The position numbers and the translations under genes are program-made. Below are positions 1 to 64,000 of a stretch of 64,000 bases of DNA, in pieces (the first letter of the stretch is position 1; each line of letters opens with the position of its first letter). The stretch covers positions 1,674,001-1,738,000 of the forward strand of contig NC_020891.1 of assembly GCF_000355695.1 (NCBI RefSeq), written 5' to 3'. Source of the stretch: Clavibacter nebraskensis NCPPB 2581. Lineage in GTDB: Bacteria > Actinomycetota > Actinomycetes > Actinomycetales > Microbacteriaceae. The notes under the pieces are model-generated. The model saw only the letters and a list, made by a program, of their open reading frames with translations. It did no database searches and was not told the DNA's origin.

Positions 1-211
1 TCGCCGCCTCGGCGACGATGCGGTCGGCCAGCTCCGCGAGGAGGCTCTGCTTGTCCGGGAAGTGCCAGTAGAGGGCGCTCGGCTGGACGTCGAGCGCGGC
101 CCCGAGGCGGCGCATCGTGAAGTCCGGGAGGCCGTGCTCGTCGAGGATCCGCAGGGCCGTGCGGGCCACGTCGTCACGGCTGTGCCGCCCCGCCGCCTGC
201 GCCCGTGCCAT
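1..211 (-). CDS. TetR family transcriptional repressor, BioQ-like (C-terminus beyond window)
   Basis: Only the first 70 residues lie in the window; the gene runs off the left edge. They form a TetR helix-turn-helix domain: a helix with RTALRILDEHG, the recognition segment TMRRLGAALDV, and the typical end SALYWHFPDKQSLL. The ATG at 211 sits 6 nt after a TATAGT -10 element on the minus strand, so the mRNA is probably leaderless. It is divergent from the biotin uptake operon, and two TGAAC-N3-GTTCA palindromes lie between the two start codons. That motif resembles the one I know for BioQ, the TetR-type biotin repressor of corynebacteria. Seen: the HTH and the operators. Inferred: that it represses bioYMN and itself. 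Confidence 0.85.
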   Translation of the reverse strand, partial: MARAQAAGRHSRDDVARTALRILDEHGLPDFTMRRLGAALDVQPSALYWHFPDKQSLLAELADRIVAEAA

Positions 212-216
212 GCCGC

Positions 217-226
217 CACTATAGTG
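217..226. promoter_or_regulatory. Shared palindromic -10 for the divergent tetR and bioY promoters
   Basis: CACTATAGTG is a perfect 10-bp palindrome that offers TATAGT on both strands. On the minus strand it lies 6 nt before the repressor ATG (leaderless). On the plus strand transcription would start near 232, inside the operator pair, with a leader of about 55 nt to bioY. Confidence 0.5.
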
Positions 227-252
227 AACGCCGTTCAGGTGAACGTCGTTCA
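225..252. promoter_or_regulatory. Tandem BioQ-type operators
   Basis: Two perfect 13-bp TGAAC-N3-GTTCA palindromes stand at 225-237 and 240-252, with centres 15 bp apart. They lie between the divergent TetR gene and bioY. Binding would cover the bioY start point and abut the -10 of the repressor gene. Confidence 0.75.
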
Positions 253-287
253 GGTCCTCGGCGGCCGCATCGAGCAGAAGGAAGCCC

Positions 288-929
288 ATGACCCCGACCC
301 GCTCCCTGCCCCTCCGCGCCGAGCGCCGCGCCCGGCTCGACGCCACCGACCTCGCACGGGTCGCCGTGCTCGCCGCGGTCGTCGCGGTGCTCGGGCTCCC
401 GGGCGGCATCAGCGTCTTCGGCGGCGTGCCGATCACGGCGCAGACGCTCGGCGTGATGCTCGCGGGCGCCGTCCTCGGAGCGCGTCTCGGGGCCATCGCC
501 CTCGCCGTCCTCCTGGCACTCGTCGCGGTGGGGCTGCCGCTGCTCGCCGGGGGCTCCGGCGGCGCGGGCGTCTTCCTCGGCCCCACCGCCGGCTACCTCG
601 TCGGCTGGATCCTCGGGGCGGCCGTCGTCGGGCTCATCGTCCACCTGGGCGGCCGGCGGCCCACCGCCGCGCGCACCGCCGTGGCCATGGTGGTCGGGGG
701 GATCACCGTGATCTACGCGGTGGGGATCCCCGTCCAGAGCCTCGTCACGCGCCTGCCCCTGGCCGAGACCGCGGCCGCCAGCCTCGTCTTCGTCCCGGGC
801 GACATCGTCAAGGCGGCCATCGCCACCGGCATCGTGATGACGTTGGTCCGCGGCTACCCGCGCGCCTTCCGACGCGCGTCCGGCTGGACGACGGGACAGC
901 GGGACGCCAGCGCGGCGACCCTCCGGTGA
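288..929 (+). CDS. bioY: Biotin ECF transporter S component BioY
   Basis: Integral membrane substrate-binding subunit of an energy-coupling-factor biotin importer, 213 aa. It has about six hydrophobic segments and the BioY hallmark GGVPITAQTLGVMLAGAVLG near residues 45-64, followed by the FLGPTAGYLVGW stretch. The start is ATG 288 behind the Shine-Dalgarno-like GAAGGAAG. Its stop overlaps the GTG start of the ATPase gene by 4 nt (GTGA), and the permease gene follows with the same overlap, giving a translationally coupled bioY-bioM-bioN operon. The BioQ-type palindromes directly upstream imply repression when biotin is plentiful. Clavibacter is known to need biotin for growth, which fits a dedicated importer. 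Confidence 0.93.
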   Translation: MTPTRSLPLRAERRARLDATDLARVAVLAAVVAVLGLPGGISVFGGVPITAQTLGVMLAGAVLGARLGAIALAVLLALVAVGLPLLAGGSGGAGVFLGPTAGYLVGWILGAAVVGLIVHLGGRRPTAARTAVAMVVGGITVIYAVGIPVQSLVTRLPLAETAAASLVFVPGDIVKAAIATGIVMTLVRGYPRAFRRASGWTTGQRDASAATLR

Positions 930-1630
930 CCCCGACGGACGGGATCGGCCCCGCCGCCCTGCACCTCGCCGCGGTCGGCGTCCGCCTCGGCGACGTCGAG
1001 GCGCTCCGCGACGTCACGCTCGACGTGGATGCGCGCACGGTCGCCGTGATCGGCGAGAACGGCTCGGGCAAGAGCACGTTCGCCCGGCTCGTCGGGGGCC
1101 TGGTCGAGCGCACGTCGGGGGAGCTGCGCGTGCTGGGCATCGACCCGGGACGCGGATCCCGCGAGCTGCGACGCCGCGTCGCCCTCGTCTTCAGCAACCC
1201 GGACGCCCAGATCGTCATGCCCACCGTCGCCGAGGACGTCGCGTTCTCCCTGCGGCCGGAGCGGCTTCCGCGCGCCGAGTCGGACGCGCGCGTCGCGGAG
1301 GCCCTCCGACGGCTCGGCATCCCACACCTCGCCGACCGCTCGTCGCACGAGCTGTCCGGCGGACAGAAGCAGCTGCTCGCCCTGGCGGGGGCCTTCGTCC
1401 GGCGCCCCGAGCTCGTCATCGCCGACGAGCCCACGGCGTACCTCGACGCCCGGAACGCCCGCCGGGTCGCGGACCACCTCTTCGAGCCCGACCACCGGCT
1501 CGTGCTCGTCACCCACGACCTCGCCGCAGCGGCCCGGTGCGACGCCGCCGTCCTGTTCGCCGGCGGCCGGGTGATCCGCACGGGCGCGCCCGCCGCCGTC
1601 ATCGCCGAGTACGAGGCGACGCTCCGGTGA
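926..1630 (+). CDS. bioM: Biotin ECF transporter ATPase BioM
   Basis: ATP-binding subunit that powers biotin uptake with BioN and BioY, 234 aa. It shows Walker A GENGSGKST, a Q-loop in NPDAQIVMPT, the ABC signature LSGGQKQ, Walker B ELVIADEPTAYLD and the switch histidine in LVTHD. Q-loop and signature are those of ECF/cobalt-type ATPases. The GTG start at 926 overlaps the bioY stop (GTGA), so coupling decides the start rather than a separate ribosome site. The far end overlaps bioN in the same way. Confidence 0.92.
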   Translation: MTPTDGIGPAALHLAAVGVRLGDVEALRDVTLDVDARTVAVIGENGSGKSTFARLVGGLVERTSGELRVLGIDPGRGSRELRRRVALVFSNPDAQIVMPTVAEDVAFSLRPERLPRAESDARVAEALRRLGIPHLADRSSHELSGGQKQLLALAGAFVRRPELVIADEPTAYLDARNARRVADHLFEPDHRLVLVTHDLAAAARCDAAVLFAGGRVIRTGAPAAVIAEYEATLR

Positions 1631-2238
1631 CGCCGACCGGGCCGCGACCTCCCGGCCGCCTCGAGCGCATGCCCGCCGGTCCCGAGCTGATCGCGCTCAT
1701 GGTCGTCGTGCTCGGGGTCTCCCTGCTGCCGTCCACCTGGTGGGGGGCGGGCACCGCTGTCGCCGTCGCGGTCGTCGCCTTCGCCGTCGCCCAGCTCGGC
1801 GACGGTCTCCTCGGCCTGCGCCGCCTCGCCGGCCAGGTGCGCGCCGTGCGCTGGCTGATGCTGTTCACGCTCGTCAGCCAGCTCGTCCTGCTCGGGCCCG
1901 AGCCCGCCGTGGCGAACACGGCGCGCGTCACGTCGGCGATCGCCATCGCCGGCCTGCTCGTCCTCACGACCTCCACGACCGAGCTCCTCGACGGCATCGA
2001 GCGCGGCCTCGGCCCGCTGCGGAGGCTCGGTGTCGACACGGAGCGGATCTCGCTGCTCCTCACCGTCACCGCCGGCACCGTCCCGGTCCTCGCGCGCCTG
2101 GCCGGCGAAGTCCGCGAGGCGCAGCGCGCGCGGGGCGCCCGTCCGGGTCTGCGGACGTTCGTCGTCCCCTTCCTCGTCCTCGCCCTCAAGCACGCGGACC
2201 AGCTGGGCGACGCGCTCACCGCCCGCGGGGTCAGGTGA
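1627..2238 (+). CDS. bioN: Biotin ECF transporter transmembrane protein BioN
   Basis: Energy-coupling transmembrane subunit (EcfT family) of the biotin importer, 203 aa. It has several hydrophobic helices and, in the C-terminal half, the charged motif EVREAQRARGARPG. This corresponds to the Ala-Arg-Gly coupling helices that dock on the ATPase. Start GTG 1627 overlaps the bioM stop by 4 nt. It is the last gene of the operon. It is shorter than free-standing EcfT proteins (about 260 aa), as is usual for BioN. Confidence 0.9.
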   Translation: MTPTGPRPPGRLERMPAGPELIALMVVVLGVSLLPSTWWGAGTAVAVAVVAFAVAQLGDGLLGLRRLAGQVRAVRWLMLFTLVSQLVLLGPEPAVANTARVTSAIAIAGLLVLTTSTTELLDGIERGLGPLRRLGVDTERISLLLTVTAGTVPVLARLAGEVREAQRARGARPGLRTFVVPFLVLALKHADQLGDALTARGVR

Positions 2239-2308
2239 CGGGAGGCAGCCCGCCGTGATCGGGATGTCCGCGGGCCGTGCGAGCGGAGTCGCCGCGGGCG
2301 TGTCGCGG

Positions 2309-2314
2309 TAGCAT
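2309..2314 (+). promoter_or_regulatory. -10 element TAGCAT, leaderless start at 2321
   Basis: TAGCAT ends 6 nt before the ATG at 2321, the spacing expected when transcription begins at the start codon. No Shine-Dalgarno sequence is present. Confidence 0.5.
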
Positions 2315-2320
2315 CCACGC

Positions 2321-2512
2321 ATGAGCTCCGACACCGCCGATGGCGCCGCCGCCTGGTCGGTCGTCGACGCCGCGACGCACGGGTCCAGCACCCACCGCGG
2401 ATCCGCCCAGCGGAGCCTCTGGCCGCTCGCACCGCTCGTGCCCTCGCCGGACGTCGCCCACGAGGTGAGGCCGGATGCCGGCCGCCCACGTCGCGGCGCG
2501 CGCCGGGGCTGA
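2321..2512 (+). CDS. Hypothetical small protein, 63 aa
   Basis: I do not recognise this protein. It is probably real: about 90 percent of its codons end in G or C, like neighbouring genes, and a TAGCAT -10 element lies 6 nt upstream of the ATG. The sequence is hydrophilic and ends Arg-rich; it has no signal peptide, membrane segment or cysteine. It stands alone between bioN and the nif3-like gene, both on the same strand. No function can be inferred. Confidence 0.5.
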   Translation: MSSDTADGAAAWSVVDAATHGSSTHRGSAQRSLWPLAPLVPSPDVAHEVRPDAGRPRRGARRG

Positions 2513-2552
2513 CCGGAGCGCGGCCGGGGACGGGCCGCGGTCGCCCCTTCGT

Positions 2553-2558
2553 TACGAT
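2553..2558 (+). promoter_or_regulatory. -10 element TACGAT, leaderless start at 2565
   Basis: TACGAT ends 6 nt before GTG 2565 and supports that start over the in-frame upstream codon at 2475, which lies inside the preceding small gene. Confidence 0.55.
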
Positions 2559-2564
2559 GGGCAG

Positions 2565-3392
2565 GTGATCCCCACCCTCGCCGACGTCGTCCGTGTCGTC
2601 GAGGACGCCTGGCCGCCCGCGGGCGCGTCCGACTGGGACGCCTCCGGGCTCGTCTCGGGGGATCCGCGTCGGCAGGTCCGCCGCATCCACCTGGCCGTCG
2701 ACGCCGTCCGCGCGACGGTCGACGACGCGGTCGCCGCCCACGCCGACCTGCTGCTGGTGCACCACCCGCTGCTGCTGCGCGGCGTGACCACCATCGCCGA
2801 GACCGGCTACAAGGGCGCGCTCCTCGCCGACCTCGTGCGCGCCGACTGCGCCCTGCACGCTTCGCACACCACCGCCGACGTCGTCGAGGACGGCACGTCG
2901 GGCCGGCTCGCGGCGCTCCTCGGCCTGGTGCCCGAGACCGTCCGGCCGCTCGATCCGGCCGAGGGCGGGGTGCGCGGCATCGGCCGCGTCGGCGACCTGC
3001 CCGCCCCGACGACGCTCGGCCGCCTCGCCGGCGAGCTGGCCCGGATCCTGCCGCCCACGGCGACGGGCATCCGCGTCGCGGGCCCCTACGACGCGCCCGT
3101 CACCCGCGTCGCCCTCTGCGGGGGAGCGGGGGACTCGCTGCTCTCCGCACCCGAGGTGGTCGGCGCGGACGTCTACATCACCTCCGACCTCCGCCACCAC
3201 CCGGCGAGCGAGGCCCGCGAGTCGGCGGCCCTCCGCGGCGGCACGCCGTACCTCATCGACACGTCCCACTGGGCGAGCGAGTGGCTGTGGCTCGACCAGG
3301 CAGCCGGCACGCTGCGCGCGGCGCTGCCCGACGTGGAGGTCACCGTCAGCGACATCCGCACCGACCCCTGGGACTTCGCCGTCACGCAGTGA
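2565..3392 (+). CDS. Nif3-like dinuclear metal centre protein (YqfO/YbgI family)
   Basis: Member of the Nif3/DUF34 family, 275 aa, which forms toroidal hexamers with a two-metal site; the cellular role is unsettled. Metal ligands are visible in LVHHPLLLRG (two His), in HASHTTADVV and near the C-terminus in IDTSHWASEW. DASGLVSGD is the usual N-terminal motif. The length is that of the short form without the inserted PII-like domain. The GTG start at 2565 is set by the leaderless -10. It lies upstream of the coiled-coil gene at 3484, a pairing I know from many actinobacteria. Confidence 0.88.
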   Translation: MIPTLADVVRVVEDAWPPAGASDWDASGLVSGDPRRQVRRIHLAVDAVRATVDDAVAAHADLLLVHHPLLLRGVTTIAETGYKGALLADLVRADCALHASHTTADVVEDGTSGRLAALLGLVPETVRPLDPAEGGVRGIGRVGDLPAPTTLGRLAGELARILPPTATGIRVAGPYDAPVTRVALCGGAGDSLLSAPEVVGADVYITSDLRHHPASEARESAALRGGTPYLIDTSHWASEWLWLDQAAGTLRAALPDVEVTVSDIRTDPWDFAVTQ

Positions 3393-3483
3393 CCGGCCGC
3401 CGCGCGGACGGTCCCGCGCATCCACGACGCACGCATCGCGCGCCCGCCGCACACCGGCGGAGCCGCACCACGAGAGGGAGAGC

Positions 3484-4218
3484 ATGAAAGCCGATCCGAG
3501 CATCCAGAAGGAGCTCCTCGACCTGCAGGAGATCGACACCCGGCTCACGCACCTCACGCGCCAGCTCGCCCAGCTCCCGCAGCTGAAGGAGATCGACGCC
3601 CTGCAGCGGGAGATGGAGGTCGTCCGACGCCGCCTCGGCGAGCGGACCGGCGTCGTGGAGGACGCCCAGACCGAGCTCGCGCGCATCGAGTCCGACGTGG
3701 CCGTCGTGCAGGCGCGCATGGACCGCGACCGCACCCGCATCGAGGCGGGCGGTAGCTCGAAGGACGTCCAGGCCCTGGAGCGCGAGCTCGAGTCGCTGCT
3801 GCGTCGCCGCGACACCCTCGAGGAGGTCGAGCTCGAGGTGATGCAGCGGCTCGAGGAAGCCCAGGCCGCCCAGGCCGAGGTGGTCGTGGAGCGTGACGCC
3901 CTGGCGGAGCGGCTCGCCGCGGTCGAGGCCGAGCGCGACGCCGCGGCCGTGGAGCTGCGGGTCCAGGCCGAGCAGGCGAGGAAGGACCGGGACGCCCTGG
4001 CACCGAGGTTCCCCGAGGACCTCCTCGCGCTCTACGAGAAGCAGCGCGCGCGGTACGGCGTGGGTGCCGCGATGCTGCACCGCGGCATCTCCCTCGGCAG
4101 CAACATCGCCCTCCACCAGAGCGACCTCGACGCCCTGCGGAAGCGCGCCCCCGACGACGTGGTCATCGATCCCGAGAGCAACGCCATCCTCGTGCGGACG
4201 GACGAGTCCGGCCTCTAG
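3484..4218 (+). CDS. CT398-like coiled-coil protein with a degenerate C4 zinc ribbon
   Basis: Long coiled-coil protein, 244 aa, of the family that usually ends in a C4 zinc ribbon (PF02591 type). Residues 1-175 are heptad-rich and highly charged. The C-terminal segment keeps the family frame, ending ILVRTDESGL, but the expected cysteines are gone: DPESN stands where relatives have CPECG, and LGSNIAL where they have GGCRL. There is not one cysteine in the protein. Start ATG 3484 has GAGAGGGAG upstream. It follows the nif3-like gene by 91 nt and precedes rnpB, a conserved order. Its function is unknown; a nucleic-acid or Nif3-linked role is only a guess. Confidence 0.85.
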   Translation: MKADPSIQKELLDLQEIDTRLTHLTRQLAQLPQLKEIDALQREMEVVRRRLGERTGVVEDAQTELARIESDVAVVQARMDRDRTRIEAGGSSKDVQALERELESLLRRRDTLEEVELEVMQRLEEAQAAQAEVVVERDALAERLAAVEAERDAAAVELRVQAEQARKDRDALAPRFPEDLLALYEKQRARYGVGAAMLHRGISLGSNIALHQSDLDALRKRAPDDVVIDPESNAILVRTDESGL

Positions 4219-4243
4219 CGGGAGCTCCGTCCGCACGCTGCCC

Positions 4244-4249
4244 TAGACT
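4244..4249 (+). promoter_or_regulatory. -10 element TAGACT of rnpB
   Basis: TAGACT lies 8-9 nt before the probable 5' end of RNase P RNA. No convincing -35 hexamer is visible. Confidence 0.5.
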
Positions 4250-4257
4250 CGTCCCCG

Positions 4258-4645
4258 CGGATGGGTCGGCAAGACGGTCGCGCCGCGGAGGATCCCGAGA
4301 GGGGGAGACCGCGTCGAGGAACGTCCGGGCTCCACAGAGCAGGGCGGTGGGTAACACCCACCCGGGGTGACCCGCGAGACAGTGCAACAGAGAGCAGACC
4401 GCCCGTCGCGGAAGCGGCGGGTGAGGGTGAAACGGCGGTGTAAGAGACCACCAGCGGCCCGAGTGATCGGGTCGGCTATGCAAACCTCGCCCGGAGCAAG
4501 GTCGAACAGGGGACGCACAGGCTGCTCGTCCAGTCCCCGGGTAGACCGCTGGAGGGCTGCGGTGACGCAGCTCCGAGATAGATGGCCGTCCATGGTGCCG
4601 CGAGGCACCGGGACAGAACCCGGCGTATCAGCCGGCCCATCCGCA
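4258..4645 (+). ncRNA. rnpB: RNase P RNA, bacterial class A
   Basis: Catalytic RNA that trims the 5' leaders of tRNA precursors. The conserved core is visible: GGAACGTCCGGGCTCCACAG near 4319-4338, GAGAGCAGACCGCC near 4391, and the 3' core GGGACAGAACCCGGC near 4610-4625. The closing P1 helix pairs GGATGGGTCGGC (about 4259-4270) with GCCGGCCCATCC (about 4631-4642), which fixes both ends to within a few bases. Length of about 390 nt fits class A actinobacterial RNAs. A perfect hairpin terminator follows. Upstream comes the CT398-like gene. Confidence 0.93.
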
Positions 4646-4650
4646 CCCCG

Positions 4651-4698
4651 CACGACGAAGCGGCCGGACCCCCACGGGGGTCCGGCCGCTTCGTCGTG
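4651..4698. terminator. Bidirectional hairpin between rnpB and ppgK
   Basis: A perfect 22-bp stem (4651-4672 with 4677-4698) around a CACG loop separates two convergent genes. There is no U-tract, as is common in high-GC actinobacteria. Confidence 0.85.
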
Positions 4699-4719
4699 CG
4701 GTCGCGAGTCCGCTCCGGG

Positions 4720-5541
4720 TCAGTCCTCGGGCTTCGTCTTGTCGACGAGTTCGGCTGCGGGCGCGTGCGGGCTCGTGCCGACCGCGTGCGCGGCCAGGGC
4801 AGCGGCACCCATGATGCCCGCGTTGTTCCGCAGCTCCGCGGGCACGATCGGGGTGCGCAGCCGCAGCAGCGGCAGGAAGTGCTTGTGGTTCTTGGACACC
4901 CCGCCGCCGACGATGAACAGCTCCGGCCACATCAGCTTCTCGAGCTGGCCGTAGTAGACCTGCAGCCGGGCGGCCCAGCGCTTCCAGTTGAGGTGGGCGC
5001 GCTCCTTGGCCGCGTACGACGCGCGGCGCTCGAAGTCGCGGCGACCCGCGACGTCCATGTGTCCGAGCTCCGCGTTCGGGATGAGGACGCCGTCGTGGAT
5101 GAGGGCGCTGCCGATCCCCGTGCCGAGCGTCGTCATGATGACGAGGCCGCGCACGTCCTTGGCCGCGCCGTAGCGGGCTTCCGCGTATCCGGCGGCGTCG
5201 GCGTCGTTGACGAACGTGATCTCGAGACCCAGGCGCTCCTCGAACAGCTTCTCGGCCTCGAGGCCGATCCAGCTGGGGGAGACGTTGGCGGCCGACATGG
5301 TCGTCCCGTGGACGATGGCGGCCGGGAAGCACACGCCGAGGGGCGTGCCCGCGGGTACCTCGCCGAGCGCGTGGATGATCTGCTCCACGGTCGCGACGAT
5401 GTCGTCCGGCTCGCCGCCCTGGGGCGTCGGCAGCTTGACGCGCTCGCTGCGCAGCTCGCCGGTCGCGACGTCCACGATGGCGCCCTTGATGCCGGTCCCG
5501 CCGATGTCGATGCCGATTGCGGTCGTCGCGTCGTCGCTCAT
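4720..5541 (-). CDS. ppgK: Polyphosphate glucokinase
   Basis: ROK/PPGK-type sugar kinase, 273 aa, that phosphorylates glucose with polyphosphate and often also ATP, feeding glycolysis. Seen: phosphate motif IGIDIGGTGIKGA at the N-terminus, the glucose-binding segment TFVNDADAAG with catalytic Asp, the second phosphate motif MTTLGTGIGSA, and the hinge MWPELFIVGGGVSKNHKHFLP typical of PPGK. Start ATG 5541 follows TAGGGT by 7 nt (leaderless). It converges with rnpB and is divergent from the small SPOR-like gene. Confidence 0.93.
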   Translation of the reverse strand: MSDDATTAIGIDIGGTGIKGAIVDVATGELRSERVKLPTPQGGEPDDIVATVEQIIHALGEVPAGTPLGVCFPAAIVHGTTMSAANVSPSWIGLEAEKLFEERLGLEITFVNDADAAGYAEARYGAAKDVRGLVIMTTLGTGIGSALIHDGVLIPNAELGHMDVAGRRDFERRASYAAKERAHLNWKRWAARLQVYYGQLEKLMWPELFIVGGGVSKNHKHFLPLLRLRTPIVPAELRNNAGIMGAAALAAHAVGTSPHAPAAELVDKTKPED

Positions 5542-5548
5542 GCAAGCG

Positions 5549-5554
5549 ACCCTA
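5549..5554 (-). promoter_or_regulatory. -10 element TAGGGT of ppgK (leaderless)
   Basis: On the minus strand TAGGGT is followed by 7 nt and then ATG 5541. Confidence 0.5.
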
Positions 5555-5602
5555 CCGGCTCGTCCGGCCCGGTCCGGCCGTCGCGCGCCCCGCGGACGGG
5601 CC

Positions 5603-5608
5603 TAGCAT
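5603..5608 (+). promoter_or_regulatory. -10 element TAGCAT, leaderless start at 5616
   Basis: TAGCAT ends 7 nt before ATG 5616 and decides this start over in-frame codons further upstream. Confidence 0.5.
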
Positions 5609-5615
5609 CGGCAGC

Positions 5616-5798
5616 ATGAGCGACAGCGACGAGCAGTACTGGTACGACGACCGCACGGGCGAGGTGGAGAAGGGGATGCTGTCCCCGGCCGCCCACCGGA
5701 TCGGCCCGTTCACCACGGCGGAGGAGGCGGCGAAGGCGCCCCAGCGGCTACGCGAGCGCGCGGAGCAGTGGGCCGCGGAGGACCGCGACGACGACTGA
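5616..5798 (+). CDS. Small SPOR-like protein, 60 aa
   Basis: Short soluble protein with the conserved pattern QYWYDDRTGEVEKG, then RIGPFTTAEEAAKAP and LRERAEQWAAED. I know this arrangement from small actinobacterial proteins annotated as SPOR-domain or wrongly as methionine aminopeptidase. RIGPFTTAEEA resembles the SPOR core. Start ATG 5616 is supported by a -10 element 7 nt upstream. Its last codons lie inside a hairpin shared with the convergent panB gene. A role in binding peptidoglycan is possible but unproven. Confidence 0.75.
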   Translation: MSDSDEQYWYDDRTGEVEKGMLSPAAHRIGPFTTAEEAAKAPQRLRERAEQWAAEDRDDD

Positions 5799-5814
5799 TC
5801 CCGCGGATCAGTCG
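5792..5814. terminator. Hairpin overlapping the 3' ends of the SPOR-like gene and panB
   Basis: A perfect 10-bp stem (5792-5801 with 5805-5814) with a 3-nt loop contains the stop codons of both convergent genes. It could end transcription from both sides in a 9-nt intergenic gap. Confidence 0.6.
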
Positions 5815-6677
5815 GAGTAGCTCTCCGCCTGCGCGGGGAAGGCGCCCGAGACGACGTCGTCCCGGTACCGGGTCGCGGCGTCGAGGAGAACCTCGCGCAT
5901 GTCCGCGTAGCGCCGCACGAAGCGCGGCACGCGCCCGCCCGTGAGGCCGGCGAAGTCGGTCCACACGAGGATCTGCCCGTCCGTGCCGTTGCCGGCGCCG
6001 ATGCCGATGGTGGGGATGCGCAGCTCCTCGCTGACGCGCCGCGCGATCCCCTGGGGCACCATCTCGAGCACCACGGCGAAGGCTCCCGCGTCCTGGACCG
6101 CGAGCGCGTCCGCGAGCAGTGCCTCGGCCGCGTCCCCGCGTCCCTGGATGAGGTGGCCGCCCAGGCCGTGCTCGCTCTGCGGCGTGAAGCCGATGTGGCC
6201 CATCACCGGGATCCCGGAGGAGACGACGCGGCGGATCTGCTCCGCGCTGCGCACCCCGCCCTCGAGCTTCACGGCGTGGGCGCGCGCCTCCTTCATGAAC
6301 CGCACCGAGGTGGCGAGCGCCTGGTCGGCGCCGGACTCGTAGGACCCGAACGGGAGGTCCGCGACGACGAGCGCCCGCTGAACGGAGCCCGTGACGGCGC
6401 GCGCGAGCGGGATCAGCTCGTCGAGCGTCACCGGCACGGTCGTGTCGTAGCCGAGGACGGTGTTGCCGGCGGAGTCGCCGACGAGGAGGAAGTCGATGCC
6501 GGCCTCGTCGAAGATGCCGGCCGTGAGCATGTCGTAGCTCGTGAGGCCCGTGATCTTGAGGCCCTGCTCCTTGGCCCGCGCGAAGTGCCGGATGCGTACC
6601 CGCTTCGGCGGCCCGGCAGGCCCGGTCGGGAGTCGGGCGGGTTCGGACGGGGTGACGGCAGCGTCGGGGCTCTGCAT
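5808..6677 (-). CDS. panB: 3-methyl-2-oxobutanoate hydroxymethyltransferase
   Basis: Ketopantoate hydroxymethyltransferase, first committed step of pantothenate and coenzyme A synthesis; it transfers a hydroxymethyl group from methylene-tetrahydrofolate to 2-oxoisovalerate. Length 289 aa, with an extra N-terminal extension of about 25 residues over the minimal enzyme. Seen: [11 protein letters not shown], metal-binding [35 protein letters not shown], catalytic Glu in VLEMVPQ, and [17 protein letters not shown]. Start ATG 6677 lies 7 nt after TAGACT. Its place next to glnA2 is conserved in actinobacteria. Other pan genes are not in the window. Confidence 0.95.
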
Positions 6678-6684
6678 GCCTCGG

Positions 6685-6690
6685 AGTCTA
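6685..6690 (-). promoter_or_regulatory. -10 element TAGACT of panB (leaderless)
   Basis: TAGACT on the minus strand is followed by 7 nt and then ATG 6677. Confidence 0.5.
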
Positions 6691-6762
6691 CGGCGGGCCC
6701 CGCGCGCGCTCGGCCCGACCCCGGGTCAGCCGGTAGGTTGGACACCGACGAGAGGGTGGTGG

Positions 6763-8100
6763 ATGGACAAGCAGCGTGACTTCGTCCTGCGGACGATCGA
6801 GGAGCGCGGGATCAAGTTCGTGCGCCTGTGGTTCACCGACGTGACCGGCACCCTGAAGTCGGTGGCGATCGCCCCGGCCGAGGTCGAGGGCGCGTTCGCG
6901 GAGGGCCTCGGGTTCGACGGCTCGGCCATCGAGGGCCTCACCCGCTCGTACGAGGCCGACATGCTGGCCCACCCGGATCCGACGACGTTCCAGATCCTCC
7001 CGTGGCGCGGCGAGATCGACCCCACCGCGCGCATGTTCTGCGACATCTCGACGCCCGACGGGCAGCCGGCGATAGCGGATCCCCGCAACGTCCTCAAGCG
7101 CACGCTGGAGAAGGCGGCCGACCGCGGCTTCACCTTCTACACGCACCCCGAGATCGAGTTCTACCTCCTCAAGTCGAGCGAGTTCGGTGTCGACGGCCCG
7201 GAGCCCGTGGACGCGGCCGGCTACTTCGACAACGTCCCCGGCGGCACGGCGCACGACTTCCGCCGCCGCTCGGTGCGCATGCTTGAGGACCTCGGCATCT
7301 CCGTCGAGTTCAGCCACCACGAGGCGGGCCCCGGCCAGAACGAGATCGACCTCCGCTACGCGGACGCGCTCACCACGGCCGACAACATCATGACGTTCCG
7401 CACGGTCATCAAGGAGGTGGCCATCGAGCAGGGCGTCTACGCGACGTTCATGCCGAAGCCGCTCGCGGCGCACCCCGGCAGCGGGATGCACACGCACATG
7501 TCGCTCTTCGAGGGCGACGTCAACGCGTTCTACGCGTCGGGCGCCGAGTACCAGCTCTCCACCATCGGCCGGCAGTTCATCGCGGGACTGCTCAAGCACG
7601 CTCCCGAGATCACGGCGGTGACGAACCAGTTCGTCAACTCCTACAAGCGGCTCTGGGGCGGCGGGGAGGCGCCGAGCTTCGTCACGTGGGGGCACAACAA
7701 CCGGTCCGCGCTGGTGCGCGTCCCGCTCTACAAGCCCAACAAGGGCAACAGCTCGAGGGTCGAGTACCGCGCCATCGACTCGGCGGCGAACCCGTACCTC
7801 TCCTTCTCCCTCTTGCTGGCCGCGGGCCTCAAGGGCATCGAGGAGGGCTACGAGCTCCCGGCCGAGGCCGAGGACAACGTCTGGACGCTGAGCGACGCCG
7901 AGCGTCGCGCCCTCGGGTACGCGCCGCTGCCGTCGAGCCTCGACCACGCGGTGCAGATCATGGAGCGCTCCGAGCTCGTCGCCGAGACGCTCGGCGAGCA
8001 GGTGTTCAACTACGTGCTGCTCAACAAGCGGCAGGAGTGGCGCGACTACCGCGCCCAGGTGACGCCGTACGAGCTGCGCTCCAACCTCGAGATGCTCTGA
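6763..8100 (+). CDS. glnA2: Glutamine synthetase, GlnA2 type
   Basis: Type I glutamine synthetase fold, 445 aa, shorter than GlnA1 (474 aa) as is normal for GlnA2. Seen: LGFDGSAIEG latch, metal-binding Glu in HPEIEFYLL and HHEAGPGQNEIDLRY, glutamate/ATP motif KPLAAHPGSGMHTHMSLF, and NNRSALVRVP. A YELP motif is present where GlnA1 carries its adenylylation tyrosine. The start ATG 6763 follows GAGAGGGTGGTGG; a TAGGTT -10 lies at about 6733. glnE follows 58 nt downstream. In Streptomyces a GlnA2 acts on polyamines, so ammonia assimilation is likely but not proven. Confidence 0.9.
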   Translation: MDKQRDFVLRTIEERGIKFVRLWFTDVTGTLKSVAIAPAEVEGAFAEGLGFDGSAIEGLTRSYEADMLAHPDPTTFQILPWRGEIDPTARMFCDISTPDGQPAIADPRNVLKRTLEKAADRGFTFYTHPEIEFYLLKSSEFGVDGPEPVDAAGYFDNVPGGTAHDFRRRSVRMLEDLGISVEFSHHEAGPGQNEIDLRYADALTTADNIMTFRTVIKEVAIEQGVYATFMPKPLAAHPGSGMHTHMSLFEGDVNAFYASGAEYQLSTIGRQFIAGLLKHAPEITAVTNQFVNSYKRLWGGGEAPSFVTWGHNNRSALVRVPLYKPNKGNSSRVEYRAIDSAANPYLSFSLLLAAGLKGIEEGYELPAEAEDNVWTLSDAERRALGYAPLPSSLDHAVQIMERSELVAETLGEQVFNYVLLNKRQEWRDYRAQVTPYELRSNLEML

Positions 8101-8158
8101 GCCGGATCCCCGGCCGGCGCACCACGACCGACATCCGACGACGAGGCCGGAGCGAGCC

Positions 8159-11100
8159 ATGAGACGTGGGCAGACGCTGCTCGGCGCGTTGGCGCGGGCG
8201 GGCTTCGCGCGGCTGAGCGAGGTCGGCGAGGCCCTCGAGGAGGCGGCCGCGCTGTCCGGGTGGACGGAGGCCGACCTCGTCGAGGCCCTGCACTCGAGCG
8301 CGGACCCGGACGGCGCCCTCGACGCGCTCGTCCGGCTGCTCCGCGCGGATCCCGAGCGCACGCGCGCCGTGCTCGCCGACCCCGACGCGCGTCACCGGCT
8401 GGCGCGGGTGCTCGGGTCCTCACGCGGTCTCGCCGAGTTCCTCGCACGCCACACCGTCGAGCTCGACGGCTTCGCCCGTCCGCTCGAGGGCGCGCCGGCA
8501 CCGGCCGACGTCCGCACGCGACTGCTCGACGCCGTGCGCGCGGTCGACGGCGTGGCGCGGATCACCGGACCGGATGCACGGACGGCCCTGCGGGTCCGCT
8601 ACCGCGCCCTCGTCGCGCGCGTCGCCGCGTGGGACCTCGTGCACCCGGATCCGCTCGCGGCCGTGCGACCCGTCACCGCCGCCCTCGCCGACCTGGCGGG
8701 CGCGGCCCTCGAGGCGTCGCTCGCCGTCGCCCGCGCGGAGCTGTCCGTCCCCGGGACCTTCGGTCGCGCGCGACCCGAGGAGATCGCCGCGACGCGCCTC
8801 GCCGTCATCGGCATGGGCAAGGCCGGCGCCCGCGAGCTCAACTACGTCAGCGACGTGGACGTCATCTTCGTCGCCGAAGCCGCGACCGACGCATCCGGCG
8901 AACCGGTCATCGAGCCGTCGCGGGCGGTCGAGCTCGCGACGCGCCTCGCCGTGCTGACCATGCGCGGCATCGACGAGCACGAGATCGAGCCGGCCCTCTG
9001 GGAGGTCGACGCCAACCTCCGGCCCGAGGGGAAGGCCGGCGCGCTCGTCCGCACGCTCGACTCCCACCTCGCGTACTACGAGCGGTGGGCGAAGGACTGG
9101 GAGTTCCAGGCCCTGCTCAAGGCCCGGCCGCTCGCGGGCGACGCCGAGCTGGGGCAGCGGTACGCCGACGCCGTCGCGCCGCTCGTCTGGTCGAGCGCCT
9201 CCCGCGAGGGCTTCGTCGGGCAGGTGCAGCGCATGCGCACGCGGGTCACCGACAACATCCCCGCCGAGCAGCGGCACCAGCAGATCAAGCTCGGGCCGGG
9301 CGGGATCCGCGACATCGAGTTCACGGTGCAGCTCCTCCAGCTGGTGCACGGGCAGGGCGACGAGGCGGTCCGGGACCGCAGCACGCTGGCCGCGCTCGTG
9401 GCCCTCGCCGACGCGGGGTACATCGGCCGCACGGAGGCCGGCGAGTTCGCGAAGGACTACCGGTACCTCCGGCTCCTCGAGCACCGGCTGCAGCTGGATC
9501 AGCTGCGGCGCACGCACCTGATGCCCACCGACGAGGAGCGCCTGCGCATCCTCGCCCGCAGCACGGGCCTGGACGGGCGCGCGGAGGAGCTCACCGCTCG
9601 CTGGAACGCCACCAAGACGGCCGTCCGGACGCTGCACGAGCGGCTCTTCTACCGACCGCTCCTGGCGGCGGTGGCGTCGCTCCCGGAGGAGTCGCTCGCG
9701 CTCACCAGCGACCAGGCGGCCGCGCGCCTCTCCGCCATCGGCTTCGTCGACGCGCGCGGGGCGCTCGCCCACATCCGCGCGCTCACGCAGGGGGTCTCGC
9801 GCAGCTCCGCCATCCAGCGCCACCTGCTCCCCGTGCTCCTGCAGTGGTTCGCCGACGGCCCGGACCCCGACCACGGCCTGCTCGCCTTCCGCCGGCTCAG
9901 CGAGGCGCTGGGGGAGTCGAACTGGTTCCTTCGGATGCTCCGGGACTCGGCCGGGGCCGCGCAGCGCCTCGCGCAGGTGCTCTCGGGATCCCGCTTCGTC
10001 TCGGAGCTGCTCGACCGCGTCCCGGAGACCGCCGCGTGGCTCGCCCGCGACGAGGACCTCCGGCCCCGGACCTGGGCGGCCCTCGAGGAGGAGGCCGTCG
10101 CCACCGTGAACCGGCACCCCACGGCCGACGCGGCAGCGGCCGCGCTGCGCACCCTCCGTCGCCGGGAGGTCCTGCGCCTCGCCATCGGCGCGATCGTGGG
10201 GGTCACGCACGTCGAGACGCTGGGGCCGTCCCTGGCCGACATCACCACGGCGACCCTCCGCGGGGTGATGCGCGCCATCCGCCGCGAGGACGGCCCCTGG
10301 CCGGAGTTCGCCGTGGTCGCCATGGGCCGATACGGCGGGGCCGAGCTCGGCTTCGGCTCCGACGCGGACGTCATGTACGTGTTCCGCCCCATCGCGGGCA
10401 TGGATCCCGAGCTCGCCCAACGGCGCGCCCAGGTCATCGTCTCCGAGCTCACGCGCCTGACGGAGGACTCGCGCCTCCCGCTGGACCTCGACACGGGACT
10501 GCGGCCGGAAGGGCGGAACGGGCCCGTCGCGCGGTCGTTCGCCTCCTACCGCGCGTACTACGAGCGCTGGTCCCTCACGTGGGAGGCGCAGGCGCTGCTC
10601 CGCGCACGGGGCGTCGTCGGCGACAGCGGGCTCATCGCGGACTTCACGGGGCTGGCCGACCGCATCCGCTACCCGGACGCCATCGGCGACGCGGAGGTGC
10701 GCGAGATCAAGCGCATCAAGGCGCGCGTGGAGAACGAGCGCCTCCCGCAGGGCGCGGATCCCACCCGCCATCTGAAGCTCGGGCGCGGGTCGCTCAGCGA
10801 CGTGGAATGGCTGGTCCAGCTGATCCAGCTGCAGCACGCGCACGCGCACCCCGCCCTGCGGACGCCGACCACGCTCGGCGCGCTCGACGCCGCCATGGGG
10901 TCGGGTCTCGTGGACGAAGGCGACGCCGCCCGCCTCCGGGACGCCTGGCTCCTCGCGTCCCGTGTCCGCTCCGCCATGACGCTCTGGACCAACCGCACGG
11001 CCGATGTCCTGCCGGCCGACCGTGCCGCGCTCGACGCCATCGCGCGGCTCCTCGAGTACCCGCCGGGGTCGGCGTCCGTGCTCGAGGAGGAGTACCTCGG

Positions 11101-11179
11101 CGTGACCCGCCGCGCCCGCGCGGTCTTCGAGCGCCTCTTCTACGGGCTCGACGACCAGCCGGATCCGCGCGGCGCCTGA
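8159..11179 (+). CDS. glnE: Bifunctional glutamine synthetase adenylyltransferase/deadenylase
   Basis: Large two-headed regulator (1006 aa) that adds or removes AMP on a tyrosine of glutamine synthetase according to nitrogen status. It has two nucleotidyltransferase domains. The N-terminal one has GMGKAGARELNYVSDVDVIF near residues 218-237 (deadenylase side); the C-terminal one has AMGRYGGAELGFGSDADVMY near 720-740 (adenylylase side). Helical GlnE domains link them, with LGPGGIRDIEFTVQ and KLGRGSLSDVEWLVQ as internal repeats. Start ATG 8159 follows GGAGCGAG. It lies between glnA2 and the convergent glnA1, its expected target. Confidence 0.95.
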   Translation: MRRGQTLLGALARAGFARLSEVGEALEEAAALSGWTEADLVEALHSSADPDGALDALVRLLRADPERTRAVLADPDARHRLARVLGSSRGLAEFLARHTVELDGFARPLEGAPAPADVRTRLLDAVRAVDGVARITGPDARTALRVRYRALVARVAAWDLVHPDPLAAVRPVTAALADLAGAALEASLAVARAELSVPGTFGRARPEEIAATRLAVIGMGKAGARELNYVSDVDVIFVAEAATDASGEPVIEPSRAVELATRLAVLTMRGIDEHEIEPALWEVDANLRPEGKAGALVRTLDSHLAYYERWAKDWEFQALLKARPLAGDAELGQRYADAVAPLVWSSASREGFVGQVQRMRTRVTDNIPAEQRHQQIKLGPGGIRDIEFTVQLLQLVHGQGDEAVRDRSTLAALVALADAGYIGRTEAGEFAKDYRYLRLLEHRLQLDQLRRTHLMPTDEERLRILARSTGLDGRAEELTARWNATKTAVRTLHERLFYRPLLAAVASLPEESLALTSDQAAARLSAIGFVDARGALAHIRALTQGVSRSSAIQRHLLPVLLQWFADGPDPDHGLLAFRRLSEALGESNWFLRMLRDSAGAAQRLAQVLSGSRFVSELLDRVPETAAWLARDEDLRPRTWAALEEEAVATVNRHPTADAAAAALRTLRRREVLRLAIGAIVGVTHVETLGPSLADITTATLRGVMRAIRREDGPWPEFAVVAMGRYGGAELGFGSDADVMYVFRPIAGMDPELAQRRAQVIVSELTRLTEDSRLPLDLDTGLRPEGRNGPVARSFASYRAYYERWSLTWEAQALLRARGVVGDSGLIADFTGLADRIRYPDAIGDAEVREIKRIKARVENERLPQGADPTRHLKLGRGSLSDVEWLVQLIQLQHAHAHPALRTPTTLGALDAAMGSGLVDEGDAARLRDAWLLASRVRSAMTLWTNRTADVLPADRAALDAIARLLEYPPGSASVLEEEYLGVTRRARAVFERLFYGLDDQPDPRGA

Positions 11180-11208
11180 CGCTGGTGCATCCGGCAGCGC
11201 CGACGGCG

Positions 11209-11240
11209 ACGGGCCGCCCTCCCGGAGGAGGACGGCCCGT
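11209..11240. terminator. Hairpin between glnE and glnA1
   Basis: Stem of ACGGGCCG with CGGCCCGT, extended inward by CCTCC with GGAGG. It lies between two convergent genes and probably ends transcription from both. Confidence 0.75.
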
Positions 11241-11272
11241 GCACCACGCACCCGCTGCGGGTGCCCGTGGGG

Positions 11273-12697
11273 TCAGACGCCGTAGTACAGCTCGAACTCG
11301 AACGGGTGCGGGCGCTGCGCGAGGGGCTTGATCTCCATCTCGCGCTTGTACTCGATCCACGTCTCGATCAGATCCGGCGTGAACACGTTGCCCGCGGTGA
11401 GGAACTCGTGGTCGGCCTCGAGCGCCTCGAGGGCGGCGCCGAGCGACGCGGGGACCTGCGGGATGCCCTTCGCCTCCTCGGGCGGGAGCTCGTAGAGGTC
11501 CTTGTCGACCGGCTCGTGCGGCTCGATGCGGTTCTTGATGCCGTCGATGCCGGCCATGAGCTGCGCCGCGAACGCGAGGTACGGGTTGCTCGACGCATCC
11601 GGCGCGCGGAACTCGATGCGCTTCGCCTTCGGGTTCGTGCCCGTGATCGGGATGCGGATCGAGGCCGAGCGGTTGCCGGCGGAGTACACCAGGTTGACGG
11701 GCGCCTCGAAGCCGGGCACGAGGCGGTGGTACGAGTTCACCGTCGGGTTCGTGAACGCGAGGATGGCGGGGGCGTGCTTGAGGATGCCGCCGATGTACCA
11801 CCGCGCGATGTCCGACAGGCCGCCGTAGCCGGCCTCGTCGTAGAACAGAGGCTTGCCGTCGTTCCAGAGCGACTGGTGGGTGTGCATGCCCGAGCCGTTG
11901 TCGCCGAAGAGGGGCTTCGGCATGAACGTGGCCGTCTTGCCCCACTGCTCGGCCGTGTTCTTCACGATGTACTTGAACTTCAGGATGTCGTCCGCCGCGT
12001 GCACCATCGTGTCGAAGCGGTAGTTGATCTCCGCCTGGCCGCCCGTGCCCACCTCGTGGTGCGCGCGCTCGAGGATGAGGCCGGCGTCGATCAGCTTGAG
12101 GCTGATGTCATCACGCAGATCCGCCTGCTTGTCGACCGGGCTGACGGGGAAGTAGCCGCCCTTGTACGGCGTCTTGTTGCCGAGGTTGCCGCCCTCCTCC
12201 TCGCGTCCCGAGTTCCAGGCGCCCTCCTCGGAGTCGACCGAGTAGAAGCTCGTGTGCTGGTTCACCTCGTAGCGGACGTCGTCGAAGATGTAGAACTCGG
12301 CCTCGGGGGCGAAGAACGCGGTGTCGGCGATGCCGGACGCGGCGAGGAACTTCTCGGCCTTCTTGGCCACCTGGCGCGGGTCGCGGGCGTAGATCTCGCC
12401 GTTGCGGGGGTTGTAGATGTCGAACACCATGATGAGGGTGCGCTCGATGCGGAACGGGTCGATGTACGCCGTCGTCACATCGGGGATCAGCTGCATGTCC
12501 GACTCGTGGATGCTCGCGAAGCCGCGGATGGACGAGCCGTCGAACAGCTGGCCGACGGAGAAGAACTCCTCGTCGACGGTGGATGCGGGGATGTTGAAGT
12601 GCTGCTGCACCCCGGGCAGGTCGGTGAACCGGATATCGAGGAACTTGACGTCGGTGTCCTTGATGAACGCGAGCACCTCGGATGAGTCTCTGAACAT
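11273..12697 (-). CDS. glnA1: Glutamine synthetase type I
   Basis: Main ammonia-assimilating enzyme: glutamate + NH3 + ATP to glutamine. At 474 aa it is the usual length for the adenylylated GSI-beta class. Seen: [65 protein letters not shown], and the adenylylation loop [11 protein letters not shown] with Tyr402, the expected GlnE target. The start ATG 12697 has GGAG 8-11 nt upstream; an in-frame upstream codon at 12811 lies in the promoter and is rejected. A four-part GlnR box and a TAGGGT -10 element precede it. Confidence 0.96.
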
Positions 12698-12753
12698 GTG
12701 GTGTCTCCAAAAGGGGGCCGGAGCGGATGAGACTGACGGTTTCAGCCTCTCCG

Positions 12754-12759
12754 ACCCTA
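12754..12759 (-). promoter_or_regulatory. -10 element TAGGGT of glnA1
   Basis: TAGGGT on the minus strand gives a start point near 12747 and a leader of about 50 nt. It lies 10 nt downstream of the GlnR operator. Confidence 0.55.
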
Positions 12760-12769
12760 GGGGGAAGGG

Positions 12770-12807
12770 GTTACCTCGCCATAACCGTCGTGTTTCGGCG
12801 ATGTTAC
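12770..12807 (-). promoter_or_regulatory. GlnR operator of glnA1
   Basis: Read on the minus strand: GTAAC-n6-GAAAC-n6-GTTAT-n6-GTAAC. This is the 11-bp phased four-half-site layout described for GlnR in actinomycetes (gTnAC-n6-GaAAC, repeated). It lies about 23-60 bp upstream of the predicted start point, a place suited to activation under nitrogen limitation. Confidence 0.8.
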
Positions 12808-12878
12808 GCAAGCTGTCCCGGGCGCGTCGGCGAGTGCTCCCAGGGCCCGCCGACCAGGGGATCCACGGCCCCCGCGCC

Positions 12879-12884
12879 TAGGAT
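12879..12884 (+). promoter_or_regulatory. -10 element TAGGAT, leaderless start at 12891
   Basis: TAGGAT ends 6 nt before GTG 12891. Confidence 0.5.
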
Positions 12885-12890
12885 CGGCAG

Positions 12891-13319
12891 GTGCCCGCGA
12901 CTCCCACGAACCCCGACCTCGGCGATCCCGGCCGCAACCGCTGGCCGGGGGAGCGCCTCGGGCTCCCGGATCGCGGGCGGGGCTCCGTCGCCCGTGCCGG
13001 TCGGCGCATCGTGGGGATCTGCATCGACTGGGCGATCGCCGTGCTGGTCTCCTGGGCCTTCTTCGCCTACGACCCGACGGCCACGCTCGTGATCTTCGCC
13101 GTGATGCAGTACGTCCTCATCATCACCCTCGGCGGCAGCGTGGGGCACGTCGTGCTCGGCATGCGCGTCCGGCCGCTGACGGGAGGCTACGTCTCGCTGT
13201 GGCGACCGGCGGTCCGCACCGTGCTGCTGTGCCTGGTGGTCCCCGCGGTCGTGTGGAACGCCGACCAGCGTGGTCTCCACGACGTGTTCTCGGGGACGGT
13301 GCTCGTCCGCACGTCCTGA
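12891..13319 (+). CDS. RDD family membrane protein
   Basis: Small membrane protein of 142 aa with an RDD domain. It shows the first RDD signature in VARAGRRIVGICIDWAIAV, two or three hydrophobic segments, the GGSVGHVVLGMRV block and the closing WNADQRGLHDVFSGT. Family members are poorly understood; some take part in ion or solute transport. Start GTG 12891 is leaderless. It is divergent from glnA1, a position held by an RDD gene in other actinobacteria. Confidence 0.85.
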   Translation: MPATPTNPDLGDPGRNRWPGERLGLPDRGRGSVARAGRRIVGICIDWAIAVLVSWAFFAYDPTATLVIFAVMQYVLIITLGGSVGHVVLGMRVRPLTGGYVSLWRPAVRTVLLCLVVPAVVWNADQRGLHDVFSGTVLVRTS

Positions 13320-13345
13320 CCGCGGCGCCGCCCGTCGGCGAGGGG

Positions 13346-14068
13346 TCAGCTGGGCTCGCAGCCGAGGTACACGAGCTCCGGGTCGACCCCGCCCAGCACC
13401 ACGCGGGCGGGTGATCCCGCGCGGACGGCGCCGAGCTCCCGGCTCTCGGTCTCCCGCCCGTCGTCCGACCTCCCGGTCGTCACCTCGAAGCGCACGAGCG
13501 CCGCGCTGCAGTCCTCCGGCGCGGTCATGTCGAGGAGCGTGCACGACGTCGTGTCCACGCATTCGCTCGCACGCGAGGCGGGATCCAGCACCGGCTCGAC
13601 GATGGCGCCCTGCGTCAGGTCGGCGCCGATGGTCGTGAACTGCGCGCGGGTCGAATCCTGGAAGGAGACGAGCACGACGAGGACGCCCGCGAGTGCGCAT
13701 ACCGCGGCGATGGAGGGACCGAGGCCGCGGCGCGCGAGCTCACGACGCGAACGGCCGTACGGGTGACGTCGCTCCGTGGCCGGCGTGCTCGCGGGCGACG
13801 TGCGAGCCGCCCCCGGAGACGCCGTGGCGTGGGCGCGAGGGGCGGGATCGGGCGGCACCGCACCCGTCCGAGCTGCGCGGAGGAGCGCGTCCCTCGCGAG
13901 GGTCAGCTGCACGAAGCGCTCGTGCGCGGCCTTCAGCTGCTGCGGCGTCGCGCCGGGGAGGCGGTCGGGATGCGTCTCCCGCGCCTGCCGGAGATAGGCG
14001 CGGCTGATGGCCGGGCGGTCGGCGTCCACGTCGACGCCGAGCAGCGCCGCAGCGGAGGCCGGATCCAT
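13346..14068 (-). CDS. Membrane-anchored J-domain protein
   Basis: Residues 1-60 are a J-domain: ISRAYLRQARETHPDRLPG carries the HPD tripeptide (33-35) that stimulates DnaK-type chaperones. A proline/alanine-rich linker follows, then one membrane segment at about 117-136. The C-terminal domain of about 100 aa has four cysteines (ASECVDTTSCTLLD, EDCSAAL, YLGCEPS) and is predicted to lie outside, where disulfides could form. It lacks the zinc-finger and substrate domains of true DnaJ. Start ATG 14068. It sits between the RDD and DUF4191 genes, where I do not expect a J-protein in related genomes. Role unknown. Confidence 0.75.
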   Translation of the reverse strand: MDPASAAALLGVDVDADRPAISRAYLRQARETHPDRLPGATPQQLKAAHERFVQLTLARDALLRAARTGAVPPDPAPRAHATASPGAARTSPASTPATERRHPYGRSRRELARRGLGPSIAAVCALAGVLVVLVSFQDSTRAQFTTIGADLTQGAIVEPVLDPASRASECVDTTSCTLLDMTAPEDCSAALVRFEVTTGRSDDGRETESRELGAVRAGSPARVVLGGVDPELVYLGCEPS

Positions 14069-14122
14069 GGGCTCAGTCTGCGCCGGGCACGGTGCGCGCG
14101 CAAACGTGGCGCGAGCGCGGGA

Positions 14123-14833
14123 TCAGCGTGCCCGGGACGGGCGGACCTTGAACGGGTCGACGCCCTTGGGGATGGGCATGCTGTTCTGCCCGAGGGAGGT
14201 GAGGCGGTTGTTCACGGCCAGGACCTCCGCCTTCGTGATGGTGCGGGGGAACCGCTGCAGGCGACCGGCCAGCTTGTGGAGCCCGACGGAGTCGGCGTCG
14301 GGTCCGACGAAGACGAAGTGGACGGGCACGTTCGGGAGGACGCGGGCGATCTTCCGACGCTCGTCCTCGAGCATGCGGGTGGTGCGGCTCTTCGGGCCCT
14401 CACCGATGAGGGCGACACCGGGGCGACCGACGGCGCGGTAGACGGCGTCCTGCGACTTGCCGTTCACGGCGACCGGCATCTCGCTGCCGACCCATCCGCG
14501 CTTCAGCGAGCTGCGGAGGACGACGCCCACGGCTCCCGGCTGCCCCTTGATCTGCAGGTAGGCCGCGCGCTCCGCCTTGCGTCCGAGGACGATGAGGAAG
14601 GCGAGGATGCCCGCGAACACGCCGGCGACGACGAACAGGATGGCGGTCAGCCAGCTCCCGCCGGTCGCGAAGACCGCGAGCAGGACGCCGACGACGATCG
14701 GGCCCAGCAGCGCCAGGAGCATCCACCAGACCGAGCTCTTGTCGTAGCGCCGGGTCATCTGGAAGACCTGCCACATCTGCTTGATGCGGCCGGGTTCCTT
14801 GGGTGCCTTCTTCGAGGCTGTCTTGCGGGCCAT
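14123..14833 (-). CDS. DUF4191 family membrane protein
   Basis: 236 aa. A basic N-terminus leads into two membrane helices at about residues 35-56 and 61-84, then a cytoplasmic C-terminal domain of about 150 aa. Family features include MWQVFQMTRRYDKS, KAERAAYLQIKGQPGAVG, and the end LTSLGQNSMPIPKGVDPFK. Function is unknown. In mycobacteria the homologue lies between lipA and the RDD/glnA1 genes. Start ATG 14833 lies 7 nt after TATCCT (leaderless); an in-frame start at 14905 is upstream of this promoter and rejected. Confidence 0.85.
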   Translation of the reverse strand: MARKTASKKAPKEPGRIKQMWQVFQMTRRYDKSSVWWMLLALLGPIVVGVLLAVFATGGSWLTAILFVVAGVFAGILAFLIVLGRKAERAAYLQIKGQPGAVGVVLRSSLKRGWVGSEMPVAVNGKSQDAVYRAVGRPGVALIGEGPKSRTTRMLEDERRKIARVLPNVPVHFVFVGPDADSVGLHKLAGRLQRFPRTITKAEVLAVNNRLTSLGQNSMPIPKGVDPFKVRPSRAR

Positions 14834-14840
14834 GGTGCCC

Positions 14841-14846
14841 AGGATA
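14841..14846 (-). promoter_or_regulatory. -10 element TATCCT of the DUF4191 gene (leaderless)
   Basis: TATCCT on the minus strand is followed by 7 nt and ATG 14833. Confidence 0.5.
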
Positions 14847-15045
14847 CCGGTGCGCGGGGGCCCGCCTGAACGGCCGAGGGCCGGTGCCCCGTCCCATCCC
14901 CCCACAGGGCCGCGATGCCGACGGGATGCTCAGCGGCCGCCCTCGCGCCCACCCGCCCTCCCGCCGACCGGCACACTCGCGGCGACGGACGGCCCGCCCA
15001 GACGGAGGCGCGGACCGAGCCGGCGCGACGAGAGGACGTGGGGCG

Positions 15046-16734
15046 ATGGCGGACGGACGCGCTCGAGCGCACGACGGACGGGTCACGGGTCGGGACCGGG
15101 GCGACGGGCCGTTCGGCGCGGCGGCTGACGGGGTTCGATCGGCCGGCACGAGGGGACGGGTGCCGCAGAGGCGGAGGCACGGGCCGGGCACGGACCCCGA
15201 CGCGGTGTCCGCCTCCGGGACCGTCGTCGCGGGCTATCGCCTGGTGCGGCTCGTCGGGAGGGGCAGCCGCTGCGAGGTGCACCTCGGCCGCCCCTGCCGC
15301 GCGTCGGATCAGGGGAGCGGTCCGGCGGCGAACGTCGCGGTGAAGATCGTGCCGGCGACCGAGCGCAGCCGCGGGGAGGCGGAGATCGTCGCTCTCCAGG
15401 CGGTGTCCTCCGACCACGTCGTCGCGCTGCGGGACGTCGCGACCCTCGCCGACGGCAGCCTCTGCATCGTGCAGTCGCTGGGCCAACGCGGCACGGCGTC
15501 GGCCCTGCTCAGCAGACGCGGCAGCATCACGCCCGGCGAGACCGTGACCCTGGTCGCCTCCGTCCTCCGAGGGCTGGGCGACCTCCACGACGCGGGCATC
15601 GCGCACGGCTCGGTCGACCTGACCCACGTGGTCCTCGACGCCATCGGGCGTCCGCTGCTGAGCGGGCTCGGCTCCTCCCGCGTCATCGCCGGAGGGGCGG
15701 GAGCGGACGGCCGCCAGGGTGCCGACCCCGTCGAAGAGGACCTGGGGCGGGTGTCTCGGATCGTCCGGGCGCTGCGCGACCCGGCGGACGCACGCGGACG
15801 CGCGTCCGAGGACCGATGGGAGGGATGGCTGGCGGTCCTCGACGCCACGATCCACGGGGAGACCGACCTCACCGCGCATGATCTCGCCGACCGCCTGCTC
15901 GACGTCGCGGACGCGGCCCCGTTGGCCGACGCCGGACCATCCTCGCGCTCCTCCGACGACCATCGCATCCTGCCGCCCGGTGCGACGCTCGAGGCTGTCG
16001 GCCCGGGCCCCCTCGGGGGCAGCGTCGGGCGGACAGGCGACCCCGGACGCGGGGGTCGGCCATCCGCGGGCAGGCGCCGCGGCGGTCATCGTCGGCATCG
16101 TGCGGCGGGTGACCGGCGCGCGGACCGGGCGCGATCCCGGGGGAGGGCGGTGCGGGCGCGTGTCACGGGTGAGCTGGCGACGGTGCGCCCCGGCATCTGG
16201 GTGCTCGGAGCCTCCGCGCTCCTGCTCCTGCTCGCGGGCGCCGTCGCGGTACCCGCTCTCACGAGCCCCGCTCGCGGCGCGACGGCAGGGCTGACGAGCG
16301 CGCCGACCCCTTCGGCGTCCGCGTCCGCCAGCGGAGACGCCGCACCGTCGGCTGAGTCGGATCCCGACGTCGCGGCGACGGCCTCGCCGGATCCGGATGC
16401 CGCCGCCCCCACGCTCCTCCGGCTCCGCGCCTCCTGCCTCCGTCGTGGCGACGTCGGCTGCCTGGCCGAGGTGGACGAGACCGGCTCCCCGGTCGAGGAC
16501 GCCGATCGCAGCGCCATCGCATCCGGGGCATCGGCCGCCCTGGACGACCCCGCGCTCCACGTCGCGGATGCCCTCGGCCCGGCTCAGCGGCTCGGCGACA
16601 GCGCCCTCATCAGCCTGCGTCCCGAGAACGCGCCCGGACCGGAGACGTCGGCGCCCGGACGCCGACCGGCCTCCCTCCTGATGGTCAGGGGAGAGGCCGG
16701 GTGGCGGATCAGGGACCTGATGGACGACCGTTGA
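15046..16734 (+). CDS. Single-pass membrane pseudokinase (Ser/Thr kinase-like)
   Basis: 562 aa. Residues of about 65-280 follow the protein kinase fold: a glycine-rich loop in LVRLVGRGSRCEVHLG, the VAVK lysine (about 100) and a helix-C glutamate. The catalytic loop, however, reads IAHGSVDLTHVVLD where active kinases have HRDLKPxN, and the DFG site reads SGLGS. Catalysis is thus unlikely. A basic linker leads to one membrane helix (about 384-405) and an outer domain with paired cysteines (RASCLRRGDVGCL). Codon-position GC suggests that 16010-16140 belongs in another frame, so the linker may be misread. Start ATG 15046 follows GAGAGGA. It occupies the place of lipA/lipB in related genomes. Confidence 0.72.
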   Translation: MADGRARAHDGRVTGRDRGDGPFGAAADGVRSAGTRGRVPQRRRHGPGTDPDAVSASGTVVAGYRLVRLVGRGSRCEVHLGRPCRASDQGSGPAANVAVKIVPATERSRGEAEIVALQAVSSDHVVALRDVATLADGSLCIVQSLGQRGTASALLSRRGSITPGETVTLVASVLRGLGDLHDAGIAHGSVDLTHVVLDAIGRPLLSGLGSSRVIAGGAGADGRQGADPVEEDLGRVSRIVRALRDPADARGRASEDRWEGWLAVLDATIHGETDLTAHDLADRLLDVADAAPLADAGPSSRSSDDHRILPPGATLEAVGPGPLGGSVGRTGDPGRGGRPSAGRRRGGHRRHRAAGDRRADRARSRGRAVRARVTGELATVRPGIWVLGASALLLLLAGAVAVPALTSPARGATAGLTSAPTPSASASASGDAAPSAESDPDVAATASPDPDAAAPTLLRLRASCLRRGDVGCLAEVDETGSPVEDADRSAIASGASAALDDPALHVADALGPAQRLGDSALISLRPENAPGPETSAPGRRPASLLMVRGEAGWRIRDLMDDR

Positions 16735-16760
16735 GGGTCGCCGTGGGGTCGGGGGAGTGG

Positions 16761-18194
16761 CTAGATGCCCAGGTCGGCGTCGAACGCACCGGCCTCGAGG
16801 CGGTTCTTCACGGCCACCAGGAAGCGCGAGGCGTCGGCCCCGTCGACGATCCGGTGGTCGTAGGAGAGCGCCAGGTACACGGTGGAGCGGATGGCGATCG
16901 TGTCCTGCCCGTCCGCCGTGATGACCACCGGACGCTTGGTGACGATGCCGGTGCCGAGGATCGCGGACTGCGGCAGGAAGACCACGGGCGTGTCGAACAG
17001 CGCACCGCGCGAACCGGTGTTGGTCAGCGTGAAGGTGCCCCCGGCCAGCTCGTCCGGCGACAGCTTGTTGTCGCGCGTGCGTGCGGCGAGGTCGGCGATC
17101 TCCGTCGCGAACTGCGCCAGGTTCTTGCCCTCGGCGTTCTTGACGACAGGAGTGAGCAGTCCACGCTCCGTGTCGACCGCGATGCTGATGTTCTCGTGGT
17201 CGGGGTAGACGATGCTGTCACCGTCGACCGTCGCGTTGACGACGGGGTACGCCTTGAGCGCTTCGGCGGCAGCGAGCGCGAAGAAGGGGAGGAACGACAG
17301 CTTGACGCCGGTCTTCTCGACGAAGTCGCCCTTCACGCGGTCACGAAAGCCGGCCACCTTCGTGACGTCGACCTCCACCACCGAGGTGAGCTGCGCCGTG
17401 GACTGCATCGACACGACCGCGCGGTCGGCGATGAGCTTGCGCATGCGCGACATCTTCGCGGTGGTGCCGCGGAGGGGAGACGTCTCGAGGGGCGCGACCA
17501 CGGGAGCGGCCGGAGCGGCTGCCGCCGGGGCGCTCTTCGAGGCGGCGGCCTCCGCTGCGGCGAGCACGTCCTCCTTGCGGATGCGGCCTCCGACGCCGGT
17601 GCCGACGACCGAGCTGATGTCGACGCCGCGCTCGTTCGCGAGCTTACGGACGAGCGGCGTCACGTAGCCGGCGTTGCCGGACGCGGCGGGGGCCGGAGCC
17701 GCAGCTGCTGCCGGGGCGGCTGCCGCGGGGGCGGGGGCTGCGGGAGCGGGGGCCGGGGTCGCCTGGGGCGCAGGGGCGGGCTCCTCGGTGGCGGGCGCGG
17801 GCGCGGGCTCGGGCTCGACGGGCGCGGGGGCCTCGGCCTCGTCATCCGCCTCGGTGGAGGGGATGACGGTGTCCTCGACGGCGTCCTCGGTCGCGGGAGC
17901 CGGCTCCTCGGCCTCCGCCGCGGCGGGCTCCGCGGCGGGCGCGTCGCCGCCACCGGACCCGTCGCCGATACGCACCAGCTCGGCGCCGACCTCGACGGTC
18001 TCGTCCTCCTGGACGAGGATCTCCTCGATGACGCCGGCGACCGGCGAGGGGATCTCGGTGTCGACCTTGTCGGTCGACACCTCGAGCAGGGGCTCGTCGA
18101 CCTCGACGTGGTCGCCGACGTTCTTGAGCCAACGGGTCACCGTGCCCTCGGTGACGCTCTCGCCGAGTGCGGGGAGGTTGACGGATTCGCTCAT
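16761..18194 (-). CDS. sucB: Dihydrolipoamide acyltransferase (E2) of 2-oxoacid dehydrogenase
   Basis: 477 aa, core of 2-oxoglutarate and/or pyruvate dehydrogenase. Domains: one lipoyl domain (1-80) with modified Lys43 in STDKVDTE; a long Ala/Pro/Glu linker (about 85-175); an E3-binding domain near 176-215 ([16 protein letters not shown] and [14 protein letters not shown]); and a catalytic domain ending in [11 protein letters not shown] with His447 and Asp451. Actinobacteria often use a single E2 for both complexes, so the assignment to succinyl transfer is not firm. It ends the pepA-lpd-sucB series, 60 nt after lpd. Confidence 0.9.
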
Positions 18195-18254
18195 GGGGTT
18201 GTCTCCTTCAGGCCCGACTCCGGACCCGGCTTGTGTGTCGGTGGTGGCAGGGTG

Positions 18255-19628
18255 CTACAGGGCGTGCAGAGGCGTTCCGGCGAGAGCCAGGTGGGCCTCG
18301 CCGAGCGCCTCGTTCTGAGTGGGGTGGGCGTGCACCAAGCCGGCGACGTCCTCGGGGTAGGCCTCCCAGTTCACGATGAGCTGGCCCTCGCCGATGAGCT
18401 CGCCGACCCGGGCGCCGATCATGTGGATGCCGACGACGGGCCCGTCCTGCACGCGGACCACCTTGATGGATCCAGCCGTGCCCAGGATGGAGCTCTTGCC
18501 GTTGCCGCCGAGGTTGTACTCGTAGCTGGAGACCTTGTCGGCGCCGAACTTCTCGACGGCCTTGGCCTCGCTGTAGCCGACGCTCGCGACCTCGGGGTCG
18601 GAGTAGGTGACCTTGGGGATGTTGATGTCCTCGACGACCACGGGCTTGTTGCCCGCGATCTCCTCGGCGACGAAGATCCCCTGCTGGAAGCCGCGGTGGG
18701 CGAGCTGCAGGCCGGGGACGATGTCGCCGACGGCGTAGACGCCGGGGACGCTGGTCTGGAGGCGCTCGTCCGTCAGCACGAATCCGCGGTCCGTCTTGAC
18801 GCCCGCCTCCTCGAATCCGAGGCCCTGGGTCGCCGGACCGCGGCCCACGGCGACGAGCAGGAGGTCGGCGTCGTAGGTGGTGCCGTCCTCGAGGGCGACC
18901 TGGACGCCCTGGTCGTCCTGCGTGACCGACTTGAAGCGAACGCCGAGCGAGAACGCGATGCCGCGCTTGCGGAACGCCCGCTCGAACTGCTTGCTGATGG
19001 ACTCCTCCTCGTTCGGGACGAGGTGGGGCAGGGCCTCGATGATCTGCACGTCGACGCCGAAGGAGCGCCAGACGGAGGCGAACTCGACGCCGATGACGCC
19101 GCCGCCGAGGATCGCGACCTTCTTCGGGATGTAGTCGAGCTCGAGGGCCTGCTCGCTCGTGATGACGCGGCCGCCGATCTCGAGGCCCGGCAGCGTGCGG
19201 GAGTAGGAGCCGGTCGCGAGGACGACGCTCTTCCCGGTGATGGTCTGGTCGCCGACCTGCACGGTGGTGCCGGACGTCAGGCGGCCCTCGCCCTCGATGA
19301 CGGTGATGCCCCGGGCCTTGATGAGACCCTGCAGGCCCTTGTACTTGCTGGCGACGATCGCCTCGCGGTACGCGTTCACGCGGGCGATGTCGACGCCGTC
19401 GAACGAGACGTTGACGCCGTACTTCTCCGACTCCCGCGACACGTCGGCCACCTCGGCCGAGTGCAGGAGGGCCTTGGTGGGGATGCAGCCGCGGTGGAGG
19501 CACGTGCCGCCCAGCTTGCCCTTCTCCACGAGGCCCACGGTCTTGCCCAGCTGCACCGCACGGAGCGCTGCCGCGTAGCCGCCACTCCCGCCGCCGAGCA
19601 CCACCACGTCAAAGTTCTGTTCCGACAC
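18255..19628 (-). CDS. lpd: Dihydrolipoyl dehydrogenase (E3)
   Basis: FAD flavoenzyme, 457 aa, that reoxidises dihydrolipoamide on E2 and passes electrons to NAD+. Seen: FAD motif VVVLGGGSGGYAAA, redox disulfide GGTCLHRGCIPTKA (Cys43, Cys48), NAD motif AILGGGVIGVEFA, FAD motif VYAVGDIVPG, and the catalytic dyad HAHPTQNE (His435, Glu440). The start is GTG 19628 behind GGGAG. It lies directly upstream of the E2 gene, so E2 and E3 are likely co-expressed; no E1 gene is in the window. Confidence 0.95.
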   Translation of the reverse strand: MSEQNFDVVVLGGGSGGYAAALRAVQLGKTVGLVEKGKLGGTCLHRGCIPTKALLHSAEVADVSRESEKYGVNVSFDGVDIARVNAYREAIVASKYKGLQGLIKARGITVIEGEGRLTSGTTVQVGDQTITGKSVVLATGSYSRTLPGLEIGGRVITSEQALELDYIPKKVAILGGGVIGVEFASVWRSFGVDVQIIEALPHLVPNEEESISKQFERAFRKRGIAFSLGVRFKSVTQDDQGVQVALEDGTTYDADLLLVAVGRGPATQGLGFEEAGVKTDRGFVLTDERLQTSVPGVYAVGDIVPGLQLAHRGFQQGIFVAEEIAGNKPVVVEDINIPKVTYSDPEVASVGYSEAKAVEKFGADKVSSYEYNLGGNGKSSILGTAGSIKVVRVQDGPVVGIHMIGARVGELIGEGQLIVNWEAYPEDVAGLVHAHPTQNEALGEAHLALAGTPLHAL

Positions 19629-19719
19629 CCAGGATCTCCCTCGTATGCATCAAGGTCGTCTCATGCGACCGCCCGACCGGGCAGGCGCGGGACCCCCTCA
19701 GGAGGCCTCTCCGAGCCTA

Positions 19720-21228
19720 CTACGCGCGTGAAAACCCGGCGGCCAGGGCCAGGAGCGTGCGCACCGCCACACCCGTCGGGCCCTTCCCCGTGAAGCCGTG
19801 GCCGCCGCCCTTGTTGTGCGACGGACCCGCGATGTCGATGTGCGCCCACGCGATCCGGGGAGCGTCCTCGGCGTCGCCGGTCCGGCCGACGAACTCCTTC
19901 AGGAACACGCCCGCGACGAGCATGCCGCCCGCCGGGTTGCCGGGCTTGACGTTGGCGATGTCCGCGATGTCGGAGTTGAGGAGCGCGCGCATCTCCTCGG
20001 GGAGCGGCATGCCCCACATGCTCTCGCCCTGCTCGCGCGCCGCGTCCAGCAGGCGGGCGACGAGGGCGTCCTCGCCCATGACCGCGGAGTACCGCTCGCC
20101 GAGTGCCACGACCTGCGCGCCCGTCAGCGTCGCGATGTCGACGATGGCGTCCGGGTGCTCCTCGCTGGCGGCGACGATGCCGTCGGCCATCACGAGTCGG
20201 CCCTCGGCATCCGTGTTGAGGACCTCGACGGTCGTGCCCCCGCGCATGCGCAGCACGTCGTCCGGGCGGATGGCGGAGCCGGAGGGCATGTTCTCGGCGA
20301 TGCAGAGCCACGCGGTGAGGCGCACCGGCAGCTCGAGCCGCGCGGCGGCGACGAGGACCTCGAGGATCGTGGCGGCGCCGGTCATGTCGTACTTCATGCC
20401 GATCATCGGCACGGCGGGCTTCAGCGAGATGCCGCCGGTGTCGTAGGTGATGCCCTTGCCCACGAGCGCGAGGTGGCGCGTCGCGCCGGCGGGGGAGTAG
20501 GCGACCTTCACGAGGCGGGGCGGGCGCGTCGAGCCCTGGCCGACGCCGAGGATCCCGCCGAAGCCGTCGGCCGCGAGCGCGTCCTCGTCCCAGACGCGGA
20601 CGTCCACGGGCAGCCCGCTCGTGCGCTCCCGCACGGCGTCGACGAACGTCGCGGGGTAGAGGTCGAGGGGCGGGGTGTTGACCAGGTCCTTGGTGCCCGC
20701 CACCGCGCCCGCGACCGCGAGCGCGCGCGCCACGGCCTCGTCGGCGTCCTCGGCGGTCCAGGAGTCGCCCTCGGCGATGACGGTGACGGCCGAGGCCCGC
20801 GGCTTCTGGCCCGCGAGCGAGTCCTTGCGGTAGGAGTCGAAGGAGTAGACGCCGAGGGCCGCGCCCTCGAGCACGGCGGTGAGCTCGACGAGCGAGGTGA
20901 CGGGGACCGCGACGGCCACGCGCTCGACGCCGCGGAGCTGGCGGGTGGCGCTGCCGACGGCGTAGCGGAGCGCCACGGCGTCGAGCGGGCCCGAGCCCAC
21001 TCCCACCAGCGCGATCGTGCGGGCGGCCGTCCCCGTCCCGGCGACGCGGACGACCTCGTCGCGGCCGCCGGTGACGCCGACGGCGGACAGGCCGTCCACG
21101 TCGAGCTCGAGGCCCTCGGGCGCGTGCACCCGGATCCCCTCCCTCTCGCTGGAGACGGCGACGACGAGCGCGTCGGCCTCCACGTCGACGGCGCGGTCGG
21201 AGGACACGGAGAGCTGGGGGAGGGTCAT
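19720..21228 (-). CDS. pepA: Leucyl aminopeptidase (M17 family)
   Basis: Cytosolic two-metal aminopeptidase, 502 aa, releasing N-terminal amino acids. Seen: metal-binding LVGKGITYDTGGISLKP, KYDMTGAA, and the family signature NTDAEGRL. The N-terminal macro-like domain (about 1-170) is present. Start ATG 21228 lies 8 nt after a TAGGCT -10 on the minus strand; longer in-frame versions reach into the divergent PAC2 gene promoter. It is followed by lpd after 91 nt. An M17 gene close to the E2 gene is also found in mycobacteria. Confidence 0.93.
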   Translation of the reverse strand: MTLPQLSVSSDRAVDVEADALVVAVSSEREGIRVHAPEGLELDVDGLSAVGVTGGRDEVVRVAGTGTAARTIALVGVGSGPLDAVALRYAVGSATRQLRGVERVAVAVPVTSLVELTAVLEGAALGVYSFDSYRKDSLAGQKPRASAVTVIAEGDSWTAEDADEAVARALAVAGAVAGTKDLVNTPPLDLYPATFVDAVRERTSGLPVDVRVWDEDALAADGFGGILGVGQGSTRPPRLVKVAYSPAGATRHLALVGKGITYDTGGISLKPAVPMIGMKYDMTGAATILEVLVAAARLELPVRLTAWLCIAENMPSGSAIRPDDVLRMRGGTTVEVLNTDAEGRLVMADGIVAASEEHPDAIVDIATLTGAQVVALGERYSAVMGEDALVARLLDAAREQGESMWGMPLPEEMRALLNSDIADIANVKPGNPAGGMLVAGVFLKEFVGRTGDAEDAPRIAWAHIDIAGPSHNKGGGHGFTGKGPTGVAVRTLLALAAGFSRA

Positions 21229-21382
21229 GGGCGACGAGCCTACCGACGGGCGCGGAGGCGTCGGCGCGGAGCGCGAGGCGTCGTGGATCGGCGGATGGGG
21301 GCCGCCCGGGGCTCGTCGACCGTGTTCGCTCTCGGCGGCACGCACGCCGCCCCCTCCGGGAGGGGCCGTCGGAGGCGCGGCC

Positions 21383-21388
21383 TAGAGT
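21383..21388 (+). promoter_or_regulatory. -10 element TAGAGT, leaderless start at 21395
   Basis: TAGAGT ends 6 nt before ATG 21395. Confidence 0.5.
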
Positions 21389-21394
21389 GGATCC

Positions 21395-22315
21395 ATGGCT
21401 GACGCGGACGGACTGTACGAGATCGACACCGACATCGGCGAGGTCCCGACCGGCCTGCCCCTGGTCGCCGTGCTCACCGGGTTCTCCGACGCGGGATCCG
21501 GCGTGTCCCAGGTCAGCGAGTACCTCCTGAGCACCCTGAGCCACCGCGACGTGCTGCGCTTCGACACCGACACGCTCCTCGACTACCGCGCGCGCCGCCC
21601 CACCATCCACTTCGACCAGGACCACCTCGCCGACTACCGCCCGGCGCGGCTGGCGCTCTACCTGGCGCACGACGAGATCGGGCAGCCGTTCCTCCTGCTC
21701 ACCGGGTTCGAGCCCGACTTCCGCTGGGAGGCGTTCACCGCCGCCGTCCTCGGGATCGTCGACCACTACCGGGTCTCGACGACCACGTGGGTGCACGCCA
21801 TCCCCATGCCCGTGCCGCACACGCGCGACATCAACGTCACGGTGAGCGGGAACCGCACCGAGCTCATCGACGCGCTCAGCGTGTGGAAGCCGAACACGCA
21901 GGTGCCGGCGAACGCGCTGCACCTGGTCGAGCACCGCCTGCACGATGTCGGGCACCCCGTCGCGGGATTCGTGCTCCTCGTCCCGCACTACCTCGCCGAC
22001 ACGGAGTTCCCCCTCGCCGCGGTCGCCGCGCTCGAGAGCATCAGCGCCGCCACCGGTCTCATCTTCCCGACCGACCGGCTCCGCGAGGAGGGCCGCGACT
22101 TCGTCGGCCGCATCGACGAGCAGGTCGCGGGCAACCAGGAGCTGGCCCGCCTCGTGACGACGCTCGAGGAGCGCTACGACAGCTACATGGAGGACACGCC
22201 CCTCAAGTCCCCGCTCACGGACGAGGACGGCGCCCTGCCGACGGCCGACGAGATCGCGGCGGAGTTGGAGAAGTTCCTCGCCCGCCGCCGCCCCGGCGAC
22301 GGCGACGCGGTGTGA
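21395..22315 (+). CDS. PAC2 family protein
   Basis: 306 aa, member of the PAC2 (proteasome assembly chaperone 2-like, DUF75) family that is widespread in actinobacteria. Seen: VAVLTGFSDAGSGVSQ near the N-terminus, the conserved RPTIHFDQDHL, GFEPDFRWEAF and the HAIPMPVPHTR segment, with HYLADTEFP later. No membrane segments. Function in bacteria is unsettled; a link to the proteasome is not implied here since no proteasome genes are in the window. Start ATG 21395 is leaderless. It is divergent from pepA and followed by an MFS gene. Confidence 0.87.
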   Translation: MADADGLYEIDTDIGEVPTGLPLVAVLTGFSDAGSGVSQVSEYLLSTLSHRDVLRFDTDTLLDYRARRPTIHFDQDHLADYRPARLALYLAHDEIGQPFLLLTGFEPDFRWEAFTAAVLGIVDHYRVSTTTWVHAIPMPVPHTRDINVTVSGNRTELIDALSVWKPNTQVPANALHLVEHRLHDVGHPVAGFVLLVPHYLADTEFPLAAVAALESISAATGLIFPTDRLREEGRDFVGRIDEQVAGNQELARLVTTLEERYDSYMEDTPLKSPLTDEDGALPTADEIAAELEKFLARRRPGDGDAV

Positions 22316-22375
22316 CGCCCTCGAGCTGATCGGCCAGGTACACCCGGACGCGCCGGGTGACGCGCGTTGGGTCGG

Positions 22376-22381
22376 TATCCT
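22376..22381 (+). promoter_or_regulatory. -10 element TATCCT, leaderless start at 22389
   Basis: TATCCT ends 7 nt before ATG 22389. The alternative GTG 22383 is only 1 nt from the hexamer, so 22389 is preferred. Confidence 0.5.
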
Positions 22382-22388
22382 CGTGCCG

Positions 22389-23711
22389 ATGAGCACCCGC
22401 CGCGCCCGCATCGTCCTCGGCGTCGCCATGGTCGCGTACCTCTCGTCCGTACTCCAGCGCGGGTCCCTCGGCATCGCCTCCGTCGAGGCGGGAGAACGGT
22501 TCCACGCCTCGGCGTCGTTGCTCTCGACGCTCGCGGTGACGCAGCTCGTCGTGTACGCGGCCCTGCAGATCCCGGTCGGCGTCCTCATCGACCGGATCGG
22601 CCCGCGCGCCCTGCTCGCGACCGGTGCGCTCCTCATGGTGGCCGGGCAGGTCACCCTGGCGCTCTCCACGACGCTCGAGGTCGCGATCCTGGGTCGCATG
22701 CTCGTGGGCGCCGGCGATGCGATGACGTTCGTGTCCGGACTGCGGCTCATCAACTCCTGGTTCTCCGGCCCGCGCGTGCCGGTGCTGTCGCAGTGGTTCG
22801 CCAACGTCGGCCAGCTCGGGCAGGTGCTGTCGGCCATCCCGCTCTCGCTCGTGTTGCACACGGCGGGGTGGACGCCGGCGTTCCTGGGTTCGGCCTCCGT
22901 CGCGGTCGTCGCCCTCGTCGCCGTCGTCGTCGCCGTGCGCGATCGACCCACGGGGGATGCGCCGCCTCCCCGCGTGCCCTGGGGCGACTCCATGCGGGAG
23001 CTCGGACGGAGCGTGCGCCGGCCGGGGACGCAGCTCGGCTTCTGGTCCCACTTCGTCACGCAGTCCTCGGGAGTGGTCTTCAGCCTCCTCTGGGGCTTCC
23101 CGTTCCTCGTCGACGGCCTGGGGTACAGCCCCGCGCTCGCGTCCGGTCTCCTGATCGTGATCGTGGCGTCGGGCATGGTCGTGGGGCCCGTGATCGGGAT
23201 CCTCACCGGGCGCTTCCCGTTCCGCCGCTCCAACCTCGTGCTCGGCGTCGTCGCGATGATGGGCGCGGCCTGGGCGGTCCTGCTCCTCTGGCCAGGCGTG
23301 CCGCCGCTGGCCGTCGTGATCCTGGTGGTCGTCGCCATCGGCATCGGCGGCCCCGGCTCGCAGGTGGGTCTGGACTTCGCGCGCACGTTCAACCCTCCCC
23401 GGAGCCTCGGCGCGGCGTCCGGCATCGTGAACGTCGCGGGGTTCACCGCGAGCTTCACCATGATGCTGCTCATCGGGATCGCCCTCGACGTGCAGGACGG
23501 GATCCGCGTCGCCGGCGGTGCGCCCAGCGACCTCTACGCGTTCGACTCGTTCCGCGTGGCATTCGCCGTGCAGTACCTCGTGGTGGGCTTCGGGGCGCTG
23601 ATGCTGGTGCGGACCCGCCGACGGACACGGCGCCTGCTCGCCGACGAGGGAATACGCGTGGGGCCCCTCTGGGTTGCCTACCTCGACAGGCGACGCCGAC
23701 GCCGGGCGTGA
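22389..23711 (+). CDS. MFS transporter
   Basis: Major facilitator superfamily permease, 440 aa with about twelve hydrophobic segments. The cytoplasmic loop 2-3 motif appears as [16 protein letters not shown], and loop 8-9 as [13 protein letters not shown]. The central loop is charged. The C-terminus is short and basic (RRRTRRLL). The substrate cannot be read from sequence; nitrate/nitrite, sugar phosphate and drug carriers all belong here. Start ATG 22389 is chosen from the leaderless -10. It follows the PAC2 gene on the same strand. Confidence 0.85.
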
Positions 23712-23798
23712 CGCCGGCCCGTACTGGGCGCATTGGCTCGCCCCCGCGCCCATCCGTGCAATAATCAGGTACGGACCCGTTCATGTCCTGCATCTCAC

Positions 23799-23827
23799 GC
23801 CACCTCGGTGGCGGCATCACCTCGGTG
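23799..23827. promoter_or_regulatory. Tandem inverted repeats CACCTCGGTG upstream of rpoD
   Basis: CACCTCGGTG occurs at 23801-23810 and again at 23818-23827, 17 bp apart. The first copy is extended to GCCACCTCGGTGGC. They lie about 135-160 bp before the rpoD start, in a 247-bp gap that otherwise holds an AATAAT patch near 23760 and a lone TTGACA at 23845. It may be a regulator site or leader hairpins. Confidence 0.35.
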
Positions 23828-23958
23828 GTGTTCGAGCAGCGGACTTGACATGGGTCCTAGCAATGTCCGAAAACAACCCCGACCCACCTCCGGCAGGTCA
23901 CCCCGCAGCGTCACCGCGGAGCGCACGACCGGTCGTCGTGGGGACGAAAGGTGTTCGC

Positions 23959-25416
23959 ATGGCCACCCCCTCCACCCCGTCCGCCACCCTGGACGCGGCC
24001 GCCGCGACCGGCACGGCCGACGACGCCGCGACGGGTGAGGCGAAGGCACCCGCGAAGCGCGCGCCCGCCAAGAAGGCCGCAGCGCCGAAGACCACCGGGA
24101 CCGCCAAGGCCCCGACGAAGGCCGCCGCCGCCAAGGCCGCCGCCGCCGCCGACGACGACGCCGTGGCCGAGGACGCGCCCGCCGCTCCCGCCAAGGCGCC
24201 CACCGCCCGGGCCAAGGCCGCCGCCGCCAAGAAGGCCGCCGCGGCGTCGGGTGACGCCGCGCCCGCCAAGGCGCCGCGCAAGACCGCCGCGAAGAAGACC
24301 GCCGCCGCCGACTCCGGCGAGCCGTCCGACGACGACGCCGAGGAGGTCGTGGTCCCGGTCGCCGAGGAGGACACCGACGACGAGGTCGTCGAGGACGGCG
24401 CGGCCAAGGCACCCGTCGTGCTCGAGCCGCTCCCCACCGGGGCCATGGTGCTGTCGAACAAGGAGGAGGACGAGGACGTCCCCGTCTACTCGACGACCAT
24501 CACCGGCGCCACGGCGGACCCCGTCAAGGACTACCTCAAGCAGATCGGCAAGGTCGCGCTGCTCAACGCCGCTGAGGAGGTCGAGCTCGCCATGCGCATC
24601 GAGGCGGGCCTGTTCGCCGAGGACAAGCTGGCGAACACCCCCGGCATCTCCCGCGAGCTCGAGCGCGAGCTGCGCTGGGTCGCGCGCGACGGCCAGCGCG
24701 CCAAGAGCCACCTGCTCGGCGCGAACCTCCGCCTCGTGGTCAGCCTGGCGAAGCGCTACACGGGTCGAGGGATGCAGTTCCTCGACCTCATCCAGGAGGG
24801 CAACCTCGGCCTCATCCGCGCGGTCGAGAAGTTCGACTACACCAAGGGCTTCAAGTTCTCCACGTACGCCACGTGGTGGATCCGCCAGGCCCTCACGCGC
24901 GCCATGGCCGACCAGGCCCGCACTATCCGCATCCCGGTGCACATGGTCGAGGTCATCAACAAGCTGGCCCGCGTGCAGCGCCAGATGCTCCAGGACCTGG
25001 GCCGCGAGCCCACGCCCGAGGAGCTCTCGCGCGAGCTCGACATGACGCCCGAGAAGGTCATCGAGGTCCAGAAGTACGGCCGCGAGCCCATCTCGCTGCA
25101 CACCCCCCTCGGCGAGGACGGCGACAGCGAGTTCGGCGACCTCATCGAGGACACCGAGGCGGTCGTCCCGGCCGACGCGGTGGGCTTCACCATGCTGCAG
25201 AAGCAGCTGGAGTCGCTCCTCGACTCGCTGTCCGAGCGTGAGGCCGGCGTGATCCGCATGCGCTTCGGCCTCGGAGACGGCATGCCGAAGACGCTCGACC
25301 AGATCGGCGACACGTTCGGCGTCACGCGCGAGCGGATCCGCCAGATCGAGTCGAAGACCATGGCCAAGCTCCGCCACCCGTCGCGTTCGCAGTCGCTGCG
25401 CGACTACCTCGAGTAG
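23959..25416 (+). CDS. rpoD: Primary sigma factor RpoD/SigA
   Basis: Housekeeping sigma-70 factor, 485 aa. The first ~150 residues are a low-complexity Ala/Lys/Pro and acidic extension usual in actinobacteria. Then come region 1.2 ([12 protein letters not shown]), region 2 with [20 protein letters not shown] and [12 protein letters not shown] for -10 melting, region 3, and region 4 with the -35 helix-turn-helix [20 protein letters not shown]. Start ATG 23959 follows GAAAGG; an in-frame ATG at 23863 is possible but has no ribosome site. The murT gene begins only 3 nt after its stop. Confidence 0.95.
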
Positions 25417-25419
25417 GCC

Positions 25420-26700
25420 GTGCCCCTGCGCCTCGCCGTCGCCGCGGGACGGGCCGCCCGCTGGGCCGCCCGTCTCCGCGGCGGCGGCTCCGCCGTGCCC
25501 GGCGTCGTCGCCCTCCGCATCGACCCCCGCTTCCTCGAGCGCACGATCGCCGACCTGCCGCACGGCGTGGTCGCGGTCACCGGCTCAAACGGCAAGTCGA
25601 CCACCACCCACATGCTCACCGCCGTCCTCCGTGCGCACGGCTTCCGCGTATTCACGAACCCGTCGGGCGGCAACCTGCCACAGGGCATCGCGTCCGCGGT
25701 GCTCGCGGACGCCGACGCGTCGGGTCGGCTGGACGCCGACGTCGCCGTGCTGGAGATCGACGAGGCCTACGGCGTCGCGCTCTCCGCGCTGCTGACGCCG
25801 CGCACGGTCCTGCTGCTCAACATCCAGATCGACCAGCTCAACCGGTTCCACGAGCCGGACCGCGTGGTCGGCATGTTGGAGCGGATCGCCGACACGGCGA
25901 CCGAGGCCGTCGTCGCCAACCGGGACGACGCGCACGTCAACGCCATCGCCGCGCACACCGCGCGTGCAGGTCGCGCCGCCGTGGACTGGTTCGGCGTGTC
26001 CGAGGAGCTCCTCGGCGACAGCAAGCACGGACTGGCGTCCGCCCCCCGGTTCGGCTCCGAGGACCCCGACACGGTGCACGTGGCCGCGGGCGTCGAGGCC
26101 GTGGCGCTCTCCGGCCGTGACGCCGTGTTCCGCCTGGCGTCCGGGGACCTCCCCGTGACGCTCCCGTCGCGCGGCCTGCACTACGCCGTCGACGCCGCGG
26201 GTGCGCTGGCGACCGCGCGCCGGGTGCTCGGCGACCGCTTCGACCCGGCGCGTGCCGCGACGGGTCTCGGCTCCGTCGCCGCCGTCTACGGGCGCGGCGA
26301 GATGCTGCGCGCGGGCGACGAGGACATCGAGATCATCATGATGAAGAACCCGGCCAGCCTGCAGATGAACCTCGACGCGCTGGGCGATCCGCCCGAGCAG
26401 GTGCTGCTCGCCGTCGACGACGGCACGCCCGACCCCTCGTGGATCTACGACACCGACCTCTCCGCGCTCACGCACGCCGACGTCGTCTCCGGCACGAAGG
26501 GCTACCAGCTGGCCGTGCGCTTCGGATACGAGGGCCTCGAGGTCGGCCGGGTCGAGCCCGACCTGCGTCGAGCCGTGCAGGCGTTCCTCGCCCTGGAGAA
26601 GCCGTCCCGCGGCGTCAAGACCATGATCGTGAACTACGAGCAGATGATGGCGATCCGTCGCATCCTCGGCTACACGGATCTCGAGGGAGGACCCGCGTGA
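25420..26700 (+). CDS. murT: MurT-like Mur ligase (lipid II isoglutaminyl synthase subunit), no zinc ribbon
   Basis: 426 aa Mur ligase with C-terminal DUF1727 domain. MurT normally activates the alpha-carboxyl of D-Glu in lipid II for amidation with GatD. Seen: P-loop VTGSNGKSTTT (53-63), ATP/metal motif LEIDEAYG, LNIQIDQLNRF, and in the C-domain SWIYDTDL with the Asp usual there. Well-studied MurT proteins carry a Cys4 zinc ribbon in the middle domain; here that stretch is shortened and the whole protein has no cysteine. Start is GTG 25420, 3 nt after rpoD. Its stop overlaps the gatD start (GTGA). Since GatD lacks its catalytic residues, the reaction may differ. Confidence 0.88.
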   Translation: MPLRLAVAAGRAARWAARLRGGGSAVPGVVALRIDPRFLERTIADLPHGVVAVTGSNGKSTTTHMLTAVLRAHGFRVFTNPSGGNLPQGIASAVLADADASGRLDADVAVLEIDEAYGVALSALLTPRTVLLLNIQIDQLNRFHEPDRVVGMLERIADTATEAVVANRDDAHVNAIAAHTARAGRAAVDWFGVSEELLGDSKHGLASAPRFGSEDPDTVHVAAGVEAVALSGRDAVFRLASGDLPVTLPSRGLHYAVDAAGALATARRVLGDRFDPARAATGLGSVAAVYGRGEMLRAGDEDIEIIMMKNPASLQMNLDALGDPPEQVLLAVDDGTPDPSWIYDTDLSALTHADVVSGTKGYQLAVRFGYEGLEVGRVEPDLRRAVQAFLALEKPSRGVKTMIVNYEQMMAIRRILGYTDLEGGPA

Positions 26701-27431
26701 GCGACGCGCTGCGCATCCTGCACCTCTACCCCGAGGAGCTCGGCATCAACGGCGACCGCGGCAACGTGACCGTGCTGGTCGAGCGCGCGCGCATCCGCGG
26801 GATCCGCACGGAGGTCGTCCGGCACGCGCCGGGCGGCGGCGACCCGAGTGACGCCGACCTGGTCGTGGTGGGATCCGGGCCGCTCACGGCGCAGCGCGCC
26901 GTCCTGCCCGACCTCGTCGCGCACGCCCCGCGCCTCGTCGCGCTCCGCGAGGCCGGCGTGCCGATCCTCGCGGTGGGCGGCGGCCTGCAGCTGCTCGGGG
27001 AGTCCGTGCGCCTGGTCGACGGCGGCGAGCTCGTGGGCGCCGGCGTCCTGCCGGTCCGCACCATCCTGACGGCCGAGCGACGCGTCGGCGACCTGGTGCT
27101 CGACACGCCGGAGGGGGAGGTCGTCGGCTACGAGAACCACGGGTCGACCCTCGACATCGGCGAGCACGCGCCCCTCGGGACGGTACGGGCCGGCTTCGGC
27201 AACGGCGGCCAGGGCGGGGGCGAGGGCGTGCGCGTCGGCGCCTCCATCGGCACCCACCTCGGCGGCCCCGTGCTCGCGCTCAATCCGCAGCTCGCGGACG
27301 AGCTGCTGGCGTCGTCGCTCGCACGGCACGGCCGAGAGCTGCCCGCGGACATCTCGGGCACGCTGGAGCGGCTCGACGGCTGGGCGCGCGAGGCGCGCGC
27401 GACCGTGATGGCCCGACCCGCGCACTACTGA
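26697..27431 (+). CDS. gatD: GatD-like glutamine amidotransferase, catalytic residues lost
   Basis: 244 aa class I (triad) amidotransferase fold, partner of MurT. Normally GatD frees ammonia from glutamine with a Cys nucleophile in a CGG(Y/F)Q motif and a His in YLHGP. Here the nucleophile elbow reads ILAVGGGLQLLG with Gly94 at the Cys place, and the His segment reads GTHLGGPVLALNP with Gly189 at the His place. These are the same residue numbers as Cys94 and His189 of the S. aureus enzyme. The rest of the fold (YPEELGINGDRGN, VVGYENHGS, NPQLADELL) is kept. Start GTG 26697 overlaps murT, so a stable complex is expected, but no glutaminase activity. Confidence 0.88.
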   Translation: MSDALRILHLYPEELGINGDRGNVTVLVERARIRGIRTEVVRHAPGGGDPSDADLVVVGSGPLTAQRAVLPDLVAHAPRLVALREAGVPILAVGGGLQLLGESVRLVDGGELVGAGVLPVRTILTAERRVGDLVLDTPEGEVVGYENHGSTLDIGEHAPLGTVRAGFGNGGQGGGEGVRVGASIGTHLGGPVLALNPQLADELLASSLARHGRELPADISGTLERLDGWAREARATVMARPAHY

Positions 27432-27467
27432 CACGGCGCGGGCGGTCGTCGACGGCCCCGGACGTGA

Positions 27468-27502
27468 CGAAGGGCGCATCCCCACAGGGGATGCGCCCTT
27501 CG
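27468..27502. terminator. Hairpin between gatD and the DUF7455 gene
   Basis: Perfect 16-bp stem (27468-27483 with 27487-27502) and a 3-nt loop between convergent genes. Confidence 0.85.
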
Positions 27503-27533
27503 GCGTGCACCGGCGATGCCGGCGCGGGTCGTC

Positions 27534-27761
27534 CTAGGCGCGCTCGTCGAGCAGGCGGCTCGACTCGTCGTGCCAGCTCGTGGCGATGGCCGACAGCTTC
27601 TCCTGGTACTTCTTGCCGTGGTGGGCGCAGAAGAGGAGCTCGCTGCTGTTCACCTCGACGCGGATGTAGGCCTGGGCGCCGCAGCTGTCGCAGCGGTCGT
27701 TGGCGGTGAGCTGGTGGTTGTCGAGCTCGTCCACGGGACGCTCGGTCGCGGTCGGTGTCAT
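27534..27761 (-). CDS. DUF7455 family small zinc-binding-like protein
   Basis: 75 aa. The C-terminal two thirds form a probable treble-clef-like metal site: CDSCGAQAYIRVEV with a CxxC pair, then LLFCAHHGKKYQ giving Cys and His. This pattern is typical of small actinobacterial DUF7455 proteins encoded close to sigA and topoisomerase genes. Start ATG 27761 is preceded by the strong site GGAGGGGAG; a longer in-frame start at 27830 is rejected for lack of one. It may bind RNA polymerase or DNA, but nothing in the sequence proves this. Confidence 0.85.
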   Translation of the reverse strand: MTPTATERPVDELDNHQLTANDRCDSCGAQAYIRVEVNSSELLFCAHHGKKYQEKLSAIATSWHDESSRLLDERA

Positions 27762-27919
27762 GTGATGCTCCCCTCCGGGTCGGATCTGGGTCGAGCCGAA
27801 TGGATCAAGTAGACCACGTGCTCCCGGCACTCGACCCGACCGTGGACGCCTGTTTCGCTCTGCGCGTAGGGGGCAGGGCGGTGGACGGCGATTCGGAGGG
27901 GGAGGCGGCGGGCGACGGT

Positions 27920-27925
27920 TAAGCT
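27920..27925 (+). promoter_or_regulatory. -10 element TAAGCT upstream of parE
   Basis: TAAGCT lies 50 nt before the parE start codon; a start point near 27932 would give a leader of about 44 nt that contains the ribosome site. Confidence 0.4.
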
Positions 27926-27975
27926 CGATGTCGGCTCGCGTCCCGCGAATGCCGGACGCACATGGAGGACAGCAC

Positions 27976-30054
<2,079 letters not shown>

Positions 30055-30076
30055 CGCGCCGGCCACGAGCCGGATG

Positions 30077-30117
30077 CGCGGACGGCCGCGGACCCTCCTG
30101 GTCCGCGGCCGTCCGCG
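30077..30117. terminator. Hairpin between parE and parC
   Basis: Perfect 18-bp stem (30077-30094 with 30100-30117) around CTCCT between convergent genes. Confidence 0.88.
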
Positions 30118-30135
30118 TCCGTGGCGCCGACGCGC

Positions 30136-32682
<2,547 letters not shown>

Positions 32683-32767
32683 GGACTCTCTAGGTCGGGA
32701 TCGGCGCTGCGCCTGATCGGCGTCGTGACGCGGATGCGCGCCCGGCCGCTGTGGCAGACTGGGCCGG

Positions 32768-33907
32768 ATGGCCCCCATGCTACCGGCGTCCGGATCCCGC
32801 CGGATGAGCCTCACCGCGGTCATGCCCGGCTGCCTCGCGGCCCTCGCGGGGGAGGAGTCGGAAGCCGGCCTCCCGCCCGTCGACCGTGCCGTGGTCGTCC
32901 TTGTGGACGGGCTCGGCTCCGCCGCCCTCCGCGCCCGCGCCGGCCACGCGCGCCACCTGGTGCAGCGCTGGGGGAAGAAGGACGTCGTCGACGTGGGCTT
33001 CCCCACCACGACCGCCGCCAGCATCACCTCGCTCACCACCGGCGTGCGCGCGGGAGAGCACGGCCTCGTCGGCTACGCCGCGCTGGATCCCGCGCACGAC
33101 CGCGTCCTCAAGCTGCTGTCCGGATGGGACGCGCGCAGCGTGCCGGAGGAGTGGCAGCCGGTGCCGACCGTGTTCGAGCGGGCGGTCGCCGCGGGCGTCC
33201 CCGCCTTCGTCGTCGGGGCAGCCCGCTACGCCGGATCCGGGTTCTCCCGCGCGGCGCTGCGGGGTGCGACCTACGTCGCGGCGGAGTCGATCGCCGAGCG
33301 CTTCGCGACCACCCGCGCGCTCCTGGACCGGGAGCCGCGCGCGCTCGCCTACCTCTACGTCCCCGAGCTCGACCAGGTCGCCCACTCGCACGGCTGGGAG
33401 TCGGACCGCTGGCTCCGGTCCCTCGAGGAGCTCGACCAGGCGGCGGGTCCCTTCCTCGACCGCCTCGGCCCGCGCGAGGGCGCGCTGATCACCGCCGACC
33501 ACGGCATCGTCGACGTGCCCGCCTCATCCCAGGTCCTGTTCGACAGGGTGCCGGAGCTGGTCGCGGGCGTCCGGCACGTGGCAGGGGAGCCGCGCTGCCT
33601 GCACCTCCACGTGGAGCCCGGCGCCGATGCCGGCGCCCTGGCCGACGCCTGGCGCGCCTCGGAGGGGACGCGGGCCCACGTCGCGACGCGCGCCGAGGCC
33701 ATGGCCGCGGACTGGTACGGACCCGTCCGCGAGGGCGTCGCGGCGCGCATCGGGGACGTGGTCGTCGCGACGCGTGCGCTCATCGCCTACTACGACGGCC
33801 GCCCGCGGGACCAGGGCGCCCGTCGGATGGTCGGCCAGCACGGGTCGTCCTCGGACGAGGAGCGCCTGGTGCCGCTCATCCGCGCCGGCGCGTTCGCGCG
33901 CGGCTGA
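32768..33907 (+). CDS. Alkaline phosphatase superfamily hydrolase (nucleotide pyrophosphatase/phosphodiesterase type)
   Basis: 379 aa with the metal-dependent alkaline phosphatase-like fold. Seen: first metal Asp in [11 protein letters not shown], the nucleophile Thr region [41 protein letters not shown] with the second metal pair, and a final metal His in [11 protein letters not shown]. No signal peptide, so it likely works in the cytoplasm. The substrate is unknown; nucleotide, phosphonoacetate and phospholipid diesterases share this fold. Start ATG 32768 lies 7 nt after CAGACT, which may be a weak -10. It is divergent from parC. Confidence 0.82.
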
Positions 33908-33967
33908 GCCGCCGGACGCCGACGGCCGGGCCGCCCTCGGGGCGATCCGGCCGGATGACGCGGGTGG

Positions 33968-35158
33968 TCAGGCCAGGTGGTCGTCGTCGCTGCGGGCGCC
34001 GAAGACGATCTCGTCCCAGCTCGGCATCGCCGTGCGTCCGCGTCGTCCGGAGGGCTTCCCGGACCCGCGGCCCTCGCCGGTGCCGGGCGTGCGCAAGCCC
34101 TCGTCCTCGGCCTCGTCGCGCGGCAGGTCGCGGCCCGCGTCGACGCGGCCGATGCCGGGGATCACCGCGGACCGCAGCGGCGGCACGGAACGCTGGCCGC
34201 CGCGCGGCCGGGACAGCGGCTCGTCGCGCCGGGCGGCAGGCGCGGGCGCGTCCTCGGCGACGTCGTCGCCCTCGTCCTCGCGCGGCACGGACTCCCGCTC
34301 GCCCCGTCGGCGCCGGAGCGCCTCGAGCAGGTCCGCGGTCTCGTTGAGCTCCACCTGGGCGACCCGCGCCGGCTGCTGCGTGCCGGCGGGGTGGTTGCCC
34401 TGTCGCCCGAGGTGCGAGACGAACGCACCCTCATCGCGGCGAGGCGCCTCCCACAGCTGGGGAGCGGTGTCCTGCGTGCTCGACGCCGTCGGCTCGGGCA
34501 GGCGGAAGGCCCCGCTGTCGAAGCGCGTGACCCCGGCCTCCTCGTGCGTGTCGACGGCCTCGGGCGGCAGCGCCCGCAGGCGGGGGATGAGGACGCCGCG
34601 GATCTCGCCCTGCTGCGAGAGGGTGATCGCCTCGTTGTTGGCGGGGGAGAGCGCGTGCTTCTTCGCGTCGTAGGACCAGCGCGCGTCGTGCTCGATCTCC
34701 TCGCTCGTGAAGGCGACCTTCACGACCCAGCCGCCGAGCTGCTCCTTCCAGCTGCTCCAGCGCACCTCCTGCGCGCCGAGCGACTCGAGGCGCTCCTCGA
34801 TGACCTGGCCGAACAGCGTGCCCTGGCCCATCGGGTCGACCTCGATGGCGGTGTGCACGGGCACCTTCATCGCGCTGCGGACGACGTGCTCGCGCTCGGC
34901 GACGACGGGACCCTCGAACTTGCGGACGTACTCGACGGACGCGCCGGTCTCCCGCGCGACGTCCTCGGCGCTCATGCCCTGGCGGATGAAGGACTGGATG
35001 ATGCGCGGCGCGGCCTTGCGCGTGGCACCGCCGTCGGTGGACTGGCGGCGCAACGCGGAGCGGAACGCGTCGTCCATCACGAGACGGTGCCGGTCACCGC
35101 CCGCGGCCTCGACGACGAGGGCGCCGTCCTCGACTCCGACGATCTTCAGATCCTGCAT
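33968..35158 (-). CDS. sepH: Septation protein SepH (DUF3071)
   Basis: 396 aa. The N-terminal DUF3071 domain (1-180) begins MQDLKIVGVEDGALVVEA and holds the helix-turn-helix segment IIQSFIRQGMSAEDVARETG and VEYVRKFEGPVVAEREH. The remainder is a charged, disordered tail. In Streptomyces and mycobacteria SepH binds FtsZ and promotes its assembly at division sites. Start ATG 35158 follows GAGAGGCG; a longer in-frame start at 35431 lies in the DUF4193 promoter region and is rejected. It is divergent from the DUF4193 gene, with 325 bp between them. Confidence 0.9.
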   Translation of the reverse strand: MQDLKIVGVEDGALVVEAAGGDRHRLVMDDAFRSALRRQSTDGGATRKAAPRIIQSFIRQGMSAEDVARETGASVEYVRKFEGPVVAEREHVVRSAMKVPVHTAIEVDPMGQGTLFGQVIEERLESLGAQEVRWSSWKEQLGGWVVKVAFTSEEIEHDARWSYDAKKHALSPANNEAITLSQQGEIRGVLIPRLRALPPEAVDTHEEAGVTRFDSGAFRLPEPTASSTQDTAPQLWEAPRRDEGAFVSHLGRQGNHPAGTQQPARVAQVELNETADLLEALRRRRGERESVPREDEGDDVAEDAPAPAARRDEPLSRPRGGQRSVPPLRSAVIPGIGRVDAGRDLPRDEAEDEGLRTPGTGEGRGSGKPSGRRGRTAMPSWDEIVFGARSDDDHLA

Positions 35159-35483
35159 GTGTTCCACGCCTCTCGCGCTCACTGGACGATTCACGATGAC
35201 ACGAGTCGGCCCCTCTTCCGGGGAATACGCGTGGCGCGCCGCGACTTGTGTCGGACGAGAGCGCACGGACGCGGGATCACGGCGGCGGATGGCACTCAGT
35301 TTGTGCGCGAACGGTGTACCGTGTGAGTCCGCATCCGCGGTCCGGGGACGGGCCGGCTCCCCGCATCCAAACCGCCGATCAGGAGGCCTGACAGGGGCCT
35401 CAGGACGGTTTGCTATCCGGATGCGATTCATGCAAACTGTGCCCGCCGATTCCGTTCGGCGGTTATTCGAGAAGTGGACAGGA
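35159..35483. other. Divergent intergenic region between sepH and the DUF4193 gene (325 bp)
   Basis: It holds no gene. Two things are visible: a small inverted repeat ACGGT-GT-ACCGT at 35311-35322, and a possible plus-strand promoter CTGACA (35388-35393), 17 bp, TGCTAT (35411-35416). I see no clear -10 for sepH. Confidence 0.4.
35388..35416 (+). promoter_or_regulatory. Candidate promoter of the DUF4193 gene
   Basis: CTGACA and TGCTAT are spaced by 17 bp; the start point would be near 35423, with a leader of about 60 nt. Confidence 0.35.
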
Positions 35484-35777
35484 ATGGCAACTGATTACGA
35501 CGCCCCGCGCAAGACGGAGGACGACTCCGACTCGATCGAGGCTCTGAAGGAGCGCGTCCCGGACCGCATGTCCGGGGTCGTGGACGTCGACGATGCCGAC
35601 AACCCCGGGAGCTTCGACCTCGCCGGAGCCGACCTCTCCGACCTCGAGCTCGAGACGGTGGTGCTCCCGCCCCAGGCGGACGAGTTCACCTGCGTGAGCT
35701 GCTTCCTCGTGAAGCACCGCTCGCAGATCGACCACCAGGAGAAGCTCGGGCCCATCTGCCAGGAGTGCGCCGCCTAG
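35484..35777 (+). CDS. DUF4193 family protein
   Basis: 97 aa. Begins MATDYDAPRKTEDDSDSIE, the family opening, and ends with a C4-type metal site: FTCVSCFLVKHRSQ and PICQECAA. The middle is acidic. Highly conserved across actinobacteria and usually highly expressed, but its function is unknown; a compact zinc protein is likely. Start ATG 35484 follows GGACAGGA. An upstream in-frame ATG (35430) would add residues not found in the family. It converges with the DUF3093 gene over a terminator. Confidence 0.88.
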   Translation: MATDYDAPRKTEDDSDSIEALKERVPDRMSGVVDVDDADNPGSFDLAGADLSDLELETVVLPPQADEFTCVSCFLVKHRSQIDHQEKLGPICQECAA

Positions 35778-35826
35778 AGCGACGCCGGGTGAGAGCCCTC
35801 CCGCAGGCCCCGCGCCTGACAGCACG

Positions 35827-36276
35827 TCATGATCGCCGCGATCCCCGGATCGCGGCGATCAGTCGTTCCGGCGTGCGCGTGGACAGCAGCCAGTAAGGAG
35901 CGGGATCCGACGCGTCCAGCAGCGGCACCCGCACCACCGGGTCCACCCATCCGCGGATGACCAGGTACGCCCGCGCGTGCAGCCGCGTGCCGCGCTCGGC
36001 CGTCGCCTGCGCGCCCCTGGACCCCTCGGGCTCGCCGAGCTGGTCGACGTCGATCGACGCGCGGCCGGCCCGCAGCCGCCCGTCGGCCACCTCGATGACG
36101 GGGCTCGTGAGCACCAGCGTGGCGACGACGCCCGCGTACAGCACGATGGCGACGATCACCCCGGCGACGACGCTGATGGGGAGGAACACGAGCAGGCTCG
36201 CGGGGATGACGAGGGCGGTGGCGACGAAGAGCCAGGGAGCCGGCCACAGCCGCTCCCTGTAGGGGGACGCTTGCAT
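35827..36276 (-). CDS. DUF3093 family membrane protein
   Basis: 149 aa with two hydrophobic segments near the N-terminus (about 13-33 and 35-57) and a soluble C-terminal domain. Family features: YRERLWPAPWLFVATAL, TSPVIEVADGRLRAGRA, and RAYLVIRGWVDPVVRVPL. Function unknown. It is divergent from dut; I know the same dut/DUF3093/DUF4193 order from mycobacteria. The last residues are encoded inside a bidirectional hairpin. Confidence 0.87.
   Translation of the reverse strand: MQASPYRERLWPAPWLFVATALVIPASLLVFLPISVVAGVIVAIVLYAGVVATLVLTSPVIEVADGRLRAGRASIDVDQLGEPEGSRGAQATAERGTRLHARAYLVIRGWVDPVVRVPLLDASDPAPYWLLSTRTPERLIAAIRGSRRS
35830..35861. terminator. Hairpin at the 3' end of the DUF3093 gene, facing DUF4193
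   Basis: Perfect 15-bp arms (35830-35844 with 35847-35861); the tip must open to form a loop. It lies within the last codons of the DUF3093 gene and 53 nt past the DUF4193 stop. Confidence 0.65.
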
Positions 36277-36302
36277 GCGCCTATTCGATCAGATTCCTGC
36301 AC

Positions 36303-36308
36303 TAGCCT
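36303..36308 (+). promoter_or_regulatory. -10 element TAGCCT, leaderless start of dut
   Basis: TAGCCT ends 6 nt before GTG 36315. Confidence 0.5.
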
Positions 36309-36314
36309 CGGACC

Positions 36315-36785
36315 GTGCCCGATCCCGTCGACGTCCTCATCGCGGGCGACGCCCCGATCCCGGCCTACGCGCATCCCGGCGACGCCGGCGCCGACCTCGT
36401 GAGCGCGGAGGCCCTGCGGCTCGAGCCCGGCCAGCGGGCCACCGTCGGCACCGGCGTGTCGATCGCCCTGCCGGACGGCTACGCCGCGTTCGTCCTGCCC
36501 CGCAGCGGCCTGGCCGCGCGCCACGGCATCACCATCGTCAACGCACCCGGCACCGTCGACGCGGGATACCGCGGCGAGATCCGGGTCACCCTCCTCAACA
36601 CCGACGCCGACGCCGCGTACGATGTCGCGGTCGGCGACCGCATCGCGCAGGTCGTCGTCATGCCGGTCAGCCGGGTGCGCTTCGTGCCCGTCGAGAAGCT
36701 GCCCGGGAGCCACCGCGGCACGGGGGGCTTCGGCTCCACGGGCACCGGCGCCCTCCCCGCCCGAGATCCAGGAGACCGAACATGA
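36315..36785 (+). CDS. dut: dUTP diphosphatase
   Basis: Trimeric dUTPase, 156 aa; hydrolyses dUTP to dUMP and keeps uracil out of DNA. The five family motifs are visible: AHPGDAGADL, PRSGLAARHG, GTVDAGYRGEI, GDRIAQVVV, and the C-terminal Gly-rich flap RGTGGFGSTG. Start GTG 36315 is leaderless. Its stop overlaps the start of the DUF3710 gene (ATGA), so the two are coupled. Confidence 0.95.
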   Translation: MPDPVDVLIAGDAPIPAYAHPGDAGADLVSAEALRLEPGQRATVGTGVSIALPDGYAAFVLPRSGLAARHGITIVNAPGTVDAGYRGEIRVTLLNTDADAAYDVAVGDRIAQVVVMPVSRVRFVPVEKLPGSHRGTGGFGSTGTGALPARDPGDRT

Positions 36786-37471
36786 CCGACGAGAACGCGA
36801 ACCAGCCGGACGACGCCGTCGCGGACGACGCCGAGCACGTCCTGGACGCCAAGTCCGCGCCCGACGACCGGGCCGACGAGGGGCCGCTCGACGAGACCGA
36901 GGCGAACCCCGTGCGTCCGTACGTCGACCTCGGCGGGATCAAGATCCTGCCGCGCGAGGGCCTCCACCTGCGTCTCGAGGTGGCCGAGGGCACGCAGCAG
37001 GTCGTCGCGATCGGCCTCGACTTCGCCGAGTCGAGCCTGCAGGTGCAGCCGTTCGCCGCGCCGCGCTCCAGCGGGCTGTGGCACGAGATCCGTACGACGA
37101 TCGGGGAGCAGATCCAGCGCCAGGGTGGCACGACCCGCCTGGCCGACGGACCATTCGGCCCCGAGCTCCACGCGGTCATCCCGGTCGTGCAGCAGCCCGG
37201 CCAGTCGGCGGCGAGCACGCGCGAGGCCCGCTTCATCGGGGTCGACGGCCCGCGCTGGTTCCTGCGCGGCGTCATCACCGGCCGCGCCGTGACCGACCCC
37301 GAGGCTGCGGCCGCCGTCGAGGACCTCTTCCGCAGTATCGTCGTGGTGCGGGGATCCTCGCCCATGCCCCCGCGCGACCTCATCCCGCTCAAGATGCCCG
37401 CGGCCCAGGTCGGCACGGCGCCGGGCGCGGCTCCGGTCGGCGAGAGCCCGGCCCCCGCGCTGGGCGCCTGA
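36782..37471 (+). CDS. DUF3710 family protein
   Basis: 229 aa soluble protein of an actinobacterial family. After an acidic N-terminus of about 45 residues come YVDLGGIKILPREGLHLRLE, FAAPRSSGLWHEIR and the core VDGPRWFLRGVITG. Function unknown. Start ATG 36782 overlaps the dut stop; the DUF3159 gene follows 2 nt later. This dut-DUF3710-DUF3159 series is a common actinobacterial operon. Confidence 0.87.
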   Translation: MTDENANQPDDAVADDAEHVLDAKSAPDDRADEGPLDETEANPVRPYVDLGGIKILPREGLHLRLEVAEGTQQVVAIGLDFAESSLQVQPFAAPRSSGLWHEIRTTIGEQIQRQGGTTRLADGPFGPELHAVIPVVQQPGQSAASTREARFIGVDGPRWFLRGVITGRAVTDPEAAAAVEDLFRSIVVVRGSSPMPPRDLIPLKMPAAQVGTAPGAAPVGESPAPALGA

Positions 37472-37473
37472 GC

Positions 37474-38265
37474 GTGTCGGGGGAGGGCCCGGTCGGGAGG
37501 GATCCCCAGCGCCCCAAGCCCGCCGACGGAACGCACGCGCCCGACGGCACGTCGCGCGCGCCCGCGACCGCCCCGGGTGAGGCGATCGGCGCGAGCATGG
37601 CCCAGGCCGCCGAACGAGCGGGCCTCGGGCAGGCGGCGCGCGGCGAGACCATGACCGCCGCCGCCCTCCTCGCCGCGATGGGCGGCATCCGGGGCGTCCT
37701 CGAGGCGATCGTGCCCGGTCTCCTCTTCCTCGTCGCCTTCACGCTCACGCGCGACATCGTCCTCTCGGTCGCGGTCCCCGTCGTCGTCGCCGTCGCCGCG
37801 GTCGTGGCCCGGCTCGTGCAGCGCTCGGCTGTCGCCCCCGCGGTGGGCGGGCTCGCCGGCATCGTCATCTCGGCGATCCTGGCTCTCCGCTCGGGCGAGG
37901 GACGCGACTTCTACGCCCTCGGCCTGTGGACGAACGGCGCGTACTTCGCGGTGCTCCTGGTCTCCGTCGTGGTCGGGTGGCCCCTCGTCGGCGTCGCCGT
38001 GGGCTTCCTCACGGGAGACGGCACGGCGTGGCGGCAGGACCGCAGGAAGGCCAGGGCCCTCCGCCTCCTCACGCTCGTGTGGGTCGGCTTCTTCGCCCTG
38101 CGCCTCGCGGTGCAGGTCCCGCTCTACCTCTCCGACTCCATCGACGCGCTCGGCGTCGCCCGCCTCGTGATGGGCACGCCCCTCTACGGCGTGCTCCTCG
38201 TCCTGTCGTGGCTCTTCGTGCGCGCCGTGTACGCGAAGGACCCGGCGACACGCGTCACCGACTGA
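37474..38265 (+). CDS. DUF3159 family membrane protein
   Basis: 263 aa. A hydrophilic N-terminus of about 60 residues is followed by six hydrophobic segments. Family features: [33 protein letters not shown], and [11 protein letters not shown] near the fifth helix. Function unknown; it is not an obvious transporter. Start GTG 37474 comes 2 nt after the DUF3710 stop. It ends the dut operon, before the regulated aconitase gene. Confidence 0.86.
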
Positions 38266-38322
38266 CCTCAGCCCCTCTCGACGGCACCGCGCGCCGCGGC
38301 GTCCGGCGCGGTGGCGCGATGG

Positions 38323-38328
38323 TAGATT
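38323..38328 (+). promoter_or_regulatory. -10 element TAGATT of acn
   Basis: TAGATT gives a start point near 38335, which is inside the palindrome at 38330-38345. The leader to GTG 38481 would be about 145 nt. Confidence 0.5.
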
Positions 38329-38329
38329 C

Positions 38330-38345
38330 ATCTCGACGTCGAGAT
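38330..38345. promoter_or_regulatory. Perfect palindrome over the acn start point
   Basis: ATCTCGACGTCGAGAT is a perfect 16-bp inverted repeat placed directly after the -10 element. A protein bound here would block initiation, so a repressor site for aconitase is likely. I cannot name the regulator. Confidence 0.6.
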
Positions 38346-38480
38346 ACATCGGCGCCGTCCCGCCTCGCGTCGGCGTGCCCGATCAGGGTCGCCTTACTGG
38401 ACCCGGCCGCGGCGGGCGACCAAGATCGGATGACGGGCGGAATCGACTTCCGCGCCCATCCAGCGAGGGAAGAGGGCCAC

Positions 38481-41294
<2,814 letters not shown>

Positions 41295-41305
41295 CGGCGA
41301 CCTGA

Positions 41306-41335
41306 GGAGGCCGGGCGGCGACGCCCGGCCTCCTT
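41306..41335 (+). terminator. Terminator hairpin after acn
   Basis: Perfect 13-bp stem (41306-41318 with 41323-41335) closed by a GCGA tetraloop, 12 nt after the acn stop. Confidence 0.85.
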
Positions 41336-41408
41336 CGCGCATGCAGGGCCCTGCGTACACTCGATGAGGCGGAGGCCTGCGCATGGCTCCCGACGGAAGG
41401 CGGTCAGC

Positions 41409-43361
41409 ATGGGAATCCTCGAGACGATCACGGGACCCCGGGACCTCGACCGGCTGAGCCGCGAGCAGATGCTCGAGCTCGCCGCCGAGATCCGGCAGTT
41501 CCTCGTCGCGGAGGTCTCCAAGACGGGCGGCCATCTCGGGCCGAACCTCGGCGTCGTCGAGACGACGCTGGCGATCCACCGGGTCTTCGACTCGCCGAAG
41601 GACCCCATCGTCTTCGACACCGGGCACCAGTCGTACGTGCACAAGCTGCTCACGGGCCGACAGGACTTCTCCCGGCTCCGCGGGTCGGGCGGCCTCGCCG
41701 GGTACCCGCAGCGGTCGGAGTCCGAGCACGACATCGTCGAGAGCTCGCACGCGTCGAGCTCGCTGAGCTGGGCGGACGGGATCTCGCGGGCCTTCGGCAT
41801 CACCGGCCAGACCGACCGGCACGTGGTCGCCGTGGTGGGCGACGGCGCCCTCACCGGCGGCATGACGTGGGAGGCGCTGAACAACATCTCCGACGACAAC
41901 ACGCGGAAGCTCATCATCGTCGTCAACGACAACGGCCGCTCCTACGCGCCGACCATCGGCGGCATGGCCCGCTTCCTCAACACGGTGCGCACCCGCCGGA
42001 CCTACCGCGGCCTCTACGAGACGAGCCAGCGCGTGTTCGGCGTCTTCGGCGCCCCGGGGGACAGCCTGTACCGCGGCCTCCGCGGCGGGCTCCACGGATT
42101 CCTCACGCGCGTCACCGACAACGAGGCGCTGTACTCGAACCTCGACATCAAGTACCTGGGCCCGATCGACGGCCACGACCAGCAGGCGATGGAGGAGGCC
42201 CTCGAGCAGGCCCGCGACTACGGCGCGCCCGTCATCGTCCACGCCATCACGGAGAAGGGCCGCGGCTACGAGCCCGCCCGGCGGGACGTGGCCGACCAGT
42301 TCCACGCGGTGGGGCAGATCGACCCCGAGACGGGCGAGCCCATCGACCCGTCGCAGGCCGTGAGCTGGACGAGCGTGTTCGCGGACGAGATCCTGGCCCT
42401 CGCGGACGAGGATCCCCGCATCGTCGGCATCACCGCCGCGATGCTCCGCCCAGTGGGCCTGCACAGGTTCGCCGAGAAGCACCCCGACCGCGTGCACGAC
42501 GTCGGCATCGCGGAGCAGCACGCCGTGACGAGCGCCGCGGGCCTGGCGTACGGCGGACTGCACCCGGTCGTCGCGCTCTACGCGACCTTCGTCAACCGCG
42601 CCTTCGACCAGGTGCTCATGGACGTCGCCCTGCACCGCGCGGGCGTGACCTTCGTGCTCGACCGGGCCGGCGTCACCGGTCCCGACGGTCCGAGCCACCA
42701 CGGCATGTGGGACCTGGCGCTGCTGCAGATCGTGCCCCACATCCGCCTGAGCGCCCCGCGCGACGCGACGCGGCTCCGCGAGGAGCTGGGGGAGGCCGTG
42801 AAGGTCGACGACGCACCCACCGTCGTGCGCTTCTCCAAGGGCAACGTGGGCGACGAGCTCGAGGCCGTGCGGCGCCTCGACGACGGCGTCGACGTGCTGC
42901 ACGAGTCGGCGTCCCAGGACGTGCTCATCGTCACGGTGGGCCCCATGGCGACGATGGGCATCGAGGTCGCGGAGCGCCTCGCCGCGCAGGGCATCGGCGC
43001 GACCGTGGTGGATCCCCGGTGGGTCGTGCCCGTGCCGCGCAGCGTCGTGGAGCTCGGCGGAGAGCACCGCCTCGTCGTGACCATCGAGGACGGCGTCGTG
43101 GTCGGCGGCATCGGCACGCGGATCCGCCAGGACCTGCGCGAGGCCGGCATCGACACCGGCGTGACGGAGCTGGGCCTCCCCGACGAGTTCCTCGACCACG
43201 GCACGCGATCGGAGATCCTCGAGCGCGTCGGCCTCACCCCGCAGCACATCGCGCGTGACGTCGTCGCCCAGGTGCTCGGGAGCCGCGTGCCCTCCGCTCG
43301 GCCGCTGCCGGAGGACGAGGAGCGCGTGTCGATGCGCGCGGAGGACGACGAGCAGGGCTAG
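41409..43361 (+). CDS. dxs: 1-deoxy-D-xylulose-5-phosphate synthase
   Basis: Thiamine-diphosphate enzyme, 650 aa, first step of the MEP isoprenoid pathway: pyruvate + glyceraldehyde-3-phosphate to DXP. Seen: GHLGPNLGVVE, FDTGHQSYVHK, the ThDP motif GDGALTGGMTWEALNN, DGHDQQAM, catalytic Glu in HDVGIAEQHAVT, and DRAGVTGPDGPSHHG. The start ATG 41409 follows GGAAGGCGG. It stands alone between two terminators. Isoprenoids here would feed carotenoids, menaquinone and the lipid carrier for cell wall synthesis. Confidence 0.95.
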   Translation: MGILETITGPRDLDRLSREQMLELAAEIRQFLVAEVSKTGGHLGPNLGVVETTLAIHRVFDSPKDPIVFDTGHQSYVHKLLTGRQDFSRLRGSGGLAGYPQRSESEHDIVESSHASSSLSWADGISRAFGITGQTDRHVVAVVGDGALTGGMTWEALNNISDDNTRKLIIVVNDNGRSYAPTIGGMARFLNTVRTRRTYRGLYETSQRVFGVFGAPGDSLYRGLRGGLHGFLTRVTDNEALYSNLDIKYLGPIDGHDQQAMEEALEQARDYGAPVIVHAITEKGRGYEPARRDVADQFHAVGQIDPETGEPIDPSQAVSWTSVFADEILALADEDPRIVGITAAMLRPVGLHRFAEKHPDRVHDVGIAEQHAVTSAAGLAYGGLHPVVALYATFVNRAFDQVLMDVALHRAGVTFVLDRAGVTGPDGPSHHGMWDLALLQIVPHIRLSAPRDATRLREELGEAVKVDDAPTVVRFSKGNVGDELEAVRRLDDGVDVLHESASQDVLIVTVGPMATMGIEVAERLAAQGIGATVVDPRWVVPVPRSVVELGGEHRLVVTIEDGVVVGGIGTRIRQDLREAGIDTGVTELGLPDEFLDHGTRSEILERVGLTPQHIARDVVAQVLGSRVPSARPLPEDEERVSMRAEDDEQG

Positions 43362-43373
43362 CGGGCACGACGA

Positions 43374-43410
43374 CGGAGGAGCCCGACCGCAGCGCGGTCG
43401 GGCTCCTCCG
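43374..43410. terminator. Hairpin between dxs and the fadB-like gene
   Basis: Perfect 17-bp stem (43374-43390 with 43394-43410), loop AGC, between convergent genes. Confidence 0.88.
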
Positions 43411-43424
43411 CCGCGAGCGGGTCG

Positions 43425-45554
43425 CTACTCCACGCCGCGGATCGGCGGGTGGTGGAACGTGTCGCCGAACGCCCGGTCGCTGGCCCCGACGCGGTCGAGG
43501 TAGGGCGTGAGGCCGCCCATCTGGAACGGGTAGCCGGCGCCGAGGATGAGGCACAGGTCGATGTCCTCGGCCGCGTGCACGACGTCGTCCTCGAGCATGC
43601 GGTGCACCTCGTCGGCGAGGCCGGTCTCGACGCGCTCGCGGATCTCCTCCGCCGTCATGGGCGACTTCCCGCCCTTGACGATGCGCACGGCCTCCTTGTC
43701 GAAGCCCGTCGGCCGGCCCTTCGCGTCCCGCGCGTAGATGCGCCCGAGATCGGCGAGCCGGTGCAGGTTCGGGCTCTCGAAGAACCGGTCCGGGAAGGCG
43801 GCGTGGTGTGTGTCGAGCACGTGCGCGCCGACCTTGAGGCCCACCAGCTCGAGCAGCTCGAACGGCGTCATGGGTAGGCCGAACGGCGCGAGGGAGCGGT
43901 CGACCACCTCGAAGGGCGTGCCCGTGTCGACCGCGTGCATGGCCTCGCCGAGGACCTTCGCGAGGATCCGGTTCACCACGAAGCCCGGGGTGTCCCGGGT
44001 GATGACGGCGTTCTTGCGCAGCTGCTTCGCCACCTGCATCGCGGTCGACAGCGTCTCGTCAGTGGTCTGCGGGGTGCGCACGACCTCGATGAGCGGCATC
44101 ACGGCGACGGGGTTGAAGAAGTGGAAGCCCACCACGCGCTCCGGGTGCCGCAGGCGCTCCGCGATGCGCTCGACCGAGAGGCTCGACGTGTTCGTGGCGA
44201 GGATCGCGGTCTCGGAGACGTGCTGCTCGATCTCGGCGAACACCGCCTGCTTCACGCCGAGCTCCTCGAACACGGCCTCGATCACCCAGTCTGCGTCGGC
44301 GAAGTCGGCCTTGTCGGTCGTGCCCGTGACGAGCGCGGTCAGCCGGTTGGCCTCGTCGGGGGAGACGCGCCCCTTCTCGGCGAGCTTCCGGATCTCGCCG
44401 TGGATGCCGGCGACCCCCGCGTCCACGCGCGCCTGGTCGAGGTCGGTGATGACCACGGGGACCTGCAGCCGCCGGACGAAGAGGAGCGCGAACTGCGACG
44501 CCATGAGGCCGGCCCCGACGACCCCGACCTTGGTGACCTTCCGGGCCAGCGCCTTGTCCGGCGCTCCCGCGGGCCGCTTGGCGCGCTTCTGCACGAGGTC
44601 GAACGCGTAGATGCTCGCGCGGAACTGGTCGCCGGAGATGAGGTCGGCGAGGGCCTCGTCCTCGGCGGCGAAGCCTTCCTCGCGCGTGCTCCGCTTCGCG
44701 GCCTGCAGCAGGTCGAGGGCGCGGTACGGCGAGAGGGCCACCGTGCCGATGCGCTGCTCGAGCGACCTCCGGGCGATGCCGATGGCCACGTCCCACTTGG
44801 CGATGCGCTCGAGGCGGCCGGGTGCGTTCGGGCGCTTCACCTCGATCGCCCCGGAGATGACCCCGTCAGCCCACCGGATCGACTGCTCGAGGAAGGACGC
44901 GGACGGGAACGACGCGTCGGCGATGCCGAGCTCCATGACGTCCTGGGCCTTCAGCGTGCGGTTGTTCTTGAGCGGGTTCTCGATGATGACCTTGAGCGCG
45001 TTCTCGATGCCGATGAGGTTCGGCAGCAGCCACGCGCCGCCCCAGCCGGGGATGATCCCGAGGAACACCTCGGGCAGAGCGACGGCCGGGACGGACTCGT
45101 CGACCGTGCGGTAGTCGGAGTTCAGGCCGATCTCGAGACCGCCGCCGAGCGCGAGCCCGTTGACGAACGTGAACGACGGCACGCCGAGGCGGTGCAGGCG
45201 TCCGAGGGTGTCGTGCCCGAGCTGCGCCATCTGGCGGCCGACATCGCGGCTGGGGATCTCGCCGACCTTGCTGAGATCGGCGCCCGCGGCGAGGATGAAC
45301 GGCTTGCCCGTGATCGCGACACCGCGGATCTCCCCGGCGGCCGCCCGGGTCGCCAGGCTGTCGAGCGCGTCCGCGAGCTCGAGCAGCGTGGCCGGGCCGA
45401 GGGTGGACGGCCGCGTGTGGTCGCGGCCGTTGTCGAGCGTGACGAGCGCGAGCACGCCGCCGGACGGCAGCGGCACGTCGCGGACGAACGAGTGCGTGAC
45501 GACCTCGTCGGGATCGAGCGCCACGAGCTCCCGGAAGCGGCTGGTGTCGGTCAC
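43425..45554 (-). CDS. Fatty acid oxidation multifunctional protein (enoyl-CoA hydratase/3-hydroxyacyl-CoA dehydrogenase)
   Basis: 709 aa fusion. The N-terminal crotonase domain (about 40-260) has FILAAGADLSKVGE and NGLALGGGLEIGLNSDYR for the oxyanion hole and GIIPGWGGAWLLPNLIG. The dehydrogenase part (about 335-700) has the NAD motif VGVVGAGLMASQFALLF, TNTSSLSVERIAE, catalytic GFHFFNPVAVMPLIEVV, and DTPGFVVNRI. It converts trans-2-enoyl-CoA to 3-ketoacyl-CoA in beta-oxidation. Start GTG 45554 overlaps the thiolase stop (GTGA), so the trifunctional complex would be made from a coupled fadA-fadB mRNA. Confidence 0.9.
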   Translation of the reverse strand: MTDTSRFRELVALDPDEVVTHSFVRDVPLPSGGVLALVTLDNGRDHTRPSTLGPATLLELADALDSLATRAAAGEIRGVAITGKPFILAAGADLSKVGEIPSRDVGRQMAQLGHDTLGRLHRLGVPSFTFVNGLALGGGLEIGLNSDYRTVDESVPAVALPEVFLGIIPGWGGAWLLPNLIGIENALKVIIENPLKNNRTLKAQDVMELGIADASFPSASFLEQSIRWADGVISGAIEVKRPNAPGRLERIAKWDVAIGIARRSLEQRIGTVALSPYRALDLLQAAKRSTREEGFAAEDEALADLISGDQFRASIYAFDLVQKRAKRPAGAPDKALARKVTKVGVVGAGLMASQFALLFVRRLQVPVVITDLDQARVDAGVAGIHGEIRKLAEKGRVSPDEANRLTALVTGTTDKADFADADWVIEAVFEELGVKQAVFAEIEQHVSETAILATNTSSLSVERIAERLRHPERVVGFHFFNPVAVMPLIEVVRTPQTTDETLSTAMQVAKQLRKNAVITRDTPGFVVNRILAKVLGEAMHAVDTGTPFEVVDRSLAPFGLPMTPFELLELVGLKVGAHVLDTHHAAFPDRFFESPNLHRLADLGRIYARDAKGRPTGFDKEAVRIVKGGKSPMTAEEIRERVETGLADEVHRMLEDDVVHAAEDIDLCLILGAGYPFQMGGLTPYLDRVGASDRAFGDTFHHPPIRGVE

Positions 45555-46759
45555 TTGTTCCTCTTCCTCGTGCCGGTGAAGTGCGGGTTCTCCCAGATGA
45601 CGCTGCCGCCCTGGCCGAGGCCGACGCACATCGCCGTGAGGCCGTAGCGGACCTCGGGGTGCTGCTCGAACTGGCGCGCGAGCTGGTTCATCAGACGGAC
45701 GCCGCTCGACGCGAGCGGGTGGCCGACGGCGATGGCGCCGCCGTACTCGTTGACGCGCGGGTCGTCGTCGTCGAGACGGAAGTGGTCGAGGAAGCTGAGC
45801 ACCTGGATGGCGAAGGCCTCGTTGAGCTCGAACAGCCCGATGTCGTCGATGGTGAGCCCGGCCTTGCGGAGCGCCTTCTCGGTGCTCGGCACGGGGCCGA
45901 TGCCCATGATCTCGGGCTCGACGCCCGCGAACGCGAAGGACACCAGGGTCATCTTCGGGGCGAGGCCGAGCTCCTTCACGGCGTCGCCGCTCGCGAGGAG
46001 GGCGGCGGTCGCGCCGTCGTTGAGGCCCGACGAGTTGCCGGCCGTGACGCGGCCGTGCGGGCGGAAGGGGGTCCGGAGCCCGGCGAGGCCCTCGAGCGTC
46101 GTCTCGGGGCGCATGGCCTCGTCGCGGGTCGCGAGGCCCCAGCCCTGGTCGGACCGGGTCGCGACGGGCACGAGGTCCGGCTGGATGTCGCCGTTCGCGT
46201 AGGCGAGCGCGGTCTTCCGCTGGCTGGCGAGGGCGTAGCGGTCGGCCCGCTCGCGGGTGAGCGCCGGGAAGCGGTCGTGGATCCGCTCGGCCGTGTTCCC
46301 CATGTTGAGGGCGTCATGGCTCACGAGGCGCTCGGCGAGGAAGCGGGGGTTCGGATCCGCGTCGAAGCCCATGGGGTGGCGGCCCATGTGCTCGACGCCG
46401 CCCGCGATCGCGAGGTCGTACGCGCCGAAGGCGATGCCGCCCGCGGTGGCCGTGACGCTCGTCATGGCGCCGGCGCACATCCGGTCGATGGCGAAGCCGG
46501 GGACGGAGCGGGGGAGCCCGGCGAGCAGAGCGGCCGTGCGGCCGAGGGTGAGGCCCTGGTCGCCCGTCTGCGTCGTGGCCGCGATGGCCACCTCGTCGAT
46601 CCGGTCCTTCGGCACCTGGGGGTTCCGCTCGAGCAACCCGATCATGGCCTTGACCACCAGGTCGTCGGCGCGGGTCCGCCAGTACATGCCCTTCTCACCC
46701 GCTCGTCCGAACGGGGTGCGGACCCCGTCCACGAAATGGACTTCGGCTCTCTCGACCAC
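45551..46759 (-). CDS. fadA: Acetyl-CoA C-acyltransferase (thiolase)
   Basis: Thiolase, 402 aa, cleaving 3-ketoacyl-CoA with coenzyme A in the last beta-oxidation step. Nucleophile Cys95 in DRMCAGAMTS; His in AVGHPLASSG; second Cys in AMCVGLGQGG near residue 387; NEAFAIQ is also present. Start GTG 46759 has GAGGAGG upstream. A TAGGGT -10 lies at 46787-46792 on the minus strand. Its stop overlaps the fadB-like gene by 4 nt. Confidence 0.92.
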   Translation of the reverse strand: MVERAEVHFVDGVRTPFGRAGEKGMYWRTRADDLVVKAMIGLLERNPQVPKDRIDEVAIAATTQTGDQGLTLGRTAALLAGLPRSVPGFAIDRMCAGAMTSVTATAGGIAFGAYDLAIAGGVEHMGRHPMGFDADPNPRFLAERLVSHDALNMGNTAERIHDRFPALTRERADRYALASQRKTALAYANGDIQPDLVPVATRSDQGWGLATRDEAMRPETTLEGLAGLRTPFRPHGRVTAGNSSGLNDGATAALLASGDAVKELGLAPKMTLVSFAFAGVEPEIMGIGPVPSTEKALRKAGLTIDDIGLFELNEAFAIQVLSFLDHFRLDDDDPRVNEYGGAIAVGHPLASSGVRLMNQLARQFEQHPEVRYGLTAMCVGLGQGGSVIWENPHFTGTRKRNK

Positions 46760-46830
46760 TGACGCCTCCTCGCATCGATTTCCCCCACCCTAGGAAGAAC
46801 CCGGACGGGGGCAGAATCCGTTGACTGTTC

Positions 46831-48327
46831 CTACGAGGCCCCGTCGTCGGTCGCGTCGTCGGCTTGGCCAGCATCGACAAACGCCGCGGCCACCGGAGCG
46901 GCCGTCGCCTCGATCTGCCAGGGTCGCGCACCCCATGAGGCGAGCGCCTCCGCGACGGCCTCGGGCGCGAGGTCGGCGGGCGGCGTCCAGGCGACGCGGC
47001 GCAGCACCTCGGGGGTCAGCAGGTTCTCCTGCGGCACCCCCATCCCGTTCGCGACCTCCTGCACGGCGACGCGGGCGAGCTTGAGGCGGCGGTCGGCGGC
47101 GGGGTCCTTGTCGGCCCAGGCCTTGGGCGGCGGCATGCTCTCGCCCGTGCCGCGCAGCTGCGGGAACTCGGTCGCGGCGAGCCCCCGCTCGACGGCCGCC
47201 CACCAGCGGTCGATCTCGCTGCGGCTCGCGCGCCCGGAGAACTCGCGCGCGGCGGCGAGGTCCCGCTTGGTCTGCGGCAGGATCCGGGCGACCGCGACGA
47301 GCGACCCGTCGGGGACGAGGCGGCCGGGGCTCGTGTCGACCTCGCGCGCGTACGCGTCGCGGGCCTCCCACAGCTCCTTGGCGACCGCGAGGCCGCGGCC
47401 GCCGCGCACCCCGTGCAGGCCGCTGAGCCGACGCCACGGCTCGACCCGGGCGGGCTTCGCCTCCTTGGCGATCGTCGCCGCGAACTCCTGCTCGGCGATG
47501 CCCGTCTTGCCCTGCTCCTCGAGGCGGCGCGCGATCTCGTCGCGCACGTCCACGAGCAGCTCGACGTCGAGCGCGGCGTAGACGAGCCAGGCGCGGGGGA
47601 GCGGGCGGGTCGACCAGTCGGCGGCCGAGTGCTCCTTGGCCAGGTGGATCCCGAGCAGCTCCTCCACCACGGTGCCGAGGCCCACGCGCGGCAGGCCGAG
47701 CAGGCGCGACGCGAGCTCGGTGTCGAAGATGCGCCGCGGGTCGAGGCCCACCTCGCGGAGGCAGGCGAGGTCCTGGCTGGCGGCGTGCAGCACCCACTCC
47801 ACGTCCCGGATCACGTCGTCGAGCTCCGAGAAGTCGCCGACGGCGGGCGGGTCGAAGAGGAAGGTGCCGGCGCCGCGGCGGAACACCTGGATGAGGTACG
47901 CGCGCTGGCTGTAGCGGAACCCGGAGGCGCGCTCGGCGTCGACCGCGATGGGACCGGTGCCTGCCGCGATGGCCTCGACCGCGCGCAGGTAGTCCTCCCG
48001 CGTGTCGATGACGGTGAGGTCGCCCGTCGCCGCGGCCTCGCGGAGGGGCGGCCGGGCGGGAGCGTCGTCGGCGACGCGCTCGACCGCCGCCGCGGGGGCG
48101 TCCGGCACGGGGGCCACGGCGGCCGGTGCGAGGTCGGCGACCCGCTGGGGCGCGGTCCGTCGGGTGCGCCTGCGGGTGCGGGCGGCGACCGCGTCGGTCG
48201 CGGTGGATCCCGGCACGTCGGAGAACAGGGACGTCCCCATGGCGGGCCGGGTCAGGCCGGTGGGCGGCGAGACCAAGGCGTCCACGCCGGTCGCGTCGGG
48301 GTCGGGGGTGTCGGACGGGGCGTTCAC
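46831..48327 (-). CDS. Ribonuclease D-like 3'-5' exonuclease with HRDC domain
   Basis: 498 aa. The DEDD exonuclease core is visible: first acidic pair in PIAVDAERASGFRYSQRAYL, then VLHAASQDLACLRE, FDTELASRLLG, and the last part in WLVYAALDVELLVDVRDE (Tyr and Asp). An HRDC-type helical domain follows (about 295-380). The first 110 residues are a low-complexity leader. Function is probably 3' trimming of tRNA or other RNA. Start GTG 48327 overlaps the DUF3000 stop (GTGA). ATG 48240 is a plausible inner alternative. Confidence 0.87.
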   Translation of the reverse strand: MNAPSDTPDPDATGVDALVSPPTGLTRPAMGTSLFSDVPGSTATDAVAARTRRRTRRTAPQRVADLAPAAVAPVPDAPAAAVERVADDAPARPPLREAAATGDLTVIDTREDYLRAVEAIAAGTGPIAVDAERASGFRYSQRAYLIQVFRRGAGTFLFDPPAVGDFSELDDVIRDVEWVLHAASQDLACLREVGLDPRRIFDTELASRLLGLPRVGLGTVVEELLGIHLAKEHSAADWSTRPLPRAWLVYAALDVELLVDVRDEIARRLEEQGKTGIAEQEFAATIAKEAKPARVEPWRRLSGLHGVRGGRGLAVAKELWEARDAYAREVDTSPGRLVPDGSLVAVARILPQTKRDLAAAREFSGRASRSEIDRWWAAVERGLAATEFPQLRGTGESMPPPKAWADKDPAADRRLKLARVAVQEVANGMGVPQENLLTPEVLRRVAWTPPADLAPEAVAEALASWGARPWQIEATAAPVAAAFVDAGQADDATDDGAS

Positions 48328-48920
48328 GTCCGGGTGCGTCGCGCTGATAGCAGTGTCACTCCTTCGCCCGCGGGAGGGAGCCCTGCGAGCATGCACAGTA
48401 GTTCCCCCCAGCCTTCCACATGGGCGGTCACGTCGGAGTCCGCGGGTGTCCACGACGCGCGCAGCTCGATCTTGGCACCGCTGCCCTGGCGGGCGAGCTC
48501 GCCGTAGCCGGTGGAGATGATGCGGGTGGCGGTGCCCGACGGCGAGGAGTACCGGGCGCCGCGGGAGGCGAGGCCGTCGACGAGCCAGGACCACGCGACG
48601 TCGGCGAGGAACGGATCCGTCCCCATGTCGGTCTCGAGCGGCGCCTGCGCGAAGCAGACGACGCGGAAGGCGCCGCCCCACGCCTCCGGCTCCTCCGGGT
48701 CGTGCAGCAGGATGAAGCGGCCGGTGCCGAGCTCCGAGTCGGAGGCGTGACCCGAGGGCGAGACGTCGGCAGCGAGCGCCACGGCGTTCGGCGCCAGGCT
48801 GCTCGAGGGCGAGGGGATCTCCGTCAGCACGAGCTCGGATCGCGTGGTCGCGCGCCGCAGCGCGTCCAGCGCCGCGCGGAACTCGGGCGGATCCTCGGCA
48901 CTGTCACGGGTCTCTACCAC
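48324..48920 (-). CDS. DUF3000 family protein
   Basis: 198 aa soluble protein of an actinobacterial family. Features: LVLTEIPSPSSSLAPNAVAL, RFILLHDPEEPEAWGG, DPFLADVAWSWLVDGL and the end VEGWGELLCMLAGLPP. Function unknown. I know the DUF3000-RNase D pair from mycobacteria as well. The start GTG 48920 is leaderless: a TAGTCT -10 lies 6 nt upstream. It couples to the RNase D gene by a 4-nt overlap. Confidence 0.88.
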   Translation of the reverse strand: MVETRDSAEDPPEFRAALDALRRATTRSELVLTEIPSPSSSLAPNAVALAADVSPSGHASDSELGTGRFILLHDPEEPEAWGGAFRVVCFAQAPLETDMGTDPFLADVAWSWLVDGLASRGARYSSPSGTATRIISTGYGELARQGSGAKIELRASWTPADSDVTAHVEGWGELLCMLAGLPPAGEGVTLLSARRTRT

Positions 48921-48926
48921 GTGTGC

Positions 48927-48932
48927 AGACTA
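48927..48932 (-). promoter_or_regulatory. -10 element TAGTCT of the DUF3000 gene (leaderless)
   Basis: TAGTCT on the minus strand is followed by 6 nt and GTG 48920. Confidence 0.5.
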
Positions 48933-49014
48933 TGGTGCGCCGGTCGACGCACCGGGAGCCACGCCGCGGCGGGGGACGGGCGGCACGGCCCCCGATGGCG
49001 GCGCGACCAGGGGA

Positions 49015-49761
49015 TCAGCCCCGCCGCACCGCCCAGCGCGCGTAGGTGCGGTGGTCGTCGTCGACGAGCAGCTGGTCGAGCCGCATCGGGGAGTGGATGC
49101 CGGAGCCCGCCGGCACGAGCGGCGTGAGCGGCGTCACGAGCTCGGGCGAGGTGGTGAGGCAGAGCTCGTCCACTCGACCCGCCGCGAGGAGCGATGCGGC
49201 GAGCGCGGGCCCGCCCTCGCACACGACGTGGACCAGCCCGTGACCGCGGAGCGCGTCGACGACGTGGTCGCCGCCCATCCGCCCGTCGGCCGCGGCACCC
49301 AGCGGCACGGAGACGATCTCGGCGGGCACGCCTGCCAACGTCGCCACCGCGCGGTCACGCGCCTCGGGCGGGCACAGCACGAGGAGGCGGCCGGCTCCGG
49401 CGTCGGGGTCGAAGCGGTGCCCCTCCAGATCGCCCGAGGATGTCGCGACGGCCAGGGGTGTGCGGCGGGGGAGCACGTAGCGCTCGGCGCGCACCGTGCC
49501 CGCGCCCACGAGCACGACGTCGGCGAGCTCGCGGATCACGCCGAGGATCCGCCGGTCGACGACGCTCGAGAGGCTGTCGGACGTGCCGTCGGCGCCGATG
49601 ACGCTGCCGTCGACGGACGCCACGAAGTTGAGGCGGACGTGCTCGGCGGATCCCGGACGGTAGAGGTCCTCGAGCCACTCCCTCGTGCCGTCGTCCTCCA
49701 ACCCGCGCGAGGAAGCAGCGTCGGCAGGACCGGTGACGGACAGGACCCGGGTGATCCTCAC
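49015..49761 (-). CDS. Pyrimidine reductase family protein (RibD C-terminal domain)
   Basis: 248 aa, only the reductase half of RibD: there is no deaminase domain. Seen: VRLNFVASVDGSVIGADGTS, RRILGVIRELADVVLVGAGTV for NADPH binding, and HVVCEGGPALAASLLAAGRVDE. In riboflavin synthesis this fold reduces 5-amino-6-ribosylamino-pyrimidinedione phosphate; stand-alone relatives can have other roles, including dihydrofolate reductase-like activity in mycobacteria. Start GTG 49761 overlaps the SufE-like stop (GTGA). It ends a coupled three-gene set. Confidence 0.83.
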   Translation of the reverse strand: MRITRVLSVTGPADAASSRGLEDDGTREWLEDLYRPGSAEHVRLNFVASVDGSVIGADGTSDSLSSVVDRRILGVIRELADVVLVGAGTVRAERYVLPRRTPLAVATSSGDLEGHRFDPDAGAGRLLVLCPPEARDRAVATLAGVPAEIVSVPLGAAADGRMGGDHVVDALRGHGLVHVVCEGGPALAASLLAAGRVDELCLTTSPELVTPLTPLVPAGSGIHSPMRLDQLLVDDDHRTYARWAVRRG

Positions 49762-50198
49762 CCGGCGAGCCGCTCGCGCACCTGGCGCTTGACCCGCCCG
49801 AGCATCGCCGTCATGCCGCGCATGCGCAGCGGCGACACGGCGGCGTCGAGGCCGATGGTGGACGGGTAGTCGTCGGGCACCGCGAGCACCTCGTCGGCCG
49901 GCAGCCCGTCGAGCCCCTGCGCGAGGATCGACGCGAACCCGCGGCTCGTCGGCGCCTCGGCCGGCGCCTGGGCGTGCACGTGCACGTCGCCGTCGACGAC
50001 CTCCACGAACATGAACACGGGCGACTGGCACTCCTCCACGCGCTCGAGGAGGTCCGGGTGCTCCGCGTAGCGTGCGGGCAGCTCGGGCAGCTCGTTGCTG
50101 AAGTCGAGCAGGAGCAGGAGCCGGTCGCGCTGCTCGAGCGCGAGGAAGTCGTCGCGGATCTCGGCGAGCGCCGCGGGCAGCGCGGGGGATCCGGTCAT
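49758..50198 (-). CDS. SufE family sulfur acceptor protein
   Basis: 146 aa, SufE fold. The persulfide-accepting cysteine is Cys57 in [14 protein letters not shown]; other features are [16 protein letters not shown] and the closing [16 protein letters not shown]. SufE takes sulfur from a cysteine desulfurase; here its coupled neighbour is a rhodanese, which suggests thiosulfate- or mercaptopyruvate-derived sulfur. Start ATG 50198 overlaps the sseA stop (ATGA), and its own stop overlaps the reductase gene. Confidence 0.88.
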
Positions 50199-51106
50199 CG
50201 GGCCGGCAGCTCCCCGGGCTCGTCGCCCTGGACGATCGGGACGCGCACGGCGGAGCCCCACTCGGTCCAGGAGCCGTCGTAGTTGCGGACCCCCTCGAAG
50301 CCCAGCAGGTGCGTGAGCACGAACCACGTGTGGCTCGACCGCTCGCCGATGCGGCAGAGGACCACGACATCGTCGCCGTCGGAGAGACCCGCGCCGTCGC
50401 GGTAGACCGCGTCGAGCTCGGCGCGCGTCTTGAAGGAGCCGTCCTCGGCCGCGGCCTTCGCCCACGGGACGTTCTGCGAGGTGGGGATGTGGCCGGCGCG
50501 GAGCGCGCCCTCCTCGGGGTACGCGGGCGCGGTGGTGCGCTGGCCGGTGTACTCCTCGGGGCTGCGGACGTCGATGAGCGGGTTGCCGAGGTGCGCGAGC
50601 ACGTCGTCCTTGAACGCGCGGATCTCCTCGTCGCGGCGCTCGACGACGGGGTACTCGACGGGGATGGCCTCGGGGCGGTCGGTGGTGGTGGGGCGCCCCT
50701 CGGCGATCCACTTGTCGCGGCCGCCGTCGAGCAGGCGCACGTCCTCGTGGCCGAACAGGGTGAAGACCCAGAGGGCGTACGCGGCCCACCAGTTGCTCTT
50801 GTCGCCGTAGATGACGACCGTGCTGTCGCGCGCGATGCCGCGCTCCGACATGAGCTGGGCGAACCGCTCGCCGTCGACGTAGTCGCGCTGCACGGGGTCG
50901 TTGAGGTCGGTGTGCCAGTCGAGCTTGACCGCGCCGGGGATGTGGCCGGTCTCGTAGAGCAGCACGTCCTCGTCGGACTCGACGACCACGAGGCCCGGGG
51001 TGAGGGCGCCGTCGGCGAGGCGCTCCTGCAGCCAGTCCCCGCTGACGAGGCGCTCCGGGTGGGCGTACTCGGCGAACCTGGGGGTGGTGTCCGGCTCGAC
51101 GGCCAT
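50195..51106 (-). CDS. sseA: Thiosulfate/3-mercaptopyruvate sulfurtransferase
   Basis: Two-domain rhodanese, 303 aa. The N-terminal domain is structural ([18 protein letters not shown]) and the C-terminal one is catalytic with Cys251 in [12 protein letters not shown], a loop close to that of actinobacterial SseA. It transfers sulfane sulfur to cyanide or, more likely in the cell, to protein thiols such as Suf[11 protein letters not shown] is the rhodanese motif. Start ATG 51106 follows CAGGAGAG. It is first of three genes joined by 4-nt overlaps, divergent from zapE. Confidence 0.9.
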
Positions 51107-51274
51107 GGGGCTCTCCTGATCTCGCGGCCGCGGGGGCCGCGCTGGGTGGGACGCGGATTAGTCTGGTGGCTGTCCCGCGGGCACGGAGTGCCGCGCGTCG
51201 ACAACCATCCACGGTAACGGTTCGCCCTGCGCGGGACTTCCCGACACCGCCATATGACAGCCGGAGACCCACCT

Positions 51275-52339
51275 GTGACGAACGCCGACATCGGATCGCG
51301 GAGCCACGACGCGGAGGGCACGGGACCCGGTGCCCTCGTCGGCCGCTCGCCGAGCATCACGGGCGCGGAGATCGCCGCGCACCTCGTGCCGCCGCGCCAG
51401 TTCGACGAGGCCCGGTTCGACACCTACCGGCCCGACCCCGAGCACGACACGCAGGCGCAGGCGGTCGAGGTGCTGCGCGCGTTCTCGGGCGATCGCGCCG
51501 GCTCCCGCGGCGGCCTGTTCTCGCGCAAGAAGGCGCCCGCCCTCAGGCCCGGCGTCTACCTCGACGGCGGGTTCGGCGTCGGCAAGACCCACCTCCTGGC
51601 GTCGCTCTGGCACGCCATGCCGGGTCCGAAGTACTTCGGCACCTTCATCGAGTACACGGCGCTCGTCGGGGCGCTCGGCTACCAGGGCGCCGTCGGGATC
51701 CTGCGCGGCGCGACGCTCGTGGCCATCGACGAGTTCGAGCTCGACGACCCGGGCGACACGATGATGATGACGCGCCTGCTCTCCGACCTGGTGGCCACGG
51801 GCACCCGCATCGCCGCGACGAGCAACACGCCGCCGAACGCCCTGGGGGAGGGGCGCTTCGCCGCGGCCGACTTCCTGCGCGAGATCCAGGCCATGAGCGA
51901 CCGCTTCGACACCATCCGCATCGACGGGCTCGACTACCGGCGCCGCGCCTTCGAGGGCCACGCGGTCACGGTGGACGCCGCCGACCTCGACGCGCGAGCG
52001 GATGCCGCGCACGCCGCCGGCCGGACCGTGACCGTCGACGGGTTCCCCGAGCTGGTGGCGCACCTCTCGCGGCTGCACCCCTCCAAGTACGTCAAGGTCA
52101 TCGAGGGCGTGGACGCCATCGCGCTCCGCGGCGTGACCCAGCTGCAGGGCCAGACCGACGCCCTCCGCTTCGTCGCGTTCGTCGACCGGGTCTACGACGC
52201 GCAGATCCCGCTGCTCGCGTCGGGCACGCCGTTCGACGAGGCGTTCTCGGCCGAGATGCTCGCGGGTGGCTACCGCAAGAAGTACCTGCGCGCGATCTCG
52301 CGGCTCATCTCGCTCACCGCGGCCGGACGCGACATCTAG
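51275..52339 (+). CDS. zapE: Cell division protein ZapE (AFG1-like ATPase)
   Basis: P-loop ATPase, 354 aa from this start. Walker A GGFGVGKTHL and Walker B LVAIDEFELDD are clear, with sensor TRIAATSNTPPNAL and FLREIQAMSDRF. It belongs to the AFG1/ZapE family, which in E. coli regulates the Z-ring. The start is uncertain: GTG 51275 has GGAG 9 nt upstream, while ATG 51254 has no ribosome site; both are in frame. A TAGTCT -10 element at about 51160 would serve either. It is divergent from sseA and upstream of amt. Confidence 0.88.
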   Translation: MTNADIGSRSHDAEGTGPGALVGRSPSITGAEIAAHLVPPRQFDEARFDTYRPDPEHDTQAQAVEVLRAFSGDRAGSRGGLFSRKKAPALRPGVYLDGGFGVGKTHLLASLWHAMPGPKYFGTFIEYTALVGALGYQGAVGILRGATLVAIDEFELDDPGDTMMMTRLLSDLVATGTRIAATSNTPPNALGEGRFAAADFLREIQAMSDRFDTIRIDGLDYRRRAFEGHAVTVDAADLDARADAAHAAGRTVTVDGFPELVAHLSRLHPSKYVKVIEGVDAIALRGVTQLQGQTDALRFVAFVDRVYDAQIPLLASGTPFDEAFSAEMLAGGYRKKYLRAISRLISLTAAGRDI

Positions 52340-52592
52340 CCCACGACGCTCCGTCGTCCCTGGATCGGGGGCCGTCATGGGCATCCCCGCTGCGCGCGGA
52401 AACACGATGTTCACATTCCCGCCATCCGTGTAACGAGCCGGAAACACGTCCGGCGAGCCGGCGAAACCTCGCCCCCCGACACTGGACGCGTACCCGGCAC
52501 ACGGCTCGCGCCGAACCACCCGACCACACGGGCGGCCGCTCGCCCTCCAGTCCGGTGCGACCCCCTGCACGATCTACGAGAGGTGAAACACC
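52340..52592. other. Intergenic region zapE-amt (253 bp)
   Basis: No gene. It holds the GlnR box at 52430-52467 and the amt ribosome site GAGAGGTG. I could not place the amt -10 with confidence; TACCCG at 52491 is the best but weak candidate. Confidence 0.6.
52430..52467 (+). promoter_or_regulatory. GlnR operator of amt
   Basis: GTAAC-n6-GAAAC-n6-GGCGA-n6-GAAAC: four half-sites with 11-bp phasing. Three match the GlnR consensus well and the third is degenerate. The matching array upstream of glnA1 supports one regulator for both. Confidence 0.75.
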
Positions 52593-53879
52593 ATGGACCA
52601 AGGCAACACCGCCTTCCTCCTGATCGCCGCGGCGCTGGTCCTCCTGATGACGCCGGGTCTGGCGTTCTTCTACGGCGGGCTCGTCAAGGCCAAGAGCGTC
52701 ATCAGCATGATGATGATGAGCTTCGGGGCCATGGGCCTCATCGGGCTCCTCTGGGTCCTGTACGGCTACGCTATCGCGTTCGGCAACGGGCCCGACGGCG
52801 CGGCGGGCAACCCGCGCTTCGTCGGCATCGACGGCGTCCTCGGCATCGACCTCGGCCAGCTGGGCCTCGGCGACGCGTACACCGCGGCGCTCGGCGACCA
52901 GACGTCCTCGTACCCGACGCTCGCCTTCGCGGCCTTCCAGGCCACGTTCGCGATCATCACGGTCGCCCTCATCTCCGGCGCCATCGCCGACCGCGCGAAG
53001 TTCGGCGCCTGGATGGTCTTCGCGGGCGTGTGGGCCACCGTCGTCTACTTCCCGGTCGCCAGCTGGGTCTTCAACTTCACGGTCGCCGACGGATCCACGG
53101 TCGACGGCGGGTGGATCGCCTACAACGTCGGCGCCATCGACTTCGCCGGCGGCACAGCGGTCCACATCAACGCGGGTGCCGCGGCCCTCGCCCTCTCGCT
53201 GGTCCTCGGCAAGCGCGTCGGGTTCGCCAAGGGCATGCACGTGCCGCACAACCCGCCGTTCGTGCTCCTCGGCGCCGGCCTCCTCTGGTTCGGCTGGTTC
53301 GGCTTCAACGCCGGCTCCGAGCTCGCCGCCGACGGCATCGCGGCCATCGCCTTCCTCAACACCATCGCCGCCCCCGCCGCCGCGATCCTCGGCTGGCTCG
53401 TGGTCGAGAAGATCCGCGACGGGAAGCCCACCTCGGTGGGCGCCGCGTCCGGCGCGGTCGCGGGCCTCGTCGCCATCACCCCGGCGTGCGCCGCGCTCTC
53501 GCCGACCTGGGCGATCGTCCTCGGCCTCGTCGCCGGCGCCGTCTGCGCCGTCGCGATCGAGCTCAAGTTCAAGCTCGGCTTCGACGACTCGCTCGACGTG
53601 GTGGGCATCCACCTCATCGGCGGCCTCATCGGCACGCTGTACATCGGCATCTTCGCCACGAACGTCGGCCTCATCTACTCGGGCTCGCTCGAACAGCTCG
53701 GCAAGCAGGCCCTCGCCGCCTTCGCGGTGCTGATCTACTCGTTCGTGCTCTCGTACGTCATCGGCACGATCATCCAGAAGACCATGGGCTTCCGGGTGAA
53801 GAACGAGGACGAGATCGCGGGCATCGACACGATCGTCCACGGCGAGGAGGGCTACGTGCTGGAGACCTCCGGCCGCTGA
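52593..53879 (+). CDS. amt: Ammonium transporter
   Basis: Amt/MEP/Rh channel, 428 aa, about eleven membrane helices, opening with FLLIAAALVLLMTPGLAFFYGG. The pore histidines lie in GTAVHINAGAAAL and VVGIHLIGGLIG, the twin-His pair of ammonium channels. The C-terminal tail (MGFRVKNEDEIAGIDTIVHG) is the cytoplasmic end that PII proteins bind. Start ATG 52593 follows GAGAGGTG. A GlnR box lies about 130 bp upstream. Unlike many actinobacteria there is no glnK or glnD after it; a terminator and an unrelated reductase gene follow. Confidence 0.95.
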   Translation: MDQGNTAFLLIAAALVLLMTPGLAFFYGGLVKAKSVISMMMMSFGAMGLIGLLWVLYGYAIAFGNGPDGAAGNPRFVGIDGVLGIDLGQLGLGDAYTAALGDQTSSYPTLAFAAFQATFAIITVALISGAIADRAKFGAWMVFAGVWATVVYFPVASWVFNFTVADGSTVDGGWIAYNVGAIDFAGGTAVHINAGAAALALSLVLGKRVGFAKGMHVPHNPPFVLLGAGLLWFGWFGFNAGSELAADGIAAIAFLNTIAAPAAAILGWLVVEKIRDGKPTSVGAASGAVAGLVAITPACAALSPTWAIVLGLVAGAVCAVAIELKFKLGFDDSLDVVGIHLIGGLIGTLYIGIFATNVGLIYSGSLEQLGKQALAAFAVLIYSFVLSYVIGTIIQKTMGFRVKNEDEIAGIDTIVHGEEGYVLETSGR

Positions 53880-53899
53880 CCCGCTCCGCCGATCGACCC

Positions 53900-53936
53900 G
53901 ACGGGCGCCGCACCTCGCGAGAGGGCGGCGCCCGTC
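53900..53936 (+). terminator. Terminator hairpin after amt
   Basis: Perfect 12-bp outer stem (53900-53911 with 53925-53936) enclosing a smaller CCTC/GAGG hairpin, 20 nt after the amt stop. Confidence 0.85.
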
Positions 53937-54117
53937 CGTCGTCCCCGCCGGGTCGACCGGCCAGCGGGCGACACGACCTGTTCGCCCTGCGCGGAGCGGG
54001 CGTCCGAGCCGGTCGGTCGGGTGCGGCCCGGGCGTACGGTGGGACGAGCCGATGAGGTGCGCACGACGGCGCCTCCCGCACCCGACGTGACCATCGAGAC
54101 GAAGAAGACGAGAGCAC

Positions 54118-54957
54118 ATGGCATCCCCCCTCATCACCCTGAACAACGGCGTCACCATCCCGCAGCTGGGCTTCGGCGTCTTCCAGACCCCGCCCGCCGA
54201 GACGCAGCAGGCCGTGGAGCAGGCCTTCGAGGCCGGCTACCGCCACATCGACACCGCCGCCGGCTACTACAACGAGGAGGGCGTGGGCGCCGCCATCAAG
54301 GCGACGGGCATCCCGCGCGAGGAGCTCTTCATCACCACCAAGCTCCGCAACGGCGACCAGGGCGCGGACAGCGCCCGCACCGCGTTCGAGGACAGCCGCC
54401 GCAAGCTCGGCGTGGACGCGGTGGACCTCTACCTCATCCACTGGCCGTACCCGAAGCACGGACTGTACGTCGAGACCTGGAAGACGTTCGAGGCGCTGCA
54501 CGCCGAGGGCGTCATCCGCGCGATCGGCGTCTCCAACTTCCTCCCGGAGCACCTGGAGGAGCTGGCCGCCGAGAGCGACGTCGTGCCCGCCGTGAACCAG
54601 ATCGAGGTGCACCCGACGTTCCAGCAGCACGACCTCTCCACCTTCTCGGTGGAGCGCGGCATCGAGGTCGAGGCGTACAGCCCGCTCGGCCAGGGCGCCG
54701 ACCTGGAGTCGGAGATCGTCACGCGCGTCGCGAAGGACCACGACGCCACGCCCGCGCAGATCGTGCTCGCCTGGCACCTCGCGCAGGGCCGCATCGTGAT
54801 CCCCAAGTCGGTCACGCCCGAGCGCATCGTGCAGAACTTCCAGAGCGTCGAGGTCGAGCTCTCGGTCGAGGAGCTCGCCGAGATCGACACCCTGGAGACC
54901 GGCACGCGCCTCGGCGCCGACCCGGCGACGGCGGACTTCACGCAGTTCCCGTCCTGA
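54118..54957 (+). CDS. Aldo/keto reductase
   Basis: NADPH-dependent TIM-barrel reductase, 279 aa, closest in pattern to 2,5-diketo-D-gluconate reductases. Catalytic tetrad: Asp45 and Tyr50 in RHIDTAAGYYNE, Lys75 in ITTKLRN, His108 in YLIHWP. The NADP site is PKSVTPERIVQNF. Other motifs: GVSNFLPEHLE and NQIEVHP. The natural substrate cannot be told. Start ATG 54118 follows GACGAGAG. It is flanked by terminators on both sides, so it is transcribed alone. Confidence 0.92.
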   Translation: MASPLITLNNGVTIPQLGFGVFQTPPAETQQAVEQAFEAGYRHIDTAAGYYNEEGVGAAIKATGIPREELFITTKLRNGDQGADSARTAFEDSRRKLGVDAVDLYLIHWPYPKHGLYVETWKTFEALHAEGVIRAIGVSNFLPEHLEELAAESDVVPAVNQIEVHPTFQQHDLSTFSVERGIEVEAYSPLGQGADLESEIVTRVAKDHDATPAQIVLAWHLAQGRIVIPKSVTPERIVQNFQSVEVELSVEELAEIDTLETGTRLGADPATADFTQFPS

Positions 54958-54981
54958 TCCACCCGCCGGCACGCCGGCACC

Positions 54982-55019
54982 ACGACGCCCGCCCGGCCCC
55001 TCGCCGCGGCGGGCGTCGT
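54982..55019 (+). terminator. Terminator hairpin after the aldo/keto reductase gene
   Basis: Perfect 12-bp stem (54982-54993 with 55008-55019), 24 nt after the stop. Confidence 0.8.
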
Positions 55020-55152
55020 CGCGTCGGTGCGCCCGAGCCACGTCGCAGTCCCATCGGGGCGCGAGGGGGCTAGCGTGAGCGATACGACGCTCCCTCAGGC
55101 CGGAGGCGAGAGCCTCGGACCCACCGGAGCCCGCCCCACCGTCAGGAGCATC

Positions 55153-55584
55153 GTGACCGATCCCACCGTCCCGCACACCCGCCTCGCCGACGCGCTCAGC
55201 TCCGTGTCCGAGCGCATCGACGCGTCCGTCGACCCGAGCTGGGACGGGCTCACCGGCGTCCAGATACTCATCCTCCGCCGGCTCTCCGGCACCGAGCGCA
55301 TGGACCGGGCGTCGCTCGCGCTCGACACCCGCACCGCCCGCGCGGCCACCGTGCCGAGCCTCGCGTCGCTCATGCAGAAGGGCCTCGTAGTGGAGTCCGA
55401 GGACCCCGTCGGGTCCTACCTGCACCTCTCCGACGGCGGCCGGGCGCTCCTCCTGGGCGTCCGGACGGCCCGCGCCGAGTGGCTGGAGCAGGCGGCCCGG
55501 CAGGCCCGCCCGCCCGTGCACGGCGACGACCTCCTGCGCGCCGCGGCGCTGCTCGAGCACCTCCGCGCCACGGACGACATCTGA
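55153..55584 (+). CDS. MarR-like winged-helix regulator
   Basis: 143 aa from this start. The layout fits MarR: a helical start, then LTGVQILILRRLSGTE, a helix-turn-helix (RASLALDTRTARAATVPSLASLMQ, residues about 57-80), and the wing KGLVVESEDPVGSYLHLSDGG. Similarity is by pattern only. Start: GTG 55153 has AGGAG 4 nt upstream; GTG 55075 behind GAGGGGG is an in-frame alternative that adds 26 residues of lower third-position GC. The stop overlaps a possible CTG start of the broken methyltransferase. Confidence 0.6.
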   Translation: MTDPTVPHTRLADALSSVSERIDASVDPSWDGLTGVQILILRRLSGTERMDRASLALDTRTARAATVPSLASLMQKGLVVESEDPVGSYLHLSDGGRALLLGVRTARAEWLEQAARQARPPVHGDDLLRAAALLEHLRATDDI

Positions 55585-56439
55585 GCGCGCCCGCCGCGGC
55601 CCGCGACGGGCGCGACCAGGACCTGGTCGCGCGCCTGCGGGCCGCGGGGTGCGTGTTCGCCGAGGAAGAGGCCGCGCTGCTCGTCGCGGAGGCCGCAGGA
55701 CGCCATCCGGACGCCGGGGGAGACGCCCGCGCCGCCGCGCTCGAGGGGATGACGGCGGCCCGCGTGGCGGGGGGAGCCCCTCGAGACCGTCCTCGGCTGG
55801 GCGGCGTTCGCCGGGCGCCGGATCATCGTGCGGCCCGGGGTCTTCGTCCCGCGTCGCCGCACCGAGCGCCTGGCGCGTGCCGCCGTGACCGCGGCGCGCA
55901 CGGTCGACCACCCCGTCGTGGTGGACCTGTGCTGCGGATCGGGCGCCATCGCCGCGGTGATCGCGGACGAGGTGCCCCGGGCGGTCCTCCACGCCGCCGA
56001 CCTCGATCCCGTCGCCGTGGCGTGCGCGGCGGAGAACCTCGTCCCGCGCGGCGTCGACGTGCACCGCGGCGACCTGCTCGACGCCCTGCCGGACGCCCTC
56101 CGCGGGCGGATCGACGTCCTGGTCGCCAACGTGCCCTACGTGCCGCGTGCTGCCCTCGAACTCCTGCCGCCCGAGGCCCGCCTGCACGGGCCGGAGGCCA
56201 CGCGCGACGGCGGCGGCGACGGGCTCGACGTGCTCCGGCGCGCGGCGCTCCAGAGCGGCTCCTGGCTCGCGCCCGACGGTCTGCTCCTCGTCGAGGTCGC
56301 GGACGCGCAGCTCCCCGTCGCCCTCGACGCGCTCGCCGTCGCCGGCCTCGAGGCGCGAGCCGACCCCTTCGCCGCGCCCGCGGACGACACGGATGACGAC
56401 GACGGCACCCGGGTCGTGTCCGGCCGACGCCCGCGATGA
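55581..56439 (+). pseudogene. HemK-like protein glutamine methyltransferase, frameshifted
   Basis: Two reading frames together make one protein. The first frame (to about 55775) encodes a HemK-like N-terminal helical part with LVARLRAAGCVFAEEEAALL and ends VAG. The second carries GEPLETVLGWAAFAG, PGVFVPRRRTERLA, the SAM motif VVDLCCGSGAIAAVIA and the VANVPYVP motif (NPPY-like). The break is at a run of six G at 55769-55774, where five would restore the frame. No ATG or GTG suits the first part; CTG 55581, overlapping the MarR-like stop, is possible. An intact shorter frame starts at GTG 55828. It could be a pseudogene, a programmed slip or a sequence error. Confidence 0.7.
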
Positions 56440-56548
56440 CCGATCGACCCCGCGTACCGGGCCCCGGTGACTCGCGGACGTTCCTGTGACCGCCGCGGAT
56501 CTCGTTGCCTCCTGTCCACAAGCCGCTCGGCGACCGGACCGACCTCCC

Positions 56549-56554
56549 TAGGGT
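56549..56554 (+). promoter_or_regulatory. -10 element TAGGGT of the first xylanase gene
   Basis: TAGGGT lies 33 nt before GTG 56588; no good -35 is seen and no palindrome like that of the second xylanase gene. Confidence 0.4.
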
Positions 56555-56587
56555 CCAGGTGTCCCATCCACCGCACGAGAGGCGCCA

Positions 56588-57883
56588 GTGCCCCCCACCC
56601 CTCCCCGTCCCGGGGCGTCCGTCCGCATGACGCCGTCCCTCTCGGAGCGCGACGCGCGCCGTCGCCCCCGTCGCGGCCTCGCCGCCCTCGCGTCCGCCGC
56701 CGCCGTCCTCACCGCCGTCGCCGTGGGCGTCCCGGCGGTGTCCGCATCCGCCGCCGCACCGAGCACGCCCGTCCCCGGCATGCAGGTCCCCGCGCTCAAG
56801 GACGTCCTCGGCGACGCCGGCATCGAGCACGTCGGCGTCGCGATGGGCAGCGGAGAAGTGCAGGGCACCTCGGCCGACCTCATCGCCCGCCACTTCAACG
56901 CCATGACGCCGGAGAACGAGGGCAAGGCCGACGCCATCCAGCCCGTCGAGGGGCGGTTCGACTTCAGCGGCATCGACAAGCTGCTCGACTTCGCCGACGC
57001 CCACGGCATGAAGATGTACTTCCACGTCGACTTCTGGATGCCGCAGACGCCCGCGTGGTTCTTCCTCGACCACGGGCGTCCGCTCACGAACAGCCCGGCC
57101 GACCAGGCGCTGCTCAAGGCCCGCATGGAAGCCCACGTCAAGGCGATCTCCGACCACATCGCGTCCCGCTACCCGAAGGGGAACAGCCCCATCTGGGCGA
57201 TGGACGTCGTCAACGAGGTCATCAACGACGGCCCGAACGCCAACCCGCACCACATGAAGGACACGCGCTGGTTCCAGGTGCTGGGCGAGGGCTTCGTCGA
57301 CGAGGGCTTCCAGCTCGCGAAGAGGTACTTCCCGGGCGTCAAGCTCTTCATCAACGAGTACAACACCGACTCGCCGAGCAAGCGCGCCGACTACCTCGGG
57401 CTGATCTCGGCCCTCCTCCAGCGCGGCATCCCGGTCGAGGGCGTGTCGCAGCAGACCCACATCGGGCTCCGCAGCGACATCGAGGAGCTGAGGAAGACGA
57501 TCCACGCGGTGAAGGCCCTCGACCCGGACCTCGTCGAGGCCATCTCCGAGCTCGACGTCAGCGCCTCGAAGGCCGCCGCGACGAGTAACAGCCAGAATCG
57601 GGCCCACACGGAGCCGATCTACTCGAACCCGGACGACACCGCCGCGGCCGTGGGCTGGGTCTACAAGGACCTGTTCACGATGATCCGGCAGGAGGCCGGG
57701 AACCTCGACTCGGTCACCTTCTGGGGCTCGGACAACTCGCGGACCTGGCTGCACAGCCCGTCGATCGACCAGCCCTGGGACCAGCCGCTCCCGTTCGGGA
57801 CCCACCAGGAGGCCATGCCCGCGTACTGGGGCATCGTCGACCCGTCGAAGCTCCCGCCGCGTCCGCCGCTGCCGAAGGGCTGA
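56588..57883 (+). CDS. Secreted endo-1,4-beta-xylanase, GH10 (single domain)
   Basis: 431 aa. A signal peptide (about 1-56: basic start with RRRPRRG, hydrophobic core, end near SASAAA) is followed by one GH10 barrel. Acid/base Glu210 in MDVVNEVINDG, nucleophile Glu321 in AISELDVS, substrate motifs HFNAMTPENEGK and FHVDFWMPQTPAWF. It cleaves internal xylan bonds in plant walls. Start GTG 56588 follows GAGAGGCG. A second GH10 gene follows 170 nt downstream; the tandem pair resembles the genes called xysA/xysB in Clavibacter. No binding module is present. Confidence 0.93.
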   Translation: MPPTPPRPGASVRMTPSLSERDARRRPRRGLAALASAAAVLTAVAVGVPAVSASAAAPSTPVPGMQVPALKDVLGDAGIEHVGVAMGSGEVQGTSADLIARHFNAMTPENEGKADAIQPVEGRFDFSGIDKLLDFADAHGMKMYFHVDFWMPQTPAWFFLDHGRPLTNSPADQALLKARMEAHVKAISDHIASRYPKGNSPIWAMDVVNEVINDGPNANPHHMKDTRWFQVLGEGFVDEGFQLAKRYFPGVKLFINEYNTDSPSKRADYLGLISALLQRGIPVEGVSQQTHIGLRSDIEELRKTIHAVKALDPDLVEAISELDVSASKAAATSNSQNRAHTEPIYSNPDDTAAAVGWVYKDLFTMIRQEAGNLDSVTFWGSDNSRTWLHSPSIDQPWDQPLPFGTHQEAMPAYWGIVDPSKLPPRPPLPKG

Positions 57884-57903
57884 TCACCGCCCGAGCCACC
57901 ACC

Positions 57904-57936
57904 GCGGCCCCCGTCCTCGTCGAGGACGGGGGCCGC
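57904..57936 (+). terminator. Terminator hairpin between the two xylanase genes
   Basis: 33-nt near-perfect palindrome (16-bp arms round one base; the tip opens to form the loop), 21 nt after the stop. The two genes are thus separate units. Confidence 0.85.
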
Positions 57937-57961
57937 TCGGCGTTCGTTGTCCCGCGCAACA

Positions 57962-57979
57962 AAGGTTTTCGAATACCTT
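57962..57979. promoter_or_regulatory. Candidate operator of the second xylanase gene
   Basis: AAGGTTTTCGAATACCTT is an 18-bp inverted repeat with one mismatched pair, AT-rich against the background. Its right end overlaps the likely -35 TTGCCC, which suits a repressor, perhaps of LacI type and sugar-responsive. Confidence 0.55.
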
Positions 57980-58007
57980 GCCCCCCGTAGGGGAGGGTGC
58001 CTACGGT
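57978..58007 (+). promoter_or_regulatory. Promoter of the second xylanase gene
   Basis: -35 TTGCCC (57978-57983), 18-bp spacer, -10 TACGGT (58002-58007); leader about 40 nt. Confidence 0.5.
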
Positions 58008-58053
58008 TCGAGCATCCGACAGAGAAGTCGGAACACATGGAAGGTGTTCGACG

Positions 58054-60051
58054 ATGAGCATTCCCCGCACCGACACGTCCGCGCTCGCGGACGTCAGCCC
58101 CCCGCGCTTGGGCCGCAGCAGGTTCGCGCCCCGCCCGCGACGCGACCGCCGCCGCGGCCTCGCCGCCCTCACGGCCCTCGGCCTGATCGCCGGGGCTGGC
58201 GCCCTCACCGCCCCCGCCGCGCAGGCCGCCGACGCCGCAGCTCCCGCCGGCATCGGATCCGACTTCGAATCCGGCACGGGCGCATGGGCGCCGCGCGGGG
58301 ACGGCGTCCGCATCGCCCCGAGTACCGAGGCGCGCACCGGATCCGGCAGCCTGCTCGTCACCGACCGGACGCAGGAGTGGCACGGCGCCGCGCTGGACGT
58401 CACGGGCGCGCTGACCGTCGGCCAGCAGGTCGAGGTCACGGTGTGGGCGCGCCTGGCCGCGGGGGAGGAGCCCGCATCCCTCAAGGTCTCCGTGCAGCGC
58501 GACACCGGCGGCGGCAGCGGCTACGACGGCGTGGCGGGAGCCGCCGCGCGCGTCACCGCCGACGCCTGGACGGAGCTCACGGGCACGTACACGCTCGGCG
58601 GCCCGGTCGACAAGGCGCAGGTGTACGTGGAGGGGACCGTCGGCGCGGACTTCCTCCTCGACGACTTCCAGTTGGGCGAGGCCGTTTCCACGCCCGTGCA
58701 GACCGACATCCCGGCGCTCCAGGACGTCCTCGGCGCCCGCGGCATCGAGCACGTGGGCGTCGCGATCGACGGCCGCGAGACGGTCGGCGCCGGGGCGGAT
58801 CTGGTGGGTCGGCAGTTCAACGCGTTCACGCCCGAGAACGCCGGGAAGCCCGAGAGCGTCCAGCCGGAGGAGGGCCGCTTCACGTTCGCGCAGATCGACC
58901 AGCTGCTCGACTACGCCGACAGGACCGGCACGAAGGTCTACTACCACGTGCTGTTCTGGCACTCGCAGACCCCCGCGTGGTTCTTCCTCGACGGCGACCG
59001 GCCGCTCACCGACAGCCCCGCCGACCAGGCGCTGCTCCGGGCGCGCATGGAGGCGCACGTGAAGGGCATCGCGGACCACGTGGCGGCCCGCTACCCCGAC
59101 GGCGGCAGCCCGATCTGGGCGATGGACGTCGTGAACGAGGTCATCGACGACGGCCCCAACGACAACGCGCACGACATGCGCGACAGCCGCTGGTACCAGG
59201 TGCTGGGGGAGGGCTTCGTCGACGAGGGCTTCCGCCTCGCGCGCGCGTACTTCCCGGGGGTGAAGCTCTTCATCAACGACTACAACACGGAGCTGCCCAC
59301 GAAGCGCGCCGACTACCTCGAGCTGATCTCCGCCCTCGTGGCCCGCGGTGTGCCGATCGACGGGGTGGGCCACCAGGCGCACGTCGACTTCGCCCGGCCC
59401 GTCTCGTGGCTGCGCGACTCCATCCGCGCGGTCGAGCGCATCGACACGCGCCTGCTGCAGGCGATCACCGAGCTCGACGTGAACGCGTCGAACCAGAACG
59501 AGGGCGCGGACGTGAGCGGCGCTCCGCAGGATCCGTACACGCCCGTGTACGCGGACGACGCCGACGCGGGCGCCGAGGTCGGGCACTACTACCGCGACCT
59601 CTTCCAGATGATCCGCCAGCAGGCCGCGTCCATCGACTCGGTCACCTTCTGGGGCGTGAGCAACGCGCGCAGCTGGCTGCGCACGTGGCCGATCGCGCGT
59701 CCGTGGGAGCAGCCGCTGCCGTTCGACGACGACCTGCAGGCGGCTCCCGCCTACTGGGGCATCGTCGACGCGAAGCGCCTCCCGGCACGACCGGCCGACC
59801 TCTCGGCGCCGCGCATCGCGGACGTCGACGACATCACGGCGGTCGCGACGAAGGCAGCGGGGGTCCGCGTGCCGTACGCGCTGCCCTCGGCGATCGACAC
59901 GCGCGACGGCAACGTGCGCGTGCTGTGCGCGCCGCCCCGCAGCGGGATCTTCCCCGTCGGCACCACCACGGTCACCTGCACCGCGAAGGACCGCGCCGGC
60001 AACGTCCGGACGAGCGAGTTCGACGTGATCGTGACGCGCGCCGGCTCGTGA
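58054..60051 (+). CDS. Secreted multidomain endo-1,4-beta-xylanase (CBM-GH10-HYR)
   Basis: 665 aa. Signal peptide 1 to about 58 (basic PRRDRRRG start, cut after AQA); a carbohydrate-binding module of the CBM4/9/22 sandwich type at about 60-205 (FESGTGAWAPRG, KAQVYVEGTVGADFLLDDFQ); a GH10 barrel at about 215-580 with acid/base Glu362 (MDVVNEVIDDG) and nucleophile Glu473 (AITELDVN); and a HYR-type beta domain (about 585-665: RVPYALPSAIDTRDG, FPVGTTTVTCTAKDRAGN). The barrel is a clear paralogue of the upstream xylanase. Start ATG 58054 follows GGAAGG. A candidate operator lies over the -35. Confidence 0.93.
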   Translation: MSIPRTDTSALADVSPPRLGRSRFAPRPRRDRRRGLAALTALGLIAGAGALTAPAAQAADAAAPAGIGSDFESGTGAWAPRGDGVRIAPSTEARTGSGSLLVTDRTQEWHGAALDVTGALTVGQQVEVTVWARLAAGEEPASLKVSVQRDTGGGSGYDGVAGAAARVTADAWTELTGTYTLGGPVDKAQVYVEGTVGADFLLDDFQLGEAVSTPVQTDIPALQDVLGARGIEHVGVAIDGRETVGAGADLVGRQFNAFTPENAGKPESVQPEEGRFTFAQIDQLLDYADRTGTKVYYHVLFWHSQTPAWFFLDGDRPLTDSPADQALLRARMEAHVKGIADHVAARYPDGGSPIWAMDVVNEVIDDGPNDNAHDMRDSRWYQVLGEGFVDEGFRLARAYFPGVKLFINDYNTELPTKRADYLELISALVARGVPIDGVGHQAHVDFARPVSWLRDSIRAVERIDTRLLQAITELDVNASNQNEGADVSGAPQDPYTPVYADDADAGAEVGHYYRDLFQMIRQQAASIDSVTFWGVSNARSWLRTWPIARPWEQPLPFDDDLQAAPAYWGIVDAKRLPARPADLSAPRIADVDDITAVATKAAGVRVPYALPSAIDTRDGNVRVLCAPPRSGIFPVGTTTVTCTAKDRAGNVRTSEFDVIVTRAGS

Positions 60052-60069
60052 TGCGCTGACGACCGTCAC

Positions 60070-60108
60070 GACGCGGCCCCCGCCTCCTCGCGAGGCGGGG
60101 GCCGCGTC
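60070..60108 (+). terminator. Terminator hairpin after the second xylanase gene
   Basis: Perfect 17-bp stem (60070-60086 with 60092-60108) and CTCGC loop. Confidence 0.88.
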
Positions 60109-60194
60109 GCGCGCCGGGATAGGGTCGGACGATCGCGCGGCGCACCGGATCCCACCCGCATCGGCGGCACCCGTCGCCCGGAGGGGACAGCACC

Positions 60195-60602
60195 ATGACC
60201 ACGCAGACCATCTCGATCGGCATCACCGGCGTCACGGGCGCCGTCGGGGGAGCGGTGGCCCGCCGCCTCGCCGACGCCGGGCTCCCGCAGCGCCTCCTCG
60301 CGCGGTCGCCCGACCGAGCACCCCGGCTGCCCGGCGCCACCGTGCACGCGGTGGCCTGCGGGGATCACGATGCCTCGGTGGCCGCGCTCACCTGCGTGAC
60401 GACGCTCCTCATGGTGTCGGCCGCCGAGGACGAGCACCGCCTCGCGCAGCACGTCGACTTCGTCGACGCGGCGGCCGAGTCGGGCGTCCGTGACGTGGTC
60501 TACACGTCCTTCGCGGATGCGTGCGGCGGAGGGCCTGCGGATCGAGTGCACGTCGGGCATTCGTGCGAGCCACGCGCCCGTCATCAGCTCTACATAACAT
60601 AA
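60195..60602 (+). pseudogene. NmrA-like NAD(P)-binding protein, 3' half lost
   Basis: The first ~107 residues are a normal NmrA/atypical SDR start: GITGVTGAVGGAVARRLADAG for NAD(P) binding, then FVDAAAESGVRDVVYTSFADA. Full-length relatives have about 280 aa; here the family sequence stops abruptly near 60517 and about 25 unrelated residues follow to a stop at 60602. The start ATG 60195 has GGAGGGGACAG upstream. The tail runs into an AT-rich patch (60590-60614) unlike its surroundings. I read this as a deletion remnant; activity is unlikely. Confidence 0.72.
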
Positions 60603-60614
60603 TGTGAATTATCG
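60590..60614. other. AT-rich patch at a probable deletion junction
   Basis: About 25 bp with roughly three quarters A/T in DNA of about 73 percent GC. On the minus strand it could be a promoter (TTCACA, then TTATGT) in front of the short reading MTGAWLARMPDVHSI, which may be the remnant of a lost divergent gene. Confidence 0.4.
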
Positions 60615-60655
60615 GCGGCACGGATCGACCCCGAGAGGGGCGCGAGACGACCGCC

Positions 60656-61129
60656 TCACGACCTCCGGGACAGCACCTCGCGGGCGACATCCACGAGCTC
60701 GGCCGGTTCGATCGGATCCTCCGTCGCGGCGAGCTCGTCGAGCCCGAACCAGCGGTGCGCGTGGATGTCGTCGAACTCGTCGGGCATCCAGTTGTCCGAG
60801 ACGGGCGCGAACGCGTCGACCCGCACCAGGTAGAACGTCGAGTGCCCGGTGTCGAGGTCGCCGTCGACGCGACGACGCTCGTAGTCGTGCTCCCAGACGG
60901 GATCCCCGACGGAGTCGACGCGGAGCCCGGTCTCCTCGAACAGCTCGCGGCGCGCCGCCTGAGCGGGCGTCTCCCCCAGGTCGATCCCGCCGCCGGGCGT
61001 CAGCCAGCGCGGCGGCAGGTCGACGTTCACGGAGTAGTTCGTGAGGAACAGCAGGAGCCGGTCGCGCTCGTCGACCAGCAGGATCCGCGCGGTGTCGCGG
61101 ACGTGCCGCACGACCTCGCCGTCGGTCAT
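60656..61129 (-). CDS. Nudix hydrolase
   Basis: 157 aa pyrophosphohydrolase. The Nudix box GX5EX7REUXEEXGU is complete in GGGIDLGETPAQAA plus RRELFEETGL. The front half has ARILLVDERDRLLLFL. The substrate (nucleoside diphosphate derivative) cannot be told. Start ATG 61129 overlaps the stop of the S9 peptidase gene (ATGA), so it is translated together with the peptidase. Confidence 0.9.
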   Translation of the reverse strand: MTDGEVVRHVRDTARILLVDERDRLLLFLTNYSVNVDLPPRWLTPGGGIDLGETPAQAARRELFEETGLRVDSVGDPVWEHDYERRRVDGDLDTGHSTFYLVRVDAFAPVSDNWMPDEFDDIHAHRWFGLDELAATEDPIEPAELVDVAREVLSRRS

Positions 61130-63213
61130 CGCGCGCCGCCGGCGACGGGCAGGTGCCGGTCCCACCAGTCGAGGATCGCCTCGAACCGCTGCACGCGGTG
61201 GCGCGGCCGACCGGAGCGGCTGAGCTCGTGGTCCTCGCCCGGGAAGACGAGCATCTCGGTCTCGACGCCCGCGCGCACGAGCGCCAGGTGGTACCGCTCG
61301 GCCTGCGACAGCGGGCAGCGCAGGTCGTCCTCGGAGTGGACGACGAAGGTCGGCGTCCGCACCTGGTGCGCGAACGCCTGCGGGCTCTGCGCGCGACGCG
61401 TCTCCTCGTCGTGACCCGTGTACTCCTCGCCGAAGAACGTGCCGATGTCGGAGGTGCCCGTGAACAGGTCCGGGTCGAGGAAGCCGCGCTCGACGATCGC
61501 GCCCTGGAACCGGTGCTCGTGCGCGATGGTCCAGGCCGTGAGGTAGCCGCCGTAGGAGCCGCCCATGATGCCGGCGCGGGATCCGTCGATGGCGTCGTGC
61601 ACGGCGATCGCGCCGTCGAGGAAGTCGAGCACGTCGTGCATGTCGACCGTGCCCATGCGCTCCTTGATGACCCGGCCGTGAGCCTGACCGTAGCCGGCGG
61701 CGCCGCGCGGGTTGCACAGCAGCACCGCGTAGCCGGCGTCGGCGTAGACCTGCGCCTCGTCGAAGAGGTGCACGCCGTAGGCCGCGTAGGGCCCGCCGTG
61801 GATCACCAGGAGGACCGGGTGCGGCCCCTCCCCCTCGGGCAGCACGACCCAGCCGTGCACCGGGTAGCCGTCGCGACCCTCGACGACCAGCTCGTGCAGC
61901 GGGCGGATCCCCGCCTCCCGCAGCGGCGCGGAGAAGTCGGTGAGCGGCACGAACGCGGAACCCGCGTCGGACGAGCGGTCGGTGCGCACGAGCGCGAGGT
62001 CGCCGTGCGTGCGCGGGTCGGTGAGGGCGACGACGACGGCCCCTCCCCCGACTCCGACGCCGGTGACCTCCACCTGGTCGTCGACGAGCGCCTCGACGGC
62101 GCCGTCCGCGGTGACCCGCAGCAGCTGCACCGTGCCGCGCGATCCGTTGAGCACGAGGACGGCGTCGCGGTCCTCGACCGTGATGCCGCTGCCGCCGAGG
62201 TCGACGGTCTCGGCGTCGGTGAGGACGCGCGGCGCGGCGTCGTCGGCGTCGAGCACGTAGAGCGCGGTGTTGCGGGCGACGAAGTCGACGCCCGACTCCC
62301 CCAGGCCCTGCGCCAGCAGGTAGATCCGACCGCCCTCGACGGAGGCGACCTCGGCGACGCCGAGCCCGGCCTCGTGCGAGACGACCGTGCGGACCTCGGG
62401 CATGCCGACCGCCGCGTCGCCGCGGGCGGGGACGGCCACGGCGTAGGCGCCGGAGAGCAGGTCGTCGTCGCGGCCCTCGTGACGCGAGGCGACGAACAGC
62501 ACCTCGGATCCGTCGGCGGAGAAGCGCGGCGCGTCGTGGTCGACGGGCTCGTCGGTGAGGCGGACCGCCTTCGGCACGCCCGCGCGCTCGGCGGCCGACG
62601 GCGTGGCCTCGGCTCCGTCGCCGCGCACGGCGGGATCCGCGGCGTCGGGGTAACCGGACGGGACGGCGGCCACGAACGGCTCCGCATCCAGCTCGGGCAG
62701 CTCGACGAGGGAGAGCTGCGTGTGCCGGTCCATGGACCAGCCGAGGCCGTTGGCGAGGTACTTGGTGGTGGTGATCCGGCGCGCGGGCTCGGCCGCGGCG
62801 GCCACGCCCTCGACGCTCCCGTACCGTCCCGGCTCCGCGACGCGCGAGGCGTAGACGATGCGGGATCCGTCGGGCGACCAGTCGAACGCGCCGACCCCGA
62901 GCAGCTCGTCGGTGAGGGCGACGGGCTCGCCGCCCGTGGCGCGCACCACGTGCAGCTGCGGCGGGCCCTTCGGCTCGGCGCGGAGGAACGCGATGACGCG
63001 GCCGTCCGGGGAGAGCCGCGGCGCCGTGTCGCGGAAGCCGCGCGTGATGCGGCGCGGGGCCGCGGATCCGTTCGTCGTCACCTCCCACAGCTGCCCGGTG
63101 TACGCGTCGGCATGCACCCGCGGGCGCGTCACCGAGACGACGGCCAGACGGCCGTCGGGCGAGACGGCGGGACGGGAGACGGAGGTGAGCAGGTCGAGAT
63201 CCGTGGTCTTCAT
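61126..63213 (-). CDS. S9 family (prolyl oligopeptidase-like) serine peptidase
   Basis: 695 aa. The N-terminal two thirds are a beta-propeller with WD40-like/TolB-type repeats (RLSPDGRVIAFL, FDWSPDGSRIVYAS, FSADGSEVLFVAS). The C-terminal alpha/beta hydrolase (about 430-695) has oxyanion loop VIHGGPYAAYG, nucleophile Ser in GGSYGGYLTAW, Asp in VHSEDDLRCP, and His in GEDHELSRSG. No signal peptide, so it is likely cytosolic and cleaves peptides or acyl-peptides. Start ATG 63213 is leaderless (TAGGCT, 7 nt). It is coupled to the Nudix gene. Confidence 0.9.
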   Translation of the reverse strand: MKTTDLDLLTSVSRPAVSPDGRLAVVSVTRPRVHADAYTGQLWEVTTNGSAAPRRITRGFRDTAPRLSPDGRVIAFLRAEPKGPPQLHVVRATGGEPVALTDELLGVGAFDWSPDGSRIVYASRVAEPGRYGSVEGVAAAAEPARRITTTKYLANGLGWSMDRHTQLSLVELPELDAEPFVAAVPSGYPDAADPAVRGDGAEATPSAAERAGVPKAVRLTDEPVDHDAPRFSADGSEVLFVASRHEGRDDDLLSGAYAVAVPARGDAAVGMPEVRTVVSHEAGLGVAEVASVEGGRIYLLAQGLGESGVDFVARNTALYVLDADDAAPRVLTDAETVDLGGSGITVEDRDAVLVLNGSRGTVQLLRVTADGAVEALVDDQVEVTGVGVGGGAVVVALTDPRTHGDLALVRTDRSSDAGSAFVPLTDFSAPLREAGIRPLHELVVEGRDGYPVHGWVVLPEGEGPHPVLLVIHGGPYAAYGVHLFDEAQVYADAGYAVLLCNPRGAAGYGQAHGRVIKERMGTVDMHDVLDFLDGAIAVHDAIDGSRAGIMGGSYGGYLTAWTIAHEHRFQGAIVERGFLDPDLFTGTSDIGTFFGEEYTGHDEETRRAQSPQAFAHQVRTPTFVVHSEDDLRCPLSQAERYHLALVRAGVETEMLVFPGEDHELSRSGRPRHRVQRFEAILDWWDRHLPVAGGAR

Positions 63214-63220
63214 CGGCTCG

Positions 63221-63226
63221 AGCCTA
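63221..63226 (-). promoter_or_regulatory. -10 element TAGGCT of the S9 peptidase gene (leaderless)
   Basis: TAGGCT on the minus strand is followed by 7 nt and ATG 63213; it lies in the 39-nt gap after the SDR gene. Confidence 0.5.
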
Positions 63227-63252
63227 GCCCCGGGCCGTAGCCCGCCCGCGGG

Positions 63253-64000
63253 TCACTCCGGCTGGAAGCTGCCCGTGTCGCCCACCAGGCGCGTGTGGTC
63301 GGCGGGGATCGGGTCGACCACCGCGCGCGCGACCTCGGCCGCGAACTGCGAGACGTTGTAGAGGCCGCCGGACGCCTCCTTGCGCTGCTGGATCGCCTCC
63401 GGGTTCATGCGGCCGAGGAGCGTGGCCGTGATGGTGCCCTCGATCATGTCGCCGGAGACGACGACGAAGCCGATCCCCCGCTCGTCGAGCTCCGGCAGCA
63501 GCTCGCGCAGGGCGTCCTCCCCCGCGCGCTTGCTGCGGGCGACGCCCTCGTACTCGGGCATGGTCGGCGTGGTGCGGATGAAGTGGGCCTGGTGGCTCGT
63601 GACGAAGACGACCCGGCCGCCCTCGGACAGGAGCGGCAGCGCGCTCCGCAGGACGTTCAGCTGGGCGTCCCGGTTGAGGGTCATGGCGTAGTCCTCGGCC
63701 ATGCCGCTCTCCATGCCTCCCGACGCGTTGAGCACCAGGACGTCGAGGCCGCCGAGCTCGGCGCGGACGGTCTCCATCAGCCGGTCGACGGACTCCGGGT
63801 CTGTGAGGTCGGCGCCCACCGCAACGGCCTTCGCGCCGCCCTCGATGAGCTTCGCGACGAGCTTCTCGGCCCGCGCGGCCTTGTTGCGGTAGTTGACGAC
63901 GACGTCGGCCCCCGCCTCGGCGAGGTAGGCGACCGTGTCGGCGCCGATGCCGCGGGAGGACCCGGTGACGAGCGCGCGGCGGCCGCGGAGCTCGTCGGGG
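63253..64000 (-). CDS. SDR family oxidoreductase (N-terminus beyond window)
   Basis: The visible 249 residues begin within PDELRGRRALVTGSSRGIG, the Rossmann cofactor loop, so only a few N-terminal residues are missing. NYRNKAA after the second strand suggests NADP preference. LNASGG is the NAG-type motif and VVFVTSHQAHF holds the catalytic Ser. The Tyr/Lys pair is unusual: EYEGVARSKRAG has six residues between Tyr and Lys rather than three. Substrate unknown. The stop lies 39 nt before the S9 peptidase start on the same strand. Confidence 0.88.
   Translation of the reverse strand, partial: PDELRGRRALVTGSSRGIGADTVAYLAEAGADVVVNYRNKAARAEKLVAKLIEGGAKAVAVGADLTDPESVDRLMETVRAELGGLDVLVLNASGGMESGMAEDYAMTLNRDAQLNVLRSALPLLSEGGRVVFVTSHQAHFIRTTPTMPEYEGVARSKRAGEDALRELLPELDERGIGFVVVSGDMIEGTITATLLGRMNPEAIQQRKEASGGLYNVSQFAAEVARAVVDPIPADHTRLVGDTGSFQPE

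What the first reader, a model, noticed from the sequence alone, without database searches (positions are those of the whole stretch)
25420..27431. MurT paired with a GatD that has lost its catalytic Cys and His: possible new peptidoglycan bridge enzyme
Seen: GatD has AVGGGLQLLG at the nucleophile elbow, so residue 94 is Gly, and GTHLGGP at the histidine site, so residue 189 is Gly. Known: in S. aureus GatD the catalytic residues are Cys94 and His189, which release ammonia for MurT to amidate the alpha-carboxyl of D-Glu in lipid II. MurT here keeps its P-loop, and the two genes overlap by 4 nt, so selection keeps the complex. Known: Clavibacter and other Microbacteriaceae have B-type peptidoglycan, where that same D-Glu alpha-carboxyl carries the cross-bridge amino acid. 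Inference: MurT still activates the carboxylate, but the nucleophile is an amino acid (such as diaminobutyrate) instead of ammonia, with GatD kept as scaffold or recognition subunit. I know of no description of this system.
Basis: partly seen in the sequence, partly recalled or inferred. Interest (0 to 1): 0.92.

Follow-up and report, generated by a model that had tools for sequence, protein, structure and literature searches.

The report
Cell-wall bridge ligase with dead glutaminase
A bacterial enzyme pair that normally caps a cell-wall building block with ammonia has lost the active site of its ammonia-making half in most of one bacterial family, and many relatives carry an unrelated amino-acid-joining enzyme in its place, so it probably now attaches the amino acid that links the wall together.

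Summary
Observation confirmed: GatD has Gly at Cys94 and His189, beside an intact MurT that overlaps it by 4 nt. It is not an error or decay: Gly94 is in 4 of 4 genomes of the genus and 78 of 78 readable named relatives, and dN/dS is 0.11-0.30. In Microbacteriaceae one clade, MurT*/GatD*, lacks Cys94 in 72 of 72 sequences; His189 is kept in 44. Nine other families of the order keep Cys94 in 48 of 48. MurT* keeps its ATP residues but lost a gate arginine and three loop residues facing GatD. The pair lies between sigA and parE; many relatives without it have there a CofE-like amino-acid ligase plus an ATP-grasp ligase. In 149 genomes of one genus (Microbacterium, inferred) 28 have MurT*, 120 CofE, none both, one neither. 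CofE joins an amino acid, not ammonia, to a carboxylate. So MurT* probably attaches the first bridge amino acid to the D-Glu alpha-carboxyl of B-type peptidoglycan. Against: D-Glu amidation is reported in C. michiganensis; 18 of 199 family genomes have only Cys-type pairs and 9 none of these ligases; no biochemistry.

The parts
25420..26700 (+). murT* : Mur-ligase-family subunit, 426 aa, GTG start
   Evidence: Pfam Mur_ligase_M and MurT_C; AlphaFold pLDDT 90.2
26697..27431 (+). gatD* : class I GATase-like subunit without catalytic Cys and His, 244 aa, GTG start, 4-nt overlap with murT*
   Evidence: Pfam GATase_3; PDB GatD matches; AlphaFold pLDDT 95.2
26976..26978 (+). GatD codon 94 = GGC, Gly in place of the nucleophile Cys94
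27261..27263 (+). GatD codon 189 = GGC, Gly in place of His189
25582..25605 (+). MurT P-loop GSNGKSTT (Thr56 to Ser in 73 of 73 MurT* rows, Lys59 kept)
25828..25830 (+). MurT Ile137 in place of the conserved gate arginine (S. aureus Arg133; by alignment S. pneumoniae Arg135)
   Evidence: Arg in 0 of 73 MurT* rows, 15 of 15 canonical family rows, 49 of 49 readable outgroup rows, 15 of 15 H-type rows
26413..26436 (+). MurT loop VDDGTPDP, three residues shorter than the canonical D-x-x-A-D-G-R-D loop that faces GatD
   Evidence: deletion in 73 of 73 MurT* rows
26431..26433 (+). MurT Asp338 (S. aureus Asp349, third triad residue), kept
   Evidence: 73 of 73 MurT* rows
23959..25416 (+). sigA (principal sigma factor), left border of the slot; start inferred from the ATG of the conserved N-terminus
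   Evidence: start is inference
27928..30054 (+). parE/gyrB-type topoisomerase subunit, right border of the slot

Best explanation
MurT*/GatD* is an ATP-dependent amide ligase that joins an amino acid (in the window's organism most likely D-diaminobutyrate, if it is a Clavibacter) to the alpha-carboxyl of D-Glu at position 2 of the peptidoglycan precursor. This is the first bond of the B-type interpeptide bridge. MurT* activates the carboxylate as an acyl phosphate, as Mur ligases do, and the amino group of the incoming amino acid replaces ammonia as nucleophile. GatD* is a pseudo-glutaminase kept for the shape of the complex and perhaps to hold the amino acid in the old glutamine pocket. Shown: loss of the nucleophile in all clade rows read, conservation and location, changes in the MurT loop and gate, family restriction in the sample, and one-for-one exchange with a CofE-like plus ATP-grasp module. 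Inferred: substrate, product and the role of GatD*.
For: (1) Cys94 is absent in 72 of 72 GatD*; C94G abolishes lipid II amidation in S. aureus (passage of PMC6085368). (2) Selection continues: GatD* dN/dS 0.11-0.30, MurT* 0.03-0.11 in 10 pairs from five genera. (3) MurT* keeps Lys59, Glu108 and Asp349 in 73 of 73 rows but lost the gate Arg and three loop residues in 73 of 73. (4) In 297 genomes of the order, MurT* scores of 533 bits or more occur in 13 genomes, all of the window's family; the best elsewhere is 399, and Cys94 stands in 48 of 48 readable outgroup GatDs. (5) Slot exchange: of 149 genomes of one genus, 28 have MurT*, 120 CofE, 0 both, 1 neither; the ATP-grasp partner is in 119 of the 120 and 0 of the 28. 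Of 199 family genomes 130 have MurT*, 27 a strong CofE hit, 0 both; nine genera hold both kinds. (6) CofE joins the amino group of an amino acid to an acyl phosphate, a mechanism its authors liken to MurD (passages of PMC10861534). (7) C. [quoted passage not shown]
Against: PMC9603630 lists amidation or hydroxylation of D-Glu among C. michiganensis muropeptide modifications. 14 of 199 family genomes have only canonical MurT-GatD (slot without room for a ligase pair in the 4 looked at), 4 more have a canonical zinc-ribbon type, and 9 have none of these ligases; if any is B-type, another enzyme must exist. Asp349 is kept in 73 of 73 and His189 in 44 of 72, which may mean that part of the old site is still used. 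Separation of the modules is not perfect at the edges: three weaker CofE hits (130-158 bits) include one MurT* genome, G147, the ATP-grasp gene also lies beside one MurT* locus, L089, and it was not found in 2 of the 12 CofE slots first read (L168, L173). Exclusivity P values (1.9e-29, 6.6e-15) are not corrected for phylogeny. Enzyme chemistry is untested.
Confidence: 0.7

Rival explanations
1. MurT*/GatD* is still an amidating enzyme that takes free ammonia, as ammonia-dependent carbamoyl phosphate synthetase I does with its dead glutaminase domain (recalled parallel). GatD* is a scaffold and the product is D-isoglutamine.
For: D-Glu amidation is listed among C. michiganensis muropeptide modifications (PMC9603630); Asp349 and the MurT active site are kept; the window genome showed one MurT and one GatD only.
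Against: The slot is exchanged with a CofE-like ligase, a family that uses amino acids as nucleophile. In B-type walls the same carboxyl carries the bridge. The gate arginine and loop residues next to GatD are gone. Four genomes have a canonical Cys-containing pair in addition to MurT*.
Confidence: 0.12
2. The pair attaches an amino acid to D-Glu that is a side substituent and not the bridge, such as glycine (a substituent I recall from Micrococcus luteus), or it acts on another glutamyl substrate.
For: Sequence does not reveal the amino acid; the exchange seen fits any amino-acid ligase.
Against: Members of the family use this carboxyl for the bridge, and 148 of 149 genomes of one genus have one of the two modules, as expected of a bridge enzyme.
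Confidence: 0.12
3. GatD is decaying by drift and the pair has little function, or the residues are sequencing errors.
For: Residue 94 varies (G 46, A 19, S 5, T 1, N 1 of 72) and residue 189 varies more.
Against: dN/dS 0.11-0.30; a MurT in all 91 loci read; the same state in 4 of 4 genomes of the genus and 78 of 78 readable named loci; confident fold prediction.
Confidence: 0.02

Closest known systems
MurT/GatD lipid II isoglutaminyl synthase (S. aureus 6gs2, S. pneumoniae 6fqb, S. pyogenes 9sq9)
   Different: Nucleophile Cys absent in all clade rows read, His lost in the window, gate Arg lost, three-residue loop deletion, no Cys in the window's MurT and so no zinc ribbon.
Amino-acid-adding Mur ligases MurC-MurF
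   Different: Closer by sequence to MurT, carries a GatD* partner; amino-acid addition not shown.
CofE/FbiB F420 gamma-glutamyl ligase (PF01996)
   Same: The slot alternative in other Microbacteriaceae belongs to this family (E 3e-13); same kind of reaction proposed.
   Different: Not homologous to MurT. The slot gene is far below the F420 CofE equivalog cut-off (34.9 against 180.65 bits), so it is not a known CofE.
Ammonia-dependent enzymes with a dead glutaminase domain, such as carbamoyl phosphate synthetase I (recalled)
   Same: Loss of the glutaminase Cys with the domain kept.
   Different: There ammonia stays the nucleophile; here an amino acid is proposed.

Membership tests
MurT/GatD isoglutaminyl synthase | MurT Mur-ligase ATP site (Lys59, Glu108) | tested here: met
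   73 of 73 MurT* rows, window included
MurT/GatD isoglutaminyl synthase | GatD class I glutaminase fold | tested here: met
MurT/GatD isoglutaminyl synthase | GatD nucleophile Cys94 | tested here: not met
   Gly in the window; Cys in 0 of 72 clade rows
MurT/GatD isoglutaminyl synthase | GatD His189 | tested here: not met
   Gly in the window; kept in 44 of 72 clade rows
MurT/GatD isoglutaminyl synthase | MurT Asp349 of the shared triad | tested here: met
   73 of 73
MurT/GatD isoglutaminyl synthase | conserved MurT gate arginine (S. aureus Arg133) | tested here: not met
   0 of 73 MurT* rows against 49 of 49 readable outgroup rows
MurT/GatD isoglutaminyl synthase | NCBIfam equivalog cut-offs (800 for MurT, 450 and 400 for GatD) | tested here: not met
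   107 and 109/77 bits; I did not test whether canonical actinobacterial pairs pass these models, so this row says little
MurT/GatD isoglutaminyl synthase | glutaminase and lipid II amidating activity | not testable with these tools
   needs purified protein
Amino-acid-adding Mur ligase | ATP activation residues and Mur fold | tested here: met
Amino-acid-adding Mur ligase | amino-acid substrate | not testable with these tools
   inferred from slot exchange only
B-type bridge enzyme | found only in the family with B-type walls | tested here: met
   scores of 533 bits or more in 13 genomes of 297, all of the window's family; best outside 399. That the family is B-type is from passages and recall
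B-type bridge enzyme | present in every B-type genome unless replaced | tested here: inconclusive
   172 of 199 have a Cys-less kind of pair or CofE; 14 canonical only, 4 canonical with zinc ribbon, 9 none; wall types of these unknown

The most novel reading that the evidence does not exclude
The sigA-parE slot of Microbacteriaceae is an exchangeable bridge cassette. Three unrelated or long-separated solutions, MurT*/GatD* alone, a second Cys-less MurT/GatD often with an ATP-grasp ligase, and a CofE-like ligase with an ATP-grasp ligase, replace each other there to install the B-type interpeptide bridge. MurT*/GatD* would add a single diamino acid, and the two-enzyme modules a bridge of two residues, such as Gly plus Lys or Orn.
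Probability: 0.5. Interest if true: 0.93.

Novelty: new variant of a known kind. Interest (0 to 1): 0.86.

Why it matters
Group B peptidoglycan, cross-linked through the alpha-carboxyl of D-Glu, has been a taxonomic hallmark for decades (recalled), and I found no paper naming the enzyme that makes that bond. That rests on the listings of the searches (40 of 84 papers listed; 15 of 110 listed; 10 of 44 listed) and 95-97, in an open-licence library only. This locus gives candidate genes in two non-homologous forms that replace each other within one genus, so the question can be put directly to the test. It would also be a clear case of an amidotransferase turned into an amino-acid ligase with its glutaminase kept as a dead partner.

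Tried and rejected
Considered and rejected: sequencing error or drift; His loss as a clade marker (44 of 72 keep it); MurT* tied to D-ornithine in Microbacterium (the named MurT* species could not be matched with the L-Lys/D-Orn clusters of the literature); identification of the window by plasmid similarity (no close hit).

Weak tests: PF08353 alone misses many MurT*, so by itself is weak and absence rests and on the slots read. The first look of the genome search scores only some candidates, so misses are possible. Single-protein search with GatD missed members (154 of 199 matched). Independent B-type lineages outside Actinobacteria (Erysipelothrix, Acetobacterium; recalled) could not be reached.

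Row handling: the window was counted once in counts of 72 (L001 and L002 are both the window) and twice in counts of 73. The 15 H-type rows come from 12 genomes. Six rows (the second window copy and five near relatives) were left out of the tree. Two of 80 named loci and two of 50 outgroup loci end before GatD; two outgroup rows are gapped at 189. Of 36 family genomes without any MurT-GatD kind named here, 16 slots were read; of 14 canonical-only genomes, 4. The class of the 130 MurT* genomes is by MurT profile score (one, G099, only as fragments); GatD was read in 72 rows. Of the 14 canonical-only genomes GatD was read in 9, of the 4 zinc-ribbon ones in 2.

Full report
What is there. The window holds murT* (25420-26700 +) and gatD* (26697-27431 +), overlapping by 4 nt, between sigA and a parE/gyrB gene. 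Pfam finds Mur_ligase_M and MurT_C in the first and GATase_3 in the second. Compared with solved S. aureus GatD, Cys94 and His189 are both Gly, codons GGC at 26976-26978 and 27261-27263. S. aureus C94G is reported to abolish amidation (passage of PMC6085368), and Cys94, His189 and MurT Asp349 are described as a putative shared triad (passages of PMC6113224).

Is it general? A family sample of 199 genomes was searched with the window's GatD (154 matched), and GatD was read in 91 loci, the window being present twice. All 91 have a MurT. Fifteen loci are canonical (Cys94 and His189 intact). Seventy-three belong to a clade here called MurT*/GatD*. Three are a distant type, called H-type. In the tree of 85 rows the MurT* rows form one clade of 67, SH-aLRT 100, by a quick search without bootstrap. 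Counting the window once, position 94 in 72 GatD* is G 46, A 19, S 5, T 1, N 1; position 189 is H 44, G 11, Q 8, K 3, N 2, E 1, S 1 and two gaps; Arg128 is kept in 69 and Asp19 in 64. The simplest reading is that Cys was lost once and not regained, while His was lost patchily. A scan of named genomes gave 80 loci (best 80 of 439). All 80 have sigA as neighbour, and Gly is at 94 in 78 of 78 readable, in Microbacterium, Labedella, Salinibacterium, Humibacter, Agreia, Frondihabitans, Lacisediminihabitans, Curtobacterium and others.

Other families. In 50 outgroup loci from nine other families of the order, 48 GatDs could be read: Cys94 in 48, His189 in 46, two gapped. With the MurT* profile A1, 297 genomes of the order gave 13 with 533 bits or more, all in the window's family; the best elsewhere was 399 bits.

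The slot. sigA lies beside MurT* in 66 of 73 loci, and both sigA and parE lie within the short locus in 35. The three H-type loci in that set also have sigA as neighbour (two of them parE too), and none of the 15 canonical loci has either. H-type pairs (12 genomes) have His at 94, Ile or Leu at 189, and Asn at the Asp349 site in 14 of 15 rows (Met in one), so all three triad residues are gone. An ATP-grasp gene lies beside them in 7 of the 12 genomes within short loci, and also beside one MurT* locus, L089. Two further Cys-less kinds were seen (L162/L163 and L164). I read the slot in 16 genomes without MurT: 12 carry a CofE-like gene of about 232 aa directly after sigA (sigA lies in the stretch in 11 of the 12; PF01996, E 3e-13), a 13th (G084) has it 0.7 kb outside the stretch I took, two slots are empty and one holds something else. 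An ATP-grasp gene (PF14397, E 1e-44) lies beside CofE in 10 of the 12 and in the stretch of G084; it was not found in L168 and L173. Four of the 14 canonical-only genomes have 700 bp or less between the two border genes.

Exchange. Over the 199 family genomes I count 130 with MurT* (one only as fragments; four also canonical), 14 canonical only, 4 with a canonical zinc-ribbon type, 12 H-type, 3 other Cys-less, 27 with a strong CofE hit (above 360 bits) and 9 with none; MurT* and strong CofE never meet. Three weaker CofE hits (130-158 bits) lie in G053, G123 and the MurT* genome G147. Nine genera contain both kinds in different species. In 149 genomes of the genus of G106, MurT* is in 28, CofE in 120, both in 0, neither in 1 (G611), each at E 1e-60 or better. 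That genus is Microbacterium by inference: its MurT* was the first row of the scan, and 14 of the 15 best named hits, at 81-86% identity, are titled Microbacterium. The ATP-grasp partner is in 119 genomes, 119 of the 120 with CofE and none of the 28 with MurT* (the one exception, G527, has only a piece of CofE in a broken assembly). In 10 of 10 CofE loci read there, CofE follows sigA directly. The hypergeometric chance of no overlap is 1.9e-29 in the genus and 6.6e-15 in the family, without correction for relatedness.

What it means. Two unrelated modules replace each other in one place, and 148 of 149 genomes of a large genus have exactly one. That is what is expected of two solutions to one essential task. 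CofE activates a carboxylate as acyl phosphate and lets the amino group of an amino acid attack; its authors call this strongly similar to MurD (passages of PMC10861534). A CofE replacement argues for amino-acid addition, not for ammonia. C. [quoted passage not shown] PMC5882085). Rhodoluna, Lacisediminihabitans, Salinibacterium and Frondihabitans are reported with B-type walls, and Microbacterium with D-Orn, L-Lys or Dab as wall diamino acid (passages). The alpha-carboxyl of D-Glu, the group that MurT activates, is the group that carries the bridge. I therefore take MurT*/GatD* to be the ligase that attaches the first bridge amino acid. The idea that MurT* serves one-residue bridges and the two-enzyme modules serve two-residue bridges rests on recalled type lists and is a guess.

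What stands against it. PMC9603630 also lists amidation or hydroxylation of D-Glu among the muropeptide modifications of C. michiganensis (passage). If real and enzymatic, something there still makes the amide, and the window genome showed one MurT and one GatD only. Canonical-only genomes and those with none are unexplained and unnamed. GatD's role is a guess. No activity has been measured. The literature searched was one open-licence library: MurT with GatD and Microbacteriaceae gave no paper, CofE with peptidoglycan and Microbacterium none, Microbacterium with peptidoglycan and ATP-grasp one unrelated paper, and terms for group B peptidoglycan with ligase and biosynthesis one unrelated paper. 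Of the papers cited I saw passages only (one short section of PMC6085368 in full).

Noticed in passing
L167:3153-4899 and slots L168-L177, L180, L316-L325: CofE-like ligase (PF01996), mostly with ATP-grasp ligase(s) (PF14397, sometimes two copies), in the sigA-parE slot of MurT*-less Microbacteriaceae.
   Followed up: yes
L075, L082, L091, L151-L161, L165: A second, very divergent Cys-less MurT/GatD (GatD motif THNALEVLG in most; MurT with zinc-ribbon-like cysteines; triad Asp mostly Asn); the three loci checked have sigA as neighbour, and the ATP-grasp gene is beside it in 7 of 12 genomes.
   Followed up: partly
L162, L163, L164: Further Cys-less MurT/GatD kinds (GatD FGTSxALFA; FNNALDILG); L162 and L163 also lie near a CofE-like gene (36-37% identity).
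   Followed up: no
window 27468-27502: Perfect inverted repeat just after gatD*, looking like a terminator; seen by eye only.
   Followed up: no
L257: Record titled Planococcus sp. APC 4015 carries a Microbacterium-like sigA-murT*-gatD*-parE locus, probably a mislabelled or contaminated assembly.
   Followed up: no
L253: Record titled Frigoribacterium sp. JB110 has GatD* motifs like those of Microbacterium halotolerans (L251), possibly misnamed.
   Followed up: no
L026/L032, L039/L038, L058/L018, L057/L017: Four genomes carry both a canonical Cys-containing MurT-GatD and MurT*/GatD*.
   Followed up: partly
window 38595-41271: Aconitase-like gene (plasmid hits annotated acnA, about 80% DNA identity).
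   Followed up: no
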